NCBI RefSeq assembly: GCF_030811595.1
Contig: NZ_JAUSRB010000002.1
Location: forward strand, 5,146,001-5,210,000
Direction: 5' to 3'
DNA length: 64,000 nt
Source: Streptosporangium brasiliense
Lineage (GTDB): Bacteria > Actinomycetota > Actinomycetes > Streptosporangiales > Streptosporangiaceae
Below the pieces are notes generated by a model. That model did no database searches. It was not told the DNA's origin and saw only the letters and a list, made by a program, of their open reading frames with translations. Below are positions 1 through 64,000 of this stretch, piece after piece (within the stretch, counting starts at the first letter, position 1; every line of letters begins with the position of its first letter). The position numbers and the translations under genes are program-made.

Positions 1-158
1 GGGGCCAGCGCCGGCCCGGCGATCTCCGCGCCGTCCATCCGCTGGAAGGCGACCAGGTGGCCGCCCGCGTCGACCACCGCCACCGAGACGAGGGCCCCTT
101 CACGCCCGGCCTGTTTCACCGAGGCCTCACACATGCGCAGCGCGAGTTCGAGGTTCAA
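1..158 (-). CDS. GlcG/HbpS-family protein (DUF336), N-terminal part only
   Basis: The reverse strand reads from a TTG at 158 with a strong AAAGGAG about 5 nt upstream (163-170). The first ~52 residues (LNLELALRMCEASVKQ, then VSVAVVDAGGHLVAFQRMDGA) match the conserved start of the GlcG/HbpS heme-binding family: an amphipathic helix followed by the AVVDxxGxLxAFxRMDGA strand. The rest of the gene lies left of the window. Family members bind heme or sit beside oxidoreductase genes, but the function here cannot be told. It is divergent from the phosphotransferase at 279, with a perfect palindrome between them. Confidence 0.75.
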   Translation of the reverse strand, partial: MNLELALRMCEASVKQAGREGALVSVAVVDAGGHLVAFQRMDGAEIAGPALA

Positions 159-232
159 CCGGGCTCCTTTAAGCCTTTGGGGCCTTAGCAGTGGACAATT
201 CGGTTTGTATCCGCCGCCGACCGGTGGTGCAA

Positions 233-248
233 GATCTCATATGAGATC
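233..248. promoter_or_regulatory. Perfect 16-bp palindrome in a divergent promoter region
   Basis: GATCTCATATGAGATC is perfectly self-complementary. It sits 31 bp before the ATG at 279 and about 75 bp before the divergent TTG at 158. Its size, AT-rich core and position suit an operator for a dimeric repressor. No regulator gene is adjacent inside the window. Confidence 0.5.
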
Positions 249-278
249 CGGGGTTCCGCCCACGCGAACGGAGAATTC

Positions 279-1352
279 ATGCAGGCCCACGATCTGTCCG
301 CCGGGGGCGACGTGCAGGCCCATGATCTGTCCGCCGGGGGTGACGTGCTGGCCCGCGTGCACGAGGCCGCCCGCGCGGCGGTGCGGATCCACGGGCTGCC
401 GGACGCCGAGGTCACGCTGGTCAACGTGTCGGAGAACGCCACCTACCGGGTGGACGACCCGGCCACCGGGGCCCGGTCCATCCTGCGGGTGCACCGCCTC
501 GGCTACCACGCCACCCCGGCGATCCTGTCCGAGCTCGCCTGGCTGGAGGCGCTCCGCGAGGAGGCCGGGATCCGGACGCCCCGGGTGCTGCCGGCGCCGG
601 ACGGGTCCCGGGTGCTGACCGTCCCGGGCCCGCAGCCCCGTGACTGCGTGATGTTCGAGTTCCTGCCCGGGACCGAGCCGCCGCAGGACCGGCTGGTGCC
701 CGGCTTCGAGCGGCTCGGCGCGATCACCGCCCGGATGCACCGGCACGCGCGGAGCTGGCCGCGCCCCACGGGGTTCACCCGCTTCCACTGGGACTACGAC
801 GCCGCTCTCGGCGCCCGGTCGCGGTGGGGCCGCTGGCAGGACGGCGTGGGGATGGACCCGCAGGCGCGGGCCGTGCTGGAGCGGCTCGACGGGGAACTGC
901 GCGCCCGGCTCCGCCGCTTCGGCCGGGGCGCAGGCCGCTACGGCCTCATCCACGCCGACCTGCGCCTGGCCAACCTGCTGGTGGTGGGCGACGGGCCGCC
1001 CAGCGTCATCGACTTCGACGACTGCGGCTTCGGCTGGTACCTCTACGACCTGGCCGCCGCGCTCAGCTTCATCGAGCACCATCCCCAGGTCCCCGAGATG
1101 GTCGACTCCTGGGTGCGGGGCTACCGTACGGTCCTCGACCTGCCGGCCGAGGACGAGGCCGAGATCTGGACCTTCATCATGTTCCGCCGCCTGCTGCTGG
1201 TCGCCTGGATCGGCACGCACACCGGCGTCGACATCGCCGCCGAGCTCGGCGCCGGCTACACCGAGGGCACCTGCGAGCTGGCCGAGCGGTTCCTGTCGGG
1301 CGGCGGGGGCGGCGGACGGCGCAGGCCGCCACTCCCGGCGACATCCCTTTGA
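279..1352 (+). CDS. APH-fold phosphotransferase (aminoglycoside/choline kinase-like)
   Basis: A 357-aa cytosolic kinase-fold protein. The catalytic Brenner motif is HADLRLAN near residue 225, where the family usually has HGDxxxxN, and the metal-binding VIDFDDCGFG follows about 20 residues later. The N-lobe contains NATYRVDDPATG, a nucleotide-loop-like segment. GGAG stands 5 nt before the ATG. The N-terminus carries an exact 11-residue duplication (QAHDLSAGGDV twice). The substrate is unknown: SrkA/YihE-like, fructosamine kinase-like and homoserine kinase II-like proteins share this fold, and no resistance role can be assigned. The C-terminus has a Gly/Arg-rich tail. Confidence 0.8.
   Translation: MQAHDLSAGGDVQAHDLSAGGDVLARVHEAARAAVRIHGLPDAEVTLVNVSENATYRVDDPATGARSILRVHRLGYHATPAILSELAWLEALREEAGIRTPRVLPAPDGSRVLTVPGPQPRDCVMFEFLPGTEPPQDRLVPGFERLGAITARMHRHARSWPRPTGFTRFHWDYDAALGARSRWGRWQDGVGMDPQARAVLERLDGELRARLRRFGRGAGRYGLIHADLRLANLLVVGDGPPSVIDFDDCGFGWYLYDLAAALSFIEHHPQVPEMVDSWVRGYRTVLDLPAEDEAEIWTFIMFRRLLLVAWIGTHTGVDIAAELGAGYTEGTCELAERFLSGGGGGGRRRPPLPATSL
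282..347 (+). repeat. 33-bp tandem duplication at the start of the kinase gene
   Basis: Two adjacent 33-bp copies (282-314 and 315-347) differ at only two positions, both synonymous (CAC/CAT and GGC/GGT). They encode QAHDLSAGGDV twice. The copies are in frame, so the protein simply has a longer leader. Confidence 0.9.
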
Positions 1353-1431
1353 GTAACAATTCTGTCACTCTCGGCTATCATCGCATCGCCGACAAGATCA
1401 CCAGGAGCGCAGCCCTGGCCCCGGGGGAGAC

Positions 1432-2208
1432 ATGCACAACAACAACCGCGCCAGCATCGTCCACCAGATCAGATATGCCCTCGGCCACCCCGGCCGGATC
1501 TCGCCGCACCTGAGAAGGCTGACCAGGAACACCTGGCTGCGCCTGCGCACCCGCGACCACATCGGCTACTACCGGGCCGTGATGAGATCCGACACCGCCC
1601 GCGGCTCGGAGTCGGCCGTGGGCAGCAGGTCGCACGAGCGCTGGCTGGCCATGGGCCGGCTGCAGTTCGACTACCTCGTACGGCACGGCCTGCGGCCCGA
1701 CCACCGCCTGCTGGAGATCGGCTGCGGCAACCTGCGGGCCGGACGCCTGTTCATCGACTATCTGGACACCGGCAACTACTACGGCGTCGACATCTCTCCC
1801 GACATCCTGATCGCCGCCCAGGACACGATCGTCGGCCATGGCCTGCGCGACAAGCTCCCGCATCTCATGCCGGTCGGCGACCTGCGCCTGGCCGCCCTGC
1901 CCGACAGGGCCTTCGACGTGGTCCACGCCCACAGCGTCTTCTCCCACTCCCCGCGCCACGTGATCGAGGAGTGCTTCCAGCACGTCGGCCGGATCATGAA
2001 GCCGGCCGGCTGGTTCGACTTCACCTTCGACCGCACGGAGGGCGAGGAGCACCAGGTCCTGGGCGAGGACTTCTACTACCGCACGGCGACACTGGTCGCG
2101 CTGGCCGGCGAGCACGGCCTCCAGGCGACCTTCATGGACGACTGGGAGAAGCTCCCCTCCAAGCAGTCCAAGATCCGTATCACGCTCAGACCGTCCGGCG
2201 ACGGGTGA
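1432..2208 (+). CDS. Class I SAM-dependent methyltransferase
   Basis: A 258-aa protein with a Rossmann methyltransferase core. Motif I is LLEIGCGNLRAGRLF (about residues 92-106), followed by an acidic strand end in NYYGVDISP and motif IV-like FDVVHAHSVFSHSP. A GGGGGAG lies just 2-3 nt from the ATG, which is close spacing. The N-terminal ~60 residues are basic and helical (HLRRLTRNTWLRLRTRDH) and may contact the substrate or a membrane. It resembles sugar or polyketide methyltransferases of unknown substrate. It is convergent with the amidohydrolase that ends at 2222. Confidence 0.8.
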   Translation: MHNNNRASIVHQIRYALGHPGRISPHLRRLTRNTWLRLRTRDHIGYYRAVMRSDTARGSESAVGSRSHERWLAMGRLQFDYLVRHGLRPDHRLLEIGCGNLRAGRLFIDYLDTGNYYGVDISPDILIAAQDTIVGHGLRDKLPHLMPVGDLRLAALPDRAFDVVHAHSVFSHSPRHVIEECFQHVGRIMKPAGWFDFTFDRTEGEEHQVLGEDFYYRTATLVALAGEHGLQATFMDDWEKLPSKQSKIRITLRPSGDG

Positions 2209-2221
2209 GCCGGGCGGTGGC

Positions 2222-3850
2222 TCAGAAGGCCGGATCGGTGTGCACCCGGCTGCCCTCGACGTAGGTGGCCAGCACCGACGTCTCGGCGAGCTCACCGGCC
2301 GGGATCGAGCAGGGGTCGCGGTCGGTGACCACCAGGTCGGCGAGCTTGCCCTCCTCGATCGTGCCGGTCCGCGTGTCGAGGTGGTTCACCCATGCCGTGC
2401 CGATCGTGTAGGCGGCCAGCGCCGCCGTCAGGTCGAGCCGCTGCCGCGGCAGGAACGCCTCCCGGTCCCCGCCCGGAGCCGTGCGGTTGACCGCGACGTG
2501 GATGCCCCAGAACGGGTCGGGGCTGCTGACCGGCCAGTCGCTCCCCGCCGCGAGCCGGGCGCCGGTCCGGGCCAGGTCCCCGAAGGGATACTGCCAGCCG
2601 GCGCGTTCCGGGCCGAGGAACGGGATGGTCAGCTCGTCCATCTGCGGCTCGTGCGCCGCCCACAGCGGCTGGACGTTGGCGGCGATCCCCAGGGCGGCGA
2701 ACCGCGGCACGTCGGCGGGGTGCACGACCTGCAGGTGGGCGATGTGGTGGCGGTGGTCGTTCACGCCGTTGGCGGCGCGCGCGGCCGCGAACGCGTCGAG
2801 GGCCTCGCGGGCCGCCCGGTCGCCGACGGCGTGCACGTGGACCTGGAAGCCTTCGGCGTCCAGGCGGGTGACGTGCGCGCGCAGCCTCTCCGGGTCGAGG
2901 AAGCTGAGCCCCTGGTTGCCGGTACGGCATCCGCAGCCGTCCAGGTAGGGGGAGGTCATCGCGGCGGTGAAGTTCTCCGCCACGCCGTCCTGCATGATCT
3001 TGACGCTGGTGGCGCGGAACCGTCCCGCGCCGCCTCGGCGCGCGAGCAGTTCGGGGATCTGCTCCTCACCTCTTTCGCGGTCCCACCAGAGCGCGCCGAC
3101 CACCCGGGCGGTGAGCAGCCCGGACTCGGCCGCGGTCAGATAGGCCCGCTGGACCTCGGGGCTGACCATCGCGTCCTGCCAGGCCGTCACGCCGACCGAG
3201 TGCATTCGCCGCTGGCCGGCCCGCAGAGCGCGGAGCATCATGTCGGCGGTCGGCTCGGGGACGTGCCGGGCGACCAGGTCCGACGCGCCTTCGTGGAGCG
3301 TGCCCTGCGGGGTGCCGTCGGCCTCCCGCTCGATGCGCCCGTCGATCGGGTCCGGGGTGCCCGCGTCGATCCCGCACCGTTCCAGGGCCCTGGTGTTGAC
3401 CCAGGCACCGTGGCCGTCCTGGTTGATCAGATGCACGGGCCGGTCGGGGACCACCGCGTCCAGCAGGTGCCGGCTGGGCGTGCCGCCGGAGAACCATTCC
3501 ATGGACCAGCCGCCTCCGGCGATCCATTCCGCCTCGGGATTGGCCGCGGCGTAGGTCCGGACGGCCGCGAGGGCCTCGTCGGCGTCACGGGCGTCGTGCA
3601 GGTCGCACTGGATCATGGTGGCGCCGGCGAGGACCGGATGCACGTGGGCGTCCTGGAAGCCGGGCAGCAGGGCCCGGCCGGCCAGGTCGACGACCTCGGT
3701 GGCCGCGCCGATCAGCGGTCGCACGTCCGCGTCCCGGCCGACGGCGACGATCAGGCCGTCGCGGACGGCGACCGCCGTGGCGGCGGTCCGGGCGGGACCG
3801 AGCGTGTGCACCGGACCGTTGTGGAAGACGAGGTCGGCGGGGGCGGGCAT
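2222..3850 (-). CDS. Metal-dependent amidohydrolase, YtcJ-like (amidohydrolase 3 family)
   Basis: A 542-aa enzyme starting MPAPADLVFHNGPVHTLGP. The ATG at 3850 is chosen because GAGGAG stands 7 nt upstream; the reading frame stays open further upstream only through low-complexity Pro/Arg sequence. The metal site HxH appears as GFQDAHVHP near residue 68, with the later SDWPVSSPDP aspartate and the C-terminal KLADLVVTDRDP typical of the YtcJ group. It probably hydrolyses an N-acyl or cyclic amide. It follows the ABC importer and amidase on the same strand after a 244-bp gap, so it may belong to the same catabolic unit. Confidence 0.85.
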   Translation of the reverse strand: MPAPADLVFHNGPVHTLGPARTAATAVAVRDGLIVAVGRDADVRPLIGAATEVVDLAGRALLPGFQDAHVHPVLAGATMIQCDLHDARDADEALAAVRTYAAANPEAEWIAGGGWSMEWFSGGTPSRHLLDAVVPDRPVHLINQDGHGAWVNTRALERCGIDAGTPDPIDGRIEREADGTPQGTLHEGASDLVARHVPEPTADMMLRALRAGQRRMHSVGVTAWQDAMVSPEVQRAYLTAAESGLLTARVVGALWWDRERGEEQIPELLARRGGAGRFRATSVKIMQDGVAENFTAAMTSPYLDGCGCRTGNQGLSFLDPERLRAHVTRLDAEGFQVHVHAVGDRAAREALDAFAAARAANGVNDHRHHIAHLQVVHPADVPRFAALGIAANVQPLWAAHEPQMDELTIPFLGPERAGWQYPFGDLARTGARLAAGSDWPVSSPDPFWGIHVAVNRTAPGGDREAFLPRQRLDLTAALAAYTIGTAWVNHLDTRTGTIEEGKLADLVVTDRDPCSIPAGELAETSVLATYVEGSRVHTDPAF

Positions 3851-3879
3851 ATGGACTCTCCTCGACGTGAGACCAGGGG

Positions 3880-4094
3880 GATCGGAGTGCTTCGGGGGCA
3901 TGGAGAACAGGGGGGACGGCGCGCTCCGGGGCATGGGGCGGGGGACCGGAGCGCGGGGGAGCGGAGCATCAGGGGAGCGGAGCGCAGGCACTGGAACATC
4001 AGGGAACCGGTGCGCCAGAGGATCGGAGCGCAGGGACCGGAGCGCCGGGGGAGCGGAGCGCGTGGCCGGGGCAGGGGATCGCCGGGCCGGGGGA
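3880..4094. repeat. Degenerate GGAGCG-rich repeat tract between amidase and amidohydrolase
   Basis: About 215 bp of purine-rich sequence with many imperfect copies of GATCGGAGCG, GACCGGAGCG and GGGGGAGCGGAGCG. On the minus strand it would be the leader of the amidohydrolase message. It encodes no recognisable domain. Similar runs in GC-rich actinomycete genomes arise by slippage, and a function is not evident. Confidence 0.6.
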
Positions 4095-5510
4095 TCAGAG
4101 CGTTTCGGGGCGAAGGGCCCAGGGCCGGACGCGTTCGACGGCGGCGCCGACCCGGAAGACGGTCGCGTCGTCGTAGCTGCGGCCGACGATCTGCACCCCG
4201 GTCGGGACTCCGTTGGACGCCCGACCGGACGGGACGTTGAGAACCGGACAGCGGCTGGCGACATTGAAGACGGTCGTCAGCGAGTACTCCATGTAGTGGC
4301 CGAGCTCGACGCCGTTCACGACCAGCTTGGCATCGACGTAGTCCTCGCCCGCGCGCAGGGCGGGTGCCCCGGCGGTCGGGCAGATCAGCACGTCGTAGCG
4401 GTCCAGCAGCGCGCCGATGACCGCGTAGATCGTGGCCTCCAGCTCCAGGCCGGCCAGGAAACCGTCCCGCTCGGCAGCCGCCCGGGACTCCGCGGCGAAG
4501 GTGAGAGCGTAGCGGGTCAGCCTGTCACCGTGCTCGGCCGCGGCGTTGGCCACCATGGGGCCGAAGATGGTGCCGAAGTGGATGAAGGCGGCGCGCATGA
4601 CGTCGGCGCGGCACAGGCCGACCTCCACCTCCTCGACGATCGCCCCGGCGGCGGCCAGGGCGTCGGCGACGGCCCGGGTGTTGGCTGCGACATCGGGCTC
4701 GATCTCCCAGTCGCCCAGGTTGGGGGCGTAGGCGACGCGGAGGCCGACGACGTCTCCGAGCCGGTCGGGGATGCGGACCGCCGGGCGGAGAGAGACCACG
4801 TCGCCGGGGTGCGGGCCGACGATGACGTTCTGCAGCAGTGCGCAGTCGGCGACGGTGCGGGCCATCGGCCCGTCATGGCAGTAGTGGTCCAGGTTGAACG
4901 GGGGCATCGCCGGCACCCGGCCGTAGGGCGGTTTGTAGCCGACCGTTCCGGTGGCCGCGGCGGGCAGGCGGATGGAGCCGCCGATGTCGGAGCCGGTGGC
5001 GAGCGTGGCCGTACCGGAGGCGAGCGCCGCGCCCGAGCCGCCCGAGGAGCCGCCGGGGGAGTAGTCCAGGTTCCACGGGTTGCGGGTGAGCCCCCAGAGC
5101 CGGGAGTGGGTGAAGGCCGCGCAGCAGAACTCGGGCGTCGTGGTGCGGGCGTGGATGATCCCGCCGGCGGCCAGCACCCGTTCGAGGACCGGGTGGGTCT
5201 CCTCGGCCACCTGGTCGGGGTAGGCGAGCGAGCCGTCCGTGGCGAGCCGCCCGGCGATCGGCTGCTCGTCCTTCGCGGCCACCGGGAGCCCTTCCAGCGG
5301 CCGTGGTGAGCCGCCGTCGCGGTAGGCGCGCTCGGCCTCTGCCGCCTGGGTGAGGGCATCCTCGAAAGTACGTTCGGTCAATGCGTTGACCTGCGCTTCG
5401 ACGGCTTCGGCCCGTTCGATGACGGCGGTCATCAGCTCGACGGGCGACAGTTCGCGGGACCGGAACAGCCGCAGGGCCTCGGTCGCGGGAAGGTAGGCGA
5501 GGTCGGTCAC
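4095..5510 (-). CDS. Amidase (amidase signature family)
   Basis: A 471-aa enzyme with the Ser-cisSer-Lys triad visible: Lys80 in GLPVAAKDE, Ser155 in SPGGSSGGSG and Ser179 in GSDIGGSIRLPA. The start is the GTG at 5510, which overlaps the stop of the upstream ATPase gene by 4 bp (GTGA), so translation is probably coupled. It is cytosolic with no signal peptide. It likely hydrolyses an amide brought in by the ABC importer encoded just upstream. The exact substrate is unknown. Confidence 0.88.
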   Translation of the reverse strand: MTDLAYLPATEALRLFRSRELSPVELMTAVIERAEAVEAQVNALTERTFEDALTQAAEAERAYRDGGSPRPLEGLPVAAKDEQPIAGRLATDGSLAYPDQVAEETHPVLERVLAAGGIIHARTTTPEFCCAAFTHSRLWGLTRNPWNLDYSPGGSSGGSGAALASGTATLATGSDIGGSIRLPAAATGTVGYKPPYGRVPAMPPFNLDHYCHDGPMARTVADCALLQNVIVGPHPGDVVSLRPAVRIPDRLGDVVGLRVAYAPNLGDWEIEPDVAANTRAVADALAAAGAIVEEVEVGLCRADVMRAAFIHFGTIFGPMVANAAAEHGDRLTRYALTFAAESRAAAERDGFLAGLELEATIYAVIGALLDRYDVLICPTAGAPALRAGEDYVDAKLVVNGVELGHYMEYSLTTVFNVASRCPVLNVPSGRASNGVPTGVQIVGRSYDDATVFRVGAAVERVRPWALRPETL

Positions 5511-6334
5511 GGGAACTCCTTCAGGGTGGCCGCGAGGGCACGCCGGTCGGCCGCGATCTGGGCGGGGTCCCAGCCGTGTCGTGGCACCGAGTGCAGCAGC
5601 AGGCGGGTGTAGGGGTGTTGGGGGTCGGACAGCACCTGCCGGGTCGGGCCGGATTCGACCACGCGCCCCCGGTAGAGCACGAGGATGTCGTCGGCGACGT
5701 GCCGGACGAGCGCCAGGTTGTGGGTGACGAACAGGTATCCGACGCCGGTGTCCCGGCGGATCTCCGCCAGCAGGTCGAGGATCTGCGCCTGGATGGACAC
5801 GTCGAGGGCGGCGGTCGCCTCGTCCAGGATCAGCACCTTCGGCTCGGTCGCCAGCGCGCGGGCGAGCGCGACCCGCTGGCGCTGGCCGCCGGACAGCCGC
5901 CTGGGGAGCGCGTCCGCCTCCCGCTCGCCGAGGCCCACCCGCGCCAGCAGTTCGTCCCGGCGGGAGCGCCGCTGCTGCGGGCTCAGCGCGAAGTGCAGGC
6001 CCAGCGGTTCCTCGACGCACCGGGCGACGGTGATGCGGGGGTCGAGCGAGAGGTAGGGGTCCTGGAAGACCATCTGGATCTCGCGGGCCCGGGCCAGCCT
6101 GGTCGCCCTGCCGCGGGTGGCGTCCGAGCGGTCCCGTCCGCCGACGTGGATCCGGCCGGCATCCGGCCGTTCCAGGCCGACGAGCATCCGCGCCGTCGTC
6201 GTCTTTCCCGATCCCGACTCGCCCACGACGGCCAGGGAACCGCCCGGCCGGAGCGAGAAGGAGACGTCGTCGACGGCCACGTGGTCGCCGAACGACTTGC
6301 GCAGGCCCTCGACCCGCAGCGCGTACTCACTCAT
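5507..6334 (-). CDS. Oligopeptide/dipeptide ABC transporter ATPase (DppF/OppF type)
   Basis: A 275-aa ATPase starting MSEYALRVEGLRKSF. GGAGGAG lies 7 nt before the ATG at 6334, an 8-bp overlap with the upstream ATPase gene. Walker A is GESGSGKTT (about residues 38-46), the signature is LSGGQRQRVALARALA and Walker B is VLILDEATAALD. The C-terminus has the DPQHPYTRLLLHSVP element of the peptide importer subgroup. It forms the ATPase heterodimer with the product of the gene ending at 6327. Confidence 0.9.
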   Translation of the reverse strand: MSEYALRVEGLRKSFGDHVAVDDVSFSLRPGGSLAVVGESGSGKTTTARMLVGLERPDAGRIHVGGRDRSDATRGRATRLARAREIQMVFQDPYLSLDPRITVARCVEEPLGLHFALSPQQRRSRRDELLARVGLGEREADALPRRLSGGQRQRVALARALATEPKVLILDEATAALDVSIQAQILDLLAEIRRDTGVGYLFVTHNLALVRHVADDILVLYRGRVVESGPTRQVLSDPQHPYTRLLLHSVPRHGWDPAQIAADRRALAATLKEFP

Positions 6335-7298
6335 CGACCAGCTCCTCCACGCGCAGGCAGGCGACGTGAGCACCGTCGACCTCCCGTTGGACCGGCTCGT
6401 GCTCGGCGCATCGGGGCCGTGCGTGGGCGCAGCGGGCCGCGAAGGCGCATCCGGCCGGAGCCTCGGCGAGCGATACCGGGCGCCCCGGGACGCCGCGCGG
6501 CGGCAGGTCGGAGTCCAGCCGCGGGGTCGAGGCCAGCAGCGCGGCGGTGTAGGGGTGGCGGGGCCGGGCGAAGAGCCCGTCGGCGGACTGGGCCTCCACG
6601 ATCCGTCCCGCGTACATCACGTAGATGCGGTCACAGATCGCCGCGGCCAGCTCCAGGTCGTGGGTGACGAAGAGCATCCCCATGGCACGCTCGGTCCGCA
6701 GGCCGGTGAGGATCGAGACGACCTCGGCCTGGGTGGTGACGTCCAGCGCGGTGGTGGGTTCGTCGGCCAGCAGCAGCCGGGGTTCTCCGGCGAGCGCACC
6801 GGCGATCATCACACGCTGCAGCATGCCGCCGGAGAACTCGTGCGGATACCTGCGCAGCGCGGCGCGGGGGTCACGGATCCCGACCGACTCCAGCAACTCC
6901 CCGGCCCGCCTGAGCGCGGCTTCCCGTGACACGCCGCCGGCCCGCATCCCTTCGGTGATGAAATCGCCGATCCTGCGCAGCGGGTTGATCGAGGCCCGGG
7001 GGTCCTGGAAGACCATGGAGATTCCGCGGCGGCGCAGCTCGCGGAGCCGGGCAGGAGACATCGTCAGGACGTCGTCGCCCTCCACCCGCAGGCTTCCGGT
7101 GGCCTCCGCCCCTTCGGGGAGCAGTCCCAGCACCGACCGGCAGGTGACGGACTTGCCTGACCCGGACTCGCCGACCAGCCCGACGGTCTCGCCCCGTGCC
7201 ACATGGAGTGACACCCCGGCGAGGATGGGGCGCGCGGCCCTGCCGGCCGGGAGCCGCACGTTCAGGTCCTCCATCTCCAGCAGCGGGGGGGCCATCAT
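6327..7298 (-). CDS. Oligopeptide/dipeptide ABC transporter ATPase (DppD/OppD type)
   Basis: A 323-aa ATPase starting MMAPPLLEMEDLNVRL. It has Walker A GESGSGKSVT, signature EFSGGMLQRVMIAGAL, Walker B LLLADEPTTALDV and the C-terminal Cys-rich oligopeptide element (CAFAARCAHARPRCAEHEP), which in this family can hold an Fe-S cluster. The start overlaps the permease stop by 4 bp (ATGA). It is the partner of the following DppF-type subunit. Confidence 0.9.
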   Translation of the reverse strand: MMAPPLLEMEDLNVRLPAGRAARPILAGVSLHVARGETVGLVGESGSGKSVTCRSVLGLLPEGAEATGSLRVEGDDVLTMSPARLRELRRRGISMVFQDPRASINPLRRIGDFITEGMRAGGVSREAALRRAGELLESVGIRDPRAALRRYPHEFSGGMLQRVMIAGALAGEPRLLLADEPTTALDVTTQAEVVSILTGLRTERAMGMLFVTHDLELAAAICDRIYVMYAGRIVEAQSADGLFARPRHPYTAALLASTPRLDSDLPPRGVPGRPVSLAEAPAGCAFAARCAHARPRCAEHEPVQREVDGAHVACLRVEELVDE

Positions 7299-8158
7299 CG
7301 CTCCCGCCCGGCGACGCGGTCGGCGACGGCCTCGCCGACGACACCGAAGGCGACCACCGCGATCACGATGGTGAAGCCGGGGGCGAGAGCCGGGAGCGCC
7401 GCGCCCTGGAGCAGGGCGGCGGACCCATCGTTGATCATCACGCCCCAGTCGGCGGTGGGCGGCTGGACACCGAAGCCGAGGAAGGACAGGGCCGCGAGGT
7501 CCATGAGCGCGTAACCGAAGTTGATCGCGGACTGGGCGAGGACCAGGGGAGCGATGTTGGGGATCAGATGCCTCAGGCAGATCACCCAGCCGGACCAGCC
7601 CTGCACCCGGTACGCCTGGATGTAGGGGCGGGCCTTCTCCTGGAGGGCCACGGCGCGTACCAGCCGGCCTACATAGGGGGTGTAGGCGACGCTCATCGCG
7701 ACGATCGGGGCCGTCGGTCCGGCGCCGAACATCGCCACCAGCATGATGGCCAGCAGCAGGGCGGGGAAGGAGAAGACGAATTCCATGGCGCGCGACAGCA
7801 GGGAGTCGACGGCCCCGCCGTGCCAGGCGGCGGCCACCCCGACCAGCATGCCGAGGACCGTGGACACGCTGACCACCGCCAGCGGTCCGAGCAGGCCGGT
7901 CCGGGCGCCGTAGATCAGCCGGGACAGGATGTCGCGGCCCGACTGGTCGGTGCCCAGCAGGTGGTCGGCGCCGGAGCCGCTCAGGGTGGCGGACAGATCG
8001 ATGCCGTCGGGATCGTGCGGTGCGATCAGCGGGGCGGAGACCGCCGCGACGATCAGCACGGCCAGGACGGCTAGGGCGGCCGTGACGAGCTTGTCGCCTC
8101 CGGCGAGGCGGGTCAGCGGCGCCAGGATCTTGCGCCGGTGGACGGACAGGACGGTCAC
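7295..8158 (-). CDS. ABC transporter permease (DppC/OppC type)
   Basis: A 287-aa membrane protein starting with GTG at 8158, overlapping the upstream permease stop by 4 bp (GTGA). It has an N-terminal membrane helix (ALAVLAVLIVAAVSAPLIAPHDPDG), the DHLLGTDQSGRDILSRLIYGAR segment diagnostic of DppC and the EAA-loop region EKARPYIQAYRVQGWSG. It forms the translocation pore with the DppB-type subunit. Confidence 0.9.
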   Translation of the reverse strand: MTVLSVHRRKILAPLTRLAGGDKLVTAALAVLAVLIVAAVSAPLIAPHDPDGIDLSATLSGSGADHLLGTDQSGRDILSRLIYGARTGLLGPLAVVSVSTVLGMLVGVAAAWHGGAVDSLLSRAMEFVFSFPALLLAIMLVAMFGAGPTAPIVAMSVAYTPYVGRLVRAVALQEKARPYIQAYRVQGWSGWVICLRHLIPNIAPLVLAQSAINFGYALMDLAALSFLGFGVQPPTADWGVMINDGSAALLQGAALPALAPGFTIVIAVVAFGVVGEAVADRVAGRER

Positions 8159-9105
8159 GACGCGTCTCCCTTCGCGTGGGACAGCCGGGGATCGATGAGG
8201 GGATGGATCATGTCGACGAGGAGGTTGGCGGAGACGAAGGCCAGCACCACCAGCAGGCTGACGGCCTGCACGACCGGGAAGTCCTTGACGGTGACGGAGC
8301 CGACGAGCAGCTGGCCAACCCCCGAGAGGCCGAAGGCGGTCTCCACGATCGAGGTGCTGACCAGCAGGCCCGCCACGACGGTCCCGGTCACGGTCGTGAT
8401 CGGGCCGAGGGCGTTGCGGAGCACGTGCCGGCGCAGCACCTCCGTGCCGGCGATGCCGCGCGAGCGGGCCACCTCGACGTGCTCACGCGCCAACTCCTCC
8501 AGCATCGCCGCTCGGGTCACCCGGGCCAGCAGGCCGACGAAGGTCAGGGCGAGCGCCGCCGCCGGGAGCGTCAGGTGGGTGATCCGGTCGCCGAAGCCGG
8601 TGCCGTTGCCGAAGGCCGGGAACCAGCCCAACTGGAGGGAGAACAGCGAGATCAGCCCGATCGCGGCGACGAAGGCCGGGGTGGCCGTGGCGACGCCCGT
8701 GCCGATGAGGACCAGCCGGTCGACGACGCCCGGCCGCAGCGCGGCCAGCGCCCCGAGCGCCAGTCCGCCGACCAGGATGAGCAGGCCGGCGTAGCCGACG
8801 AGCCAGAGCGTCGTCGGCAGCCGGGCGGCGATCAGGCCGGCCACGTCCTGCCGGAACTGCACGGACCGGCCGAAGTCGCCGGTGACCACGCCGCCGACCC
8901 ACTTGACGTACTGGACCAGGAACGGGTCGTTCAGGTGGTACTGCGCCTTGATGGCCGCGATCGCCGCCGGTGACGCCGAGCGGCCTCCCAGGAGGAAGGC
9001 CGCCGGGTCCCCGGGGGCGAGGTGGACCGAGCCGAAGACCGCGAACGAGGTGGCGACCAGCATCGCGACGATTCCGGCGATCCGGCGGAGGAGGAAGTGC
9101 GCCAT
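8155..9105 (-). CDS. ABC transporter permease (DppB/OppB type)
   Basis: A 316-aa membrane protein starting MAHFLLRRIAGIVAMLVATS. It has the PGDPAAFLLGGRSAS periplasmic segment, LNDPFLVQYVKWVGGVVTGDFGRS and the EAA loop EELAREHVEVARSRGIAG, all typical of DppB/OppB. It begins 8 bp after the binding-protein gene ends (reading the minus strand), within the same tight operon. Confidence 0.9.
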   Translation of the reverse strand: MAHFLLRRIAGIVAMLVATSFAVFGSVHLAPGDPAAFLLGGRSASPAAIAAIKAQYHLNDPFLVQYVKWVGGVVTGDFGRSVQFRQDVAGLIAARLPTTLWLVGYAGLLILVGGLALGALAALRPGVVDRLVLIGTGVATATPAFVAAIGLISLFSLQLGWFPAFGNGTGFGDRITHLTLPAAALALTFVGLLARVTRAAMLEELAREHVEVARSRGIAGTEVLRRHVLRNALGPITTVTGTVVAGLLVSTSIVETAFGLSGVGQLLVGSVTVKDFPVVQAVSLLVVLAFVSANLLVDMIHPLIDPRLSHAKGDAS

Positions 9106-9113
9106 GACCGGGC

Positions 9114-10739
9114 TCAGCCGGCCGAACCCAGCGGGGCGGCCCAGGGATATTGGAGCTGGGCGATGCTGGTCGGTGCGCCCGTGAGCCGGTTGTTGAGGAA
9201 CATGGTGTGCGGCACCTCGTACAGCGGGATCCAGACCAGGTCACGGACCGCGATCTCCTGCAGCTCGGCGACCGTCGCGGCGCGGGCGGCGGGGTCGCTC
9301 TGGCCGCTCGCCCGGTCGAGCAGGGCGTCGTAGTCCGGGTTGGAGTAGCCGCCGTAGTTGGCGAAGTTGCCCGTCTGCAGGTTCCCGTAGAACTCCAGCG
9401 GGTCGGGGGTGGAGTCGTACCAGCTCGTCATCATCAGGTCGAGTCCCTCGCGGGCCTTCGGGTCGGAGAACAGCGCCGTGTAGGCGTCCGGGGCGACCGC
9501 CTTCAGCTCGACCTCCAGGCCGATGGCGCGCCCCGCCGCCTGCGCCGCGTTGGCGATGACGCCGATCTCCGGGGAGAGCGTGCTGGTCGCCATCACGATC
9601 TTCTTTCCGGTGGCGCCGGCCTCCTGGATCAGCTTCTTCGCCCCGGCGAGATCCTGGGTGAGGGCCCCGAGCTTGGCGTAGTAGCCCTCGGCGGCCTCCA
9701 CGGCGATTCCCCAGGCGCCGGTCGCGGCGGGCGCCTTCGCCGGTGTGGCGACCCCGCCCGCGGCGGCCTTGATGATGCCCGTGCGGTCGAGCGCCATGGA
9801 CAGCGCCCTGCGGACGCGGACGTCACCGAGCGTGCCCTTGAGGTCGGTGGGGATCAGGCTCACGGCCGTGGTGCTGGGCCCGAAGTAGAGCTTTCCGTTG
9901 GTGGCGGCGCGCAGTCTGGCGAGGCCGCTGGGCGGCAGCAGGTAGCCGCCGTCGACCTCGCCGGCGAGCATCGTGTTGATGCGGGCGGAGGGGTCCTGGA
10001 TGAACACGTTCTTGACCGTGCTCACCTTGGGGGCGAGGGTCGGGTCCCAGTAGCCGTCGAACTTCTTGAGAGTGATCGACTGGCCCTTCTGCCACGTGTC
10101 GAGGGTGAACGGGCCGGTGCAGTTGACGCCGACGTCCGGGGTGCCGTAGCCCTGCCCGGCCTTGGCCAGGAACGCGGCGCTCTCGACGGTCCCGGCGGAG
10201 GTGCCCATCTCCTCGTTGAAGAGCTGGTCGGGTCGCTTCAGACGGACCGTGACCTCCATCGGGCCGGTCTTCTCGACCGACTCGACGTTGCGGAAGGCCG
10301 AGACCCAGTAGGAGCCGATCTTGGGGTTCAGGTGGCGGCGCAGGCTGGCGACGACGTCCTCGGCGGTGAGCGTGGAGCCGTCGTGGAAGCGCACCCCCGG
10401 GCGGATCGTGTAGACCCAGCGCCTGGGGTCGGGGGAGGCCACGGAACTGGCCAGGCCCGGCTGCAGCTTCAGGTCGGGCGTGATCCGCATGAGCTGCTCG
10501 CACACGTTGGCGAGCACGGTGTTGGGCGGGTAGTCGAAGGCGTAGGCGTAGTCCAGGGACTGCGGCTCGGCGTAGAGCGACCAGGTGACCGAGTCCACCG
10601 GGCCCTTGGCCGGCGGGGTGTCCTTGGTGATCTCGAAAGCGGCGGAGTCTCCACCGAGGCCGGCGCGTGGAGTGCCGCCGCACGCGGCGGTCGCGAGCGC
10701 GAGCAGCGCGGTCACGGCGGCGAAACGGGAGGTGCGCAT
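9114..10739 (-). CDS. Extracellular solute-binding lipoprotein (SBP family 5)
   Basis: A 541-aa protein starting MRTSRFAAVTALLALA. A signal peptide ends in a lipobox-like TAAC, so it should be lipid-anchored outside the membrane. The mature part carries family 5 motifs: YAFDYPPNTVLANVCEQLMR, YTIRPGVRFHDGSTLTAEDVV and the DVRVRRALSMALDR strand-helix. It captures the substrate for the DppBCDF-like importer. It is the first gene of the minus-strand operon. The start is supported by AGAGGTGG just upstream. The ligand is not predictable; peptides, nickel chelates, glycosides and opines are all known for the family. Confidence 0.9.
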   Translation of the reverse strand: MRTSRFAAVTALLALATAACGGTPRAGLGGDSAAFEITKDTPPAKGPVDSVTWSLYAEPQSLDYAYAFDYPPNTVLANVCEQLMRITPDLKLQPGLASSVASPDPRRWVYTIRPGVRFHDGSTLTAEDVVASLRRHLNPKIGSYWVSAFRNVESVEKTGPMEVTVRLKRPDQLFNEEMGTSAGTVESAAFLAKAGQGYGTPDVGVNCTGPFTLDTWQKGQSITLKKFDGYWDPTLAPKVSTVKNVFIQDPSARINTMLAGEVDGGYLLPPSGLARLRAATNGKLYFGPSTTAVSLIPTDLKGTLGDVRVRRALSMALDRTGIIKAAAGGVATPAKAPAATGAWGIAVEAAEGYYAKLGALTQDLAGAKKLIQEAGATGKKIVMATSTLSPEIGVIANAAQAAGRAIGLEVELKAVAPDAYTALFSDPKAREGLDLMMTSWYDSTPDPLEFYGNLQTGNFANYGGYSNPDYDALLDRASGQSDPAARAATVAELQEIAVRDLVWIPLYEVPHTMFLNNRLTGAPTSIAQLQYPWAAPLGSAG

Positions 10740-10810
10740 CAGACCACCTCTTTCTGAACGGGCCGCGACGTTTTGCGCCGTGCGGCTGAGGTGCCAGCGA
10801 GTATTGGTGA

Positions 10811-10848
10811 AGGAACGTTCCTGCACAAGGGATGGAAGGAACGATTCT
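10811..10848. promoter_or_regulatory. Two LacI-type operator-like repeats between importer operon and regulator
   Basis: AGGAACGTTCCT (10811-10822) is a perfect 12-bp palindrome with the central CG typical of LacI-family operators. A second, imperfect copy, AGGAACGATTCT (10837-10848), lies 26 bp further on centre to centre. Both are followed by CTGCA/CTGCAA-like sequence. They sit about 70-110 bp upstream of the binding-protein start and 54-91 bp upstream of the LacI-type gene, so they could control both directions. Confidence 0.6.
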
Positions 10849-10901
10849 GCAACGGTGGCAGGGGTAGCGGACGGCGCAGGCCGGGTGGCAGGATCACGCC
10901 C

Positions 10902-11951
10902 ATGAGCCAGTCAGACCGCAGCTCCGCCGTACGGGTCCGCCTGGTGGACGTGGCCCGTGCCGCGGGGGTCTCCAAGACGACCGTGTCGGACGCGCTGAAC
11001 GGAGCCGGACGCCTGCCCGCGGCCACCCGCGAGCACGTACGGCAGGTGGCGCGCCGTCTCGGCTATCGCCCGAACGCCACGGCGCGGCTGCTGCGCGCCG
11101 GGCACACCCGGCTGATCGGCTTCGCGGCGCGGGAGTACGTCGAGACGCCGTGGGTCTACGCCGAGCTGGCCTACTTCGGGCAGCTCGTCACCGCCGCGAC
11201 CCGGGCGGCCCTGACCCACGGATACGGGGTCGTCCTGCTGCCCACCTCCGGGCCGGACGACTGCTGGCTGGACATGCCGCTGGACGGCGTGTTCGTCGTC
11301 GACCCGGTCGAGGGGGACCCGATGGTCGGGGACTTCCTCGCGGCGGGCATCCCGGTGGTCTCCGACCGGCGGGCCCTGGCGGAGGCGACGGGCGGGGCGG
11401 GGACGGTCGGCCGGTGGATCGACTTCGACCACGGGGGCGCCGTGCGCCGGGTCCTGGACCACCTGGAGGCCGCCGGCGCCGAGCGGATCGCGGTCGTCGC
11501 GGGCGCGACCACGGCCTGCTTCCACCAGGAATCGGCCGCCGCCTACCGGGACTGGTGCGCCGAGCGGGGCCGTGAACCCTCCATCGTCTGCCTCCCCGGC
11601 CCCGGCCTGCAGCCGACGCTCGAGGCCGTCGAGGAACTGCTCGACGGTCCGGCCCCGCCGGACGCGCTCTTCATCCTGGTCGAGGTCAACCCGCCGCTCC
11701 TGCTGGAGGCGGTCCGCAGGTGCGGCCGGTCCGTCCCCGACGACCTGCTGCTCGTCTGCACCACGGAGGACCCGACGGCCCTGCACACGGATCCGCCGAT
11801 CAGCACGCTCAGCTTCCTGCCCGGCGAGACGGCCGAGGCCGCGGTGGAACTGCTCGTGGACAGCGTCGAAGGCCGCGCGGGAGAGCCCGGCCGGCTCTTC
11901 TCGGCCGAACTCCGGATCCGCGCGTCCTCGGCCTTCCCGGCCACCGCGTAG
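10902..11951 (+). CDS. LacI-family transcriptional regulator
   Basis: A 349-aa regulator starting MSQSDRSSAVRVRLVDVARAAG. The N-terminal LacI helix-turn-helix is VARAAGVSKTTVSDALNG, followed by the hinge GYRPNATARLLRAG and a periplasmic-binding-like effector domain. It is divergent from the ABC importer operon and is the obvious candidate repressor of it. LacI proteins usually respond to sugars, so pairing with a peptide-type importer and amide hydrolases is slightly unusual; the effector might be a glycoside or an amide. Confidence 0.9.
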   Translation: MSQSDRSSAVRVRLVDVARAAGVSKTTVSDALNGAGRLPAATREHVRQVARRLGYRPNATARLLRAGHTRLIGFAAREYVETPWVYAELAYFGQLVTAATRAALTHGYGVVLLPTSGPDDCWLDMPLDGVFVVDPVEGDPMVGDFLAAGIPVVSDRRALAEATGGAGTVGRWIDFDHGGAVRRVLDHLEAAGAERIAVVAGATTACFHQESAAAYRDWCAERGREPSIVCLPGPGLQPTLEAVEELLDGPAPPDALFILVEVNPPLLLEAVRRCGRSVPDDLLLVCTTEDPTALHTDPPISTLSFLPGETAEAAVELLVDSVEGRAGEPGRLFSAELRIRASSAFPATA

Positions 11952-11972
11952 GCCCGGCGCGGGCCCCGTGCC

Positions 11973-12428
11973 TCATCTCACCTCGTAGGCGTCGTAGAGC
12001 ACGGCGTCGGGGGTGCGCGTGCCGGACGCGACGGCCAGCGAGCGGTTGAGCCAGCGATATGCGGGCGCTCCGGTCTCGAAACGGCAGAACAGCCGGAAGT
12101 AGTACTCGGCGGGGTTCACCTCCTCGCCCCCGGCGAGCCGCGCCATCACCTCGGGCGGACCGTGCCGGACGCCGGTGGTCTGCAGGTAGATCAGGGCGCC
12201 GTCACGTGTGCGCAGCGTGTAACGGGTGTCGATGCTCGCGCTCGCGTCCGGGTGCACGACCTGCCAGTCGGCTCCGCCCGGCAGGATCTCACCGGACAGC
12301 CGCGGGCCCTCGAAGGAGCCGCCGGCGATGTTGATGATCCGGCGACGGCCCCAGGGGGAGTCGCCGAGTTCCAGGACCGGGTCGAGCTCCACCCGGAAGG
12401 CGGCCAGCGGGGTCAGCTCGGGTCTCAT
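11973..12428 (-). CDS. DUF3237 domain-containing protein
   Basis: A 151-aa protein starting MRPELTPLAAFRVELDP. The fold markers GRRRIINIAGGSFEGPRLSGEILPGGADW and the later YYFRLFCRFETGAPAYRWLNRSL are characteristic of DUF3237. The start overlaps the stop of the monooxygenase gene by 4 bp (ATGA), so the two are co-translated. Family function is unsettled; members often sit with aromatic or steroid catabolic oxidoreductases. It is convergent with the LacI gene. Confidence 0.85.
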   Translation of the reverse strand: MRPELTPLAAFRVELDPVLELGDSPWGRRRIINIAGGSFEGPRLSGEILPGGADWQVVHPDASASIDTRYTLRTRDGALIYLQTTGVRHGPPEVMARLAGGEEVNPAEYYFRLFCRFETGAPAYRWLNRSLAVASGTRTPDAVLYDAYEVR

Positions 12429-13666
12429 GCCGGCGCCACGCCGTAGGAGGGGCGCTCGTTGAGCAGCCGGGGATCGAAGCCGGCGGTGCGCTTGTAGGCG
12501 GCCGCGATGCCCTCGCGTTCGGCCGCCGGGATCACGTCCTCGATGTCGGTGAACCCGCCGGGGGCGCGCTCGTGGGCGATTCTCATCACCACCTCCGGCC
12601 CCATGCTCCGGTTGGCCAGGCACAGAGCGGTCGTCACGGGCCGCCGCCGCTCCTCGTAGGCGCACAGAGCCTGCTCGGGGGACCGGCCGACGGCGAGTTC
12701 GTAGGCGAGCACGCGGGCGTCGAGCACCGCCTGGGAGGCGCCGTTGGAGCCGATGGGGTACATCGCGTGGGCGGCGTCGCCGAGCAGGGTCACCCGGCCG
12801 TGCGACCAGCGCGGGAGCGGGTCCCGGTCGACCATCGGGTACTCGTAGACGGCCTCGGCCGCCGAGATCAGTCCCGGCACGTCCAGCCAGTCGAACCGCC
12901 AGTCGCCGAAGTGGCGCAGGACCTCGGCGGGCTCCACGGGCCGGTTCCAGTCGCCGCGCGCGACGGCCTCGTCCATGGGGCGCTCGGCGATCCAGTTGAC
13001 CAGGCTCGGGGCCGCCTCCTGGATCGGGTAGGCGACGAACTTCGCGGTGCCGTCCCCAGCCATGATCATGGAGCGGCCGGAGAGGAACGGCCGCGCGCGG
13101 GACACCCCGCGCCACAGGACCAGGCCGTTCCACGGCGGTGGCCCCTCGTCGGGGTAGAGCAGGGCTCGGAGCGCCGAATGGATCCCGTCGGCGCCGATGA
13201 GCACCTCACCGGTCAGCTCGGTCTCCCCACCGGCGGTCGCGAACCGGGCCGATACCGTGCCGCCCTCCTGGTGGAAGCCGGTGAGCGTGTGACCCGGCCG
13301 CACCGCGGCCTCGCCCAGCCGCCTGCGCACCTCCGCCAGCAGCAGCATCTGCAGCCGGCCCCGGTGCACCGAGAACTGCGGCCAGCGGTATCCGGCGCGC
13401 AGGCCGCGGGGCTCGGACCAGATCGGCGAACCGTAGCGGTTGTGGTAGGCGAGCTCCCCGGTGGCCACGCCGATCCCGGCGAGCTGGTCGGACAGGCCCA
13501 GCTCGGCCAGTTCGCGGACCGCGTGAGGGAGCAGGTTGATGCCCACGCCCAGCGGGCGCAGCTCCGCGGCGGCCTCGGCGATCACCACCTCGGTCATACC
13601 CGCCGCGTGCAGGCTCAGGGCCGTGGCCAGCCCGCCGATGCCGGCACCCACGATGACCACTGACAT
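12425..13666 (-). CDS. FAD-dependent monooxygenase (PHBH/UbiH fold)
   Basis: A 413-aa flavoprotein. The N-terminal dinucleotide-binding motif is VVIVGAGIGGLATALSLHAAG (residues ~4-24), the middle DG motif is VLIGADGIHSALR, and the second FAD motif is GRVTLLGDAAHAMYPIGSNGASQAV. This is the class A hydroxylase layout, so it probably hydroxylates an aromatic or related ring using NAD(P)H and oxygen. It forms an operon with the DUF3237 gene and is divergent from the MarR regulator. Confidence 0.88.
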   Translation of the reverse strand: MSVVIVGAGIGGLATALSLHAAGMTEVVIAEAAAELRPLGVGINLLPHAVRELAELGLSDQLAGIGVATGELAYHNRYGSPIWSEPRGLRAGYRWPQFSVHRGRLQMLLLAEVRRRLGEAAVRPGHTLTGFHQEGGTVSARFATAGGETELTGEVLIGADGIHSALRALLYPDEGPPPWNGLVLWRGVSRARPFLSGRSMIMAGDGTAKFVAYPIQEAAPSLVNWIAERPMDEAVARGDWNRPVEPAEVLRHFGDWRFDWLDVPGLISAAEAVYEYPMVDRDPLPRWSHGRVTLLGDAAHAMYPIGSNGASQAVLDARVLAYELAVGRSPEQALCAYEERRRPVTTALCLANRSMGPEVVMRIAHERAPGGFTDIEDVIPAAEREGIAAAYKRTAGFDPRLLNERPSYGVAPA

Positions 13667-13682
13667 CCGTACTCTCCCGAGT

Positions 13683-13705
13683 AAATGTTTTGGCCTTAAC
13701 TATTT
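13683..13705. promoter_or_regulatory. AT-rich imperfect inverted repeat, possible MarR operator
   Basis: Within the 97-bp gap between the monooxygenase and MarR genes there is an AT-rich stretch with AAAT at one end and ATTT at the other and partial dyad symmetry (AAATnnTT and its complement). It is close to the monooxygenase start. Symmetry is incomplete, so this is only a candidate. Confidence 0.3.
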
Positions 13706-13763
13706 CGTCCTTCATCATCTAGAGTCAGTGGCGTCGGCGCAAGACCCTGAGAAGATCGGACGC

Positions 13764-14264
13764 ATGAACGAATCGGCCGAGAGCTGGTACGAGGCGCACG
13801 CGAGAGACCGGGTGGCGGACATGCGGACGCCGGCGGACTCCCGCGCCTTCACGCTCTCCTACAACGTGCTGCAGCTCTCCCAGATGCTGGTCAACGATCT
13901 GGAGTCCCGGGTGCACCGGCCGCGCGGGCTCACGTTGCCGGGCTTCCGGCTGATGTTCAAGCTGTGGCTGCTGGGACCCACCCAGTCGGCCCGGCTCGCC
14001 GAGATGTCGGTGCTGACCCGCTCGGCGGTGTCGAACCTGGTCAACACGCTGGAGCGGGAGGGGCTGGTGGAGCGCAGCCGGACCGTCGCCGATCGAAGGC
14101 TGGTCTACGTCGATCTCACCGAGAAGGGGCGGGCGATGGTGACCGAGGCATTCGAGCTCCAGACCCGGCGTGAGCGGTCCTGGTTCACCGCGCTCGACGA
14201 GACCGAGCAGGCGCGGTTCGTCGCGATGATGCGGAAGCTGATCGAGTCCCGGCCGCAGGACTGA
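13764..14264 (+). CDS. MarR-family transcriptional regulator
   Basis: A 166-aa regulator starting MNESAESWYEAHARDRV. It has the winged helix (SARLAEMSVLTRSAVSNLVNTLEREGLVERSRTVADRRLVYVDLTEKG) with the DRR wing motif of MarR. It is divergent from the FAD monooxygenase/DUF3237 pair and likely represses it until an aromatic ligand binds (inference from context). A long N-terminal helix precedes the DNA-binding domain. Confidence 0.88.
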   Translation: MNESAESWYEAHARDRVADMRTPADSRAFTLSYNVLQLSQMLVNDLESRVHRPRGLTLPGFRLMFKLWLLGPTQSARLAEMSVLTRSAVSNLVNTLEREGLVERSRTVADRRLVYVDLTEKGRAMVTEAFELQTRRERSWFTALDETEQARFVAMMRKLIESRPQD

Positions 14265-14330
14265 CGGCGGCCCGGCCTGCGGTGCCGCACGGTACGCAGG
14301 ATCGGGGCCGGCCCTCGCCGCCGGCCCCGC

Positions 14331-14444
14331 AGCCCGCCGTCATGGCCCTGGCCGCCGGCCCCCGGCGGCCCGCTGACACGGCCCTGGAGCCCGCCGTCAT
14401 GGCCCTGGCCGCCGGCCCCCCGGGGCCCGCTGACACGGCCCTCG
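14331..14444. repeat. 57-bp tandem duplication between convergent genes
   Basis: Two nearly identical 57-bp copies begin at 14331 and 14388, followed by a shorter degenerate piece. They lie in the 213-bp spacer between the MarR gene and the 3' end of the TPR gene. They contain no believable gene. Confidence 0.75.
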
Positions 14445-14477
14445 CGGTCGGCCCTGGAGCCTGCCGTCAGCCCGCCG

Positions 14478-16331
14478 TCAGGGCCCCGGCGGCCGGCCGG
14501 CCAGCTCCCGCCGGATGTCGTCGTCGTCCGGTGCCAGCTCCAGCGCACGGGTGAGGTCGGCCACCGCCGCCTCCTCCCGCCCCGCGGCGCGCAGCGCCAT
14601 CGCCCGGTTGAACAGCAGCGCGGGGTCCGCGCCGGGTTCCAGGGCGCGGGTGAAGTCGGCGACCGCGCCCTCCGGGTCGCCGGTCTCGAAGGCCAGCATC
14701 CCCCGGCTGGCCCAGGCGGCCGCGAGCGAGGGGGCACCCTCCAGCGCCCGGTCGAACGCGGCCCGGGCCTCCTTGTGGTGACCCTCGGCCATCTCGACCT
14801 GGCCCAGCGCGCACAGCAGATACGGGTTGGCCGGATCCAGCGCGAGCCCGGCCTCCGCGTCGGCCCTGGCCCTGCCGTGGTCGCCGAGCGCGGCCAGCAG
14901 CCCGGCCCGGTTGGCCAGCCCGTCCACGAACTCCGGATCCAGCTCCAGGGCGTGGTCCAGGTCGACGAGCGCCCCCTGGTGGTCGCCGGCGGAGAAGCGG
15001 ATCTCGGCCCGGTTGTAGTACGGCTCGGGGAAGGGCGGGCCGGCCCGCATCGCCGTCTCGTAGTCGGCGATCGCCGCCTCCCGCCGACCCAGCCGGTGCA
15101 GCAGGTTGCCCCGGTCGATGTAGTAGTCGGGGTAGCCGGGGTCGGCCGCTATCACCGCGTCCAGGTCCTCCAGGGCGTCCTCGGGGCGGCCCAGCATGAC
15201 GGCGAGCTGCGCCCGGTTGGCCAGCAGCACCATCCGGTGGATCGGGTGCTCGCCCGGCGGCAGGTCGCGCTCGGCCAGCTCCACCGCCTCCTGGACGAGC
15301 TCCAGCGCCCTGGCGGGGGCGCCCCGCCGTACCTCCACCAGCGCCCGGCCGTTGAGGTCGAAACCCAGTTTGAAAGCGCGCTCGCGCGGGTCGGGCAGCA
15401 GCGTGGAGATGGCGATCGCCTGGTTCACCCAGGCCAGCGCGGCGTCCAGATCGCGCCGGGCCGGGTCGTGGTGGCGGACCTTGAGCATCCCGGTGGAGTA
15501 GGCGGCGGCCGCGTGCGTGAGAGGGGAGACGCTTTCACGCCTGGCCAGGTCGAACAGCGCCTCGGCCTCGTCCTCGCGGTTCAGCGAGCCGAGCGCGGTC
15601 GCGGTGCTGTGCAGGAAGCGCCACCAGGTCTCCGGCTCGGCCGCCGGGTCGGTCAGCGCCAGCGCGCGCTGCCCCAGCTCCACCACCGCGTCGTGGTAGC
15701 CCGCGTCCAGGCACCACTCGACCGCGAACCGGAGGGCCTCGACCGCCCTGTGCGGATCGGTGCCGTGCTCGCGGTGGTAGGGGATCGCTCCGAGCCGGGC
15801 GCCGACCGTCCCCTCCCGCTCCAGCTCCTCGGCCCGCGCGTCGTGCTCCTCCGGAGCGAGGGGCTCGTCCGGTACGGCCTGCTCGCCGACCACGACGGTC
15901 AGCAGCCGCGGGGCGATCCGCCGCCGCAGCACCGCCAGCAGCTCGCGGTCGGTGGGGTCGGCCCGGTGGGCGTTCTCCACCACGAGGGTCCGCGGCCCGA
16001 CCTCCGCCAGGTGTTCACCGACGAGCTCGGTCAGCCCGTTGGACAGGCGGAGCGTGCGGCGGGGCGCGTGGACCAGGATCCGTTCCGCCCTGGGCAGCCG
16101 GTCGGCCACCGACCGGCGCCTGGCGGGGACCAGCCCGTGCAGGTCGGGAGCCATGGCGCGCAGTTCTATGTCGTAGCGGGCGACCAGATCCGGCCGGGCC
16201 GCCGAGGCCAGCGCCGAGGCGATCGCGCCCCCGGCGGTGTAGGGGCCCCGCAGGCGCCGGTCGGCGTCCACGGGAGGCAGGAGCAGAGGAGGGAGGGGCG
16301 GGTTTTCTGATGGGAGCGGTCCCCGGCTCAC
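14478..16331 (-). CDS. TPR-repeat protein with an N-terminal degenerate ATPase-like domain
   Basis: A 617-aa cytosolic protein. The start is GTG at 16331 with AAAGGAG upstream. The first ~170 residues (RRLRGPYTAGGAIASALASA, then RTLVVENAHRADPTDRELLAVLRRR) resemble the Walker B/sensor part of an AAA/STAND module, but I see no P-loop, so nucleotide binding is doubtful. The C-terminal half holds at least seven tetratricopeptide repeats, for example EDALEDLDAVIAADPGY and GALVDLDHALELDPEF, a protein- or peptide-binding superhelix. It lies 71 bp downstream of a 24-residue peptide gene on the same strand, likely one transcript. The role is unknown; it may bind or regulate the peptide. Confidence 0.8.
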   Translation of the reverse strand: MSRGPLPSENPPLPPLLLPPVDADRRLRGPYTAGGAIASALASAARPDLVARYDIELRAMAPDLHGLVPARRRSVADRLPRAERILVHAPRRTLRLSNGLTELVGEHLAEVGPRTLVVENAHRADPTDRELLAVLRRRIAPRLLTVVVGEQAVPDEPLAPEEHDARAEELEREGTVGARLGAIPYHREHGTDPHRAVEALRFAVEWCLDAGYHDAVVELGQRALALTDPAAEPETWWRFLHSTATALGSLNREDEAEALFDLARRESVSPLTHAAAAYSTGMLKVRHHDPARRDLDAALAWVNQAIAISTLLPDPRERAFKLGFDLNGRALVEVRRGAPARALELVQEAVELAERDLPPGEHPIHRMVLLANRAQLAVMLGRPEDALEDLDAVIAADPGYPDYYIDRGNLLHRLGRREAAIADYETAMRAGPPFPEPYYNRAEIRFSAGDHQGALVDLDHALELDPEFVDGLANRAGLLAALGDHGRARADAEAGLALDPANPYLLCALGQVEMAEGHHKEARAAFDRALEGAPSLAAAWASRGMLAFETGDPEGAVADFTRALEPGADPALLFNRAMALRAAGREEAAVADLTRALELAPDDDDIRRELAGRPPGP

Positions 16332-16402
16332 CAGTCTCCTTTATCTATGTCGTTCTGGAGGCCGGCGCCCATCGCTGAGCGCCGGTTCGGTGTTTTTCGG
16401 TC

Positions 16403-16477
16403 TCAGCCGACGTGCTTGGGGCTGGCGGCCCCGCGGAGCGTGACGGTGCCAGGCTTGTGAACAATGACGCGCTTCAT
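16403..16477 (-). CDS. Small peptide gene (24 aa) upstream of the TPR gene
   Basis: A 25-codon ORF starting MKRVIVHKPGTVTLRG and ending in KHVG before TGA. It has GAGAGG 7 nt before the ATG and a recognisable promoter 35-64 bp upstream, in unusually AT-rich DNA. It is followed after 71 bp by the TPR gene on the same strand. The peptide is basic, with no Cys and no hydrophobic signal. The layout (own promoter, tiny product, dedicated larger protein next door) suits a signalling peptide or peptide precursor. No modifying enzyme is visible nearby. A leader peptide is the alternative. Confidence 0.55.
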   Translation of the reverse strand: MKRVIVHKPGTVTLRGAASPKHVG

Positions 16478-16511
16478 TGCGATGCCTCTCTCGGAATAAC
16501 AACAAACGGCA

Positions 16512-16541
16512 AGTATTCGCATTAATCACCCATATTGACAA
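16512..16541 (-). promoter_or_regulatory. Sigma-70-like promoter for the small peptide/TPR unit
   Basis: On the minus strand TTGTCA (16536-16541) is followed after 18 nt by AATACT (16512-16517). Transcription would start near 16505 and give a leader of about 28 nt before the ATG at 16477. The surrounding 70 bp are markedly AT-rich compared with neighbours. Confidence 0.55.
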
Positions 16542-16617
16542 GATCTTCTTCTTACAGTGGCCTCATCCGGACAGGTCGCCGGGCGGTCCGGCGCCACCTG
16601 TCCCGCCCGCGGGCCGG

Positions 16618-17613
16618 TCAGGGGCGCGGCTGCTGCTGGGTGATGCAGTGGATCCCGCCGCCGAGGGCGAAGATGGCGCGGGCGTCCACCGTCTCGACGG
16701 TCCGCTCCGGGAAGAGCCTGGCGAAGATCTCGGCCGCCGCCGCGTCGCGCGGGTCGTCGAAGGAGCAGAGCAGGGCCAGGCCGTTGGCCAGGTAGTGGTT
16801 GATGTAGGAGTAGTCGACCAGCTCCCCGTCCGCCTCGCGGGTCTCCGGGGCGACCAGCTCGACGACCTCCAGCCGGCGTCCCCGGGCGTCGGTCGAGGAG
16901 CGCAGGATCGCCAGGTTCTCCCGGGTGACCTCGTGGTCCGGGTGGTCCGGGTCGGGCTGGACGTGGCAGAGCACCAGGCCGGGCCGGGCGAAGGAGGCGA
17001 GCAGGTCCACATGGCCGCTGGTGCCGTACCTGCCGTAGTCGGCGGTGAGGCCGCGCGGCAGCCAGATCACCTTCTCCACGCCGATCCGGGCGCGGAGCTC
17101 GGCCTCGACCCGCTCCCTGGTCCAGCCGGGGTTGCGCTTGTCGCCGAGCTGCACGGTCTCGGTGACGATGACCGTGCCCTCGCCGTCCACGTGGATGCCG
17201 CCGCCCTCGTTGACCATCTCCGAACGGAACCTGGCGGCCCCGGCCCGCTCCAGGACGGCCGCGGCGACCAGGTCGTCCTTTGCGTGGACGTTCCAGCCCC
17301 ACCCGTTGAAGGTCCAGTCCACCCCCGCCAGGCCGCCCCTGCCGTCCACCAGGAAGGTCGGGCCGTTGTCGCGCATCCAGCAGTCGTCCAGCGGCTGCTC
17401 CACCACCTCGACGCCGGGGGCCAGCCAGCGGGCCGCCGACCCGCGCTCGCTCGGGTCGACCACCATGGTGACCGGCTCGTAGCGGGCGATGGTGTTGGCC
17501 ACGGCCGACCACGCGCGGTAGGAGGGCTCGGGGTCGGCCAGCGCGTAGCCGGAGACCGGCCAGGACATCCAGGTGCGGGTGTGCGGGTGCCACTCCGGCG
17601 GCATGAAGAACAC
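16618..17613 (-). CDS. Agmatine deiminase (peptidyl-arginine deiminase family)
   Basis: A 331-aa enzyme that converts agmatine to N-carbamoylputrescine and ammonia. Start is GTG at 17613 (MFFMPPEWHPHTRTWMSWP) because AAAAGGAG stands 6 nt upstream; ATG 17643 is possible. Family motifs are present: DDCWMRDNGPTFLVD, VNEGGGIHVDGEGT and the nucleophilic cysteine in ALGGGIHCITQQQP at the C-terminus. It lies downstream of the urease genes on the same strand, a setting that links guanidine and urea-type nitrogen release. No N-carbamoylputrescine hydrolase is seen here. Confidence 0.9.
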   Translation of the reverse strand: MFFMPPEWHPHTRTWMSWPVSGYALADPEPSYRAWSAVANTIARYEPVTMVVDPSERGSAARWLAPGVEVVEQPLDDCWMRDNGPTFLVDGRGGLAGVDWTFNGWGWNVHAKDDLVAAAVLERAGAARFRSEMVNEGGGIHVDGEGTVIVTETVQLGDKRNPGWTRERVEAELRARIGVEKVIWLPRGLTADYGRYGTSGHVDLLASFARPGLVLCHVQPDPDHPDHEVTRENLAILRSSTDARGRRLEVVELVAPETREADGELVDYSYINHYLANGLALLCSFDDPRDAAAAEIFARLFPERTVETVDARAIFALGGGIHCITQQQPRP

Positions 17614-17767
17614 GGCGGGCTCCTTTTCGTGGATCAGGGACATAGAGGATCAGGGACAAGAGATGAAGGGGCTGGGCGGGGCGCCGGAGAGGCGGGAACG
17701 GCCGTGTCCCCGGGGAGACGTCGCGGGGGCGCGCACGGGGCGGGGCGTCACGGGATGCGGACCGGGC

Positions 17768-17837
17768 GTCACAGGAACGGGAAGCAGACGGGGCGCCATA
17801 GGAACGGGAAGCAGACGGGTCGTCACAGGAAGTAGAG
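17768..17837. repeat. 27-bp tandem repeats downstream of ureC
   Basis: Two 27-bp units with the core AGGAACGGGAAGCAGACGGG (beginning 17773 and 17800) plus a partial third that runs into the ureC stop region. They lie between ureC and the agmatine deiminase in a 209-bp spacer without a gene. The origin is probably slippage. Confidence 0.7.
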
Positions 17838-19472
17838 GCGGCTGAGCGAGACCGAGTCGGCGGGGGCCGAGCGGACCGGGTCGCCGTCGAGGGTGACCTG
17901 ACCGAGCGCGTCCACCTGGACGGACCCGAGCCGGGAGTTGCGGACCAGGTCTCCGGGCCCGATGCCGCGGGTGCCGCGCACGCCGACCCGGCGGCGCCGG
18001 GTCGTCATGTGGTCGCCCGCCGCGCCGGCGGCCGCCCCGCTGACGAAGGCCACCGACAGGTCCGCGGCGGTCGCGCCGTAGGCGCCGAACTGCGGCCCCA
18101 GCACCAGCGGCTCGCAGGTGTCGGTGGAGGCGTTCGGGTCCCCGGTCACGCCGTAGGCGGGGAAGCCGGCCTTCAGCACGAGCTGGGGCTTGGCGCCGAA
18201 GTGGTCGGGCCGCCACAGCACGATGTCGGCCAGCTTGCCCGGCTCCAGCGAGCCGACCTCGTGGGCCAGGCCGTGCGCGATGGCCGGGTTGATCGTCAGC
18301 TTGGCCAGGTAGCGAAGCACCCGCTCGTTGTCGTTGCGCTCCGGCGCGCCCAGCTCGCCCTTCATCTTCCCGGCCATGGCGAACGTCCGGCGGACCGTCT
18401 CGCCCGCCCGGCCCATGCCCTGCGCGTCGGAGGAGGTGATGCCGATGACTCCGAGGTCGTGCAGCACGTCCTCGGCGCCCATGGTGCCCGCCCGGATCCG
18501 GTCCCTGGCCAGCGCGGCGTCCCCCGGCAGCTCGGGCCGGAGCCCGTGCACCGAGACGATCATCCCGTGGTGCTCGGCGACGGCGTCCCGGCCGAAGGGC
18601 AGCGTCGGGTTGGTGGAGGAGCCGATGACGTTGGCCACCCCGGCCAGTTTGAGCACGTTGGGCACGTGGCCGCCGCCGCAGCCCTCGATGTGGAAGGCGT
18701 GGATCGTCCGGTCGGACAGGACCGCCAGGGTGTCCTCCACCGACAGGCACTCGTTGAGGCCGTCGGTGTGCAGGGCCACCTGCACGTCGTGCTCCTCGGC
18801 GACCCGCAGCGCGGTGTCCAGCGCGCGGGTGTGCGCCCCCATGTCCTCGTGCACCTTGAAGCCGCTCGCGCCGCCCTCGACCAGCGCCTCGACCAGCGGG
18901 GCCTCGTGCGACGACGAGCCACGCGCCAGGAAGCCGATGTTCACCGGCCAGGCGTCGAAGGCGTTGAAGGCGTGCCGCAGCGCCCACGGCGAGTTCACCC
19001 CCACGCCCCAGACCGGCCCGAACTCCTGGCCGATGATCGTGGTGACGCCGGAGGCCAGGGAGGCCTCCATGATGCGCGGGCTGAGCAGGTGCACGTGGGT
19101 GTCGATCGCCCCGGCGGTGGCGATGAGCCCCTCGCCGGACACGATCGTGGTCCCGGTGCCGACCACCACGTCCACCCCGTCCAGGGTGTCGGGGTTGCCG
19201 GCCCGGCCGACGGCGTGGATCCGCCCCTCGCGCACGCCGATCGAGGCGGTCCGCACGCCCAGGAACGGGTCGAGGATCAGCACGTTGCTGATCACCAGGT
19301 CGCAGGTCTCCCTGATGGAGGCGGCCTTCAGGTGCAGGCCGTCGCGGGCGGTCTTGCCGAACCCGGCGAGGAACTCCTCCCCGGCCTTCTGGGAGTCGTG
19401 CTCGACCTCGACCACCAGGCCGGAGTCGCCGAGCCTGACCCGGTCGCCCTTGCGCGGGCCGTACGCGCTCAT
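17823..19472 (-). CDS. ureC: Divergent urease alpha subunit (UreC-like)
   Basis: A 549-aa amidohydrolase. The start ATG at 19472 overlaps the ureAB stop by 4 bp. All nickel ligands of classical urease can be located: DTHVH, the lysine to be carbamylated in GFKVHED, ALHTDGLNE, FHIEGCGGGH and TSSDAQGMGR. The mobile flap differs: classical MVCHHL is here VSVHGL, so the flap cysteine and one histidine are missing, and HEDWG is HEDMG. It may be a low-activity urease or an enzyme for a related substrate. No ureDEFG accessory genes are in the window. Confidence 0.85.
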   Translation of the reverse strand: MSAYGPRKGDRVRLGDSGLVVEVEHDSQKAGEEFLAGFGKTARDGLHLKAASIRETCDLVISNVLILDPFLGVRTASIGVREGRIHAVGRAGNPDTLDGVDVVVGTGTTIVSGEGLIATAGAIDTHVHLLSPRIMEASLASGVTTIIGQEFGPVWGVGVNSPWALRHAFNAFDAWPVNIGFLARGSSSHEAPLVEALVEGGASGFKVHEDMGAHTRALDTALRVAEEHDVQVALHTDGLNECLSVEDTLAVLSDRTIHAFHIEGCGGGHVPNVLKLAGVANVIGSSTNPTLPFGRDAVAEHHGMIVSVHGLRPELPGDAALARDRIRAGTMGAEDVLHDLGVIGITSSDAQGMGRAGETVRRTFAMAGKMKGELGAPERNDNERVLRYLAKLTINPAIAHGLAHEVGSLEPGKLADIVLWRPDHFGAKPQLVLKAGFPAYGVTGDPNASTDTCEPLVLGPQFGAYGATAADLSVAFVSGAAAGAAGDHMTTRRRRVGVRGTRGIGPGDLVRNSRLGSVQVDALGQVTLDGDPVRSAPADSVSLSRLYFL

Positions 19473-20197
19473 CGCCCGTTCCCCTCCGCCGTCTCCCGCT
19501 CCGCCGGCCCGCTGCCCAGATAGCCGCAGGCCCGCGCCTTCTCCATGGCCCGCTCGAACGCGCCCGGCGCGTCCAGCGGCCCGTCCACCAGCCCGGCGAA
19601 GCCGATCGCCACCCGCGCGCCGCCGATCGGGACCAGCCTGACGGTACGGCCGCGGCCCGGGTCGAACCGGACGGTGGAGCCCGCGGGGACGGCCAGCCGG
19701 CGCCCGTAGGCGGCGCCCCGGTCGAACCGGAGCCGGGGGTTGACCTCGAAGAAGTGGAAGTGCGAGGTGACGCTGATCGGCACGGTCGCGGTGTTGAGCA
19801 CCTCGACCTCGACGGCCTCCGCCCCGGGGTCCTCCCCGGCGGGAGGGGCGGCCGCCCCGATCACCGCGCCGGGCGCCTCGCCGCCGAGCGAGCCCCCGCC
19901 GAACGGGTCGCTCACCACGGCCAGCCGGGTGCCGTCGTCGAAGACCGCCTCGACCATCACCTCGGTGACGACGTCGGCCACGCCGGGCAGCACGTCGTCC
20001 GGGCCGAGGGCCCCGCGGCCCGCCTCGACCGCCTCGGCCAGCCGCGCCCCGTCGCGCGCGGCCTCGCAGACCGTGTCCGCGATCAGGGCGGTGGCCTCCG
20101 GCACGTTCAGCCGAAGACCCCTCGCCTTCCTGGCCCGCGCCAGCCCGGCCGCGGTGAACAGCAGCAGCCGGTCGCGTTCCGCAGGTGTCAGCCGCAC
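19469..20197 (-). CDS. Fused urease gamma-beta subunit (UreAB)
   Basis: A 242-aa fusion. Residues 1-100 are the gamma subunit (MRLTPAERDRLLLFTAAGLARARKARG starts it) and the rest is the beta subunit with GGGSLGG, VEVLNTATVPISVTSHFHFFEVN and AYGRRLAVPAGSTVRFDPG. GTG start at 20197 with AAAGGAG 6 nt upstream. Gamma-beta fusions are known in some bacterial ureases. It is first in the ureAB-ureC-agmatine deiminase group and divergent from the TetR gene. Confidence 0.88.
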   Translation of the reverse strand: MRLTPAERDRLLLFTAAGLARARKARGLRLNVPEATALIADTVCEAARDGARLAEAVEAGRGALGPDDVLPGVADVVTEVMVEAVFDDGTRLAVVSDPFGGGSLGGEAPGAVIGAAAPPAGEDPGAEAVEVEVLNTATVPISVTSHFHFFEVNPRLRFDRGAAYGRRLAVPAGSTVRFDPGRGRTVRLVPIGGARVAIGFAGLVDGPLDAPGAFERAMEKARACGYLGSGPAERETAEGNGR

Positions 20198-20221
20198 AGC
20201 CCGCTCCTTTTAGAACCGTTT

Positions 20222-20232
20222 TCAAACTTTGA
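20222..20232. promoter_or_regulatory. Palindrome TCAAACTTTGA, candidate TetR operator
   Basis: A perfect 11-bp palindrome (TCAAA C TTTGA) in the 65-bp, AT-rich gap between the divergent ureAB and TetR genes. Position and symmetry fit an operator controlling both; the short arm length keeps confidence low. Confidence 0.4.
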
Positions 20233-20262
20233 GCAGCATTCTAAACCTGTACGGTATATCCC

Positions 20263-20856
20263 ATGACTGCGAAGCTGGAGCGCCCCGACGTGCGAGCGCA
20301 CGTGCTGCGGGCGGCGCTGCTGGCGATCGACGAGGTGGGGCCCGAGCGGTTACGGGTGCGGGACATCGCCGAGCGGGCGGGCATGAGCAGCGGTCACGTC
20401 ATGTACTACTTCGGCAAGCGTGACCGGATCCTCGTCTCGACGCTGCTGCTCAGCGAGGACGAGCTGGCCGAGCGCCGCACGGCGGAGCTCGCGGCCGTCG
20501 CCGACCCGCGCGAGGCGGTCGCCCGGCTGGCCGAGCTCTACCTGCCCGGCGGTCCGCACGACGTCCGCTGGCGGTTGTGGGCGCAGGTCATCGCCCGCCC
20601 GCCGCGGGACGAGGAGACGCTCGTCCGGATCGCCGGGTTCACCGGCACGTGGGTGGAGGAGCTGGCCGCCATCGTGGCCCGGGGCGTGCGGGAGGGCCTG
20701 TTCCGGCCGGTGGACGACGTGGAGGACCAGGCGAGGCGGATGTGCCGGATCATGGACAGCCTCGCGGGCGACGTGTTACTCGGGCTGCCCGGCTGCGGCC
20801 CCGGCTGGGCCCACGAGCAGGCCATGCGGGCGATCTGGCGGGAGCTGCTGCCCTGA
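20263..20856 (+). CDS. TetR-family transcriptional regulator
   Basis: A 197-aa regulator. The HTH region RLRVRDIAERAGMSSGHVMYYFGKRDRIL (residues ~28-56) is classical TetR, here with HVMYYF rather than LYYHF. The C-terminal ligand domain is helical. It is divergent from ureAB and likely regulates the urease/agmatine deiminase genes. Its 3' end overlaps the end of the convergent MFS gene by 81 bp. Confidence 0.9.
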   Translation: MTAKLERPDVRAHVLRAALLAIDEVGPERLRVRDIAERAGMSSGHVMYYFGKRDRILVSTLLLSEDELAERRTAELAAVADPREAVARLAELYLPGGPHDVRWRLWAQVIARPPRDEETLVRIAGFTGTWVEELAAIVARGVREGLFRPVDDVEDQARRMCRIMDSLAGDVLLGLPGCGPGWAHEQAMRAIWRELLP

Positions 20857-22011
20857 GGGCCGCGCGGTCAGCAGGTAGGTCAGGGCGGCGAGGAGCTGGA
20901 TCCCGGCCGCCGTGAACAGGGCGCCGGGCAGCGACCAGGTGGCCAGCGGCCCGGCGATCGCCGAGCCGACCGCGAAGGAGCTGATCTTCAGGCTGGCCGC
21001 GGTGGTGAAGATCTGGCCCCGGAGGTGCTCGGGCGCCTCGCGGTGCCGCACCGCGAGCACCGCCGTGAGCTGGGGCCCCTGGCCGAGGCCGGCGACGACC
21101 GCGGCGGCCACCGCCACCGCCGGCGAGCCCGCCACGGCGGCCAGCGCCGAACCCGCGGCGAGCAACAGCGTGCTGATCAGCAGCACCCTGTCGGGTACGG
21201 CGGGTGGCCGCCTGGCCATGACCACGTTGGCGGTGAGGGCGCTGGCCGCCAGTGCCGACAGCAGCAGGGCGCCGTGCCCGGCCTCCCCGGTGAGCCGGAC
21301 GCCCAGCAGCGGGGCGCAGACCACCATCATCCCCACCCCGGCGAAGGAGACCATGGTGGTGACCGTCGCTCTCCGTAGGCCCGCGATCCGCGCGATCGCC
21401 GCGAAGCCCGCCGCCAGGTCCCGCCGCAGCGGGCGGCCGCCCTCCCTGACGGGCCGGGCGGGCAGCAGCCAGGCCGCCGGGGCGGCCAGCAGCACCAGCA
21501 CGACCGAGACGACGACGGCGGCCGGGGCCCCGGCCGCCGTGGCCAGCACCCCGGCCAGTGCGGGCCCGGTCAGGCTCGCCAGGTTGTAGGTCAGCCCGTC
21601 CAGCATGCTGCCCCGCCGGATGTCCCGTCCGGTGACGACCAGCGGAAGCTGGGCCGTCCAGCCGCCGGCCAGCGCCGGGCCCAGGAGCCCGGCGAGCACG
21701 GCCACCCCGACGAGCTGCACGACGGGCGTGTGCCCCAGCGCCAGCAGGATCACCAGCAGCGCGGCCGCGTACGCCGCCAGGGCACAGGCCAGCAGGCGGC
21801 CCGGGCGGGGGGAACGGTCCAGCAGCGCGCCGAAGACCGGGCCGCCCACCGCCGAGGAGATGGTCAGCCCCGCCAGGAGAGATGACGCGGCGGTCGCCGA
21901 TCCGGTGACCGACAGTCCCAGCAGGAGCAGTGCGGGGCTGGATATCTCGTCCCCGGTCCGGGCCGCGAGGGCGCCGGCCAGATAGCCGCCGAGCCTGTAA
22001 CGTCTACTCAT
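20776..22011 (-). CDS. MFS transporter
   Basis: A 411-aa membrane protein starting MSRRYRLGGYLAGALAARTGDE, with about 12 hydrophobic helices and the major-facilitator motif A-like loop GPVFGALLDRSPRPGRLL. It is most like drug or metabolite exporters. The start codon lies inside a perfect inverted repeat shared with the divergent CGNR regulator, so expression is probably controlled by that protein. The last ~27 residues are a hydrophilic tail coded opposite the TetR gene. Confidence 0.85.
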   Translation of the reverse strand: MSRRYRLGGYLAGALAARTGDEISSPALLLLGLSVTGSATAASSLLAGLTISSAVGGPVFGALLDRSPRPGRLLACALAAYAAALLVILLALGHTPVVQLVGVAVLAGLLGPALAGGWTAQLPLVVTGRDIRRGSMLDGLTYNLASLTGPALAGVLATAAGAPAAVVVSVVLVLLAAPAAWLLPARPVREGGRPLRRDLAAGFAAIARIAGLRRATVTTMVSFAGVGMMVVCAPLLGVRLTGEAGHGALLLSALAASALTANVVMARRPPAVPDRVLLISTLLLAAGSALAAVAGSPAVAVAAAVVAGLGQGPQLTAVLAVRHREAPEHLRGQIFTTAASLKISSFAVGSAIAGPLATWSLPGALFTAAGIQLLAALTYLLTARPSGQQLPPDRPHGLLVGPAGAAAGQPE

Positions 22012-22027
22012 CTGCAAGACGTTACAG
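21995..22027. promoter_or_regulatory. Perfect 10-bp inverted repeat spanning the MFS start
   Basis: CTGTAACGTC (21995-22004) and GACGTTACAG (22018-22027) are exact reverse complements with a 13-bp spacer. The first arm lies in codons 3-6 of the MFS gene and the second ends 2 bp before the ATG at 22030 of the divergent CGNR gene. Such an arrangement fits a repressor site that blocks both genes. Confidence 0.65.
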
Positions 22028-22029
22028 TA

Positions 22030-22761
22030 ATGGCTATGAGTCACTCCAGCAGGAATATGGCCGACCGGGCGGCCGACCTGACCGCCGTTCTGCTGGCCGC
22101 GCCGACCGTCGAGAGCGTGAGCGCGGTGCTGCGCGCCCATGGCGAGCGGGCACCGGAGCGGTCCGGAGCCCCCGGTCCGGGCGCGGGCGCTCCCGTCGTC
22201 TCCGTGCCTGTTCCGGACGGCTCTGTCGCCTCTGGCCCGGACGGTCCCGTCGCTCCCGGGCCCGGTCCGGACGCGCCCGCCACCGAGCGGGGCCGTCCCG
22301 GCCCGTCGGGTGATCTCGGGCTCACCGCCGAGGATGTCGCCGCCATGCGGGTGGTGGCGGCCCGGCTCCGCGAGGTCTTCGCGGCGGCCGGCGTCGACGA
22401 GGCCGCCGCGCGGCTCAACCGGATGCTGGCCGAGGGGGCCCGGCCGCCCCGGCTGACCACCCACCACGGCCGCAGCACCTGGCACCTGCACGTCGACAGC
22501 CACGACGACGCCCCCTGGGCCGAATGGTTCCTGACCTCCTCGGCCATGGCGCTCGCCGTGCTCCTCGCCGACCACCAGCGGGTCCCCGGCGGGATCTGCG
22601 CCGCCGGCGGCTGCGACCGCCCCTTCGCCGACTCCTCCGCCGGCAGCCCCCGGCGCTTCTGCTCCCCCCGGTGCGCCACCCGCGCCCGGGTGGCCGAGCA
22701 CCGGGCGCGGCGCACGGGCGCCGCCCCCGGTGACGGGACCGCCGATGATCAGCCCGCGTGA
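22030..22761 (+). CDS. CGNR zinc-finger (ABATE-type) regulator
   Basis: A 243-aa protein. The C-terminus carries the CGNR-type zinc finger (GGCDRPFADSS, then RRFCSPRCATRARVAEHRARR), with CATR where the name-giving motif has CGNR. The N-terminal domain is interrupted by ~50 residues rich in Pro, Gly and Ala (about residues 45-95). No ribosome site precedes the ATG at 22030 (22036 is an alternative), so it may be leaderless. It is divergent from the MFS exporter and probably binds the inverted repeat between them. Its end overlaps the RND gene end by 13 bp. Confidence 0.8.
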   Translation: MAMSHSSRNMADRAADLTAVLLAAPTVESVSAVLRAHGERAPERSGAPGPGAGAPVVSVPVPDGSVASGPDGPVAPGPGPDAPATERGRPGPSGDLGLTAEDVAAMRVVAARLREVFAAAGVDEAAARLNRMLAEGARPPRLTTHHGRSTWHLHVDSHDDAPWAEWFLTSSAMALAVLLADHQRVPGGICAAGGCDRPFADSSAGSPRRFCSPRCATRARVAEHRARRTGAAPGDGTADDQPA

Positions 22762-25700
22762 GCGGGCTCCGGCTCGGGGCTCGGGGCGGGCTCGGGGCGG
22801 CGGGGCCGCCGGAAGCGGTCCTTGACGTCCTCCACGATCGTGTAGAGGGTGGGCAGCAGGATCAGGGTCAGGAGCGTCGAGCTGGTCAGGCCGCCGATGA
22901 CGACCACGGCCAGGGGCCTGGACAGGAAGCCGCCGTCACCGGTCAGGCCCAGAGCCATCGGGGTCAGCGCGCAGACGGTGGCGACCGCGGTCATGACGAC
23001 CGGGCGGACCCGGTGCCGACCGCCCTCCACGACCGCCTCACGGGCGTTCATGCCGCCCTCGCGATACTGGCGGACCAGGTCGAGCAGCACGATCGCGTTG
23101 GTGACCACGATGCCGACCAGCATCAGCATGCCGATCAGGCTGGACAGGCCCAGCGGGGTCCCGGTGGCCACCAGCAGGCCGAGGGCGCCGGTCGCCGCGA
23201 ACGGGATCGAGATCAGCAGCGTGAGCGGGTGCGCCAGGCTCCGGAACGTCGCCACCATGATCAGGTAGACGATCAGGACCGCCGCGGCGAGGGCCGCGAA
23301 CAGGCTGTTGAACGAGCTGGACTGCTGCTCGCTGACCCCGCCGATCTCGGCGGTGGCGCCGGCGGGCAGCCGCAGCGCGTCCAGGCGCCTCTTGAGCGCC
23401 GAGCTCGCCGCGCCGAGGTCCTGGCCGGAGAACTTGGCGCTGACCGTGGTCGCGCGCTCCCCGTCGATCCGGGTCAGCCGGGTGGGAGCCGTCACCGTCT
23501 CGACCCGGGCGACGTCGCCGAGCTTGACGGTCCGGCCCAGCGGGGTGGGGACGCGCAGGTCCCGCAGCGCGGCCAGGTCGCCCGCGGGGGCGTCGACCCG
23601 CAGGGACACCTCACGCTCGGCGCCGTCCAGGGTGACCTTGGCGACCTGCTCGCCCTGGGTGACCCGGGCCACCGCCTGGACGATCCGGGCCTCGGTGAGC
23701 CCGCGCGCGGCAGCGGCCCCGCGGTCGACCCGCACGGCGATCTGCCTGGCCGTCTCGGCGAGCCCGGCCTTGACCTCGGAGGTCCCGGGCGTCTGCCGTA
23801 CGGCGTCGCCGACCAGCTCCGCCGCGCGCGCCAGCGACGCGTCGTCGGCCGCCGACACGGTGACCGCGAGGTCGGTGGCGGTCAGGCCCCCCTGGTCCTC
23901 CTGGACGGTCACCTTGCCGATCCCGGTGCCGGCGGCGGCCAGCCTGTCGACCCGGGCGCGCACGGCCTCCCGCAGGGCCTTCATGTCCGTGCCCTTCCGC
24001 GCGGTGACGGAGAAGGTCGCCACGTTGCGCGCCGCGCCCTCCTCGCTGCGGTCGGGGCCGACGGTGACCTGGTAGGACGCCAGGCCGGACACCCCCTTGA
24101 GCGCCTTCTCCACCTCACGGGCCGCCTGGTCGGCCGCGGCCAGGCTCGTCCCCGCGGCCGACTCCTGGCGGATCTGGAAGGTGTTCTGCCCGGAGCTGCC
24201 GAGGAAGTCGGTCTTGAGCTGGCCCGCCATACCCGCGGTGACCACGAGGATCCCGGCGGAGGCCAGGAGCGTCACCCACCGGCGCCGGACGGCGAACCCG
24301 ATGACCGGGACGTAGACGCGCTGGAGCAGGCCGCCGCGCTCCTTGGCCTCCACGGCCTCACAGGTCACCGCGGTCCTGGGCGCCCTGAGGAACCAGTAGG
24401 CGAGCACGGGGATCACCGTCAGCGACACCAGCAGCGACGCCAGCAGGGCGATGGTGACGGTCAGCGCGAAGGTGGAGAACAGCGCCCCGGTGATCCCGCC
24501 GGCGAACGCGATCGGCAGGAACACCGCCACCGTGGTCAGGGTGGAGGCGGTGACCGCCCCGGCCACCTCGCGGGTGCCCGTCCGGACCGCGTGCAGCTTG
24601 GCCTCGCCGTGGTCCAGATGGCGTTTGATGTTCTCGACGACCACGATGGAGTCGTCGACGACCCGGCCGACGGCGATGGTCAGCGCGCCGAGCGTCAGGA
24701 TGTTGAGCGTGAAGCCGTTGACCCACAGGCCGATGAGCGCGGCCACCAGTGACAGGGGGATCGAGATCACCGTGACGACGGTGGAGCGGAAGGAGAGCAG
24801 GAAGACCAGGATGACCAGCGCGGCGAAGCCCAGCCCGAGCAGACCCTCGGTGGCCAGGCCGCCGATGGACTCCTGGATGAACTCCGACTGGTCGAAGGAG
24901 ACGGTCAGCAAGGTCGCGGCGCCCAGGGACCGGGTGAGCGCCGGCAGCCGCTTCTTCACCTCCTCGGCGATCGCCACCGTGTTGCCCGTGGGCTTGGCCA
25001 TGACCGCAACGCTCAGGCTGGCCCTGCCGTCGGTGCGGGTCACCGTCTCGGGCCGCTCCTCGACGACGCGGACGTCGGCGACGTCGGCGAGCGTGACCTT
25101 CGGGGCCAGGTAGAGGCCGCGCACGTCCGCGAGGGAGTCGAAGCCCTCTCCGATCTGCAGGGCGAACGACTCGCCGCCGGAGGTGAGGGTGCCGGCCGGC
25201 ACGACCGACCCGCTGGAGCCGAGCAGGGCGGCGACCGCGTCGACGGTGAGGCCCCGTTCTCTCAACTCGTCCTGGTCGAGGCGGACCTCCACGCTCTGGG
25301 CCCGCTCGCCGCCGACCACCACCCGGCTCACCCCGTCGATGCCGCTCAGCTCGCCGGGGACCAGCTCCCTCAGCCGCCGGCCCAGCAGCCGTTCGTCGTC
25401 GCCGGAGGCCGCCAGGTGGATGACCGGGAACTCGGTGGAGATCCCCGGCGCGACCTGCGGGACCACGCGGGGCGGCAGCTGCGGCTGGATCCGGCCGATC
25501 CGCTGCTGCAGGTCCTGGATCGCCTGGTCCAGGTCGGTGCCGTAGTCGTACTCGATGGAGACGCCCGCCAGGCCGTCGCTGGAGAAGGAGGTGACCTTCT
25601 TCTGGCCGACGCCTCCGCTTACGGCCTCCTCGATCCTCTCGGTGACGTTGCGCTCGACGATCTGCGGCGCGGCCCCGGGATAGACCGCGGTCACGCTCGC

Positions 25701-25835
25701 CACGGGCATGGAGAACGGTGGGAGCAGCTCCTGTTTCAGCGAGACGGTGGCGATCGCTCCGAATATGAGCACCCCGATCGCGAGAAGTGCCACCAGTGCC
25801 CGGTTCGCAAGGCTTATCCGGGTAAGAACGTTCAA
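22749..25835 (-). CDS. RND-family efflux transporter (AcrB/HAE1-like)
   Basis: A 1028-aa inner-membrane pump. TTG start at 25835 (MNVLTRISLANRALVALLAIG) with GGGGAG upstream. It shows the RND layout: helix 1, the periplasmic porter half with YPGAAPQIVERNVTERIEE, helices 2-6 with GRVVDDSIVVVENIKRHLD (the DD of the proton path), then the second half with GIVVTNAIVLLDLVRQYREGG. No membrane-fusion or outer-membrane partner is encoded nearby, as expected for an actinomycete. It is divergent from a two-component system that may control it. Confidence 0.88.
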   Translation of the reverse strand: MNVLTRISLANRALVALLAIGVLIFGAIATVSLKQELLPPFSMPVASVTAVYPGAAPQIVERNVTERIEEAVSGGVGQKKVTSFSSDGLAGVSIEYDYGTDLDQAIQDLQQRIGRIQPQLPPRVVPQVAPGISTEFPVIHLAASGDDERLLGRRLRELVPGELSGIDGVSRVVVGGERAQSVEVRLDQDELRERGLTVDAVAALLGSSGSVVPAGTLTSGGESFALQIGEGFDSLADVRGLYLAPKVTLADVADVRVVEERPETVTRTDGRASLSVAVMAKPTGNTVAIAEEVKKRLPALTRSLGAATLLTVSFDQSEFIQESIGGLATEGLLGLGFAALVILVFLLSFRSTVVTVISIPLSLVAALIGLWVNGFTLNILTLGALTIAVGRVVDDSIVVVENIKRHLDHGEAKLHAVRTGTREVAGAVTASTLTTVAVFLPIAFAGGITGALFSTFALTVTIALLASLLVSLTVIPVLAYWFLRAPRTAVTCEAVEAKERGGLLQRVYVPVIGFAVRRRWVTLLASAGILVVTAGMAGQLKTDFLGSSGQNTFQIRQESAAGTSLAAADQAAREVEKALKGVSGLASYQVTVGPDRSEEGAARNVATFSVTARKGTDMKALREAVRARVDRLAAAGTGIGKVTVQEDQGGLTATDLAVTVSAADDASLARAAELVGDAVRQTPGTSEVKAGLAETARQIAVRVDRGAAAARGLTEARIVQAVARVTQGEQVAKVTLDGAEREVSLRVDAPAGDLAALRDLRVPTPLGRTVKLGDVARVETVTAPTRLTRIDGERATTVSAKFSGQDLGAASSALKRRLDALRLPAGATAEIGGVSEQQSSSFNSLFAALAAAVLIVYLIMVATFRSLAHPLTLLISIPFAATGALGLLVATGTPLGLSSLIGMLMLVGIVVTNAIVLLDLVRQYREGGMNAREAVVEGGRHRVRPVVMTAVATVCALTPMALGLTGDGGFLSRPLAVVVIGGLTSSTLLTLILLPTLYTIVEDVKDRFRRPRRPEPAPSPEPEPAHAG

Positions 25836-26009
25836 CGGGGGTCTCCCCTCGGGAATGGTTGTCCCGTCCAGGGTTCGGCCTCCGCACCGGCCCGCGGTAG
25901 CGGACAAGGTTGCGGGCCGGATCGACGAAAGTTGCGGCGCCGTACCCCCTTGGTTGCGAGTGCCGGCCGGCCGCTGGCACGGGCGTGGGCCGGTGGATAG
26001 CGTGACCGC

Positions 26010-27215
26010 GTGAACTGGAAGCCATCCCGCGCGGTCCTGGCCGACACGGCCCTCGCCGTCACCGTCGGCGGGCTGAGCGCCGCGGCGACGCTCAACCAGG
26101 CGCTCGCCCAGCAGGCGTCGCTGTCGTGGAGCGCGTGGGCCGCGGCCGCCGCGCAGCTCGCCGCCGGGCTGGCCCTGATCCTCAGGCGGCGGGCGCCGGT
26201 CCTCCCGGTCCTGCTGTGCATGGCGCTGTGCGCCTTCATCACGCCGTCGGCGGTGCCGTTCGCCACCTACGCGGTCGGCGTCCACGGCCGGGGGCGCCCG
26301 CGTGAATGGGCCGCCGTCCTGCTGCTGTCGGGGTTGTTCGCCCGGCCCTGGAACATCTCCGGGCCGGTCCCCGAGGTCCTGCTGAACACCGCGTCCATCT
26401 CGCTCGTGGGGATCGCCCCGGCGCTGCTGGGCATGTGGCTGGCCTCCCGGCGGCGGCTGCTGCAGGCGCTGGCCGAGCGGGCCGAGCGGGCCGAGCGCGA
26501 GCAGCGGCTGATGGCCGAGCAGGCCAGGTCGGAGGAGCGGGCCCGGCTCGCCGGAGAGATGCACGACGTCGTCACCCACCGGGTCAGCCTCATGGTGCTG
26601 CGCGCCGGCGCGCTGCGCACCATCGCCCGCGACGAGGTGGTCCGCGAGGCGGCCGAGGAGCTGCGCCAGGTCGGCTGCCAGGCCCTTGAGGAACTGCGTG
26701 AGCTGGTCGGCGTGCTGCGCTCGGAGGAGACCTTCGGTTCCGCGCGCACCGCCGAGCCCGTGGTGCTGGACCTGACGGGTCTGGTCGAGGAGTCCAGGGC
26801 GGCGGGGGTCGAGGTCGATCTCGCCACCGAGGGCGAGCCGGTCCCCGCCCCGCCCGTCGTGGGCCGCACCGCCTACCGGGTGGTCCAGGAGGCGCTGACC
26901 AACGTGCACAAGCACGCGCCCGGGGCACGGGTGACCGTCCGGGTGGGCTACGCCGGCGGTCTGCTCCACGTCTGCGTGCGCGACACCGGAGGGGCCAGGG
27001 GCGCCGCGATGGTGGCCGGGGAGGGCGGCACCGGGCTCAGCGGCCTGCGCCAGCGCGTGCAGCTCGTGCACGGCTCGCTGTGGGCGGGGCCGTCCGAGGA
27101 GGGAGGCTTCGAGGTGCGGGCCTCGCTGCCGGTCGCCCCAGGCGGGGGAGCGGCCCGCGAGAGGGCAGCGCCGGGCTCCACGGAGGCCGCCGACGGGGTC
27201 CGGGTGTCCCCGTGA
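26010..27215 (+). CDS. Sensor histidine kinase (NarL/DesK type)
   Basis: A 401-aa kinase with GTG start at 26010. Roughly five membrane helices occupy residues 10-150, followed by a coiled-coil-like linker (LAERAERAEREQRLMAEQ), the HisKA_3 box with phospho-accepting histidine in GEMHDVVTHRVSLMVL (near residue 188) and the ATPase with N-box EALTNVHKHAPG and G-box GTGLSGLRQRV. It has no large extracellular domain, so it may sense the membrane itself. It is translationally coupled to the response regulator by GTGA. Confidence 0.88.
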   Translation: MNWKPSRAVLADTALAVTVGGLSAAATLNQALAQQASLSWSAWAAAAAQLAAGLALILRRRAPVLPVLLCMALCAFITPSAVPFATYAVGVHGRGRPREWAAVLLLSGLFARPWNISGPVPEVLLNTASISLVGIAPALLGMWLASRRRLLQALAERAERAEREQRLMAEQARSEERARLAGEMHDVVTHRVSLMVLRAGALRTIARDEVVREAAEELRQVGCQALEELRELVGVLRSEETFGSARTAEPVVLDLTGLVEESRAAGVEVDLATEGEPVPAPPVVGRTAYRVVQEALTNVHKHAPGARVTVRVGYAGGLLHVCVRDTGGARGAAMVAGEGGTGLSGLRQRVQLVHGSLWAGPSEEGGFEVRASLPVAPGGGAARERAAPGSTEAADGVRVSP

Positions 27216-27877
27216 TCCGGGTGCTGATCGTCGACGACGAGCGCATGGTCTGCGCCCAGCTGCGCACCATCCTGTCCGTGGCCGAGGACCTGACGGTGGT
27301 CGGCGAGGCGTACGACGGGGCCGAGGCCGTGGAGGCCGTCGTGCGGCACCGGCCGCACGTGGTGCTGATGGACCTGCACATGCCCGGGGTCGACGGGCTG
27401 GCCGCGATCGAGCACATCGCCCGTTTCCCCGCGCCGCCGAAGGTCGTGGTGCTGACCACCTTCGACCGCGACGGCTACGTGCTGCGGGCCATGAGCCTGG
27501 GCGCCGCCGGTTTCCTGCTCAAGGACACCCCGCCGGAGGACCTGATCGGGCTGGTGCGGGTGGCCGCCGACGGGCACACCGTGCTGTCCCCGGCGGCCAC
27601 CCGGCGGTTGCTCACGGCCTCGGCCGGACGTGACGCGGCCCGGGAGCGCGCGCTCGCCCGGATCGCGGACCTCACCGACCGGGAGGTGGAGGTGCTCGGC
27701 TGCCTGGGTGAGGGCCTGTCCAACGCCGAGATCGCCCGCAGGCTCCACCTGTCGGAGGCCACGATCAAGAGCTACGTCTCGCGCATGCTGGTCAAGCTGG
27801 GCCTGCCCAACCGCACCCGGGCGGGGCTGCTGGCCTCCGAGGCCGGGCTCCCCGGGGCGGGGGGAGGGCGGACGTAG
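27212..27877 (+). CDS. Response regulator, NarL/LuxR type
   Basis: A 221-aa regulator starting GTG at 27212, overlapping the kinase gene by 4 bp. The receiver has acidic pocket DDE (residues 8-10), the phospho-aspartate D54 in VLMDLHMPG and K near residue 104 in FLLKDTPPED. The C-terminal LuxR HTH is LTDREVEVLGCLGEGLSNAEIARRLHLSEATIKSYVSRML. It pairs with the upstream kinase; the divergent RND pump is the likely target (inference). Confidence 0.92.
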   Translation: MIRVLIVDDERMVCAQLRTILSVAEDLTVVGEAYDGAEAVEAVVRHRPHVVLMDLHMPGVDGLAAIEHIARFPAPPKVVVLTTFDRDGYVLRAMSLGAAGFLLKDTPPEDLIGLVRVAADGHTVLSPAATRRLLTASAGRDAARERALARIADLTDREVEVLGCLGEGLSNAEIARRLHLSEATIKSYVSRMLVKLGLPNRTRAGLLASEAGLPGAGGGRT

Positions 27878-27905
27878 CCGGCGGCCGGGATCACAGCGGT
27901 CAAGT

Positions 27906-27934
27906 CGGGGGTCCAGTCACTGCGACCCCCGTTT
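27906..27934 (+). terminator. Rho-independent terminator after the response regulator
   Basis: CGGGGGTC (27906-27913) pairs exactly with GACCCCCG (27924-27931) around a 10-nt loop, followed by TTT. It lies 29 bp after the response-regulator stop. Confidence 0.7.
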
Positions 27935-27959
27935 CCCGCTGATTCCTGGTCTCTTCTGA

Positions 27960-28250
27960 TGAACTGTGTCGAGTTGACGATCAGCACGACCGGGGCCGAG
28001 GCGGGCATGGGAGGCGCGTCGTCCTGCTCGCTGAAGGACCTGTGGTCGAAGGCGGTGATCTCCGCCACCGGGACGGTCAGCGCGAGCGTGCCGGGCCACG
28101 GCACGGTGATGTCCCGGGGTGACGCCCAGCGGTCTCGTCCCGCCCTCCACCGGGCTGTCCCAGCTCGGTGACCTGCCCTGGACCTCGGCGGGCAACGGCT
28201 GGGGACCGGCCGAGCGCGACCATGGCGGCAGCGGGGCCGCGGCCGGGTGA
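27960..28250 (+). pseudogene. Remnant of a GH27 alpha-galactosidase C-terminus with NPCBM start
   Basis: Frame 2 from 27959 reads SLKDLWSKAVISATGTVSASVPGHGTVM, the conserved C-terminal beta-domain of alpha-galactosidases. Around 28117 an extra G shifts the frame; frame 3 continues TPSGLVPPSTG, then LGDLPWTSAGNGWGPAERD, the opening of an NPCBM carbohydrate-binding domain, which ends abruptly at 28250. The catalytic barrel is missing. It is a frameshifted, truncated pseudogene. Confidence 0.75.
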
Positions 28251-28390
28251 CCACCCCGCTGTACATGTACGAGTAGGCCTTCCGCTACTTCGAGATCGGG
28301 TACGGCAGCGCCATGGCCCTGGTGATGCTCGTCGTCGGTGCGCTGTTCTCCCTGTTCTACCTCCGGCTGATCAAGGTGGAGGACCGATGA
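28247..28390 (+). pseudogene. Remnant of a sugar ABC permease (MsmF/UgpA type), C-terminal end
   Basis: Reads VTTPLYMYE, TAG (28274-28276), then AFRYFEIGYGSAMALVML and FYLRLIKVEDR. This is the conserved C-terminus of carbohydrate permeases, with an amber codon where intact homologues carry Gln in YEQAFRYF. The first ~250 residues are gone. It joins the alpha-galactosidase piece directly, suggesting a deletion junction near 28245-28250. Its end overlaps the next permease start by ATGA, as in intact operons. Confidence 0.8.
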
Positions 28391-28638
28391 CGCGGAACGC
28401 CGTCCGAGGCGCCGCGCTCGTCTCCCTCGCGGTGATCACACTGGCCTTCCTCGGCCCGTTCCTGTGGGTGCTGCTCTCCTCGGTGCAGCCCGGGGCCGGC
28501 CTGTCGGCCACGCCCACCTCCGCGTTCTCCTTCCGCAACTTCGCCGAGGTGCTGAACTGGGAGACCGTCTACCTTCCGATCATCAACTCCGTCGTCATCT
28601 CGGGGAGCACGGCGGTCATCACGGTCATCGTCGCCGGC
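28387..28638 (+). pseudogene. Remnant of a sugar ABC permease (MsmG/UgpE type), N-terminal 84 residues
   Basis: Starts MTRNAVRGAALVSLAVITLA with the first membrane helix and continues SFRNFAEVLNW, NSVVISGSTAVITVIVAG, a good match to the N-terminus of carbohydrate ABC permeases. Similarity stops at the point where intact members read AGYALAR; the frame runs on into unrelated Arg-rich sequence. About two thirds of the gene is deleted. The XRE-PNPOx gene ends 40 bp further on. Confidence 0.8.
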
Positions 28639-28678
28639 CACGCCGACGCCACGCACCGACGCCACGGCCCGGTGCGGA

Positions 28679-29356
28679 CTACGCGGAGACGTGGTGAATG
28701 CGGCGGCCGGAGATCTCGGTGGGGGTGATGCGGATGTAGAGCTTGCGCTCGCCGCCCGCCCACGGCTCGACGCCCGCGCCCACCACGGCCGCCTGCTCCT
28801 CCTCGGAGGAGATGTGATGGGCCGGGCCCCGGACGAGCACGCTCCAGCCCTGCCGGTTGGGGTCGTCGATGCGGTCGACCTCGAACGCGATCTTGAACTC
28901 GACCCCTTCGACGCCGGTGCGCAGGTCCTCGTCCAGCGGGCCCCCGAAGGCCGTGCGCAGCAGCACGGCCCCGTGGTGGATCACGTAGTTGACCGGCATC
29001 ACCACCGGCCCGGCGGGGGTGTTGAAGGCGACCCGCCCCACGCCGCCCGGGGAGATCAGCCGCATGCACTCGTCGGCCTCCAGCTTCTCCAGCCGGGGCC
29101 GCCCGCCCGCCGGGCCGCGCCCCGGAGGCAGGTCCATGGTGCCGCCGAGCAGCTCCTCGCTGCTGGTGCCCAGGGCCGCGGCCAGCTGGTTGACGGTGCT
29201 GGTGCCGGGCGAGGCGGCGTTCTCCTCCAGGTAGCCGAGATAGCCGGGATCGATCCTGGCCCGTTCGGCCAGCTGCTCCCGGGACATGCCGAGGGACTTA
29301 CGGCGATGCGCGACCCGGCGGCCCAGGTCACCCGGGGCCGGGATGTGTTCGGTCAT
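28679..29356 (-). CDS. XRE helix-turn-helix protein with PNPOx-like FMN-binding domain
   Basis: A 225-aa two-domain protein. Residues 10-70 are an XRE HTH (LGRRVAHRRKSLGMSREQLAERARIDPGYLGYLEE). Residues ~95-225 are a pyridoxamine-5-phosphate-oxidase-like split-barrel (RLISPGGVGRVAFNTPAGPVVMPVNYVIHHGAVLLRTAFGG). This fusion is frequent in actinomycetes and may link flavin or F420 redox state to DNA binding (inference). GGGGGA stands 4 nt before the ATG. It closes against the decayed sugar locus. Confidence 0.88.
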   Translation of the reverse strand: MTEHIPAPGDLGRRVAHRRKSLGMSREQLAERARIDPGYLGYLEENAASPGTSTVNQLAAALGTSSEELLGGTMDLPPGRGPAGGRPRLEKLEADECMRLISPGGVGRVAFNTPAGPVVMPVNYVIHHGAVLLRTAFGGPLDEDLRTGVEGVEFKIAFEVDRIDDPNRQGWSVLVRGPAHHISSEEEQAAVVGAGVEPWAGGERKLYIRITPTEISGRRIHHVSA

Positions 29357-29570
29357 GGAATCCCCCTGCTCGCGGACCCGAGGCGGCGGCGCCGCGGAGG
29401 ACCGGCGTGGCACCCGTGGCGCCCGGCGGCCTCGGCGGTGGCACCCCCCGGACGTCCTGTGACGGCTGGAGCCGTGACCCTCGCTCGCAGGGCCCGGCCG
29501 GGCGGGCGCACGTCCCGCCGGCGGGCCCGGTCCCGCTCCTGCACACCTCCGTACCCCGCGGGCCGGCAGA

Positions 29571-29921
29571 TCACTCCGCCGTCGGGACCGCGGCGGCCCA
29601 GTCGCCGGCCTGGAGCTCGACCACACGCCCGTCGGGGTCCCGCAGCAGGCGCCGCCCCGCTCCCTCGGTGGCGCCGGCGGCCACGAAGCCGAGCCGGAGC
29701 CTGCCGGTCTCCCCGCCCTCGCCCGCCGGGTAGAGCTCGAACACCGTCCCGTCCGGGAGCGTGGCCGCGTGGTGCCGCGGCCCGTCGCCGTGCTGTTCCG
29801 GACGGAACTCCAGGCCGAGGGAGGCGTAGAAGTCGCGGCACTCCTCCAGCCGGGAGGTGTATATCACCACAAGGGTCTGCCGCACAGGCTCATTGTGGGG
29901 CACATCCATCCCCGCCGCCAT
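29571..29921 (-). CDS. VOC/glyoxalase-fold protein
   Basis: A 116-aa protein with a single VOC module: LVVIYTSRLEECRDFYASLGLEFRPEQ, PDGTVFELYPAG and LLRDPDGRVVELQ. The final Glu of VVELQ is the usual metal-ligand position. No specific activity can be assigned; bleomycin-resistance-like and dioxygenase-like proteins share the fold. The ATG at 29909 (MDVPHNEPVRQ) is an equally possible start. Confidence 0.75.
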   Translation of the reverse strand: MAAGMDVPHNEPVRQTLVVIYTSRLEECRDFYASLGLEFRPEQHGDGPRHHAATLPDGTVFELYPAGEGGETGRLRLGFVAAGATEGAGRRLLRDPDGRVVELQAGDWAAAVPTAE

Positions 29922-29964
29922 CGGAGCTCGCCCCGCCGGGGCGCGGCATCGGGCCCGGGAACGC

Positions 29965-30000
29965 GTATGGGCAGGTCAGGAGATCCTGACCTGCCCATAC
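29965..30000 (-). terminator. Long perfect hairpin after the tRNA cluster
   Basis: The 36-nt sequence is fully self-complementary apart from a 2-nt centre (GTATGGGCAGGTCAGGA arm, 17 bp). It begins 4 nt beyond the encoded CCA of tRNA-Val on the minus strand. No U-tract follows. It probably terminates or protects the tRNA transcript. Confidence 0.6.
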
Positions 30001-30006
30001 AGGTGG

Positions 30007-30078
30007 TGGACGATACAGGGATTGAACCTGTGACCTCTTCCGTGTCAGGGAAGCGCTCTCCCGCTGAGCTAATCGTCC
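30007..30078 (-). tRNA. tRNA-Val (GAC)
   Basis: A 72-nt cloverleaf on the minus strand. Acceptor GGACGAT pairs with ATCGTCC, the D-arm reads TTAGCTCAGCGGGAGAGC, the anticodon loop CTGACAC gives GAC, and the T-arm contains GGTTCAATCC. The CCA end is encoded at 30004-30006. Confidence 0.95.
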
Positions 30079-30091
30079 TCGCTGAAACCAG

Positions 30092-30162
30092 AGGTGGAGA
30101 CGGGATTTGAACCCGTGTACACGGCTTTGCAGGCCGTTGCCTCGCCTCTCGGCCACTCCACC
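30092..30162 (-). tRNA. tRNA-Cys (GCA)
   Basis: A 71-nt cloverleaf on the minus strand. Acceptor GGTGGAG pairs with CTCCACC, discriminator U (usual for Cys), anticodon loop CTGCAAA gives GCA, T-arm GGGTTCAAATCCC. CCA is not encoded. Confidence 0.95.
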
Positions 30163-30188
30163 GGAGTGAGAGCCCTAAAGCCCTTCCG

Positions 30189-30260
30189 AGCGGAAGACGG
30201 GATTCGAACCCGCGACCCTCACCTTGGCAAGGTGATGCTCTACCACTGAGCCACTTCCGC
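30189..30260 (-). tRNA. tRNA-Gly (GCC)
   Basis: A 72-nt cloverleaf on the minus strand. Acceptor GCGGAAG pairs with CTTCCGC, anticodon loop TTGCCAA gives GCC, T-arm CGGGTTCGAATCCCG, discriminator U. It is first of the three-tRNA cluster Gly-Cys-Val. Confidence 0.95.
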
Positions 30261-30330
30261 GTGTGTCTCCGGGCCCGGCCCGGCTCACGGATAGAACTCT
30301 AGCGAATAGTCGCCGACTCCCCAAACCGAA

Positions 30331-30346
30331 GGACGGCCGGCCGTCC
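30331..30346. promoter_or_regulatory. Perfect 16-bp GC palindrome between tRNA-Gly and hutH
   Basis: GGACGGCCGGCCGTCC is fully self-complementary. It lies in the 210-bp divergent spacer, about 125 bp before hutH. It may be an operator, or chance in GC-rich DNA. Confidence 0.3.
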
Positions 30347-30470
30347 GGCGCGCGGGCGGTGGAGGCCGCCGGATCGGGCAGGGACCGGACAGGGAAGACA
30401 TAGCGGCGATCTCTGCCTGTAAGGGGCTAACATCGCATACGCCAGTTACCTAGTGCGAGAGAGTGACACC

Positions 30471-32018
30471 ATGCGCGACAACGAGGTCGTGAACATCGGG
30501 CCGGAGCCGCTGAGCTTCGACGAGGTCGTCAGGGTGGCCCGGCACGGCGCCGCCGTACGGCTCACCGACGACGCCGTGGCCGCCATGGCCGCCGCCCGCA
30601 CCCGCATCGACGAGCTCGCCGAGAGCCCCACCCCCGCGTACGGGGTGTCGACCGGGTTCGGCGCCCTGGCCACCCGGCACATCGACCCCGCGCTCCGCGC
30701 CCAGCTGCAGCGCTCCCTGATCCGCTCGCACGCGGCGGGCTCGGGCCCCGAGGTGGAGACCGAGGTCGTCCGGGCGCTGATGCTGCTGCGCCTGCACACC
30801 CTGGCCACCGGCCACACCGGCGTCCGCCCGAAGACCGCCAAGGTGCTCCAGGGCATGCTCAACGCGTCGATCACCCCCGTGGTGCACGAGTACGGCAGCC
30901 TCGGCTGCTCCGGCGACCTCGCGCCGCTCTCCCACGTGGCCCTCACGATCATGGGCGAGGGGGTCGTCCGCGACGCGTCCGGGGAGCGCGTGGACGCCGC
31001 CGAGGCGCTGAAGCAGGCGGGCATCGAGCCCGTCGAGCTCGCCGCCAAGGAGGGCCTGGCGCTCATCAACGGCACCGACGGCATGCTCGGCATGCTGATC
31101 CTGGCCATGGACGACCTGCAGCGCCTGTTCAAGGCCGCCGACATCGGCGCGGCGATGAGCGTGGAGGCGCTGCTCGGCACCGACCGCGTCTTCGCCGCCG
31201 ACCTGCAGGCCCTGCGCCCGCACCCGGGCCAGGCCGCCAGCGCCGCCAACCTCCGGGCCCTCCTGGCCGACTCCGGGATCATGGAATCCCACCGGGACGG
31301 CACCTGCACCCGTGTCCAGGACGCCTACTCGCTGCGCTGCGCCCCGCAGGTCGCCGGGGCCGCCCGCGACACCCTCGCGCACGCCGCCTCGGTCGCCATG
31401 CGGGAGCTGGCCTCGGCGATCGACAACCCGGTGGTGCTGGCCGACGGCCGGGTGGAGTCCAACGGCAACTTCCACGGCGCCCCCGTGGGCTACGTGCTCG
31501 ACTTCCTGGCCATCGCGGTCGCGGACGTGGCGAGCATCTCCGAGCGCCGCACCGACCGCATGCTCGACGTGGCCCGCAGCCACGGCCTGCCCGCCTTCCT
31601 GGCCGACGACCCCGGGGTGGACTCCGGGCACATGATCGCCCAGTACACCCAGGCCGCGATCGTCTCCGAGCTCAAGCGCCTGGCCGTGCCCGCGAGCGTG
31701 GACTCCATCCCGAGCTCCGCCATGCAGGAGGACCACGTCTCCATGGGCTGGTCGGCCGCCCGCAAGCTGCGCCGCTCGGTGGACGGCCTCACCCGGGTGC
31801 TCGCGGTGGAGATCCTCACCGCCGCCCGGGCGCTCGACCTGCGGGCACCGCACCGGCCCGCCCCCGCGACCGGGGCCGTGGTGGCCGCCCTGCGCCAGAC
31901 GGTCCCCGGCCCCGGCCCGGACCGCTTCCTCGCCCCGGAGATCGAGTCCGTGGTCCGGTCGGTGGCCGACAACACGGTCGTCGCCGCCGCCGAGTCGGTC
32001 ACCGGCCCGCTGGCATAG
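30471..32018 (+). CDS. hutH: Histidine ammonia-lyase
   Basis: A 515-aa enzyme that converts histidine to urocanate and ammonia. ATG at 30471 is chosen over the GTG at 30453 because GAGAGAGTG lies upstream of it and the length matches the family. The MIO cofactor triad is Cys-Ser-Gly (YGSLGCSGDLAPLSH) instead of the commoner Ala-Ser-Gly. The substrate-site YGVSTGFG motif and SIPSSAMQEDHVSMGW are intact. No other hut genes are in the window. Its end overlaps the convergent fusion gene by 20 bp. Confidence 0.93.
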   Translation: MRDNEVVNIGPEPLSFDEVVRVARHGAAVRLTDDAVAAMAAARTRIDELAESPTPAYGVSTGFGALATRHIDPALRAQLQRSLIRSHAAGSGPEVETEVVRALMLLRLHTLATGHTGVRPKTAKVLQGMLNASITPVVHEYGSLGCSGDLAPLSHVALTIMGEGVVRDASGERVDAAEALKQAGIEPVELAAKEGLALINGTDGMLGMLILAMDDLQRLFKAADIGAAMSVEALLGTDRVFAADLQALRPHPGQAASAANLRALLADSGIMESHRDGTCTRVQDAYSLRCAPQVAGAARDTLAHAASVAMRELASAIDNPVVLADGRVESNGNFHGAPVGYVLDFLAIAVADVASISERRTDRMLDVARSHGLPAFLADDPGVDSGHMIAQYTQAAIVSELKRLAVPASVDSIPSSAMQEDHVSMGWSAARKLRRSVDGLTRVLAVEILTAARALDLRAPHRPAPATGAVVAALRQTVPGPGPDRFLAPEIESVVRSVADNTVVAAAESVTGPLA

Positions 32019-33207
32019 CGGCGATCACCTCCACCTCCAGCAGCAGCCCCGGCCGGAACAGCCGTGACACCTCCACGGTCGTGCTGGCCGGGGGCGCGCC
32101 GGTGAAGTAACGGCTCCGGACGCTCCCGTACTCGGACACCCGCGACATGTCGGTCAGATGCGTCCGGATGTGGGTCACGTCGTCGAAGGTGCACCCCTGG
32201 TCGGCGAGGATGCGCGCCAGCAGCTCCATCACGTATTCCGACTGGCGCCGCATGTCCCCCTCGCCGACCACCTGCCCCGCCTCGTCCAGCGCCACCTGGC
32301 CGGAGACGAACAGCAGGCCGCCGGCCCTGGTGGCATGGGAGTAGTAGCCGTTGGTCGCCGGGACCGACGCCGGGTTCAGCTTCGGCACACCGGTCCGGCG
32401 GGCCGTGGCGACGTGCCCGAAGACGGCCGTCAGGTCCTCGCCGCCGAGCCCGGCCCCGGCCGCCTCCTGCAGCCTGTCCCGGGCCGCCGCCGCGAGCGTC
32501 TGCGTCCCGTGCGAGGCCAGCGCCAGGTCCTTGGCCGCCAGGCCGAGGGCGTAGCGCGTCTCGGACGGCCCGTTCTCGACGGCCGGGCGGAGCCGCTCGA
32601 CGAGCGTCCCCAGCGGGGTCTCACCGAGTACGTCCAGCAGCGCCGCGGTGTTCACGCCGGTCGCCTCGCCGTAGGCGACGGTCTCGGCGAGCAGCACCTG
32701 GGCGGGCACCAGCGCGCTCATCACCGCCAGCTTCAACGCCGCGCCCGCGCCCGGCCCGCCGGCCTCCCGGACCCGGCCGAACACCTCCAGCACCTCCCGG
32801 CAGCGCGCCAGGTCCTCCGGCAGGCCACCGGCCAGCACCGTCAGCGTGCCCTCCCGCGCGGGCTGCACGCTGCCCAGCACCGGTGCGTCCACCAGCCCCA
32901 CCTGTGAGGGGAGTCTGTCGCGGAGCTCGGCCACCGCCTCGGGGCCGATCGTCGACATCTCCACGACCAGCGCCCCGGAGCGCAGTCCGGGCGCCGCGTC
33001 CGCGAGCACCCGCCTGACCGCCGCGGGGTCGCTGAGCATGGTGATCACCAGCTCCGCCTCCGCCACGGCCTCGGCGGGAGAGGCCGCGCCGACGGCCCCC
33101 TCGACCTCGCGGGGAGTGCGGTTCCACACCGTCACCTTGTGTCCGGCCGCCACGAGCCGCCGCGCCATGGGGGCGCCCATATGTCCCAGTCCGAGGAAAG
33201 AAATCAT
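31999..33207 (-). CDS. Beta-hydroxyacid dehydrogenase fused to a RidA/YjgF domain
   Basis: A 402-aa fusion starting MISFLGLGHMGAPMARRLVA. Residues 1-270 are a 6PGDH-like dehydrogenase with GLGHMG dinucleotide loop, VDAPVLGSVQPAREGTLTVLAGG substrate motif and the catalytic-type lysine in GAGAALKLAVMSA. Residues ~285-402 form a RidA domain (YYSHATRAGGLLFVSGQVALDE, YFTGAPPASTTVEVSRL). The usual RidA arginine in PARSCVEV is replaced (PASTTVEV), so it is not a canonical enamine deaminase. Joining the two suggests handling of an unstable keto, imine or hydroxyacid intermediate. It is divergent from a LysR gene. Confidence 0.85.
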   Translation of the reverse strand: MISFLGLGHMGAPMARRLVAAGHKVTVWNRTPREVEGAVGAASPAEAVAEAELVITMLSDPAAVRRVLADAAPGLRSGALVVEMSTIGPEAVAELRDRLPSQVGLVDAPVLGSVQPAREGTLTVLAGGLPEDLARCREVLEVFGRVREAGGPGAGAALKLAVMSALVPAQVLLAETVAYGEATGVNTAALLDVLGETPLGTLVERLRPAVENGPSETRYALGLAAKDLALASHGTQTLAAAARDRLQEAAGAGLGGEDLTAVFGHVATARRTGVPKLNPASVPATNGYYSHATRAGGLLFVSGQVALDEAGQVVGEGDMRRQSEYVMELLARILADQGCTFDDVTHIRTHLTDMSRVSEYGSVRSRYFTGAPPASTTVEVSRLFRPGLLLEVEVIAAMPAGR

Positions 33208-33252
33208 GGGATTCACGGTAGGGACGGCCGAGGTATTCCACCAGCGACTAGA

Positions 33253-33262
33253 TTGCATGCAA
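33253..33262. promoter_or_regulatory. Palindrome TTGCATGCAA near the divergent LysR start
   Basis: A perfect 10-bp palindrome between the fusion gene start (33207) and the preferred LysR start (33281). The position suits LysR autoregulation and control of the divergent gene; the ATG at 33257 lies inside it, favouring the later start. Confidence 0.4.
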
Positions 33263-33280
33263 GCCATGCGAAGGAGGAAT

Positions 33281-34168
33281 GTGTTCGACGTCGACGCGCT
33301 GCGCCTGTTGGACGCGGTGGCCCGCACCGGGTCCTTCACCGGGGCGGCGGCCCAGCTCAACTACACCCAGTCCGCGGTCTCCCGGCGCATCGCCTCCCTC
33401 GAACAGCAGGCGGGCGGCCCCCTGTTCGACCGGCTCGCGCGCGGGGTACGGCTCACCCCCGCCGGCGAGACGCTCCACCATCACGCGCAGGTCGTCCTGA
33501 ACCGGTTGGCCAGGGCGGCCGAGGAGCTGGCCGGCATCCACGGCGGCTACCGGGGGCGGCTGCGTGTCGGCGCGTTCGCCACCGCCAACGTCGCGCTGGT
33601 CCCGGGCGCCCTGCGGGCTTTCCGGAGGGAGTTCCCCGAGGTCGAGCTCACCCCGGTCGAGGGGCCCAGCGGCGGCCTGCTGCGCCGGATGCGCGAGGGC
33701 GGCCTGGACGCCGCCGTGGTCAGCGACTACCCGGCCGGCCTGCCCTACGACGAGGAGCTGGAGTTCGCCGAGCTGGTGGAGGACGAGCTGATGGTCGCGC
33801 TGCCGCGCGATCACCGGCTGGCCGGGGAGGACCGCGTCGACCTGCGCGAGCTGCGGGAGGAGACCTGGATCGAGGCGCCTCCGCCCGGCCGGACGACGAT
33901 GCTCGACGCCGCCTGCGCCCGCGCCGGGTTCGCGCCCCGCGCCACGGTCAGGATCGCCGAGTGGACGGGAAAGTTCGGCTACGTCGCGGCGGGGCTCGGC
34001 ATCACGCTGGTGCCCGCCATCGCCGCGCAGGCGGTACCGCCCGATCTCGTGCTCCGCTCCCTCGGCGACCTCGCCCCGCGCCGGACCGTCTACACCGTCC
34101 TGCCGGCCACACCCCTGCCCGCGGCCCGCACGCTGGTGCGCCACCTGTGCGAGGCGGCGGGACAATAG
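33281..34168 (+). CDS. LysR-family transcriptional regulator
   Basis: A 295-aa regulator from GTG 33281 (FDVDALRLLDAVARTGSFTG), preceded by GGAGG with a short 3-nt spacer; ATG 33266 or 33257 would add 5-8 residues. HTH is GAAAQLNYTQSAVSRRIASLEQQ. The effector domain begins with GRLRVGAFATANVALVPGAL and ends in the usual second subdomain. It likely controls the divergent dehydrogenase-RidA fusion. Confidence 0.88.
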   Translation: MFDVDALRLLDAVARTGSFTGAAAQLNYTQSAVSRRIASLEQQAGGPLFDRLARGVRLTPAGETLHHHAQVVLNRLARAAEELAGIHGGYRGRLRVGAFATANVALVPGALRAFRREFPEVELTPVEGPSGGLLRRMREGGLDAAVVSDYPAGLPYDEELEFAELVEDELMVALPRDHRLAGEDRVDLRELREETWIEAPPPGRTTMLDAACARAGFAPRATVRIAEWTGKFGYVAAGLGITLVPAIAAQAVPPDLVLRSLGDLAPRRTVYTVLPATPLPAARTLVRHLCEAAGQ

Positions 34169-34172
34169 CGGG

Positions 34173-35195
34173 GTGCACGACTCATTTGCGCATGCAGGGG
34201 GACAGCTCGCCACCCGGCTCCGCGACGTCACCACCGACCTGGCCGCGCTCGACGGCGCGGGCTGGTGGGCCGTCGTGGTCGACTACGAGGGCAAGGTCAC
34301 CTGCGCCAGGTTCGACGACGTCCGGTCCGCGCCGCTGCCCGCGCCCCGGGGCCCCTGGCGCGGGCCGCACCCGTCGTCGTGGCGCAGTTCGCTGGATCGG
34401 GCCGCCTACGAGGCCGGCGTGCGCGGCATCCGCGCCCACATCGAACGGGGCGAGGTCTACCAGGCCAACCTGTGCCGGGTGCTGAGCGCGCCGCTGCCCG
34501 GGGAGCCGGACCTCCCGGCGCTGGCCGTACGGCTGGCCGAGGGCAACCCCGCCCCCTACGCCGCCACGGTGAGCCTGCCCGGGCTGGGCGTGGTGTCGGC
34601 CTCCCCGGAGCTCTACCTGGCCAGGGACGGCGCGGTGATCGAGTCCAGACCGATCAAGGGGACCGGGGCCACCGCCGAGGACCTGCTGGAGAAGGACCAC
34701 GCGGAGAACGTGATGATCGTCGACCTGGTCCGCAACGACCTGGGCCGGGTCGCCGAGGTCGGGTCGGTGAGCGTGCCGGCGCTGTGCGAGGTCGAGGAGC
34801 ACCCCGGCCTGGTGCACCTGGTCTCCACGGTCCGGGCCCGGCTCGCGCCGGAATTCGGTTGGCCGGAGCTGTTCTCGGCGACGTTTCCTCCTGGATCGGT
34901 GACCGGTGCCCCGAAATCTTCTGCTCTGCGCATCATCAATGAGCTCGAACCCGGGCCGCGCGGGCCGTACTGTGGGACCGTGGGCTGGGTTGACGCAGAC
35001 CGGCGCCGAGCGTCGCTGGCTGTGGGCATCCGCACGTTCTGGCTGTCATCCGAGGAGATCCACTTCGGCACGGGCGCGGGCATAACCTGGGGCAGCGATC
35101 CGGAGCGCGAGTGGCGCGAGACCGAGTTGAAGGCCGCCCGGCTCATCGCGCTCGCTTCCACGGCAGGTCCAGCAGGTTCAGGAGGAGTCATATGA
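34173..35195 (+). CDS. pabB: Aminodeoxychorismate synthase component I (PabB type)
   Basis: A 340-aa chorismate-binding enzyme, GTG start. Motifs: IERGEVYQANLCRVL, SASPELYLARDG, ESRPIKGTG, KDHAENVMIVDLVRNDLGRV, FPPGSVTGAPK and FGTGAGITWGSDP. The RPIKGT segment has K where anthranilate synthases have R/T patterns, favouring PabB. It is a short form that lacks the N-terminal lipocalin-like part. With PabA it makes 4-amino-4-deoxychorismate for folate or for specialised metabolism. Coupled to pabC by an ATGA overlap. pabA is not in the window. Confidence 0.88.
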   Translation: MHDSFAHAGGQLATRLRDVTTDLAALDGAGWWAVVVDYEGKVTCARFDDVRSAPLPAPRGPWRGPHPSSWRSSLDRAAYEAGVRGIRAHIERGEVYQANLCRVLSAPLPGEPDLPALAVRLAEGNPAPYAATVSLPGLGVVSASPELYLARDGAVIESRPIKGTGATAEDLLEKDHAENVMIVDLVRNDLGRVAEVGSVSVPALCEVEEHPGLVHLVSTVRARLAPEFGWPELFSATFPPGSVTGAPKSSALRIINELEPGPRGPYCGTVGWVDADRRRASLAVGIRTFWLSSEEIHFGTGAGITWGSDPEREWRETELKAARLIALASTAGPAGSGGVI

Positions 35196-36022
35196 AGGTG
35201 CCCGTATGGGTCAACGGAGAGCTCATCAGCCCGGAGCAGGCCACCGTCTCGGTGTTCGACCACGGCCTGATGGTCGGCGACGGCGTCTTCGAGACCATCA
35301 AGTGCGTCAACGGCGCCTCGTTCGCCCTCACCCGCCACCTTGACCGGCTCCGGCTGTCGGCCCAGCGCATGGACCTGCCCGAGCCGGACGTCGAGGCGAT
35401 CGCCGCCGGCGTCCGCGCCTGCCTGGCCGAGGCGCCCCAGTGGCCGCTCGGCCGGATCCGCATCACCTACACCAGCGGCCCCGGCCCGCTCGGCTCCGAC
35501 CGCGGGGACCAGGGCTGCACCACGGTGGTGATCGTCGACGAGCAGCGGCCGTTCCCGGCCACCGCCGACGTCACGGTCGTGCCCTGGCCGCGTAACGAGC
35601 GCGGCGCGCTCGCCGGGGTGAAGAGCACCTCCTACGGCGACAACGCCAAGGCACTCTTCTACGCCAAGGCCCGGGGCGGCGGCGAGGCGATCTTCGAGAA
35701 CCTGGCGGGCGACCTCTGCGAGGGCACCGGCAGCAACATCTTCATCGTCCGTGACGGCCGGCTGCTCACCCCCACGCTGGCCTCCGGCTGCCTGGCCGGG
35801 GTGACCCGGGCGCTCACGCTGGAGTGGTGCGGCGGCTCCGAGGAGGACGTCCCGCTGTCGGCCCTCTACGAGGCCGAGGAGGCGTTCCTGACCTCCACCA
35901 CCCGCGACATCCAGCCGATCCGCGCGGTCGACCAGACCGTGCTGCCGGCCGCGCCCGGCCCGATCACCGCCAAGGCGATGCGGGTCTTCGCCGAGCGCGG
36001 CGCCGCCGACCTCGACCCGTGA
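35192..36022 (+). CDS. pabC: Aminodeoxychorismate lyase (PLP fold type IV)
   Basis: A 276-aa class IV aminotransferase-fold enzyme starting MKVPVWVNGELI, with GGAGGAG 5 nt upstream. It has GLMVGDGVFETIKCVNG, the PLP lysine in SYGDNAKALFYAKARGGGEAIFEN, EGTGSNIFIVRDG and EAFLTSTTRDIQPI. Placement directly after pabB makes it 4-amino-4-deoxychorismate lyase, which yields p-aminobenzoate and pyruvate. A D-amino acid or branched-chain aminotransferase is the less likely alternative. Confidence 0.85.
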   Translation: MKVPVWVNGELISPEQATVSVFDHGLMVGDGVFETIKCVNGASFALTRHLDRLRLSAQRMDLPEPDVEAIAAGVRACLAEAPQWPLGRIRITYTSGPGPLGSDRGDQGCTTVVIVDEQRPFPATADVTVVPWPRNERGALAGVKSTSYGDNAKALFYAKARGGGEAIFENLAGDLCEGTGSNIFIVRDGRLLTPTLASGCLAGVTRALTLEWCGGSEEDVPLSALYEAEEAFLTSTTRDIQPIRAVDQTVLPAAPGPITAKAMRVFAERGAADLDP

Positions 36023-36026
36023 CGGC

Positions 36027-37418
36027 TCACCGCGGGTAGGACACCTGGGTCTGGGCGTTCAGCTCCTCCGTCGTGACCTTCTTGGCCGGATCGGTCAGCG
36101 GGTCGTCGATCCGGAGCACGTCCAGGCCCCTGGTGATGTCGCTGGAGTAGATGTGGCCGTTGTAGTAGTAGGCCGACCACGAGCCGCCGAGCCCCTCGAC
36201 GCGGTCGCGCTCGAAGAAGCCGATCTCACGGGGGTTGTCGGAGTCGGTGAAGTCCCAGATCGACACCCCGCCCTGATACCAGGCCTGGACCATGATGTCC
36301 TTGCCGGGGACCGGCAGCAGTGACCCGTTGTGCGCGACGCAGTTCTCGTCGGGCTTCTGCCCCCTGGGGATCTTGAAATAGCCGCGGAGGCTGAGCGTGC
36401 GGTCCTCGGTGAGGTCGTAGACGGCGTCCGCCCCGTGGTTCTTGGGCGTGCCGGCGTCACAGGTGGCGCTGGCGCCGCCGCCCAGCTCGTCGCCGAAGAC
36501 CACCTTGGTGGCGTCGTTGTTGAACGTGGCCGAGTGCCAGATCGAGAAGTTCTCCTCGTCGCGCACGTGCTGGAGCACCTTGGGACGCACCCTGTCGGAG
36601 ATGTCCAGCAGGATCCCGTCGCCGTAGCAGGCGGCGGCGGCCAGGTTCTTCTCCGGGTAGGCCGTGATGTCGTGGCAGCCGCCGAGGCCGTCCTCGCCGC
36701 CCCCCTCGGAGAGCACCGGCTCCGAGACCACCCGGGCCCCGGCCGGATCGGCGGTCGGCACCTCGACCACGGAGATCTTGTTGTGCGGGGCCGGGCAGGT
36801 CGCGGACTGGGGCTCCGGCCCGGGGGAGGAGACGTAGAGGTAGACCCGGTCCCCGTCCTTGCCGGGGACGAGGGTGTGGGTGTGGGAGCCGCAGTCGGTG
36901 CGGACCGCCGACACGAACCTGGGGTGGGCCTTGTCGGCGACGTCGAAGATCCGGATGCCCTCCCAGCCCCCGCGCCCGTCGGTCCCGCCCGGCCCGGCAC
37001 CGCACTCCGGGCCGCCGCGCGGCGAGTCGACGGACAGGAACAGCAGGTTCCCGCTGACCGAGACGTCGTTCTGCTCGCCGGGGCAGAGCACCCGGCTGAC
37101 CACGGCGGGCTTGGCGGGGTCGGACACGTCGAACACGCTGAAGCCGTCGTAGTTGCCGACGAAGGCGTGATCGCCCTGGAAGGCCAGGTCGGTGCCCCAG
37201 GACTGGGGGCCGTCGAGCGGCGCCTGCAGCGGCACGTTGGCCACGTGGGTGACGTTGGCGCTGTGCGTGGCGTCTCCCGAGGCCGTCGCGCTCACGGGGG
37301 CGTCCGCCGAGGCGGTCGCCGGAGCCGGAACGGCCCGTGGGACCGGTGGCTCGGCATCCGCGCCGCATCCGGCCACAACAAGCAGCGCCGCCAGTCCGAA
37401 TGCCACCCTCGATCGCAC
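36027..37418 (-). CDS. LVIVD-repeat lipoprotein
   Basis: A 463-aa exported protein. GTG start; signal peptide with lipobox VVAGC (Cys ~18), an Ala/Thr-rich linker, then a beta-propeller of LVIVD-type repeats such as GFSVFDVSDPAKPAVVSR, GIRIFDVADKAHPRFVSA and GGVSIWDFTDSDNPREIG. It probably sits on the outer face of the membrane as a binding or scaffold protein. Many paired cysteines suggest disulphides. Divergent from the DUF305 lipoprotein. Confidence 0.8.
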   Translation of the reverse strand: MRSRVAFGLAALLVVAGCGADAEPPVPRAVPAPATASADAPVSATASGDATHSANVTHVANVPLQAPLDGPQSWGTDLAFQGDHAFVGNYDGFSVFDVSDPAKPAVVSRVLCPGEQNDVSVSGNLLFLSVDSPRGGPECGAGPGGTDGRGGWEGIRIFDVADKAHPRFVSAVRTDCGSHTHTLVPGKDGDRVYLYVSSPGPEPQSATCPAPHNKISVVEVPTADPAGARVVSEPVLSEGGGEDGLGGCHDITAYPEKNLAAAACYGDGILLDISDRVRPKVLQHVRDEENFSIWHSATFNNDATKVVFGDELGGGASATCDAGTPKNHGADAVYDLTEDRTLSLRGYFKIPRGQKPDENCVAHNGSLLPVPGKDIMVQAWYQGGVSIWDFTDSDNPREIGFFERDRVEGLGGSWSAYYYNGHIYSSDITRGLDVLRIDDPLTDPAKKVTTEELNAQTQVSYPR

Positions 37419-37461
37419 AGTGCCCCCATCACGTCAATTGCCCTGCCTCATTATTGAAGGT

Positions 37462-38115
37462 ATGCGGGGAATGTATTGGCCATATGGGGCTATCGTCATG
37501 ATCTCGATGACATCGGTCCTCGCGGGCTGCGCGGCGGACGGTTCCGGGGAGCGGGCCCCTCTGGTGGCGGGCACCGGCGCGCCGGTGATCATCCCGGGCG
37601 GCCCGGGCGACCCGGGCCGCAGGGCGGCGGCGGGCGAACGCCTCGGCGTGTCCGAGGCCCACGTGACGGCGGCCGACGTGCGGTTCGCCGAGGGCATGAT
37701 CCCGCACCACGCGCAGGCGCTGGAGATGGCGGCGCTGGTCGCGCCCCGGTCGTCGTCGGCGGTCCTGCGGACGCTCGCGGACCGGATCACCGCCGCGCAA
37801 CGGCCCGAGATCGCGGCCATGACCTCGTGGCTGAGGTCGGTGGGCCGGCCGCCGGGGCCGCACGGTGGCCACACGGTCACCCAGGAGCAGATGAACCGGC
37901 TCAGGGCCGCCCGGGGGGCGGCCTTCGACGAGCTCTTCCTGAACCTGATGATCGCTCACCACGAGGAGGCGATGACCATGGCCGGGCAGCAGCTCCGGTC
38001 GGGCACGGACCGGACCATGCTGGCCACCGCCAAGGACGTCCTGTCCGGGCAGGGGGTCGAGATCGCCCGGATGCGGAGGCTGCTCAGGGACCAGGCCCTG
38101 CGGTCCCCGGGGTGA
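37462..38115 (+). CDS. DUF305 lipoprotein
   Basis: A 217-aa exported protein starting MRGMYWPYGAIVMISM. The lipobox SVLAGC puts the lipidated Cys at ~23. The DUF305 ferritin-like motif occurs twice: RFAEGMIPHHAQALEMAAL and NLMIAHHEEAMTMAGQQ. These His-rich helices are thought to bind metal, often copper, in the family. ATG 37471 or 37498 are alternative starts. The 3' end is the first copy of a 35-bp tandem repeat array. Confidence 0.85.
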   Translation: MRGMYWPYGAIVMISMTSVLAGCAADGSGERAPLVAGTGAPVIIPGGPGDPGRRAAAGERLGVSEAHVTAADVRFAEGMIPHHAQALEMAALVAPRSSSAVLRTLADRITAAQRPEIAAMTSWLRSVGRPPGPHGGHTVTQEQMNRLRAARGAAFDELFLNLMIAHHEEAMTMAGQQLRSGTDRTMLATAKDVLSGQGVEIARMRRLLRDQALRSPG

Positions 38116-38220
38116 GTGTTCAGGGATCAGGCCTGCGGTCCCCGGGGTGAGTGCTCAGGGATCAGGCCTGCAATCCCCGGGGTGAGTGCTCAGGGACGGC
38201 CCTGGGGTCCCCGAGGTGAG
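38082..38220. repeat. About four 35-bp tandem repeats at the end of the DUF305 gene
   Basis: Copies at 38082-38117 (36 bp, includes the DUF305 stop), 38118-38152, 38153-38187 and 38188-38220 share GCTCAGGGATCAGGCCTG and TCCCCGGGGTGAGT cores. Only the first is coding. Each contains the self-complementary TCCCCGGGG-like core, so the array could also form small hairpins. Confidence 0.85.
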
Positions 38221-38274
38221 GACGAGGGCGCGTCCGGAGCGGACGGGCGGGCGCCGGGGCGCCCGCGCGGGGGG

Positions 38275-38691
38275 TCAGGAGCTCCAGAGCATGTTGCTGA
38301 GCTCGGCGTCGAGATCCATGAAGTCGGTCTCGCGACCGGCCGGCACCAGCTCGTAGGTGCGGTGCAGGAACTCCGTCAGCGGAGCCAGCGGCACCTCGAA
38401 CAGGGCCTGTCCGAACGGTGACGTGAGACTGATGTGCAGGGTGCGCTCGCCGTCGGCGCGCGCGGGCCACACCTGGACGTCTCCGTCGCCGACACGCCGC
38501 ACGATGCCGACTGTCAGCAGTTCGCGGGCAAAGATCCACTCGACCGGTTCGTCGTTCCCCACATGGAATGCCATTCTGATCGCGTAGGGATCATCGGCCG
38601 TGTAGCTGAGTCCGGCGAGCAGGGGGACGGTGGTACGGTCGGGGACCACAAGCCGAAGGCCAAGCTCGGCAGAGACGGTGGCGCTGTTCAT
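38275..38691 (-). CDS. ssgB: Sporulation cell-division regulator SsgB
   Basis: A 138-aa SsgA-like protein starting MNSATVSAELGLRLVVPDR. Conserved features: LSYTADDPYAIRMAFHVG, VEWIFARELLTVGI, GDVQVWPARADG and LTSPFGQALFEVPLAPLTEFLHRTYELVP. Length and N-terminus fit SsgB, which in Streptomyces recruits FtsZ to sporulation septa with SsgA. Its presence marks a spore-forming actinomycete. AAAAAGG lies about 11 nt before the ATG. A long non-coding stretch lies upstream. Confidence 0.88.
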   Translation of the reverse strand: MNSATVSAELGLRLVVPDRTTVPLLAGLSYTADDPYAIRMAFHVGNDEPVEWIFARELLTVGIVRRVGDGDVQVWPARADGERTLHISLTSPFGQALFEVPLAPLTEFLHRTYELVPAGRETDFMDLDAELSNMLWSS

Positions 38692-39150
38692 CGTCAGCCA
38701 AACCTTTTTCGTCGTCGGTCCCCTCTTCGGGGCTTTCACTGCTCTGACGGACTGTGTCCCGAGCTATGACGCGGAACAAAGAAACCTGTAGGAAAGATTC
38801 CGCCTCCAGGCCCTTCTGTAACACACATCACAGCGCGACATTTGGGCATCTACCTGGCCAAACATCGCCAACAGGGCCGTATTTGCAAGGGTTTTGCGTA
38901 TCGTTTTGGTCACCGTCGACTCCCCTGTAGGGGCGTCTCGGGCGATAGAGGTCCAGCTCGGGTCGTTCGGTGCTTCTGCGGATCAGGATGATGCTATGAC
39001 ACCGTAGCCCCCCGCCGGACGTATCCCCAGACCTTTGGTCCATGACCGTGTCGCACCCCATGATCATCTCTGTCGCCGCCGTCGCTTCGCGAGCGGTCCC
39101 GGATTGCGGTATGGTTTTCCACGTCGGCACCGCGAGGAGCCGGACAGGGC
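38692..39150. other. 459-bp intergenic region upstream of ssgB and tRNA-Val
   Basis: No convincing gene. Base composition is less GC-rich than the coding neighbours. It must hold the ssgB promoter on the minus strand and the tRNA-Val promoter on the plus strand. Open frames on either strand lack ribosome sites and recognisable domains. Confidence 0.6.
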
Positions 39151-39222
39151 GGGCGATTAGCTCAGCGGGAGAGCGCTTCGTTCACACCGAAGAGGTCACT
39201 GGTTCGATCCCAGTATCGCCCA
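39151..39222 (+). tRNA. tRNA-Val (CAC)
   Basis: A 72-nt cloverleaf. Acceptor GGGCGAT pairs with ATCGCCC, anticodon loop TTCACAC gives CAC, T-arm TGGTTCGATCCCA, discriminator A. It complements the tRNA-Val(GAC) at 30007. Confidence 0.95.
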
Positions 39223-39243
39223 CAGAAGGTAGACGCAGGCAGG

Positions 39244-39275
39244 AGCCCCCCGGTTGACATCGACCGGGGGGCTTT
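39244..39275 (+). terminator. Strong rho-independent terminator after tRNA-Val
   Basis: An 11-bp perfect stem: AGCCCCCCGGT (39244-39254) and ACCGGGGGGCT (39263-39273) around an 8-nt loop, followed by TT. Confidence 0.85.
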
Positions 39276-39492
39276 CCGCTGTCCGGGCCCGGCCGGTGCC
39301 CGTCCCCGGACAATGATCACGGAAACCGTCCGGCGGCGGCGCGGCCTGTCCCGCCGTCCGCACGTCCCGCCCCCCCGCGGCGCCGGGGCCGGGCCGGCCG
39401 CCGCTCTGGAGTCATCGTTCGGCCCTGCTTTGGTGCGCTTTTGCGTTAGCGTGTCCTTCTTCAGCTACGGACTCCCGGGGGGAAGACGACCG

Positions 39493-40155
39493 TTGGCCGG
39501 CAGAGGGAACGATCCCGTGGTGGTGATCGGGCTCGGCAGGTTCGGCAGCTCGCTCGCCGTGGAGCTCGCCCGCCGGGGGACCGAGGTGCTGGCCATCGAC
39601 AGCCGGCCCAAGGTGGTGCAGAGCATGGCGGGCAGGCTCACCCACGTCGTCGCCGCCGACTCCACCGACATCGAGGCCCTGCGCCAGCTCGGCGTGCCCG
39701 ACTTCTACCGGGCGGTGGTCGCCATCGGCACCGACCTCGAATCCAGCATCCTCACCACGTCCCTGCTGGTCGAGCTGGAGATCGAGGACGTCTGGGCCAA
39801 GGCGGTCAGCCGTGACCACGGACGCATCCTGGAGCGGGTCGGCGCCCATCACGTGATCCTTCCCGAGCACGACATGGGAGAACGGCTGGCCCGCCTGCTG
39901 AACGGCCGGATGCTCGACTACATGGGGGTGGACGGCGACTACGCGCTGGTCAAGACCCGGCCCCCCAGGGAGTTCGTCGGCGTCCCCCTCGCCCACTCCG
40001 GGCTGCGCCGCAAATACGGGGTGACCGTGGTCTGCGTCAAGGGCCAGCACGACGAGTTCACCTACGCCGCGGCCGACACCGTCCTGGGCTACGGGGACGT
40101 GATCATCATCGCGGGCCGGGTCGAAGAGGTGGAGCGCTTCACCGAGCTGCCGTGA
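39493..40155 (+). CDS. Potassium channel regulatory protein (KtrA/TrkA, RCK domains)
   Basis: A 220-aa cytosolic protein. The TTG at 39493 is preferred: GGGGGGAAG lies 7 nt upstream and the protein then starts just before the Rossmann motif VVVIGLGRFGSSLAVELARRG. The RCK_N domain shows the nucleotide-binding acidic residue in EVLAIDSRP, and RCK_C fills residues ~140-220. It should gate a KtrB/TrkH-type channel in response to nucleotide. No channel gene is adjacent, so the partner must be elsewhere. Confidence 0.82.
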   Translation: MAGRGNDPVVVIGLGRFGSSLAVELARRGTEVLAIDSRPKVVQSMAGRLTHVVAADSTDIEALRQLGVPDFYRAVVAIGTDLESSILTTSLLVELEIEDVWAKAVSRDHGRILERVGAHHVILPEHDMGERLARLLNGRMLDYMGVDGDYALVKTRPPREFVGVPLAHSGLRRKYGVTVVCVKGQHDEFTYAAADTVLGYGDVIIIAGRVEEVERFTELP

Positions 40156-40301
40156 CCGGCGGGGCCGCCTTCCCCGCGCCCGTCACGCCGGCCGCCACCT
40201 GGGACACCACCCTCGCCCGCCGCCGACACCCCACGGCTCCGACGTGATCCCGCCGCCCGTGCCTAGACTGGCCACAACGACCAGAATGGAGTTCGGTAAC
40301 G

Positions 40302-41198
40302 ATGCGGATCGGACTGTTACTCAACGAACCCGAGGGCACGGACGTGCTGGGCAGGCTGCGGGGGCGGATCGCCCGCGCGGCCGACGACGGCTTCTCCTCC
40401 GCCTGGATGTCCAACGTCTTCGGCCTCGACGCGCTGACCGCGCTCGCCGTGGCCGGCAGCCAGGTGCCGGGGATCGAACTCGGCACCGCCGTCGTCCCCA
40501 CCTACCCGCGTCACCCGGCGGCCCTCGCCCAGCAGGCGCTCACGGCCAACGCCGCCCTGGACGGGCGGCTCGCGCTCGGCGTCGGCCTGTCGCACCAGAT
40601 CGTCATCGAGGGCATGTACGGCTACGGCTTCGACAGGCCCGCCCGGCACATGCGCGAATACCTGTCCGTCCTGGTGCCGCTGGTGCGCGGGGAGCAGGTG
40701 GCCTTCGAAGGCGAGACCCTCAAGGCGCGGCTCGGGCTGACCACGCCGGGCGCCGGGGGCATGCCCGTGCTCGTGGCCGCGCTGGGCCCGCGCATGCTCA
40801 AGCTGGCCGGGGAGCTGGCCGACGGCACCGTGCTGTGGATGACCGGTCCCAAGACCGTGGCCGAGCACGTGGCGCCCGCCGTCACCGAGGCCGCCCGCGC
40901 CGCCGGGCGGCCCGCGCCGAGGATCGTCTGCGCGCTCCCGGTCTGCGTCACCGACGACGTCGAGGCCGCCAGGGCGCGGGCCGCCGAGGTCTTCGAGGTC
41001 TACGGCCGGCTGCCGTCCTACCGGGCGATGCTCGACAGGGAGGGCGCCGAGAGCCCGGCCGATGTGGCGGTCGTCGGCGACGAGGACGCGGTCTCCGCCC
41101 AGATCGAGTCGCTCGCCAAGGCCGGGGTCACCGACTTCGTGGCCGCCGAGTACGCCTCGGACCGCCGGACCAGGGAGTTCCTCAGGACCCTGCGGTAG
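40302..41198 (+). CDS. LLM-class, probably F420-dependent, oxidoreductase
   Basis: A 298-aa TIM-barrel enzyme starting MRIGLLLNEPEGTDVLGRLRG. Luciferase-like features are DGFSSAWMSNVFGLDALTAL, IELGTAVVPTYPRHP, GVGLSHQIVIEGMYGYGF and LVAALGPRMLKLAGELADGTVLWMTGP. In actinomycetes this subgroup uses F420, and the SHQIVIEGMYGYGF segment is typical of it. Substrate unknown. The last 17 bp overlap the convergent Gly/Ser repeat protein. Confidence 0.85.
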   Translation: MRIGLLLNEPEGTDVLGRLRGRIARAADDGFSSAWMSNVFGLDALTALAVAGSQVPGIELGTAVVPTYPRHPAALAQQALTANAALDGRLALGVGLSHQIVIEGMYGYGFDRPARHMREYLSVLVPLVRGEQVAFEGETLKARLGLTTPGAGGMPVLVAALGPRMLKLAGELADGTVLWMTGPKTVAEHVAPAVTEAARAAGRPAPRIVCALPVCVTDDVEAARARAAEVFEVYGRLPSYRAMLDREGAESPADVAVVGDEDAVSAQIESLAKAGVTDFVAAEYASDRRTREFLRTLR

Positions 41199-41577
41199 AA
41201 CCCGCCCGGGCAGGACCCGCCCCGCCCGCCGCCGGGGCGGGCCCGCCCGGCCGCCGGGACATGAGGGCCCAGCGGGCGAGCGCCCACAGGACCGGGCCGG
41301 CCGACAGCACCGAGCCCCCGGAGCCGAGGGAGAAGGCCGAGACGGCCGAGCCGATGGACCCGACCGACAGCACCGAGCCGATGGACAGGGCCGAGGCGGC
41401 CGAGCCGATGGATCCGACCGACAGCACCGAGCCCGCGGAGCCGAAGGATCCGACGGACAGGATCGAGCCGGCGGACCCGATGGACAGGATCGAGCCAGTC
41501 GACCCGATGGACAGGATCGAGCCCGTCGACCCGATGGACCACAGCGAGTTCTCGTTTTCCGGCATGACGGCAATCAT
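41182..41577 (-). CDS. Gly/Ser repeat protein with SIGS-type units and C-terminal hydrophobic segment
   Basis: A 131-aa protein (MIAVMPENENSLWSIGS start; MPENENS at 41565 is an alternative). Residues ~15-90 are tandem units of 9 or 12 residues such as SIGSTGSIL, SIGSAGSIL, SVGSFGSAGSVL and SLGSGGSVL. A hydrophobic segment (VLWALARWALM) and a Pro/Ala/Gly tail follow. The strict spacing of Gly and Ser with alternating Ile/Leu/Val could form a beta-solenoid or a glycine-zipper sheet. It is 38 bp downstream of paaX on the same strand. The function is unknown. Confidence 0.65.
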   Translation of the reverse strand: MIAVMPENENSLWSIGSTGSILSIGSTGSILSIGSAGSILSVGSFGSAGSVLSVGSIGSAASALSIGSVLSVGSIGSAVSAFSLGSGGSVLSAGPVLWALARWALMSRRPGGPAPAAGGAGPARAGSTAGS

Positions 41578-41615
41578 GCTCCATCCGCGGCCGGCTGTGA
41601 CCCACCGGGCGCGAT

Positions 41616-42353
41616 CTACAGATGGTCGCGGACGAGGCTCCCGAACTCGGTCTCGAACAGGTCGTAGCGGTGCCTGAGCCCGTCGCCGGGCCAGTCGCCG
41701 GGCAGCAGCCCGGCCGGCAGCAGCGGGTCGGCCAGCAGGTGGCGCAGGGCGGCGGCGGCCAGGGCGAACCGGTCGGCGACGGTGGTCGCCGCGTCGAAGG
41801 CCCCCTGCAGCGCCCGCGCGTGCCGGGCCCAGCCGGGGAGATCCCACAGGGATCCCGCCAGCGCGGCGGGGTCCTCCTCCGGGACCGCCCGCAGGAAGGC
41901 GCACTGCCCGGCGACGACGGGGGGCCGGGCCCTGCGCAGGTTGTCCGGCCGCATCCACACGCCCTCGCGGATCTCGGCCAGGCGCAGCGCCGCCATGGCC
42001 TCCCGGAGCGCGGCCCGCTCGGCGGCGGGCCGCCGCTCGGCGGTGACGATCGCGACCTCCCAGCCGCCGTCCCAGCGGCGGGTGCCGGGCGAGCGGCTCT
42101 CGTCCTGGCGGGCCTGCCGCAGGCGCAGGCGCTCGCTGAGCTCGTAGTGGCCCTCCCGCTGCGCGACGTCGCCCGCGGCGACCATCCGCGACAGCGCGAC
42201 CCGGACCGTGCCCTCGGGGATGCCGAACAGGGCGCCCACCCGCACCAGGTGGCCGGCCCTCAGCCGCGGGGGATGGGTGCCCAGCAGCGTGCTGAGGATG
42301 ACCGAACGCGCGGTCATCGGCCGGAGCCCGAGCAGGTCGTCTTCGTACGTCAT
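41616..42353 (-). CDS. PaaX-family transcriptional regulator
   Basis: A 245-aa regulator starting MTYEDDLLGLRPMTARSVILSTLLG. The N-terminal winged helix reads GALFGIPEGTVRVALSRMVAAGDVAQREGHYELSERL, typical of PaaX. The middle and C-terminal PaaX domains follow (WDGGWEVAIVTAERR, REGVWMRPDNL). PaaX proteins repress aromatic or acyl-CoA catabolism and release DNA on binding an acyl-CoA. It is divergent from an acyl-CoA dehydrogenase, the likely target. Confidence 0.85.
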   Translation of the reverse strand: MTYEDDLLGLRPMTARSVILSTLLGTHPPRLRAGHLVRVGALFGIPEGTVRVALSRMVAAGDVAQREGHYELSERLRLRQARQDESRSPGTRRWDGGWEVAIVTAERRPAAERAALREAMAALRLAEIREGVWMRPDNLRRARPPVVAGQCAFLRAVPEEDPAALAGSLWDLPGWARHARALQGAFDAATTVADRFALAAAALRHLLADPLLPAGLLPGDWPGDGLRHRYDLFETEFGSLVRDHL

Positions 42354-42385
42354 GCCAACCGCCGAGCTTACTCATCCGCCCGGAT

Positions 42386-42421
42386 ATTACATCCTTCCAT
42401 CATGTGTCGTGGAAGCGTAAT
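42386..42421. promoter_or_regulatory. Inverted repeat between paaX-type gene and acyl-CoA dehydrogenase
   Basis: ATTAC (42386-42390) and CTTCCA (42394-42399) on one side mirror TGGAAG (42410-42415) and GTAAT (42417-42421) on the other, with a 10-bp centre. It lies in the 76-bp divergent spacer, immediately before the dehydrogenase ATG at 42430. Confidence 0.55.
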
Positions 42422-42429
42422 GTCCAGGC

Positions 42430-44190
42430 ATGGCTTCCTACCTCATCGAGCCGGTCGACCGGCTGCCCTTCGGCGGCCCGGACAAGGCCCGGCGCTACGC
42501 CACCGGGCGCTACCCGGGCGCGGCCGGCCTCAACTGGTACGGTTCGGACCCCACGCTGCGCTTCCTGATGCGCCGCCACCTCGGCGCCGACGCCCTGGAA
42601 TGGGCGGAGCCGCACCTGCGACGGGCGGGCGCGCTGATGAGCGGCCCCATCCTGGAGCACGCCGAGGAGACCGACCGGAACCCGCCCCGGCTGGAGAGAT
42701 ACGACCGCTGGGGCCATGAGGTCGGCCGGATCGTCATGCCGCCGTCCTTCGAGGCGGCCCGCAGGGACCTGGTCGCCGGGGCCTTCACCCGTCCGGAGTT
42801 CGTCCGGGAGGCCAAGGCCGCCGGGGCCGATCCGGTGACCATGGGGCTGGCCTGGAACTACCTGCTCTACCAGGCCGACATCGGGATGGGCTGCGCGCTC
42901 GGCACCGGCGGCGACATGGTGGTGCTGATGGCCGAGGCGTTCGCGCCCCAGGACGTCAAGGAACGGGTCAGGGAGATCTTCGCGGACGGGATGTTCTCCG
43001 GCGAGGCCGCGCAGATGTTCACCGAGCGCACCGGCGGCTCCGATCTCGCCGCCCTGGAGTCCACCGCCACCCCGGCGGGGGACGCCTGGCGGCTGAACGG
43101 CCTGAAGTGGTTCGCTTCCAACGCCAACGGCTCCGCCTTCGTGGTGCTGGCCAAGCCCGAGGGAGGCCCCGACGGCAGCCGGGGCGTGGCGCCCTTCCTC
43201 GTGCTGCGCGAGCGCCGTGACGGCGGCCGCAACGGCATCCGTGTCCGCAGGCTCAAGGACAAGCTGGGCACCAGGTCGGTGGCCTCGGCGGAGATCGAGT
43301 TCACCGACGCCGAGGCGTTCCTGCTGGCGCCGGGGAGCGGGGACGGGGGCGCCGGCGACGGCAAGGGCCTGGGCCGGATGATGGAGCTGACCAACGGGGC
43401 CCGGCTCGGGATCGCCACGATGGGCCTGGGCTGCGCCCGGCGCGCGCTGGTCGAGTCGCTCTGCTACGCCCGCGGCCGCGAGGCCTTCGGCGCGGCCCTC
43501 ATCGACCAGCCGCTCATGCGCCGCAAGCTGGCCGAGCTGATCGTCGAGGTGGAGGCGGCCCAGGCGCTGGTCTTCGACGGGTTCCACAACAGGCTGCGCC
43601 TCGGCCCGGCCCTGATCAAGCTCAGGGCCGCCCGGCTCGGCGTCACCGCGGCCAGCGACGCCATCGAGGTGCACGGCGGCAACGGCTACATCGAGCAGTG
43701 GCCGGTCGCCCGCATCCTGCGCGACGCCCAGGTCAACCCGGTGTGGGAGGGCGGTGACAACATCCTCTGCCTGGACGTGCGCCGGGCCGTCGAAAGAGAT
43801 CAGCACCTGCCGTTCTTCGACCGGCTGGCGGAGGCCGTACGGCACGCGCCGCCCGGCGACGACCCCACCGCGCAGCTGGTGTCGGACCGGATCGACCGGC
43901 TGCGGGAGGCCGTGGGCCTGTGGCGCGGCCTCGACCCGGTCACCGCCGAGGCCAGGCTCTTCCCGCTGGCGCAGTTCATGGCCGACGTCTACGCCGCCGC
44001 GCTGCTGCTGGAGCAGGCCGGCTGGGAGCGCCGCGAGCTCGGCACCGACCGCAAGGCGCTGGTCGCCCGCCTCTACGCCCGCGCCCACCTCGCCGACCAC
44101 GGCCCGCTGCGCGGCATCGACCACGTCGCCGAGGACCTCGACCGGTTCAAGGACCTCGCGGACGGGGCCCTCGCCGACGACCGGCCGTGA
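42430..44190 (+). CDS. Acyl-CoA dehydrogenase
   Basis: A 586-aa flavoenzyme. Core motifs: MFSGEAAQMFTERTGGSDLAALESTA (FAD and substrate loop), KWFASNANGSAFVVLAKPEGG, LKDKLGTRSVASAEIEFTDAEAFLLAP, and HGGNGYIEQWPVARILRDAQVNPVWEGGDNI at the C-terminal helical domain. The length and the C-terminal extra domain resemble AidB-like or large acyl-CoA dehydrogenases rather than the 380-aa short-chain type. The substrate may be a branched or aromatic acyl-CoA, given the divergent PaaX regulator. Confidence 0.88.
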   Translation: MASYLIEPVDRLPFGGPDKARRYATGRYPGAAGLNWYGSDPTLRFLMRRHLGADALEWAEPHLRRAGALMSGPILEHAEETDRNPPRLERYDRWGHEVGRIVMPPSFEAARRDLVAGAFTRPEFVREAKAAGADPVTMGLAWNYLLYQADIGMGCALGTGGDMVVLMAEAFAPQDVKERVREIFADGMFSGEAAQMFTERTGGSDLAALESTATPAGDAWRLNGLKWFASNANGSAFVVLAKPEGGPDGSRGVAPFLVLRERRDGGRNGIRVRRLKDKLGTRSVASAEIEFTDAEAFLLAPGSGDGGAGDGKGLGRMMELTNGARLGIATMGLGCARRALVESLCYARGREAFGAALIDQPLMRRKLAELIVEVEAAQALVFDGFHNRLRLGPALIKLRAARLGVTAASDAIEVHGGNGYIEQWPVARILRDAQVNPVWEGGDNILCLDVRRAVERDQHLPFFDRLAEAVRHAPPGDDPTAQLVSDRIDRLREAVGLWRGLDPVTAEARLFPLAQFMADVYAAALLLEQAGWERRELGTDRKALVARLYARAHLADHGPLRGIDHVAEDLDRFKDLADGALADDRP

Positions 44191-44236
44191 CCGGTCGCCG
44201 CCGGCCCGCCCCGCCGGCGCCGTCCCCTCCTGCGGC

Positions 44237-44839
44237 TCAGAGGCCGAAGGCGCTCAGGGTCGCCCAGGCCGAGCCGGCGCCGGCGACGGCGCCGGCGGCG
44301 ACCTGGGCGGGCGTGTGGTGGCTGAGCCGTACTCGGGCCCAGCACACCGCCGCCACGACCAGCGCGCCCGCCGCCAGGGCCGGTACGGCGGGCAGCACCC
44401 GGGCGAGCACCACCACGGTGCCCGCCGACACCGCCGCGTGGAAGGAGATCTTCCACCTGAGCGTGATCGGGACCGTCAGCGCGAGCGCGGCCAGCATCGC
44501 GGTCACCGTGGCCACCAGCAGCCGGGGCGCGCCGAGGGAGGCCAGCAGCACCAGCGCGGCGAGCACCGCCGCGACCGCCACCAGCAACGGCCGCGTCCGG
44601 CTCGCCCGGTCGACCAGGTGGTGGGAGTCCAGCCGCCCGGAGCGGACCCCGGCCAGGATCACCCCCGCCGGGATCCCACCGCACAGCGCCGAGGCCACCA
44701 GCCCCCATCCGGCGCCGACCCAGCCGTCCGCCACCAGCCCGATGACCGGGGGCAGCACGATGACCAGCACCTGGGGCGCGAACAGCCCGGTGACCCACCG
44801 CGCGGCCCGCTCACCGTGCGCCGTTCCCTGACCGGTCAT
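44237..44839 (-). CDS. PAP2-like membrane protein
   Basis: A 200-aa protein with about six hydrophobic helices starting MTGQGTAHGERAARW. It has RWKISFHAAVSAGTVVVLARV and WARVRLSHHTPAQVAAGAVAG, which match the C2/C3 histidine regions of the PAP2 phosphatase fold, although the first KxxxxxxRP motif is not clear. It may be a lipid phosphatase or a non-catalytic relative. GGGAGTGGC precedes the ATG. It is downstream of dapD on the same strand. Confidence 0.65.
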   Translation of the reverse strand: MTGQGTAHGERAARWVTGLFAPQVLVIVLPPVIGLVADGWVGAGWGLVASALCGGIPAGVILAGVRSGRLDSHHLVDRASRTRPLLVAVAAVLAALVLLASLGAPRLLVATVTAMLAALALTVPITLRWKISFHAAVSAGTVVVLARVLPAVPALAAGALVVAAVCWARVRLSHHTPAQVAAGAVAGAGSAWATLSAFGL

Positions 44840-44964
44840 GCCACTCCCATCGATGCGAGGTCCGCGGCCGGGACCGTCGGGCGGGCGGCCCGGAGGCGGG
44901 ATCTCCGGGAGCCGCCGCGCCCGGCGGGCGGCGCCCCGGCTCGCGGGCGTGGCGCCCGGCGGGA

Positions 44965-45942
44965 TCAGTCGTTGGCGTGCAGGGCGCTGTTGAGCTCCAC
45001 ACCGGTGCCCTTGCGGGCGACGACCTCGACGGCGCCGGAGGTGGAGTTGCGGCGGAACAGCAGGCCGGAGGAGCCGGAGAGCTCGGCGGCCTTGACGACC
45101 CGGCCGTCCGGCAGGACGACCTTGGTCCCGGCGGTGACGTAGAGGCCGGCCTCCACGACGCAGTCGTCGCCGAGGGAGATGCCGACGCCGCTGTTGGCGC
45201 CCAGCAGGCAGCGCTCGCCGATGGCGATGACCTGCTTGCCCCCGCCGGACAGGGTGCCCATGATCGAGGCGCCGCCGCCCACGTCGGAGCCGTCGCCCAC
45301 GACCACGCCCGCCGAGATGCGGCCCTCGACCATGGAGACGCCGAGCGTCCCGGCGTTGAAGTTGACGAAGCCCTCGTGCATCACGGTCGTGCCGGTGGCC
45401 AGGTGCGCGCCGAGGCGGACGCGGTCGGCCTCGGCGATCCGGACGCCGGAGGGCATCACGTAGTCGACCATCCGGGGGAACTTGTCCACGCCGTAGACGG
45501 TCACCTGGCCGCGGGCGCGCAGGCGCAGCCGTACGGCCTCGAAGCCCTCGACGGGGCACGGGCCGTGGTTGGTCCACACCACGTTGCTCAGCACGCCGAA
45601 CAGGCCGTCGAGGTTCAGCCCGTGCGGCTGGACCAGGCGGGTCGAGAGCAGGTGGAGGCGGAGGTAGGCGTCGTGGGCGTCGGCGGGCGCCTCCGACAGC
45701 TTGGCGATCCCGGTGTGCACCGCGACCACCTCCACCCCGCGGTCCTCGTCGGGGCCGAGCAGCGCGGCGACCGCGGAGCCGAGCGCCTCGACGGCCTCCT
45801 CCGGGGTCAGCCGCCGGGTGCCCGGCGAGGACGGCTCCCCCAGCTGGGGGGAGGGGAACCAGGTGTCGAGCACGGTCCCGTCGGGGGTGATGGTCGCGAT
45901 GCCGGCACCGTGAGCGCCTGAGTTCTGTGCTGCTGTGTTCAC
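44965..45942 (-). CDS. dapD: Tetrahydrodipicolinate N-succinyltransferase
   Basis: A 325-aa enzyme (GTG at 45942; TTG 45951 adds three residues) of the lysine/diaminopimelate pathway. It has an N-terminal alpha/beta part and a left-handed beta-helix of hexapeptide repeats: [67 protein letters not shown] and [20 protein letters not shown]. The long form with GPCP and SVVWTNHG-like segments is the actinobacterial type. No ribosome site is visible, so it may be leaderless. Confidence 0.88.
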
Positions 45943-46035
45943 GCCGACCAAGCCTAGTCAAAACCGGTGCAATGGCAGCACGCCGAGGGAGCGTTGGGCG
46001 TGTGCCGTGTCGCGGGGATCATTAGCGTGGCCGCC

Positions 46036-46641
46036 ATGTTGCACGGCATCGATGTGTCGAACTGGCAGGGCGCCGTCGACTGGGACCACCATGCCAACAA
46101 CGGGATCTCCTTCGCCTTCGCCAAGGCGACGGAGGGGAGCACCTTCAGCGACGCGTGGTTCGCCCGGAACTGGACCGGGATGCGGGAGAACTGGCTCGTC
46201 TGCGGGGCCTACCACTTCGCCCGCCCCGCCGGTGACCCGGAGAAGCAGGCGGCGCACTTCCTGGCGGCCGTGCGGCGGGCGGGCGGCCTGCACCGCGGCG
46301 ACCTGGTCGCGCTCGACCTGGAGACCAACGACCACCTGCCTCCACGCCGGGTGGCCGGTTTCGCCCGCCGCTGGTGCCAGGCCGTCACCGCCAGGGCCGG
46401 GGTGCGGCCGGTGATCTACACCTTCCTGACGTTCGCGCTGAACGGCAACTGCGCCGGGCTGGAGGGCTATCCCCTCTGGATCGCCGCGCCCAACAACCCG
46501 CAGGGCAGGCCGGACGTGCCGGGACCGTGGAACAGATGGACCATCCACCAGCACTCCAACACCCCTGTGGACCGCAACGTCTTCCGGGGCACCCGGGCCG
46601 AACTCACCTCGCTGGGCTATCACCGGCGGCGTGATGCCTGA
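46036..46641 (+). CDS. GH25-type lysozyme (N-acetylmuramidase)
   Basis: A 201-aa protein starting MLHGIDVSNWQGAVDWDHHANN. The GH25 catalytic layout is visible: GIDVSNWQG, FAFAKATEGS, GAYHFARP and the catalytic VALDLET. No signal peptide is recognisable from this start, and extending upstream adds no clear one. It is preceded by a short leader only. It should cleave the MurNAc-GlcNAc bond of peptidoglycan if exported. Confidence 0.85.
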   Translation: MLHGIDVSNWQGAVDWDHHANNGISFAFAKATEGSTFSDAWFARNWTGMRENWLVCGAYHFARPAGDPEKQAAHFLAAVRRAGGLHRGDLVALDLETNDHLPPRRVAGFARRWCQAVTARAGVRPVIYTFLTFALNGNCAGLEGYPLWIAAPNNPQGRPDVPGPWNRWTIHQHSNTPVDRNVFRGTRAELTSLGYHRRRDA

Positions 46642-46710
46642 GATATCCCGTGACGGACACCGGTAGCATCGGTTGCTAGACCAAACGTCACCGTCTCTCA
46701 GGGAGCAACC

Positions 46711-48684
46711 GTGTCCGCCGCGCCAGAACTACGTATCACCCTCGCCGGAGCCGAGCGTGTGGTGGCGGAGGGCACGACGTACGGCGACGCGCTGCAGGCC
46801 GACGGCCGCTCCGTGGTCGCCGCCCGCGCCAACGGCGAGCTGAAGGACCTCGCGGCCCCCGTCGCCGAGGGCGACGTGGTCGAGCCGGTCGCGGTCGACA
46901 GCGCCGACGGCCGGGCGATCGTGCGCCATTCCACCGCGCACGTCATGGCCCAGGCCGTCCAGGAGCTGTTCCCCGAGGCCAAGCTGGGCATCGGCCCGCC
47001 CGTCGAGAACGGCTTCTACTACGACTTCGACGTCAAGAACCCCTTCACCCCCGACGACCTCAAGCGCGTCGAGAAGCGCATGCGCGAGATCGTCAAGCAG
47101 GGGCAGCGCTTCTCCCGCAGGCCCGTCTCCGACGAGGACGCGCGCGAGGAGCTGGCGGACGAGCCCTACAAGCTGGAGCTGATCGGCCTCAAGGGCGGCG
47201 CGAACGCCGACGACGGGTCCGATGTGGAGGTCGGCGGCGCCGAGCTGACCATCTACGACAACCTCGACCCGAAGACCGGCGACCTGTGCTGGAAGGACCT
47301 GTGCCGCGGCCCGCACGTGCCGACCACCCGGTCCATCCCGGCCTTCAAGCTGATGCGCTCCGGTGGCGCCTACTGGCGGGGCAGCGAGAAGAACCCGCAG
47401 CTCCAGCGGATCTACGGCACCGCCTGGGAGTCCCGCGAGCGCCAGGACGAATACCTCCACCTGCTGGAGGAGGCCGAGAAGCGCGACCACCGCAAGCTGG
47501 GCGCCGAGCTCGACCTGTTCTCCTTCCCCGACGAGCTGGGTTCGGGCCTGCCGGTCTTCCACCCCAAGGGCGGCGTGATCCGCCGGGTCATGGAGGACTA
47601 CTCGCGGCGCCGGCACGAGGAGGCGGGTTACTCCTTCGTCAACACCCCGCACATCACCAAGGACAACCTCTACAAGACCTCCGGCCACCTGGAGTGGTAC
47701 GCCGACGGCATGTTCCCGCCCATGGAGCTCGAGGGCGCCAACTACTACCTCAAGCCGATGAACTGCCCGATGCACAACCTGATCTTCAGGGCGCGCGGGC
47801 GGTCCTACCGCGAGCTGCCGCTGCGGCTGTTCGAGTTCGGCACCGTCTACCGCTACGAGAAGTCCGGCGTCATCCACGGCCTGACCCGTGTCCGCGGCCT
47901 GACCCAGGACGACGCGCACATCTACTGCACCCGTGAGCAGATGCGCGACGAGCTCAAGTCGCTGCTCAGGTTCGTCCTCGACCTGCTGCGCGACTACGGC
48001 CTCGACGACTTCTACCTCGAGCTGTCGACCAAGGACCCGGTCAAGTTCGTCGGCACCGACCAGGACTGGGAGGAGGCCACCGAGACGCTGCGCGAGGTCG
48101 CCGAGTCGGAGAAGTTGGAGCTCGTCATGGACCCGGGCGGGGCGGCGTTCTACGGGCCGAAGATCTCCGTGCAGGCCCGCGACGCCATCGGCCGTAGCTG
48201 GCAGATGTCGACCATCCAGCTCGACTTCAACCTCCCGCAGCGCTTCGAGCTGGAGTTCCAGTCGTCCGACGGCTCGCGGCAGCGGCCCATCATGATCCAC
48301 CGGGCGCTGTTCGGCTCGATCGAGCGCTTCTTCGGCGTCCTGGTCGAGCACTACGCCGGCGCCTTCCCTCCGTGGCTCGCCCCGGTGCAGGTCGTCGGCA
48401 TCCCGATCGCCGAGGCCCACGCGCCCTACCTGCAGGACCTGGCCAAGAAGGCCCGCGAGCGGGGTGTCCGGATCGAGGTCGACGCCTCCGACGACCGGAT
48501 GCAGAAGAAGATCCGCAACGCGCAGAAGTCCAAGGTGCCCTTCATGCTCCTGGCGGGCGACGAAGACATCGCCAACGGCGCGGTCTCCTTCCGCTTCCGC
48601 AACGGTGAGCAGAAGAACGGCGTGCCGGTCGACGAGGCGATCAACGAGATCGTCGACGCGATCGAGCGCCGCGTCCAGGTCTGA
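46711..48684 (+). CDS. thrS: Threonyl-tRNA synthetase
   Basis: A 657-aa class II synthetase with GTG start and AGGGAG upstream. Domains: TGS (1-65), tRNA SAD editing domain with [12 protein letters not shown], catalytic core with [33 protein letters not shown] (Zn-binding Cys and His) and [17 protein letters not shown], class II motif 3 [20 protein letters not shown], and the anticodon-binding domain. Charges tRNA-Thr. A strong hairpin follows. Confidence 0.95.
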
Positions 48685-48717
48685 CCCGCGGCCGCGGGCA
48701 GGGCTCCGCGGCGAATG

Positions 48718-48750
48718 GTACGGCGGGCCGCCACAGGTGGCCCGCCGTAC
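48718..48750 (+). terminator. Hairpin terminator after thrS
   Basis: GTACGGCGGGCC and GGCCCGCCGTAC pair perfectly (12 bp) and the stem can extend by a GU and two GC pairs to a 3-nt loop. It lies 34 bp after the stop, followed by CTCTT. No long U-tract. Confidence 0.7.
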
Positions 48751-48946
48751 CTCTTCCGGCCTCTTTCGGCGCCTCTGCCGGCCGGGCAGGCGCCCGGGAC
48801 GGCCGCCGGGCGGCCACCGGACCCGACGGGCGCCCGGAGCGCGGTCCGGGACCGCTCGCTCAAGGACCGGTGGCGCCGCGCGCAGGCCGCTCCCGGGGGC
48901 GGCGGCCCCGGCCGCGGGGCCACGCCCCGGGGCCGACGGCCCCGTC

Positions 48947-49546
48947 TCAGGACTCGGCGGGCGCCTCCGGGACGTCCTCGCCGGGCAGGCGGACGTCCTC
49001 CACGTCGACGTTGACCTCGACGACCCGCATGCCCAGCATGCGGCTGACCGTGCGGGCCACGTTGGTCTTGACCTCGTTGGCCACGTCCATCACCACGTGC
49101 CCGTACTCCGCGATGATCGCCACGTCCACCGCGACCGTGCGGTCCTGGACATGGGCACTCACGCCCGGGGTGCCGCGCCTGGCCCGGGCACCGGCGCGCC
49201 CGCGCACCGGCTCCACCGCGTCGGGCAGGTCCGTGCCCAGGCCGACGACGCCGGCCACCTCGAGGGCGGCGAGGGCGGCGACCTTCTCCACGACCTCGTC
49301 GGCCACCTTGATCCGCCCCTTGACCACGGCCGCGGCGACCGGCTCGGCCACGGCGACCGGCTTGGCGACCGGCTCGGCCACGGCGACCGGCTCAGTGACC
49401 GGCTCGACGACCGGCTCGGGGTCGGGAAGCGGGGGGACGGAGGAGATGGGGGGCGTGGACAGGCTCAGCGAGAACGGGCGGACGGTGGTCGTCTCAGCGG
49501 GAGAGTCGGTCTCCTCGGTGATGTCCTCGATGGAGACGTCGGTCAT
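48947..49546 (-). CDS. Asp23/Gls24 family envelope stress protein
   Basis: A 199-aa protein. After ~65 residues with Pro/Val/Glu repeats (EPVTEPVAVAEPVAKPVAVAEP) comes the Asp23 domain: GRIKVADEVVEKVAALAALEVAGVVGLG, VSAHVQDRTVAVDVAIIAEYGHVVMDVANEVKTNVARTVSRMLGMRVVEVNVDVEDV. Members associate with the membrane or cell envelope, some under alkaline stress. The repeats come from a 30-bp DNA repeat. Divergent from thrS's end, ahead of the HIT gene. Confidence 0.87.
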   Translation of the reverse strand: MTDVSIEDITEETDSPAETTTVRPFSLSLSTPPISSVPPLPDPEPVVEPVTEPVAVAEPVAKPVAVAEPVAAAVVKGRIKVADEVVEKVAALAALEVAGVVGLGTDLPDAVEPVRGRAGARARRGTPGVSAHVQDRTVAVDVAIIAEYGHVVMDVANEVKTNVARTVSRMLGMRVVEVNVDVEDVRLPGEDVPEAPAES

Positions 49547-49784
49547 GGGGTGCTCCTCGGCTGTTGATGGTCACGCTCGCTGGGATTCTGCCGGAAATCC
49601 GCACCATTTGTCGGCTGAGGCCAATTAGAGGGCGTTATGGGGGGTCGTGCGGCGGCGGGCGGCCGGCCGTCCCGGGCGCCGCCCCCCGGCCCGGGCACCC
49701 CGCGCCGGACGGCCCGGTGGGGCCGCGCGCCCGCGGCGGGAGGCGCCAGAGCGGACGGATCCGCGTGGCAATATGCTGATCGCC

Positions 49785-50336
49785 ATGAACGAAGAGCCAG
49801 CGGCGCAGCACGGGGCAGGGACGCCGGACGCGTTCGAAAGACTCTGGACTCCTCATCGGATGGCCTACATCAAGGGGACGAACAAGCCGACCGGCCCGGG
49901 TCCGGGCGACGGCTGCCCGTTCTGCGAGATCCCCAAGCTGAGCGACGAGGAGGGGCTGATCATCGCCCGCGGCGGCTCGGTCTTCGCGGTGCTCAACCTC
50001 TACCCGTACAACTCCGGCCACCTGATGGTCTGCCCCTACCGGCACGTCGCGGACTACGCCGACCTGGACGACGGCGAGACCGCCGAGCTCGCCGACTTCA
50101 CCAAGCGGGCGCTGGCCGCCCTGCGCAAGGCCAGCGGCGCGCAGGGCTTCAACGTGGGCATGAACCTCGGCGGCGTGGCGGGCGCGGGCATCGCCGCCCA
50201 CCTGCACCAGCACGTGGTGCCCCGCTGGGGCGGGGACACCAACTTCATGCCGGTGGTCGGCCACACCAAGGTGCTGCCTCAGCTGCTCCGCGACACCAGG
50301 GAGCTGCTGGCCGACTCCTGGCCCGCCTCGCCGTAG
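49785..50336 (+). CDS. HIT-domain nucleotide hydrolase/phosphorylase
   Basis: A 183-aa protein starting MNEEPAAQHGAGTPDAFERLWTPHRMAYI. The HIT triad is AAHLHQHVVPRWGGDTNF, and a CPFCEIP zinc-type segment lies near residue 46. The length and WTPHRMAYIK start match actinobacterial AP4A phosphorylase-like HIT proteins, which sit next to pgsA in mycobacteria. Here pgsA is 6 kb away. It may be leaderless. It overlaps the convergent membrane protein by 58 bp. Confidence 0.88.
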   Translation: MNEEPAAQHGAGTPDAFERLWTPHRMAYIKGTNKPTGPGPGDGCPFCEIPKLSDEEGLIIARGGSVFAVLNLYPYNSGHLMVCPYRHVADYADLDDGETAELADFTKRALAALRKASGAQGFNVGMNLGGVAGAGIAAHLHQHVVPRWGGDTNFMPVVGHTKVLPQLLRDTRELLADSWPASP

Positions 50337-52396
50337 CCCACCGTGCCGTCGCGTAGGGCCTTGAGGCCCACCGACAGCATGAGCGGCACGCCCAGGGCCA
50401 GCGCCATCGACAGCACGGCCGCGCCCGAGTCGTTGACCAGCATCCCCACCACCCCGCTGACCAGGGTGCCGATCAGGCCGGCCTGCAGGGCGGGGGAGTG
50501 GGCGAACGCGGCGGGCAGCACCCCGGCGCTGGCCGCCCCGGGCCGCAGCAGCGCGTAGACCAGGAACGCGACCGCGGCGATCACGATCGGCATCAGGTTG
50601 GGGCTGAGCAGCGTCCCCAGCATCGCGCCCAGCTTGCGGCCGATGACCTCCATCGCCTCGCCGGTGAACACCTGGCCGACGAAACGGCCCAGGTGCGTCT
50701 GGGAGCCGGGCGGGCGCCGGTAGTCGAGGTAGGCGATGGCCATCACGGTGACGCCGCCCACCACGCAGAACGCGCCCAGCTTGACGATCGAGACCCGCCT
50801 GCCCGCGATCAGCAGCGCGGTCACCGCGATGCCGGGCACGAAGGCGATCACGCCGCCGAAGTCGCTGCCCACCCCCGGCCAGCCGCCCAGGATCATCGCC
50901 GAGCAGCCCATCACCGTCACGACGGCGACCGCCAGTGCCCTGCGGCCCCGGCCCGCCGGCCGGTGCGCGATCGTGGTGGCCAGCAGCAGCACCGAGGTGG
51001 CGAAGAGGGCGAAGGGGATGTTGCCCAGGCCGTAGTAGCGCGCGCCGACCACTGCGGTGTAGCCCATCACGCTGTTGAGCTGCAGGGTGGTCCCCGTCAG
51101 CAGGTCACCGGCGAGCACCGCCGCGGTGACCCCCGCCACGACGGCCAGCGGCCCGAGCGGGCGGCGCCGCCAGGGGCCGGCCAGGGCCAGCGCGGCCAGC
51201 GCGAGCGCCAGGACGACGATCCCGCCGACCAGGGCGGCCACCGGCGCCCCGCCGCGGTGCCAGGGGGTGAGGTTGACCAGGTAGGTCGACACGGGCACGG
51301 ACGCGAGCGCCAGCGCGGCCACCCGGATCCCGCCGAGCCCCCGCCTGCGGCGCATCAGCAGGAACGCGGTCAGGTAGAAGACGACCTGGAGCACCGCGAC
51401 GGTGGTGAAGAAGATCCCGCCCACCCGCCTGACCGTCTGCCCGGCCACGTCGGCGTCGACCAGCCCGGCCTTGGCCGCCTCCGTGCCGCCGGTCCGGTCC
51501 CCGCCCGCCTGCCAGGGCGCGCCGACCACGGAGGGCGGCGTGGGGATGCCCGCCGCCGCGAGCATCGTGGCGGTGATGTCCGGCAGGATCGTGATGTCCG
51601 CGCGGTGCGTGGAGGCCGCCCCCAGGGACCGGCCCGAGGCGTCGGCGGCGCGCATCATGGCCACCCGCAGGTGCGGCACCGGCCCGTGGTCGGCCAGCCC
51701 CGCCAGCAGCACGGTGGTGTCCCCGGGCAGCGCGTCCAGCACCGCCCCGGCCTTGGCGTCGGCCAGCCGCAGCGCGTCCGCCCGCTGCCCGGCGGTGAGC
51801 GCCTCCTCGGCCTCGGGCAGCCGCCCGCCGGCCACGTACGGCGTGATCAGGTCGTCGACGTCCACGGCGATCACCCGGCACTCGGTGAGCGCGCCCGGAG
51901 CGATCTGCGCGGGGGAGGGGGCGTAGTGGTCCACCTTCCCCGCCCGGTCGGCCAGCGCCAGCGCGGCGCCGGGGCCGACCGCGAGCGTGCACTGCCCGGC
52001 GGCGTGCACCGCCTCGCCGAGCGTCCCGGCGTTCTTCTGCCGGGCGACCTCGTGCAGGTAGGCGTAGCCGGGGATGACCGCGCCGGCCGTGCCGGGGTCG
52101 GGCGCCGGCGGGAGCCCGCAGCCGTAGCCGACCGCCGACCTGGTCCCGGCCGACACCGTCAGCCACCCGTCATAGGGGCAGGTCACCCGGCCGACCGCGC
52201 GGACCGACAGCGAGCCGAGCGCGCTCTGGCCGGCCAGCCGCCACAGGTTGGGGGTGCCCTCGGGGCTGAGGTCGCTCCACTGCAGGCCGGGGACGCCGAT
52301 CAGCGCCACCCGCCCGCCCGCGGATGCGTCGGCCTGCGCCGCCGCCGGCCAGAACACACTCAGGACCAGCGCAAACGCGGCAAGCGTCCGCCTCAC
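50279..52396 (-). CDS. Large membrane protein with an N-terminal phosphatase-superfamily-like region
   Basis: A 705-aa protein. GTG 52396 is chosen because GGGGAGG lies 6 nt upstream; it starts MRRTLAAFALVLSVFWPAAAQA, a signal peptide. Residues ~25-290 are extracytoplasmic and resemble an alkaline-phosphatase-like fold (VALIGVPGLQWSDL, TTVLLAGLADHGPVPHLRVAMM). Residues ~320-690 hold about ten membrane helices. The product is probably a membrane-anchored hydrolase or transferase, but I cannot name it. Its 3' end overlaps the HIT gene. Confidence 0.7.
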   Translation of the reverse strand: MRRTLAAFALVLSVFWPAAAQADASAGGRVALIGVPGLQWSDLSPEGTPNLWRLAGQSALGSLSVRAVGRVTCPYDGWLTVSAGTRSAVGYGCGLPPAPDPGTAGAVIPGYAYLHEVARQKNAGTLGEAVHAAGQCTLAVGPGAALALADRAGKVDHYAPSPAQIAPGALTECRVIAVDVDDLITPYVAGGRLPEAEEALTAGQRADALRLADAKAGAVLDALPGDTTVLLAGLADHGPVPHLRVAMMRAADASGRSLGAASTHRADITILPDITATMLAAAGIPTPPSVVGAPWQAGGDRTGGTEAAKAGLVDADVAGQTVRRVGGIFFTTVAVLQVVFYLTAFLLMRRRRGLGGIRVAALALASVPVSTYLVNLTPWHRGGAPVAALVGGIVVLALALAALALAGPWRRRPLGPLAVVAGVTAAVLAGDLLTGTTLQLNSVMGYTAVVGARYYGLGNIPFALFATSVLLLATTIAHRPAGRGRRALAVAVVTVMGCSAMILGGWPGVGSDFGGVIAFVPGIAVTALLIAGRRVSIVKLGAFCVVGGVTVMAIAYLDYRRPPGSQTHLGRFVGQVFTGEAMEVIGRKLGAMLGTLLSPNLMPIVIAAVAFLVYALLRPGAASAGVLPAAFAHSPALQAGLIGTLVSGVVGMLVNDSGAAVLSMALALGVPLMLSVGLKALRDGTVGYGEAGQESASSSLVSRSS

Positions 52397-52515
52397 CGGT
52401 GACCTCCCCAGACCTCGCCCAAATGCTGGCACCGTAGGGGAACATTGTCCCTCCGTCCAGCGGATCCGATGATCGGCCCGGTGCCGGGCGCGCCGGGGCC
52501 CGGCGCCGGCTCACC

Positions 52516-54114
52516 TCAGGGGGCGGCCTTGACCGGCGCGCTCTCGTTGTGCAGGCGGTCGAGGGAGGTGACGAGATAGGCGCCGCCGCCCGCGGCGGCG
52601 AAGGTCTGGCGCTCGCCGCCCGCCGCGGGCACGACCGCCACCAGGTTGCGGGCGTCGGCGGTGGCGCACTCGCCGACCTTGCCGGAGGGGATCTGGTAGA
52701 CCGCGTAGGAGCGGGCCCCGGCGGAGGACTTCCAGCTGAGCTCGGTGCCCTGGAGCCTTACCTCGGCGGGCTGGGCGGGGGCCTGGCCGCCGAGGTCCTT
52801 CATCAGGGGCAGCAGCGCCGGGTGGGAGTAGTGGCTCTTGACGATCCGGTCCAGCACGCCCAGCGGGTTGGTCAGCAGTTGCTTGGCGTTGAAGTAGATG
52901 TCGCCCTCGACCTGCTTGTGCTTGCGGTTCTGCGTGAGGTGGGAGGGCAGCTCGCCGGGGTCGGTCCAGGCGGGGGTGTCGGTGCTGCCCACCCGGTAGA
53001 GGGCCTGGCCGATGTAGAGCTGCACGCCGGTGCCCTTGACCTCCTTGGCCCACCACGGCATCAGCACGTCGTAGTCGGCGGCCTTGAACCCGCGCGGCCA
53101 GTAGAGCTGCGGCGCCACGTAGTCGACGGTGCCCTTGCGGATCCAGTGCCGGGCGTCGGCGTAGATGGCGTCGTAGGCGGACATGCCGCCGGTGGCCGAG
53201 CCGGTGGGGTCCTCGGACTTGTTGCGCCAGATCCCGAACGGGCTGATGCCGAACTTCACGTACTGCTTGGTCTCGTGCACGGCCTTGTCGACCTGGGCGA
53301 TCAGCTTGTTGACGTTGCCGCGCCGCCAGTCGGCCAGGCTCTCGCCCTTGCCGTACTTGCGGTAGGCGGCGCCGTCGGCGAACTGCGCGCTCCCGGCCGG
53401 GTAGGGGTAGAAGTAGTCGTCGAAGTGGACGCCGTCGACGTCGTAGCGCTGGACGACGTCCTTGACGACCGCGGTGACGTGGTCGCGGACCGCGGGCAGG
53501 CCCGGGTTGTAGTAGACCAGGCCCGCGTGCTTGACGATCCAGTCGGGGTGGACGCGGGCCGGGTGGCCAGCCGGGAGCTTGTTCACCTCGCCGTCGTAGG
53601 AGGCGCGGTAGGGGTTGAACCAGGCGTGGAACTCCAGCCCGCGCTTGTGGGCCTCGGCGACCAGGAAGGGCAGCGGGTCCCAGCCGGGGTCCTTGCCGGC
53701 CCGCCCGGTCAGATACTGCGACCAGGGCTCCAGCGCCGACTTGTAGACGGCGTCGGAGGCCGGGCGGACCTGGACGAACACCGCGTTGAGCCGGCGCTTG
53801 ACCGCGCTGTCGAGGATCCTGGTGTATTCGGCCTGCTGCTTGGCGACGGACAGGCCGGTCCGCGAGGGCCAGTCGATGTTCTTGACCGTGGCGATCCAGA
53901 CGCCGCGCAGCTGCCGCTTGGGATAGGCCGCCCTGGGCTTGCACGACGCGGGCGCGGCGGTCGCGGCCCGGTCGGAGGGCGCGGCGGTCGCGGCGGGCAC
54001 GCGCTTGTGGGCCGTGGGCTTGGTCACCGCGGCGTCCGGGCCGAAGGCGTAGGCGGCGCCGGTGGTGGCGACGGCGAGGACGGCGGCGGCGAGCAAAGGG
54101 CGTCCGGTTCGCAT
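52516..54114 (-). CDS. Secreted glycosyl hydrolase-like protein (GHL10 family)
   Basis: A 532-aa exported protein, signal peptide MRTGRPLLAAAVLAVATTG. The GHL10 barrel starts at ~68 with QLRGVWIATVKNIDWP; further marks are AVFVQVRPASDAVYKS, LEFHAWFNPYR, GVHFDDYFYPYP and YVKFGISPFGIWRN. The C-terminal ~100 residues form a small beta domain. These proteins act on cell-wall or exported glycans. Upstream there are symmetric motifs that may be regulator sites. Confidence 0.85.
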   Translation of the reverse strand: MRTGRPLLAAAVLAVATTGAAYAFGPDAAVTKPTAHKRVPAATAAPSDRAATAAPASCKPRAAYPKRQLRGVWIATVKNIDWPSRTGLSVAKQQAEYTRILDSAVKRRLNAVFVQVRPASDAVYKSALEPWSQYLTGRAGKDPGWDPLPFLVAEAHKRGLEFHAWFNPYRASYDGEVNKLPAGHPARVHPDWIVKHAGLVYYNPGLPAVRDHVTAVVKDVVQRYDVDGVHFDDYFYPYPAGSAQFADGAAYRKYGKGESLADWRRGNVNKLIAQVDKAVHETKQYVKFGISPFGIWRNKSEDPTGSATGGMSAYDAIYADARHWIRKGTVDYVAPQLYWPRGFKAADYDVLMPWWAKEVKGTGVQLYIGQALYRVGSTDTPAWTDPGELPSHLTQNRKHKQVEGDIYFNAKQLLTNPLGVLDRIVKSHYSHPALLPLMKDLGGQAPAQPAEVRLQGTELSWKSSAGARSYAVYQIPSGKVGECATADARNLVAVVPAAGGERQTFAAAGGGAYLVTSLDRLHNESAPVKAAP

Positions 54115-54171
54115 GGTTCCTCAGTGTGGCATCGGGACCGTGGTGCTTCGGCCGGAAAAAAGAAATCGTTT

Positions 54172-54197
54172 CGTGACGTCACCGTTACTTGGGTAAC
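54172..54197. promoter_or_regulatory. Two adjacent palindromic motifs upstream of the GHL10 gene
   Basis: GTGACGTCAC (54173-54182) is a perfect 10-bp palindrome and GTTAC TTGG GTAAC (54184-54197) is a second symmetric element directly beside it. They lie 60-85 bp upstream of the GHL10 ATG at 54114. Spacing suits tandem binding of a dimeric regulator. Confidence 0.45.
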
Positions 54198-54202
54198 TTT
54201 TT

Positions 54203-54234
54203 GGGAGGCGTGATCCGGACGGTTCACGCCTCCC
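54203..54234. terminator. 11-bp hairpin at the end of the EF-G-like gene
   Basis: GGGAGGCGTGA (54203-54213) pairs with TCACGCCTCCC (54224-54234) around a 10-nt loop, 10 bp beyond the EF-G-like stop. There is no U-tract on the minus strand, so termination is likely but not certain. Confidence 0.55.
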
Positions 54235-54243
54235 GACGGACGA

Positions 54244-56376
54244 TCAACCGGCGACCTTGTCCACCAGATGGGGCGGGAGCGGTTCGTAACGCAGGAAGGT
54301 GCGCTGGAAGGTCCCCGTGCCGTGTGACATCGATCTCAGGTCGATGGCGTAGCGGGTGATCTCCAGCTCGGGCACCTCGGCCCGGACGAGGGTGCGGCCG
54401 ACGCCGACCTGCTCGGTGCCCAGGACCCGACCCCGGCGCGACGACAGGTCGGACATCACCGCGCCGACGTGGTCGTCGGAGACCAGCACGGCCACCTCGT
54501 CGACCGGCTCCAGCAGCAGGGTCGGCACCTTCGCCGCGGCCTCCTTCAGCGCGAGCGCCCCGGCGATCTGGAAGGCCATGTCGGATGAGTCGACCGAGTG
54601 GGCCTTGCCGTCGTACAGCGTCACCCGCACGTCCACCATGGGGTATCCGGCCACCACGCCGCGCTGCATCTGGGTGCGCACGCCCTTCTCCACCGAGGGG
54701 ATGAACTGGCGCGGCACCACACCGCCGACGATCTTGTCCACGAACTCGAAGCCTCCGCCCGAGGGCAGCGGCTCGACCTCCAGGTGGCAGATGGCGTACT
54801 GCCCGTGGCCGCCGGTCTGCTTGACGTTGCGTCCCAGGGCCTGGCAGCGGCCGCCGAAGGTCTCCCGGAGCGGGACCCGCAGGTCGACCTTCTCCACCTC
54901 GACGCCGTGCCGCTTGCTCAGCCGGTCCAGCAGGACGTCGGCGTGGGCCTCGCCCATGCACCACAGCACGAGCTGCCGGGTCTCGGCGTTGTTCTCCAGC
55001 CGGAGCGTGGGGTCCTCGGCGACCAGCCGCTGCAGGGCCAGGCCCAGCTTGTCGTCGTCGGCCTTGGACCTGGCCTGGATCGCGACCGGCAGCAGCGGAT
55101 CGGGCATCGTCCAGGAGGTCATCAGCAGTGGCCGGTCCTTGTCGGAGAGGGTGTCGCCGGTCTCCGCGCGCGACAGCTTGGCCACCGCGACGATGTCGCC
55201 GGCCACGCATTTGGCGGTCGTCCGCTGGAGCTTGCCCAGGGGGGAGGACAGCGCGCCGATGCGCTCGTCCACGTCGTGGTCCTCGTGACCGCGGTCGGCC
55301 ATCCCGTGCCCCGAGACGTGCACGGTCATGTCGGGGCGCAGCGTCCCGGAGAACACCCGCACCAGGCTGATCCGGCCCACGTAGGGGTCGCTGGTGGTCT
55401 TGACCACCTCGGCGACGAGCGGTCCGTCGGGGTCGCAGGTGATGCCGGCGACCGGTTCGCCGTCGATCGAGGTGATCTCCGGCAGCGGGTGCTCCAGAGG
55501 AGAGGGGAATCCCTGGGTGATGAGTTCGAGGACCTCCATCGCGCCCACCCCGGCCCCGGTGGCCAGCACCGGGTAGAAGCCGCCGCGCGCGACCGCCTTC
55601 TCCAGGTCGTCGATGAGGACCTTGGTGTCGATGTCCTCCCCGGAGAGGTAACGGTCCATCAGGGACTCGTCCTCGCTCTCCTGGATGATCCCCTCGATCA
55701 GGGCGCCGCGGTACTGCTCGATCTGGTCCTGGTAGGAGGGCCCAGGGGCGTTCTCGCTGCGGGAGCCGGTGGCGTAGTTGTAGAACTTCTGGGTCAGCAG
55801 CCCGATCAGGCCGTTCATCCGGCCGTTGGTGACCACCGGGAGATACAGCGGGGCCACGCCCTCGCCGAAGAGGTCCTGGCAGGCGGCGAGGGCCTCCTCG
55901 AAGTCGGCTCTCTGGTGGTCGATCTTCGTGATCACGACCGCCCGCGGCATCCCGACGGTCGCGCACTCCTCCCACAGCATCCGGGTCAGGCCGTCCACGC
56001 CCTCGGACGCCGAGACCACGAACAGCGCCGCGTCGGCCGCGCGCAGCCCGGCGCGCAGGTCGCCGACGAAGTCGGCGTAGCCGGGGGTGTCGAGCAGGTT
56101 GATCTTGATGTCGTTGTGGACCAGCGGGGCCACGGTCAGGTTCACCGAGCGCTGCTGGCGCACCTCCACCTCGTCGAAGTCGCTGACGGTGCTGCCGTCC
56201 TCGACCCGGCCGGGCCGCTGGACGGTCCGGGTGGCGGCCAGGAGCGCCTCCACCAGAGTCGTCTTCCCCGCACCGGAATGGCCGACCAGCACGACGTTCC
56301 TCACCATGTCCGGCCGGTCGGCCGCAGGCGCCCTCCCCGCGGCTCCCGCTGCCCCGCCGGTTGCTTTCTCTGCCAC
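54244..56376 (-). CDS. EF-G-like translational GTPase
   Basis: A 710-aa GTPase; GTG start at 56376 with GGGAGG 4 nt upstream. G1 is GHSGAGKTTLVEALL, G3 is DTPGYADFVGDLRAGLRAAD, G4 is ITKIDHQ where classical EF-G has NKxD, then domain II, IV (GGHGQYAICHLEVEPLP) and V. Starts with a short Ala/Gly-rich stretch. It is a paralogue (EF-G2 type), not the main fusA, which normally sits with rpsL/rpsG. It may act in ribosome recycling or stress, as proposed for such paralogues. Confidence 0.85.
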   Translation of the reverse strand: MAEKATGGAAGAAGRAPAADRPDMVRNVVLVGHSGAGKTTLVEALLAATRTVQRPGRVEDGSTVSDFDEVEVRQQRSVNLTVAPLVHNDIKINLLDTPGYADFVGDLRAGLRAADAALFVVSASEGVDGLTRMLWEECATVGMPRAVVITKIDHQRADFEEALAACQDLFGEGVAPLYLPVVTNGRMNGLIGLLTQKFYNYATGSRSENAPGPSYQDQIEQYRGALIEGIIQESEDESLMDRYLSGEDIDTKVLIDDLEKAVARGGFYPVLATGAGVGAMEVLELITQGFPSPLEHPLPEITSIDGEPVAGITCDPDGPLVAEVVKTTSDPYVGRISLVRVFSGTLRPDMTVHVSGHGMADRGHEDHDVDERIGALSSPLGKLQRTTAKCVAGDIVAVAKLSRAETGDTLSDKDRPLLMTSWTMPDPLLPVAIQARSKADDDKLGLALQRLVAEDPTLRLENNAETRQLVLWCMGEAHADVLLDRLSKRHGVEVEKVDLRVPLRETFGGRCQALGRNVKQTGGHGQYAICHLEVEPLPSGGGFEFVDKIVGGVVPRQFIPSVEKGVRTQMQRGVVAGYPMVDVRVTLYDGKAHSVDSSDMAFQIAGALALKEAAAKVPTLLLEPVDEVAVLVSDDHVGAVMSDLSSRRGRVLGTEQVGVGRTLVRAEVPELEITRYAIDLRSMSHGTGTFQRTFLRYEPLPPHLVDKVAG

Positions 56377-56572
56377 GTCGCCTCCCGCGTCGTTGCCGGA
56401 GCGCGGCCAGGTGCGGCCACACCCTCGGGTCCGCTGCCGCGTCCATACACCGCAAGGACGCGGTCTGTTCACCAAATACCCATGTGGCGGATATCACAAG
56501 AGGTCCAGGCCGATCCGCCTGCGGGGCGTTGGATACGCGCCCACATGCCGTTTGGCCTACGATCGGAGCGCG

Positions 56573-57190
56573 ATGCTGAAACTTCTGCGCCCCGCCGTCA
56601 CCCGAGTTCTGACCCCCCTGGGCAGGGCGCTTGCCCGCCGGGGGATCAGCCCCAACGTGGTCACCACGGTCGGCACGCTCGGCACCGTCGCCGCGGCCCT
56701 CTTCTTCTACCCCCGAGGAGACTTGTTCCCCGGCACGCTTGTGATCACGTTTTTCGTGCTGGCCGACCTTCTCGACGGGGTGATGGCCAGGATGACGGGG
56801 CCCGGCAGCGTCTGGGGCGCCTTCCTCGACTCCACCCTCGACCGGGTGGGCGACGCCGGGATCTTCTCGGGGCTGGCGATCTGGCTCACGGTGAGCGGCC
56901 AGTGGGTGCTGGCGGGGGTGGCACTGTTCTGCCTGGTCACCGGGGCGCTGGTGTCCTATGTCAAGGCCAGGGCCGAGGGCCTGGGCATGACGTGCGACGT
57001 CGGCATCGCCGAACGGCCCGAGCGCCTGGTCGTCGGGCTGGTCGCCACCGGCATCGCGGGTCTCGGCGTGCCCTACATCCTGGCGGCGGGGCTCTGGCTG
57101 CTCGCCGTCGCCAGCGCGGTCACCGTCGCCCAGCGCCTGCTGCACGTCCGCCGCCAGGCCGTCTCCGTCCCGCCCCAGACCCTCCGCTGA
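56573..57190 (+). CDS. pgsA: Phosphatidylinositol phosphate synthase (CDP-alcohol phosphotransferase)
   Basis: A 205-aa membrane enzyme with ATG 56573 and GGAG upstream. The CDP-alcohol motif DGxxARxxxxxxxxGxxxDxxxD appears as LDGVMARMTGPGSVWGAFLDSTLDRVGD. It is followed directly by the PatA-like acyltransferase and pimA, so it is the actinobacterial PIPS (gene called pgsA1 in mycobacteria) that makes phosphatidylinositol phosphate, the anchor for PIM synthesis. Confidence 0.9.
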   Translation: MLKLLRPAVTRVLTPLGRALARRGISPNVVTTVGTLGTVAAALFFYPRGDLFPGTLVITFFVLADLLDGVMARMTGPGSVWGAFLDSTLDRVGDAGIFSGLAIWLTVSGQWVLAGVALFCLVTGALVSYVKARAEGLGMTCDVGIAERPERLVVGLVATGIAGLGVPYILAAGLWLLAVASAVTVAQRLLHVRRQAVSVPPQTLR

Positions 57191-57201
57191 TCGGGAGAGC
57201 G

Positions 57202-58116
57202 ATGACCGACAAGCCGTCCCTGCAGGATCGTCTCGTCGCGGCCGGGTTCGGCGCCGGCTGGACGCTCGTGCCCCGCCTCCCCGAACGCCTCACCGCCTGG
57301 GCCTTCCGCGAGGCCGCCGACCGGCTGTGGAAGCGCCGCGGGGGGGCGGTGCTCCGGCTGGAGGCCAACCTCGCCCGGGTCAAGGGCGCCTCGCCGGGCG
57401 ATCCGGCGATCCGGGAGCTGAGCCGCGAGGGCATGCGCTCCTACTTCCGCTACTTCCACGAGGTGTTCCGGCTGCCCTCCATGTCCGCCGGGGAGATCCT
57501 CTCCCGCGTGCACGTCGTCGGCGACGGGCCGGTCTACGACAACCTCGCCAAGGGACGCGGCGTGATCCTGGCCCTGCCGCACATGGGCAACTGGGACCAC
57601 GCGGGCGCCTGGTTCGTCGCCAAGGGGCACCCGTTCACCACCGTCGCCGAGCGGCTCAGGCCCGAGTCGCTGTTCCACCGCTACACCGCCTTCCGCGAGG
57701 GGCTGGGCATGGAGGTGCTGCCGCTCACCGGCGGGGACGGCCACACCTTCGGCGTCCTGTCGCAGCGGCTGCGGGCCGGCCGGCCGATCGCGCTGCCCGC
57801 CGAGCGCGACCTGACCGCCAAGGGGGTCGAGGTGCAGTTCTTCGGCGCGGCCACGCGCATGCCCGCCGGGCCCGGCCTGCTGGCGGTGCACACCGGGGCC
57901 GCGCTGATCCCGGTGATCCCCTACTTCGAGGGGCGCGACTGGGGGCTGCACTTCCACGACGAGATCGCGGTCCCCGTCGAGGGCACCCGGAAGGAGAAGG
58001 CGGCCGCCGTCACGCAGGATCTGGCCACCGTCTTCGAGAAGGGCATCGCCGAGCGCCCCCAGGACTGGCACATGCTCCAGCGGCTCTGGCTCGAGGATCT
58101 GGAGCCGCGCGGATGA
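57202..58116 (+). CDS. Phosphatidylinositol mannoside acyltransferase (PatA type)
   Basis: A 304-aa lysophospholipid-acyltransferase-family protein, ATG 11 bp after pgsA ends. The catalytic HX4D motif is HMGNWD in GVILALPHMGNWDHAGAWF, with PAERDLTAKGVEVQFFG further on as the second motif. By context it acylates the mannose of phosphatidyl-inositol mannoside at the inner membrane face. Its stop overlaps a tiny repeat ORF by ATGA. Confidence 0.88.
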   Translation: MTDKPSLQDRLVAAGFGAGWTLVPRLPERLTAWAFREAADRLWKRRGGAVLRLEANLARVKGASPGDPAIRELSREGMRSYFRYFHEVFRLPSMSAGEILSRVHVVGDGPVYDNLAKGRGVILALPHMGNWDHAGAWFVAKGHPFTTVAERLRPESLFHRYTAFREGLGMEVLPLTGGDGHTFGVLSQRLRAGRPIALPAERDLTAKGVEVQFFGAATRMPAGPGLLAVHTGAALIPVIPYFEGRDWGLHFHDEIAVPVEGTRKEKAAAVTQDLATVFEKGIAERPQDWHMLQRLWLEDLEPRG

Positions 58117-58220
58117 GGCGCGGGCGGGCCCCGCGGGACATGCGCGAAGACCCGCGGGACATGCGCGAAGACCCGCGGGACATGCGCGAAGACCCGCGAG
58201 ACATGCGCGAAGAATGGTGA
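58113..58220 (+). CDS. Putative 35-aa repeat peptide overlapping the acyltransferase stop
   Basis: ATG 58113 overlaps the acyltransferase TGA by 4 bp. The product begins MRRGRAP and continues RDMREDP three times, then RDMREEW. The 7-residue units come from four 21-bp direct DNA repeats (58131-58214). It is charged and has no known domain. Possibly a spurious frame created by a minisatellite, but in-frame conservation and the coupled start are suggestive. Confidence 0.3.
   Translation: MRRGRAPRDMREDPRDMREDPRDMREDPRDMREEW
58131..58214. repeat. Four 21-bp tandem repeats between acyltransferase and pimA
   Basis: Copies start at 58131, 58152, 58173 and 58194. The first three are identical and the last differs slightly. 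The unit length is a multiple of three, so the reading frame of the small ORF is kept. Confidence 0.9.
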
Positions 58221-58227
58221 GGGGACG

Positions 58228-58311
58228 ATGCGGCGCGACCGGGCCCGGCGCGGCGAGCGCGGCGGAGCACGCCCTCCGCGGAGCGGGCGAGGGGTGGTGA
58301 GGGAGCGATGA
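58228..58311 (+). CDS. Putative 27-aa Arg/Gly-rich peptide overlapping the pimA start
   Basis: ATG 58228 has GGTGAGGGGACG before it, nearly the same as the sequence before the pimA ATG. Its TGA overlaps the pimA ATG (ATGA). The product is basic (MRRDRARRGERGG). It may be a duplicated leader; a real protein is doubtful. Confidence 0.25.
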   Translation: MRRDRARRGERGGARPPRSGRGVVRER

Positions 58312-59435
58312 GGATCGGCATCGTCTGTCCCTACATGTGGGACGTTCCGGGCGGCGTGCAGGTGCACATCCGCGACCTCGCCGAGGCTCTGATGGAGGAC
58401 GGTCACCAGGTCCAGGTGATCGCGCCGGCCGGCGACGACGCGTCGCTGCCCTCCTACGTGACCTCGGTGGGCCGCGCGGTCCCCGTCCCCTTCAACGGGT
58501 CGGTGGCCAGGATGTCGTTCGGTTTCCTGTCGGCCAACCGAGTACGCCGCTGGGTGCGGGAGGGCCGTTTCGACGTGCTCCACGTCCACGAGCCGTTCAT
58601 CCCCTCGGTGGGGCTGCTGGCCTGCTGGGTGGCGAGGGGGCCGATCGTGGGCACCTTCCACGCCTCCTACGGGCGCTCCCGGGCCTTCTCGGTCGCGTCC
58701 CCGGTGATCACGAGCGCGCTGGAGAAGATCACCGCCCGGATCGCCGTGTCCGACGCGGCCAGGAAGACCCTGGTGGAGTTCATCGGCGGTGACGCCGTGC
58801 TCATCCCGAACGGGGTGACGGTCGGCCGCTACAGCGAGGCCGAGCCGCTGCCCGGCTGGGACACCGGGGAGGTGATCGGCTTCCTCGGCCGGATGGACGA
58901 GCCCCGCAAGGGCCTGCCGGTGCTGCTGGAGGCGTTCAGCCTGCTGGCGGCCGAGCGGCCCGAGCTGCGCCTGCTCATCGCCGGGCCCGGCGATGAGCAG
59001 GAGGTGCTGGGACGGGTCCCGGCCCGCTTCCACGACCGGATCGGCCTGCTCGGCATGGTCAGCGAGGAGGACAAGGTCCGCGCCTACCACTCGGTGGACG
59101 TCTTCTGCGCGCCCAACCTGGGCGGGGAGAGCTTCGGCATCGTGCTCACCGAGGCGATGTCGGCCGGCGCCGCGATCCTGGCCAGCGACATCCCGGCCTT
59201 CCGCAAGGTTCTCGACGACGGCCAGGCCGGGGCGCTGTTCGAGACCGGCGACGCCGGCTCGCTCGCCCGCGAGGCCGCCGCGCTGCTCGACGACTCCGGA
59301 CGCCGGGCCAAGCTGTCGCAGGAGGCCCGCCAGGCCGTCCGGAAATACGACTGGTCCACGGTCGCCCGCGACGTCCTGCGTGTCTACGAGACCGTGGCCA
59401 GCACGGCCGGGGTGGAGGAGGACGACGCGCCGTGA
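58308..59435 (+). CDS. pimA: Phosphatidylinositol alpha-mannosyltransferase PimA
   Basis: A 375-aa GT4-family glycosyltransferase starting MRIGIVCPYMWDVPGGVQVHIRDLAEALM. It has the N-terminal GGVQVH loop, VLHVHEPFIPSVGLLA, GFLGRMDEPRKGLPVLLEAF and the catalytic GGESFGIVLTEAMSAG. It adds the first mannose from GDP-mannose to phosphatidylinositol at the inner membrane. Linked in an operon with pgsA and the acyltransferase. GGTGAGGGAGCG precedes the ATG. The stop overlaps the next gene by GTGA. Confidence 0.93.
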   Translation: MRIGIVCPYMWDVPGGVQVHIRDLAEALMEDGHQVQVIAPAGDDASLPSYVTSVGRAVPVPFNGSVARMSFGFLSANRVRRWVREGRFDVLHVHEPFIPSVGLLACWVARGPIVGTFHASYGRSRAFSVASPVITSALEKITARIAVSDAARKTLVEFIGGDAVLIPNGVTVGRYSEAEPLPGWDTGEVIGFLGRMDEPRKGLPVLLEAFSLLAAERPELRLLIAGPGDEQEVLGRVPARFHDRIGLLGMVSEEDKVRAYHSVDVFCAPNLGGESFGIVLTEAMSAGAAILASDIPAFRKVLDDGQAGALFETGDAGSLAREAAALLDDSGRRAKLSQEARQAVRKYDWSTVARDVLRVYETVASTAGVEEDDAP

Positions 59436-59971
59436 CCGCGACGCTGATCCTGCTGGTGGGCGCGCTCGTGCTGCTCACCGCCGTCTACATCTCCTGGCGG
59501 GCGGGCCGGCTGGACCGGCTCCACATCCGGCTGGAGCTGGCCCGCGAGACCCTGGACGCCGCCCTGGTGCGGCGGACCGCCGTCTGCCTGGAGCTGGCGG
59601 CCTCCCGTGTCCTGGACCCGGCGACGAGCCTGGTGCTGGCCGCGGCGGCCCACGAGGCCCGTACGGCGGGGCCTGAGGAGCGCGAGCACGCCGAGAGCGA
59701 CCTGTCGCGCACCCTGCGGGCGGTGGCCGACCAGGAGCGTTTCCGCGACCGGCTGGCCGCCACCCCGGCCGGCCCCGATCTGCTGGAGGAGCTCGGCGCC
59801 GCGGTGGCCAAGGTGCTCTACTCGCGCCGTTTCTACAACAACGCGGTCGGCGTGACCCGCACCGCCCAGCGCCGCTGGCTGGCCCGCACCCTGCGGCTGG
59901 CCGGGCACACGGAGTATCCGGACTTCTTCGAGATCGACGACGCGCCCCCGCAGTCCCTCGCCGCCGAATAG
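59432..59971 (+). CDS. Conserved small membrane-anchored protein downstream of pimA
   Basis: A 179-aa protein, GTG start overlapping pimA by 4 bp. One N-terminal membrane helix (LILLVGALVLLTAVYISWRAG) is followed by a cytosolic helical part (LELARETLDAALVRRTAVCLELAA, LLEELGAAVAKVLYSRRFYNNAV), resembling LemA-type helical bundles in outline. It occurs in the PIM operon, so a role in envelope lipid assembly is possible but unproven. Confidence 0.65.
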   Translation: MTATLILLVGALVLLTAVYISWRAGRLDRLHIRLELARETLDAALVRRTAVCLELAASRVLDPATSLVLAAAAHEARTAGPEEREHAESDLSRTLRAVADQERFRDRLAATPAGPDLLEELGAAVAKVLYSRRFYNNAVGVTRTAQRRWLARTLRLAGHTEYPDFFEIDDAPPQSLAAE

Positions 59972-60090
59972 GGTGCGTAACGGGGCCAGGTGTCCGGCAG
60001 GTGAATAGGACGCACACAAAGTGGGGTATCCGGCAAGTCGGGCAGAGGTAAGCTCTTGGGCGTTTCAGGGCCGATTTGAGGAGATGAGCC

Positions 60091-61104
60091 GTGCGGGTGC
60101 CCCGGATGATCGCCGTCACGCTGGCGGGAGCGGCCGTTCTCGCGCCGGCCGCGGCCTGTTCCTCGGACGAGCCCGCTCCTGGGAAGAACGCGCAGGCGGC
60201 CACCGCTCCGCCCGAGGCCGCGACCCCCACCCCGGAGCCGACCCACCCCTTCACGGGCCTGCCCGGAGCGGCCCGTAGGGCGGTGCTCGCGGCGAAGATC
60301 GAGAACACCTCGGCCGGCAAGCCGCAGCTCGGGCTCAAGAGCGCCGACATCGTCTACGTCGAGCAGGTCGAGGCGGGTCTGACGCGTCTCATGGCGATCT
60401 TCTCCTCGAAGATCCCGCCCAAGATCGGTCCGGTCCGCAGCGCCCGGATCTCCGACCTGCACATCGTGCCGCAGTTCGGCAAGCCGGCCTTCGCCTACTC
60501 GGGCGCGCAGACCAAGATGCTCCCCATCATCGCGCAGTCGTCGCTGTTCGACGTCTCCGACAGCAGGGCCCCGGGCGCCTACTTCCGCCAGCCCGGCCGC
60601 TACGCCCCCTACAACCTGTTCGCCGACACCAAGCGGCTGCTGGCCCAGGCGCCCAAGGCGAGCAGGGCCAAGGACGTCGGCTTCACCTTCGGCGACGCCC
60701 CCGAGGGGGGCGTGCCCAAGAAGGCGTTCAGCGTGAAATACCCGGCCGCCCGCTTCACCTTCGCCTGGTCGGAGCCGGCCGGCAAGTGGCTGATCTGGCA
60801 GGACGGCAAGAAGGACATGGCGGCCGAGGGCGGCCAGCTCGGCGCGCCCACGATCGTCGTGCAGTACACCAAGACCGAGCGCTCGGAGTTCCACGACAAG
60901 AACCAGAGCTACACGCCCCTGGTGCACAGCACCGGCAAGGGGAGCGCGATCGTGCTCCGCGACGGCCAGGCGTTCAAGGCCAGATGGTCGCGTGAGACGG
61001 AGGAGGACGGCACCGTCTTCACCACCGAGGCGGGGGATCCGATGAATTTCGCGCCCGGCCAGGTGTGGGTCGTCCTGGCCGCCCGCCGGCCGGTCATCCC
61101 CTGA
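60091..61104 (+). CDS. DUF3048 lipoprotein
   Basis: A 337-aa exported protein; GTG start with GAGGAG upstream. The signal peptide ends in a lipobox-like PAAAC (Cys ~23). The mature part has the DUF3048 marks: PFTGLPGAARRAVLAAKIENTSAGKPQLGLKSADIVYVEQVEAGLTRLMAIF, GPVRSARISDLHIV and the C-terminal ARWSRETEEDGTVF segment. The family, including YerB of Bacillus, has no established activity. It lies just downstream of the PIM genes. Confidence 0.85.
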   Translation: MRVPRMIAVTLAGAAVLAPAAACSSDEPAPGKNAQAATAPPEAATPTPEPTHPFTGLPGAARRAVLAAKIENTSAGKPQLGLKSADIVYVEQVEAGLTRLMAIFSSKIPPKIGPVRSARISDLHIVPQFGKPAFAYSGAQTKMLPIIAQSSLFDVSDSRAPGAYFRQPGRYAPYNLFADTKRLLAQAPKASRAKDVGFTFGDAPEGGVPKKAFSVKYPAARFTFAWSEPAGKWLIWQDGKKDMAAEGGQLGAPTIVVQYTKTERSEFHDKNQSYTPLVHSTGKGSAIVLRDGQAFKARWSRETEEDGTVFTTEAGDPMNFAPGQVWVVLAARRPVIP

Positions 61105-61125
61105 TCTCCCGGCCGCGCCCCGGTC

Positions 61126-61146
61126 CGGCGGCCCTTCCGGCCGCCG
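61126..61146 (+). terminator. Hairpin after the DUF3048 gene
   Basis: CGGCGGCC (61126-61133) and GGCCGCCG (61139-61146) pair around a 5-nt loop 22 bp after the stop, followed by CTTCT. A short strong stem suits a factor-independent terminator. Confidence 0.55.
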
Positions 61147-61316
61147 CTTCTCCCTCCGGAACGTCCAGGAACTCTGTCCAATAGCGGCAAGATGGTGGGT
61201 AAATGGGGACAAGATGGCGTGTAAGGGGAAGGTGGATCAGCACCTAACATGGAGGTGTGGTGGCCGCCCTCGCGGGCGGCCCGTGATCCGCAACCAGCCG
61301 TCGTGAGGTAGAGACC

Positions 61317-62231
61317 GTGTCCAGCAGCACGCCCGAAGTCACCGAGACCGCCGTCACCGGAACCGCCCGGGTGAAGCGCGGCATGGCAGAGATGCTCAAG
61401 GGCGGCGTCATCATGGACGTCGTCAACGCCGAGCAGGCCAAGATCGCCGAGGACGCCGGTGCCGTCGCCGTCATGGCGCTCGAGCGGGTCCCCGCCGACA
61501 TCCGCGCCCAGGGCGGCGTCTCCCGGATGAGCGACCCCGACATGATCGACGGCATCATCTCCGCCGTCTCGATCCCGGTCATGGCCAAGGCCCGCATCGG
61601 CCACTTCGTCGAGGCCCAGGTGCTCCAGTCGCTCGGCGTCGACTACATCGACGAGTCCGAGGTGCTGACCCCCGCCGACTTCGCCAACCACATCGACAAG
61701 TGGCAGTTCACCGTGCCCTTCGTCTGCGGCGCGACCAACCTGGGCGAGGCGCTGCGCCGCATCACCGAGGGTGCGGCGATGATCCGCTCCAAGGGTGAGG
61801 CCGGCACCGGCGACGTCTCCAACGCCACCACCCACATGCGCAAGATCCGGGGCGAGCTCAAGCGCCTGTCCTCGCTGCCCGAGGACGAGCTGTTCGTGGC
61901 GGCCAAGGAGCTGCAGGCGCCGTACGAACTGGTGGCCGAGGTCGCCAAGACCGGCAAGCTGCCGGTCGTGCTCTTCACCGCCGGCGGCATCGCCACCCCG
62001 GCCGACGCGGCGATGATGATGCAGCTCGGCGCCGAGGGCGTGTTCGTCGGCTCGGGCATCTTCAAGTCCGGCAACCCGGCCCAGCGCGCCGCCGCGATCG
62101 TCAAGGCCACCACCTTCTACGACGACCCGGACGTCATCGCCAAGGTCTCCCGCGGCCTGGGCGAGGCCATGGTCGGCATCAACGTCGACGACATCCCGGC
62201 CCCGCACCGCCTGGCCGAGCGCGGCTGGTAA
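61317..62231 (+). CDS. pdxS: Pyridoxal 5'-phosphate synthase, lyase subunit PdxS
   Basis: A 304-aa TIM-barrel enzyme, GTG start, GAGGTAGAG upstream. Conserved features: [72 protein letters not shown] and [18 protein letters not shown]. With glutaminase PdxT it forms PLP from ribose 5-phosphate, glyceraldehyde 3-phosphate and glutamine-derived ammonia. pdxT is not next to it; phoD follows. Confidence 0.96.
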
Positions 62232-62242
62232 GAAATTTCGGG

Positions 62243-62275
62243 AAAGGCGACATCCGTGAAGGATGTCGCCTTTTC
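62243..62275 (+). terminator. Rho-independent terminator after pdxS
   Basis: AAAGGCGACATC (62243-62254) pairs perfectly with GATGTCGCCTTT (62262-62273) around a 7-nt loop, followed by T residues. It lies 11 bp after the stop. Confidence 0.9.
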
Positions 62276-62358
62276 TGTGACCGGAAAAGTTCACTCCGCG
62301 GCCATGATCCTCCGCGAGGCTGGCGGGCGTACGCGCCCGATCCCCCTCGGAGGCCCCC

Positions 62359-64000
62359 ATGTCCCGGCTCAGCCGACGTTCCTTCCTTGTCACCGGCATC
62401 GCGGCGGGAGCGGTGGCGAGCGTTCCCGCCGTGGCGAACGCCGACCCCGAACCCCCTGCGGAGAGCGCCGCGTCCCTGGCCTCCCGCGGCCTGCACGCCG
62501 ACCCCTTCACCCTCGGCGTCGCCTCCGGGGACCCCGGCTCCGACGGCTTCGTCATCTGGACGCGGCTGGCGCCCCAGCCGCTGGCCGAGGACGGCCTGGG
62601 CGGCATGCCCGGCCGGCCCTTCCCGGTCCAGTGGCAGGTCTACGGTGACGAGGCCGGCAGCCGCGTCCTGCGGCGGGGTGTGGCCCTGGCGACCCCGGAG
62701 TGGGGCCACAGCGTCCACGTCGAGCTGGGCGGGCTCGCCTCCGACCGGGAATACTGGTACCGCTTCAAGGTGGGCCCCTACCTGTCGCCGACGGGCCGGG
62801 CGAGAACCGCTCCGCACCCGCTGTCCTACGGCTCCGGCCTGGCGATGGCCTTCGTCTCCTGCGCCCAGTACGAGCACGGTCACTTCACCGCCTACCGGCG
62901 CCTGGCCGAGGAACACCCCGACCTGATCCTGCACCTGGGCGACTACCAGTACGAGTACCGGCGCGACACCTACACCATCCCCGGCGGCAACGTCCGCCAC
63001 CACGAGGGGCCCGAGACCGAGAGCCTGGCCAACTACCGCCAGCGGCACGCCCAGTACAAGGCCGACCCGGACCTGCAGGCCGCGCACGCCGCCGCGTCCT
63101 GGCTGGTCGTCTGGGACGACCACGAGCTGGACAACAACTGGGCCGACGAGGTGCCGGAGAAGCCCGAGGTCCCGCAGCCGAACTTCCTGGCCCGGCGCGA
63201 GGCGGCCTTCCGGGCCTACTACGAGAACATGCCCCTGCGCCGCGATTCGATCCCCCGGGGCGTCGACATGCAGCTCTACCGGCGGATCCGGTGGGGCAGG
63301 CTGGCCACCTTCCACATGCTCGACACCCGGCAGTACCGCAGCGACCAGGGCTGCGGCGACGGCTACAGGGACTGCCCGGCCGCCGTCGACCCCGCGCGCT
63401 CGATCACCGGCGACGCGCAGGAGCGCTGGCTGCTGGACGGCTTCCGCCAGTCGCGGGCGCAGTGGGACATCCTCGGCCAGCAGGTCTTCTTCGCCCAGCG
63501 CGACAACAACGCCGGGCCCGCCAAGATCACCAGCCAGGACGCCTGGGACGGCTACGTCGCCTCACGGCAGCGGGTCACCCGGGGATGGGTGGACGCCGGG
63601 GTGCGCAACCCCGTGGTGCTCACCGGTGACGTGCACGCCCACTGGGCCAGCGACCTCAAGCTCGACTACGACGACCCCACCACGCGCACGGTCGGCTCGG
63701 AGCTGGTCGCCTCCTCCATCACCACGGGCGGCGACGGGCGTGACTCCGACCCGAAGACCCATCCGTATCTGACCATCAACCCGCACCTGAAGTTCTACAA
63801 CAACCAGCGCGGCTACGTGCTGACCCGGATCGGGCGCGAGCAGCTCGCCGCGGACTTCAAGGTGCTGCCGCAGGTCACCCGGGCGGGCGCGGCGGCGCAC
63901 ACCAAGGCGACCTTCGTGATCGAGGACCGGGTCCCGGGAGTCCAGCAGACCTACCTGCGCCCGCTCGACCCCTCGGTCAGCCGGATGCCCGAGGTGCCGG
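62359..64000 (+). CDS. phoD: Tat-exported PhoD-type alkaline phosphatase (3' end outside window)
   Basis: At least 547 aa, running off the right edge. The start ATG 62359 has GGAGG upstream. A twin-arginine signal SRRSFLVTGIAAGA is followed by the PhoD beta domain (HADPFTLGVASGDPGSDGFVIWTRLAP) and metallophosphoesterase domain with metal ligands FVSCAQYEHG, LHLGDYQYEYR, VVWDDHELDNNW and VVLTGDVHAHWASDL. It is a phosphodiester/phosphomonoester hydrolase, typically Ca/Fe-dependent and Pho-regulated. No Pho box is clear in the upstream 80 bp. Confidence 0.93.
   Translation, partial: MSRLSRRSFLVTGIAAGAVASVPAVANADPEPPAESAASLASRGLHADPFTLGVASGDPGSDGFVIWTRLAPQPLAEDGLGGMPGRPFPVQWQVYGDEAGSRVLRRGVALATPEWGHSVHVELGGLASDREYWYRFKVGPYLSPTGRARTAPHPLSYGSGLAMAFVSCAQYEHGHFTAYRRLAEEHPDLILHLGDYQYEYRRDTYTIPGGNVRHHEGPETESLANYRQRHAQYKADPDLQAAHAAASWLVVWDDHELDNNWADEVPEKPEVPQPNFLARREAAFRAYYENMPLRRDSIPRGVDMQLYRRIRWGRLATFHMLDTRQYRSDQGCGDGYRDCPAAVDPARSITGDAQERWLLDGFRQSRAQWDILGQQVFFAQRDNNAGPAKITSQDAWDGYVASRQRVTRGWVDAGVRNPVVLTGDVHAHWASDLKLDYDDPTTRTVGSELVASSITTGGDGRDSDPKTHPYLTINPHLKFYNNQRGYVLTRIGREQLAADFKVLPQVTRAGAAAHTKATFVIEDRVPGVQQTYLRPLDPSVSRMPEVP

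What the first reader, a model, noticed from the sequence alone, without database searches (positions are those of the whole stretch)
16341..16541. A 24-residue peptide gene with its own promoter, paired with a degenerate-ATPase/TPR protein
Directly visible: a good ribosome site, a 25-codon ORF (start MKRVIVHKPGTVTLRG), a -35/-10 pair in an AT-rich island and the TPR gene 71 bp downstream on the same strand. The TPR gene has a P-loop-less ATPase-like N-terminus and at least seven TPRs. Dedicated TPR partners often bind short peptides. This may be a signalling peptide or a ribosomally made peptide whose modifying enzymes are elsewhere. The function is inference.
Basis: partly seen in the sequence, partly recalled or inferred. 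Interest (0 to 1): 0.75.

Follow-up and report, generated by a model that had tools for sequence, protein, structure and literature searches.

The report
Conserved mini-peptide with a TPR partner
A tiny 24-residue protein gene is real and strongly conserved; it sits beside a repeat protein that probably binds it, and the pair looks like a cut-down relative of a widespread, apparently undescribed peptide-processing gene set of actinomycetes.

Summary
The minus-strand ORF at 16477-16403 encodes MKRVIVHKPGTVTLRGAASPKHVG. The peptide is in 16 of 16 genomes of the genus (79-100% identity, no indels, pooled dN/dS 0.16), behind a conserved TTGTCA-N18-AATACT promoter. A 617-aa TPR protein without a P-loop follows after 71 nt.

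The pair belongs to a larger family. In many actinomycetes a related leader (MKKIxVRKxGxVRLT) precedes a core with Cys and Tyr, then an RRE-like M50 protease, then a TPR protein of this family (TPR in 80 of 80 loci, peptide in 75). The window's clade lacks the protease and the Cys/Tyr core.

Partnership is supported two ways. Of 37 genomes of the family, 25 have both peptide and TPR family and 12 neither. At a sister locus, leader residue 7 is Arg (13) or Cys (1) in 14 genomes with the adjacent TPR gene, and His in 11 of 11 where that gene is missing; His is what the window's TPR clade pairs with.

Best reading: an unprocessed cytosolic peptide ligand of the TPR protein, derived from a RiPP-like precursor. 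Binding and function are inferred.

The parts
16512..16541 (-). Promoter: -35 TTGTCA (16541-16536), 18-nt spacer, -10 AATACT (16517-16512) inside the invariant TGCGAATACTTGC block
   Evidence: Consensus scan, shuffle mean 0.0; hexamers kept in 15/16 and 16/16 genomes of the genus, fixed spacing; GCGAATACTTG occurs 3 times in the 10.5-Mb genome
16485..16490 (-). Ribosome site GAGAGG of the peptide gene
   Evidence: Read from the sequence; aligned
16403..16477 (-). Peptide gene, 24 aa + stop: MKRVIVHKPGTVTLRGAASPKHVG
   Evidence: 16/16 genomes of the genus, dN/dS 0.155
16362..16385 (-). Conserved G+C-rich hairpin (10 pairs, 4-nt loop) between peptide and TPR gene; possible partial terminator or mRNA stabiliser
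   Evidence: The 71-nt spacer folds to -24.3 kcal/mol, z -4.1; a pattern found the hairpin in 16 of 20 type A loci and three more (G015, G029, G296) were added by eye, G008 lacks it; 99.4% of cells paired in 16 distinct rows but covariation not above shuffles, 211/500
16336..16341 (-). Ribosome site AAGGAG of the TPR gene
   Evidence: Read from the sequence
14478..16331 (-). TPR partner protein, 617 aa: N-terminal domain with a weak AAA_16 match and no P-loop, then a TPR superhelix
   Evidence: AlphaFold2 mean pLDDT 95.4; matches to TPR superhelices such as OGT; no P-loop in 42 of 42 aligned rows

Best explanation
The peptide is an unprocessed, cytosolic ligand of the TPR protein encoded next to it. 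Transcription starts at the dedicated promoter; the hairpin after the peptide gene probably lets more peptide than TPR protein be made. The N-terminal, leader-like half of the peptide (residues 2-14, with residue 7 as a specificity position) docks in the TPR protein and sets its state, so that the TPR protein works as a peptide-controlled adaptor or regulator. The pair descends from a cassette in which the same leader is read by an RRE-M50 membrane protease as well as the TPR protein, and in which the C-terminal Cys/Tyr core is the product; in the Streptosporangiaceae branch that includes the window the protease gene is gone and the core has turned into a short conserved tail (SPKHVG, SVIHKG or SPRHLT). 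Shown: the peptide gene, its conservation, the co-occurrence, the branching, the residue-7 association. Inferred: binding, its effect, the excess of peptide, leader reading by protease and TPR protein, the downstream target.
For: Peptide coding. Each of the 24 TPR loci (23 distinct places, L010 and L089 being one) has a leader-like ORF upstream scoring 31 or more; the best other ORF of any of these loci scored 21. Phyletic match: of the 37 genomes of the family (of 60 there), 25 have the TPR family and the same 25 the peptide, one of them (G023) only at E 0.086 but directly before its TPR gene; the other 12 have no TPR hit and no peptide hit better than E 0.038 except one in G033 (3.5e-4) inside a 603-aa frame, which I count as noise. 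TPR clades A, B and C match three tail types; with the single A2 row they form one clade (100*, 20 rows) nested among protease-linked TPRs under midpoint rooting. Leader residues such as K2, G10 and L14 stay conserved in A/B/C although the RRE-protease is missing there, so something else should still read them; the TPR protein is the one other protein shared by all types in the loci compared. Residue 7: protease-linked peptides R in 63 of 63 unique sequences; type B next to its TPR gene 13 R and 1 C of 14; type B at the syntenic place without the TPR gene H in 11 of 11; type A H in 20 of 20; it is the only one of 24 positions that separates the two B sets. The presence/absence label needs 4 changes on the tree of the linked regulator (at least 3 forced) and 4 (at least 2 forced) on the tree of the adjacent DNA; G095 (missing, H7) groups with G190 (present, R7) in both. 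All 11 orphan genomes have the window-type TPR gene, whose clade pairs with H7.
Against: No expression, binding or phenotype data. The residue-7 association counts related genomes; two old haplotypes or gene conversion from the type A locus (all 11 orphans and all 20 type A genes use the codon CAC) could also give it. Changes of the label on the trees may be gains as well as losses. In G030 peptide and TPR gene lie on different contigs and neither has the other beside it. G023 has Cys at residue 7. G008 lacks the hairpin. Which TPR protein an orphan peptide would meet cannot be told in genomes with several.
Confidence: 0.5

Rival explanations
1. Secreted signal: the peptide (or its C-terminal tail) is exported, perhaps after cleavage, taken up again and sensed by the TPR protein, as in RRNPP systems.
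For: Small basic peptide next to a TPR protein; type-specific conserved tails; the related cassettes have a membrane protease that could cut and export.
Against: No hydrophobic signal segment visible in the peptide (longest hydrophobic run is VIV, by inspection; no signal predictor at hand); protein longer than the 250-500 aa given for RRNPP receptors (PMC10075063, passages); the residue-7 switch lies in the leader half, not the tail.
Confidence: 0.17
2. RiPP precursor modified or cut by enzymes elsewhere in the genome, for instance by the RRE-M50 protease of the cassette at G000:C1:1808002-1809210.
For: Common ancestry with protease-linked precursors; the window genome has such a protease.
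Against: No M50 relative found at E <= 1e-15 in 7 of 16 genomes of the genus and a close cassette type in only 7 of 16, while the peptide is in 16 of 16; no Cys or Tyr, unlike 63 of 63 unique protease-linked peptides, though one divergent plasmid cassette also lacks both; residue 7 is His where those 63 have Arg.
Confidence: 0.12
3. Cis-acting leader ORF: translation of the peptide and the hairpin behind it regulate the TPR gene by attenuation.
For: Hairpin after the stop codon, before the TPR gene; type B overlaps the TPR start by 4 nt.
Against: Type B peptides stay under purifying selection (pooled dN/dS 0.24 in ten genomes, 0.18 without G003/G005/G009) with no TPR gene downstream; the peptide is conserved at amino-acid level.
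Confidence: 0.1
4. Toxic or antimicrobial peptide with the TPR protein as its immunity or antitoxin protein.
For: Small basic peptide (5 K/R, no D/E) in a two-gene unit.
Against: Same neighbouring genes at three of the four type A loci of other genera compared, so not mobile-looking; peptide kept without the adjacent TPR gene in 11 type B loci; no PADLOC match for the TPR protein.
Confidence: 0.05

Closest known systems
RRNPP peptide-receptor pairs (Rap/Phr, PlcR/PapR and kin; definition from passages of PMC10075063)
   Same: Short peptide gene next to a gene for a TPR protein, presumed peptide binding by the TPRs
   Different: No visible secretion signal; 617-aa protein with an extra N-terminal domain and no HTH in the Pfam scan; actinomycete, not Bacillota; conserved half related to the leaders of protease-linked precursors
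RiPP precursors with an M50 leader protease (epipeptide EpeP, TglG/TmoG; passages of PMC10885120) and RREs
   Same: The related cassettes have a conserved leader, variable Cys/Tyr core, an RRE-like domain (Foldseek to lasso B1 proteins, probability 1.00, target TM 0.70, E 0.076) and an HExxH membrane protease
   Different: Window locus has no RRE, no protease, no modifying enzyme found, conserved tail; in the cassettes the RRE-like domain is fused to the protease and a TPR protein followed in 80 of 80
FxSxx-COOH system with a TPR protein (recalled; only seen as a term in the listing)
   Same: Actinomycete peptide with a TPR-type partner (recalled)
   Different: The window peptide has no FxSxx end; not compared by sequence here
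TMcin escort protein TmcE (PMC13252029, abstract, outline and passages)
   Same: A helper proposed to accompany a precursor through maturation, beside an S2P-type protease
   Different: Staphylococcus, transmembrane precursor, not compared by sequence; analogy only

Membership tests
RRNPP quorum-sensing pair | Small propeptide (10-100 aa) | tested here: met
   24 aa
RRNPP quorum-sensing pair | Propeptide secreted by SEC (or PptAB) | tested here: inconclusive
   No hydrophobic segment by inspection; no signal predictor at hand
RRNPP quorum-sensing pair | Receptor of about 250-500 aa | tested here: not met
   617 aa
RRNPP quorum-sensing pair | Receptor with TPRs | tested here: met
RRNPP quorum-sensing pair | Genes directly adjacent | tested here: met
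   71 nt here, 4-nt overlap in type B; not adjacent in G030
RiPP with RRE and M50 protease | Conserved leader with variable core | tested here: not met
   Window type: tail S[PA]KH[VI]G kept in 16 of 16 genomes of the genus. Met for the related protease-linked cassettes
RiPP with RRE and M50 protease | RRE and leader protease in the cluster | tested here: not met
   No protease hit in the A, B or C loci compared, only in D loci; present in the 80 loci fetched by it
RiPP with RRE and M50 protease | Post-translational modification | not testable with these tools
   Needs mass spectrometry
STAND/AAA_16 ATPase | Walker A motif | tested here: not met
   No [AG]....GK[ST] in the window protein or in 42 of 42 aligned rows

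The most novel reading that the evidence does not exclude
A new class of intracellular peptide-receptor regulation: RiPP-like precursors have been turned into stand-alone peptide ligands read by dedicated pseudo-ATPase/TPR proteins, with a one-residue address (Arg7 or His7) that says which TPR protein is meant and that has been rewritten several times when a receptor gene was lost. The parent cassette (leader peptide, RRE-M50 protease, TPR protein, often a flavin reductase and a SARP regulator) would be a new, widespread actinomycete peptide class.
Probability: 0.35. Interest if true: 0.86.

Novelty: new variant of a known kind. Interest (0 to 1): 0.72.

Why it matters
The peptide is conserved in all 16 genomes of its genus that were searched. 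It gives actinomycetes a candidate peptide-TPR partnership of a kind otherwise known from Bacillota (passages), with a natural swap at residue 7 that makes a binding code directly testable. It also leads to an apparently undescribed cassette in Streptomyces, Kitasatospora, Lentzea, Actinokineospora, Micromonospora and other genera that may make new peptide products.

Tried and rejected
Chance ORF: rejected. Plus-strand ORF over the same DNA: its frame ends at different places in the relatives (seen, which read the loci unoriented by mistake and was redone oriented). Longer 39-aa start: set aside, it lies upstream of the -10 box. Protease acting in trans on the window peptide: not general. Defence system: no PADLOC match for the three proteins scanned. 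The neighbouring agmatine-deiminase-like and amidohydrolase genes as partners: they lie beside type A loci of G296, G190 and G095 too, but not of G029 (L083) nor at the type B and C loci compared. Hairpin covariation: not above shuffles. Promoter-block search with GCGAATACTTG: 3 sites in the genome, no lead. Literature: searches listed no paper that describes the cassette; the library is open-access papers only and just the top of each list was seen (for instance 15 of 451, 15 of 167, 8 of 7,948). Candidate specificity residues of the TPR protein (residue 213 is His in 23 of 23 of the H7 clade, Leu in 14 of 14 type B, Tyr in 83 of the 97 B+D rows listed) are a lead, not a result. No complex of peptide and TPR protein could be predicted with the tool.

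Full report
Observation. The minus strand of the window has a 24-codon ORF (16477-16403 with stop), MKRVIVHKPGTVTLRGAASPKHVG, and 71 nt further the GTG of a 617-aa TPR protein (14478-16331). A TTGTCA-N18-AATACT promoter stands at 16541-16512 in an AT-rich island. The peptide query matched two places in the window genome and at least one in each of the 15 further genomes of the genus, best match 79-96% identical, without indels. Codon positions vary in 8, 4 and 18 of 23 columns each. Pooled dN/dS over the 16 is 0.155; the other two sense frames give 1.16 and 3.21, the antisense frames 1.13, 0.23 and 3.16. Promoter hexamers and spacing are kept. A G+C-rich hairpin at 16362-16385 follows the stop codon: a pattern found it in 16 of 20 type A loci, three more (G015, G029, G296) were added by eye, G008 lacks it. 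The 71-nt spacer folds better than shuffles (z -4.1), but the changes do not covary beyond shuffles. It could be a partial terminator; that is inference.

Paralogues and types. The window genome has four loci with this TPR family, each with a short leader-like ORF before it: type A (window), type B (MKKIIVRKPGTATLSGAASVIHKG, TPR start overlapping by 4 nt), type D (MKKIKIRKVGPIRLTAAACSIYKVPN, then an M50-like membrane protease, then the TPR gene) and type E (MKKMPIRRKSALRLMSGARRLWIEWCW). Of 24 TPR loci compared (23 distinct places) 24 have such an ORF. A further type C (SPRHLT/SPRHGT) lies next to smc/ftsY-like genes (names by eye). In 296 genomes of the class 14 had the TPR family at E <= 1e-30.

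The parent cassette. A scan of genome contigs (84,980 species by its description) with the protease alignment A3 gave 132 relatives; the best 80 were kept. All 80 have a TPR profile hit on the same strand. A leader-like peptide scoring 40 or more was found before the protease in 75 of 80; of the other five, L120, L135 and L161 show one by eye with another start and L113 and L151 show none. The 79 peptides of the 75 loci are 63 unique sequences, partly from close relatives: K2, R7, K8, G10 and T15 in 63 of 63, Cys after residue 15 in 63 of 63, Tyr within residues 16-28 in 63 of 63 (Tyr at position 22 in 57). As control the same search on the antisense strand of 79 loci gave at most 27 (mean 9.2); the sense strand gave a median of 61, with five loci at 23 or less. 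One divergent cassette outside the 80, on a Streptomyces plasmid between transposase genes, has a peptide without Cys or Tyr. A flavin reductase (PF01613) was hit in 38 of 80 loci, 34 of them in a same-strand frame ending behind the TPR gene by my count of the listing; SARP-type regulators in 40 or 41 of 80, by query. Several loci are cut by contig ends, so these are lower bounds.

Protease. The AlphaFold2 model of the Streptosporangium canum protein has mean pLDDT 91.8. Its N-terminal three strands and three helices match lasso-peptide B1 (RRE) proteins in complex with leader peptides: Foldseek probability 1.00 and target TM 0.67-0.70 for the best, but E 0.076-0.29 and no match at E <= 0.001, so the RRE rests on shape and not on a significant E-value. 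HExxH is in 36 of 36 aligned rows. Pfam and NCBIfam gave no match above cut-off for the proteins scanned, and no PDB sequence matched the profile.

TPR protein. Model mean pLDDT 95.4, long TPR superhelix, PDB matches to TPR superhelices such as OGT. The N-terminal part has a weak AAA_16 match below cut-off and no P-loop. I therefore call it degenerate ATPase-like only as a possibility.

History. In a tree of 105 TPR proteins types A, B and C are each one clade, and with the single A2 row one clade together (100*, 20 rows), nested among protease-linked proteins under midpoint rooting; type E sits on a long, unsure branch. So the protease was most simply lost once in Streptosporangiaceae, together with the Cys/Tyr core. 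A cassette-type protease is not needed for type A: 7 of 16 genomes of the genus have a close one, 2 have only a distant M50, and 7 have none at E <= 1e-15, with at most 39 candidates scored a genome.

Partnership. Searches covered 48 genomes: the 37 of the own family (of 60 there), and 11 picked because they have the TPR family, which are not counted here. Of the 37, 25 have the TPR family and the same 25 the peptide (G023 at E 0.086 but adjacent). The other 12 have no TPR hit and only weak peptide hits (E 0.038 or worse) apart from G033 with 3.5e-4 inside a 603-aa frame, which I count as noise.

Natural swap. In 11 genomes (10 of the genus, and G095 of another genus) the type B place, recognised by an XRE-type regulator and a GNAT gene upstream in 11 of 11, has no TPR gene; in 7 of 11 a NUDIX gene lies within 400 nt. 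Of the 14 type B peptides with their TPR gene, 11 were shown to lie behind the same regulator; G018 was not, and G036 and G026 were not tested for it. The orphan peptide stays conserved (pooled dN/dS 0.24 for the 10 of the genus; 0.18 without G003, G005 and G009; 0.12 for 13 linked ones). Residue 7 is His in 11 of 11 orphans, against 13 Arg and 1 Cys in 14 linked; no other position separates the sets (Fisher p 2e-7, which ignores kinship). By kinship the label needs 4 changes on the tree of the XRE regulator (22 rows, at least 3 forced) and 4 on the tree of the adjacent 700 nt (21 rows, at least 2 forced). If only losses are allowed I read five to six losses. Type A peptides have His7 in 20 of 20, and the window-type TPR gene is in all 11 orphan genomes. 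That orphan peptides were re-addressed to the window-type TPR protein is inference; gene conversion or old haplotypes are not excluded, but G095 is closest to G190, which keeps the TPR gene and Arg7, also in the DNA beside the peptide.

Mechanism and rivals. Best: unprocessed peptide ligand of the TPR protein (0.5). Rivals: secreted signal (0.17), RiPP with enzymes in trans (0.12), cis-acting leader ORF (0.1), toxin with immunity (0.05). The orphan type B peptides speak against the last two. Nothing here shows binding or function.

Known or new. RRNPP pairs (definition from passages of PMC10075063) fit in size, TPRs and adjacency but not in receptor length, and secretion is undecided. M50 proteases in RiPP pathways are described (passages of PMC10885120), but the passages found there and in PMC12710340, PMC7470986, PMC7794033, PMC12224297, PMC13118837 and PMC12026744 do not mention this arrangement; none of these papers was read whole. 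The peptides have no NCBIfam match. I found no description in the search listings, which cover open-access papers only and of which the top rows were seen.

Organism. The TPR protein of the type D locus groups with those of Streptosporangium canum and S. minutum; the genus of the window is therefore probably Streptosporangium (inference).

Noticed in passing
L011 about 4096-4179 (+), and L236-L242: Type E peptide MKKMPIRRKSALRLMSGARRLWIEWCW before a distant TPR paralogue, with the end LW[IF]EWCW kept in 8 of 8 genomes looked at.
   Followed up: partly
L090-L169, mostly behind the TPR gene: Flavin reductase (PF01613) in 38 of 80 protease-linked cassettes and SARP-type regulators in 40-41 of 80: possible redox chemistry on the conserved Tyr/Cys core (inference).
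   Followed up: partly
L125, L130, L152: Two or three peptide copies in a row before the protease.
   Followed up: no
G000:C1:1352337 and G000:C2:1871580: The promoter block GCGAATACTTG occurs at only two other places in the genome.
   Followed up: no
L009 1818-3910 (+): XRE/TPR-type regulator followed by a GNAT acetyltransferase, syntenic before the type B peptide in several genera (the regulator named by eye).
   Followed up: partly
NZ_CP109482.1 274764-278188 (L246): Protease-TPR cassette on a Streptomyces plasmid between transposase genes, with a divergent peptide lacking Cys and Tyr. 23 other plasmid records hold more distant proteases; of the nine listed, eight are annotated 'hypothetical protein' and one has no annotation.
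   Followed up: no
L235 (G030:C13) and L223 (G030:C7): TPR gene without a leader-like ORF nearby, while the genome's peptide lies on another contig next to other genes.
   Followed up: partly
window 12428-13666 (-): FAD-binding monooxygenase-like gene downstream on the same strand (PF01494); no sign that it belongs to the pair.
   Followed up: no
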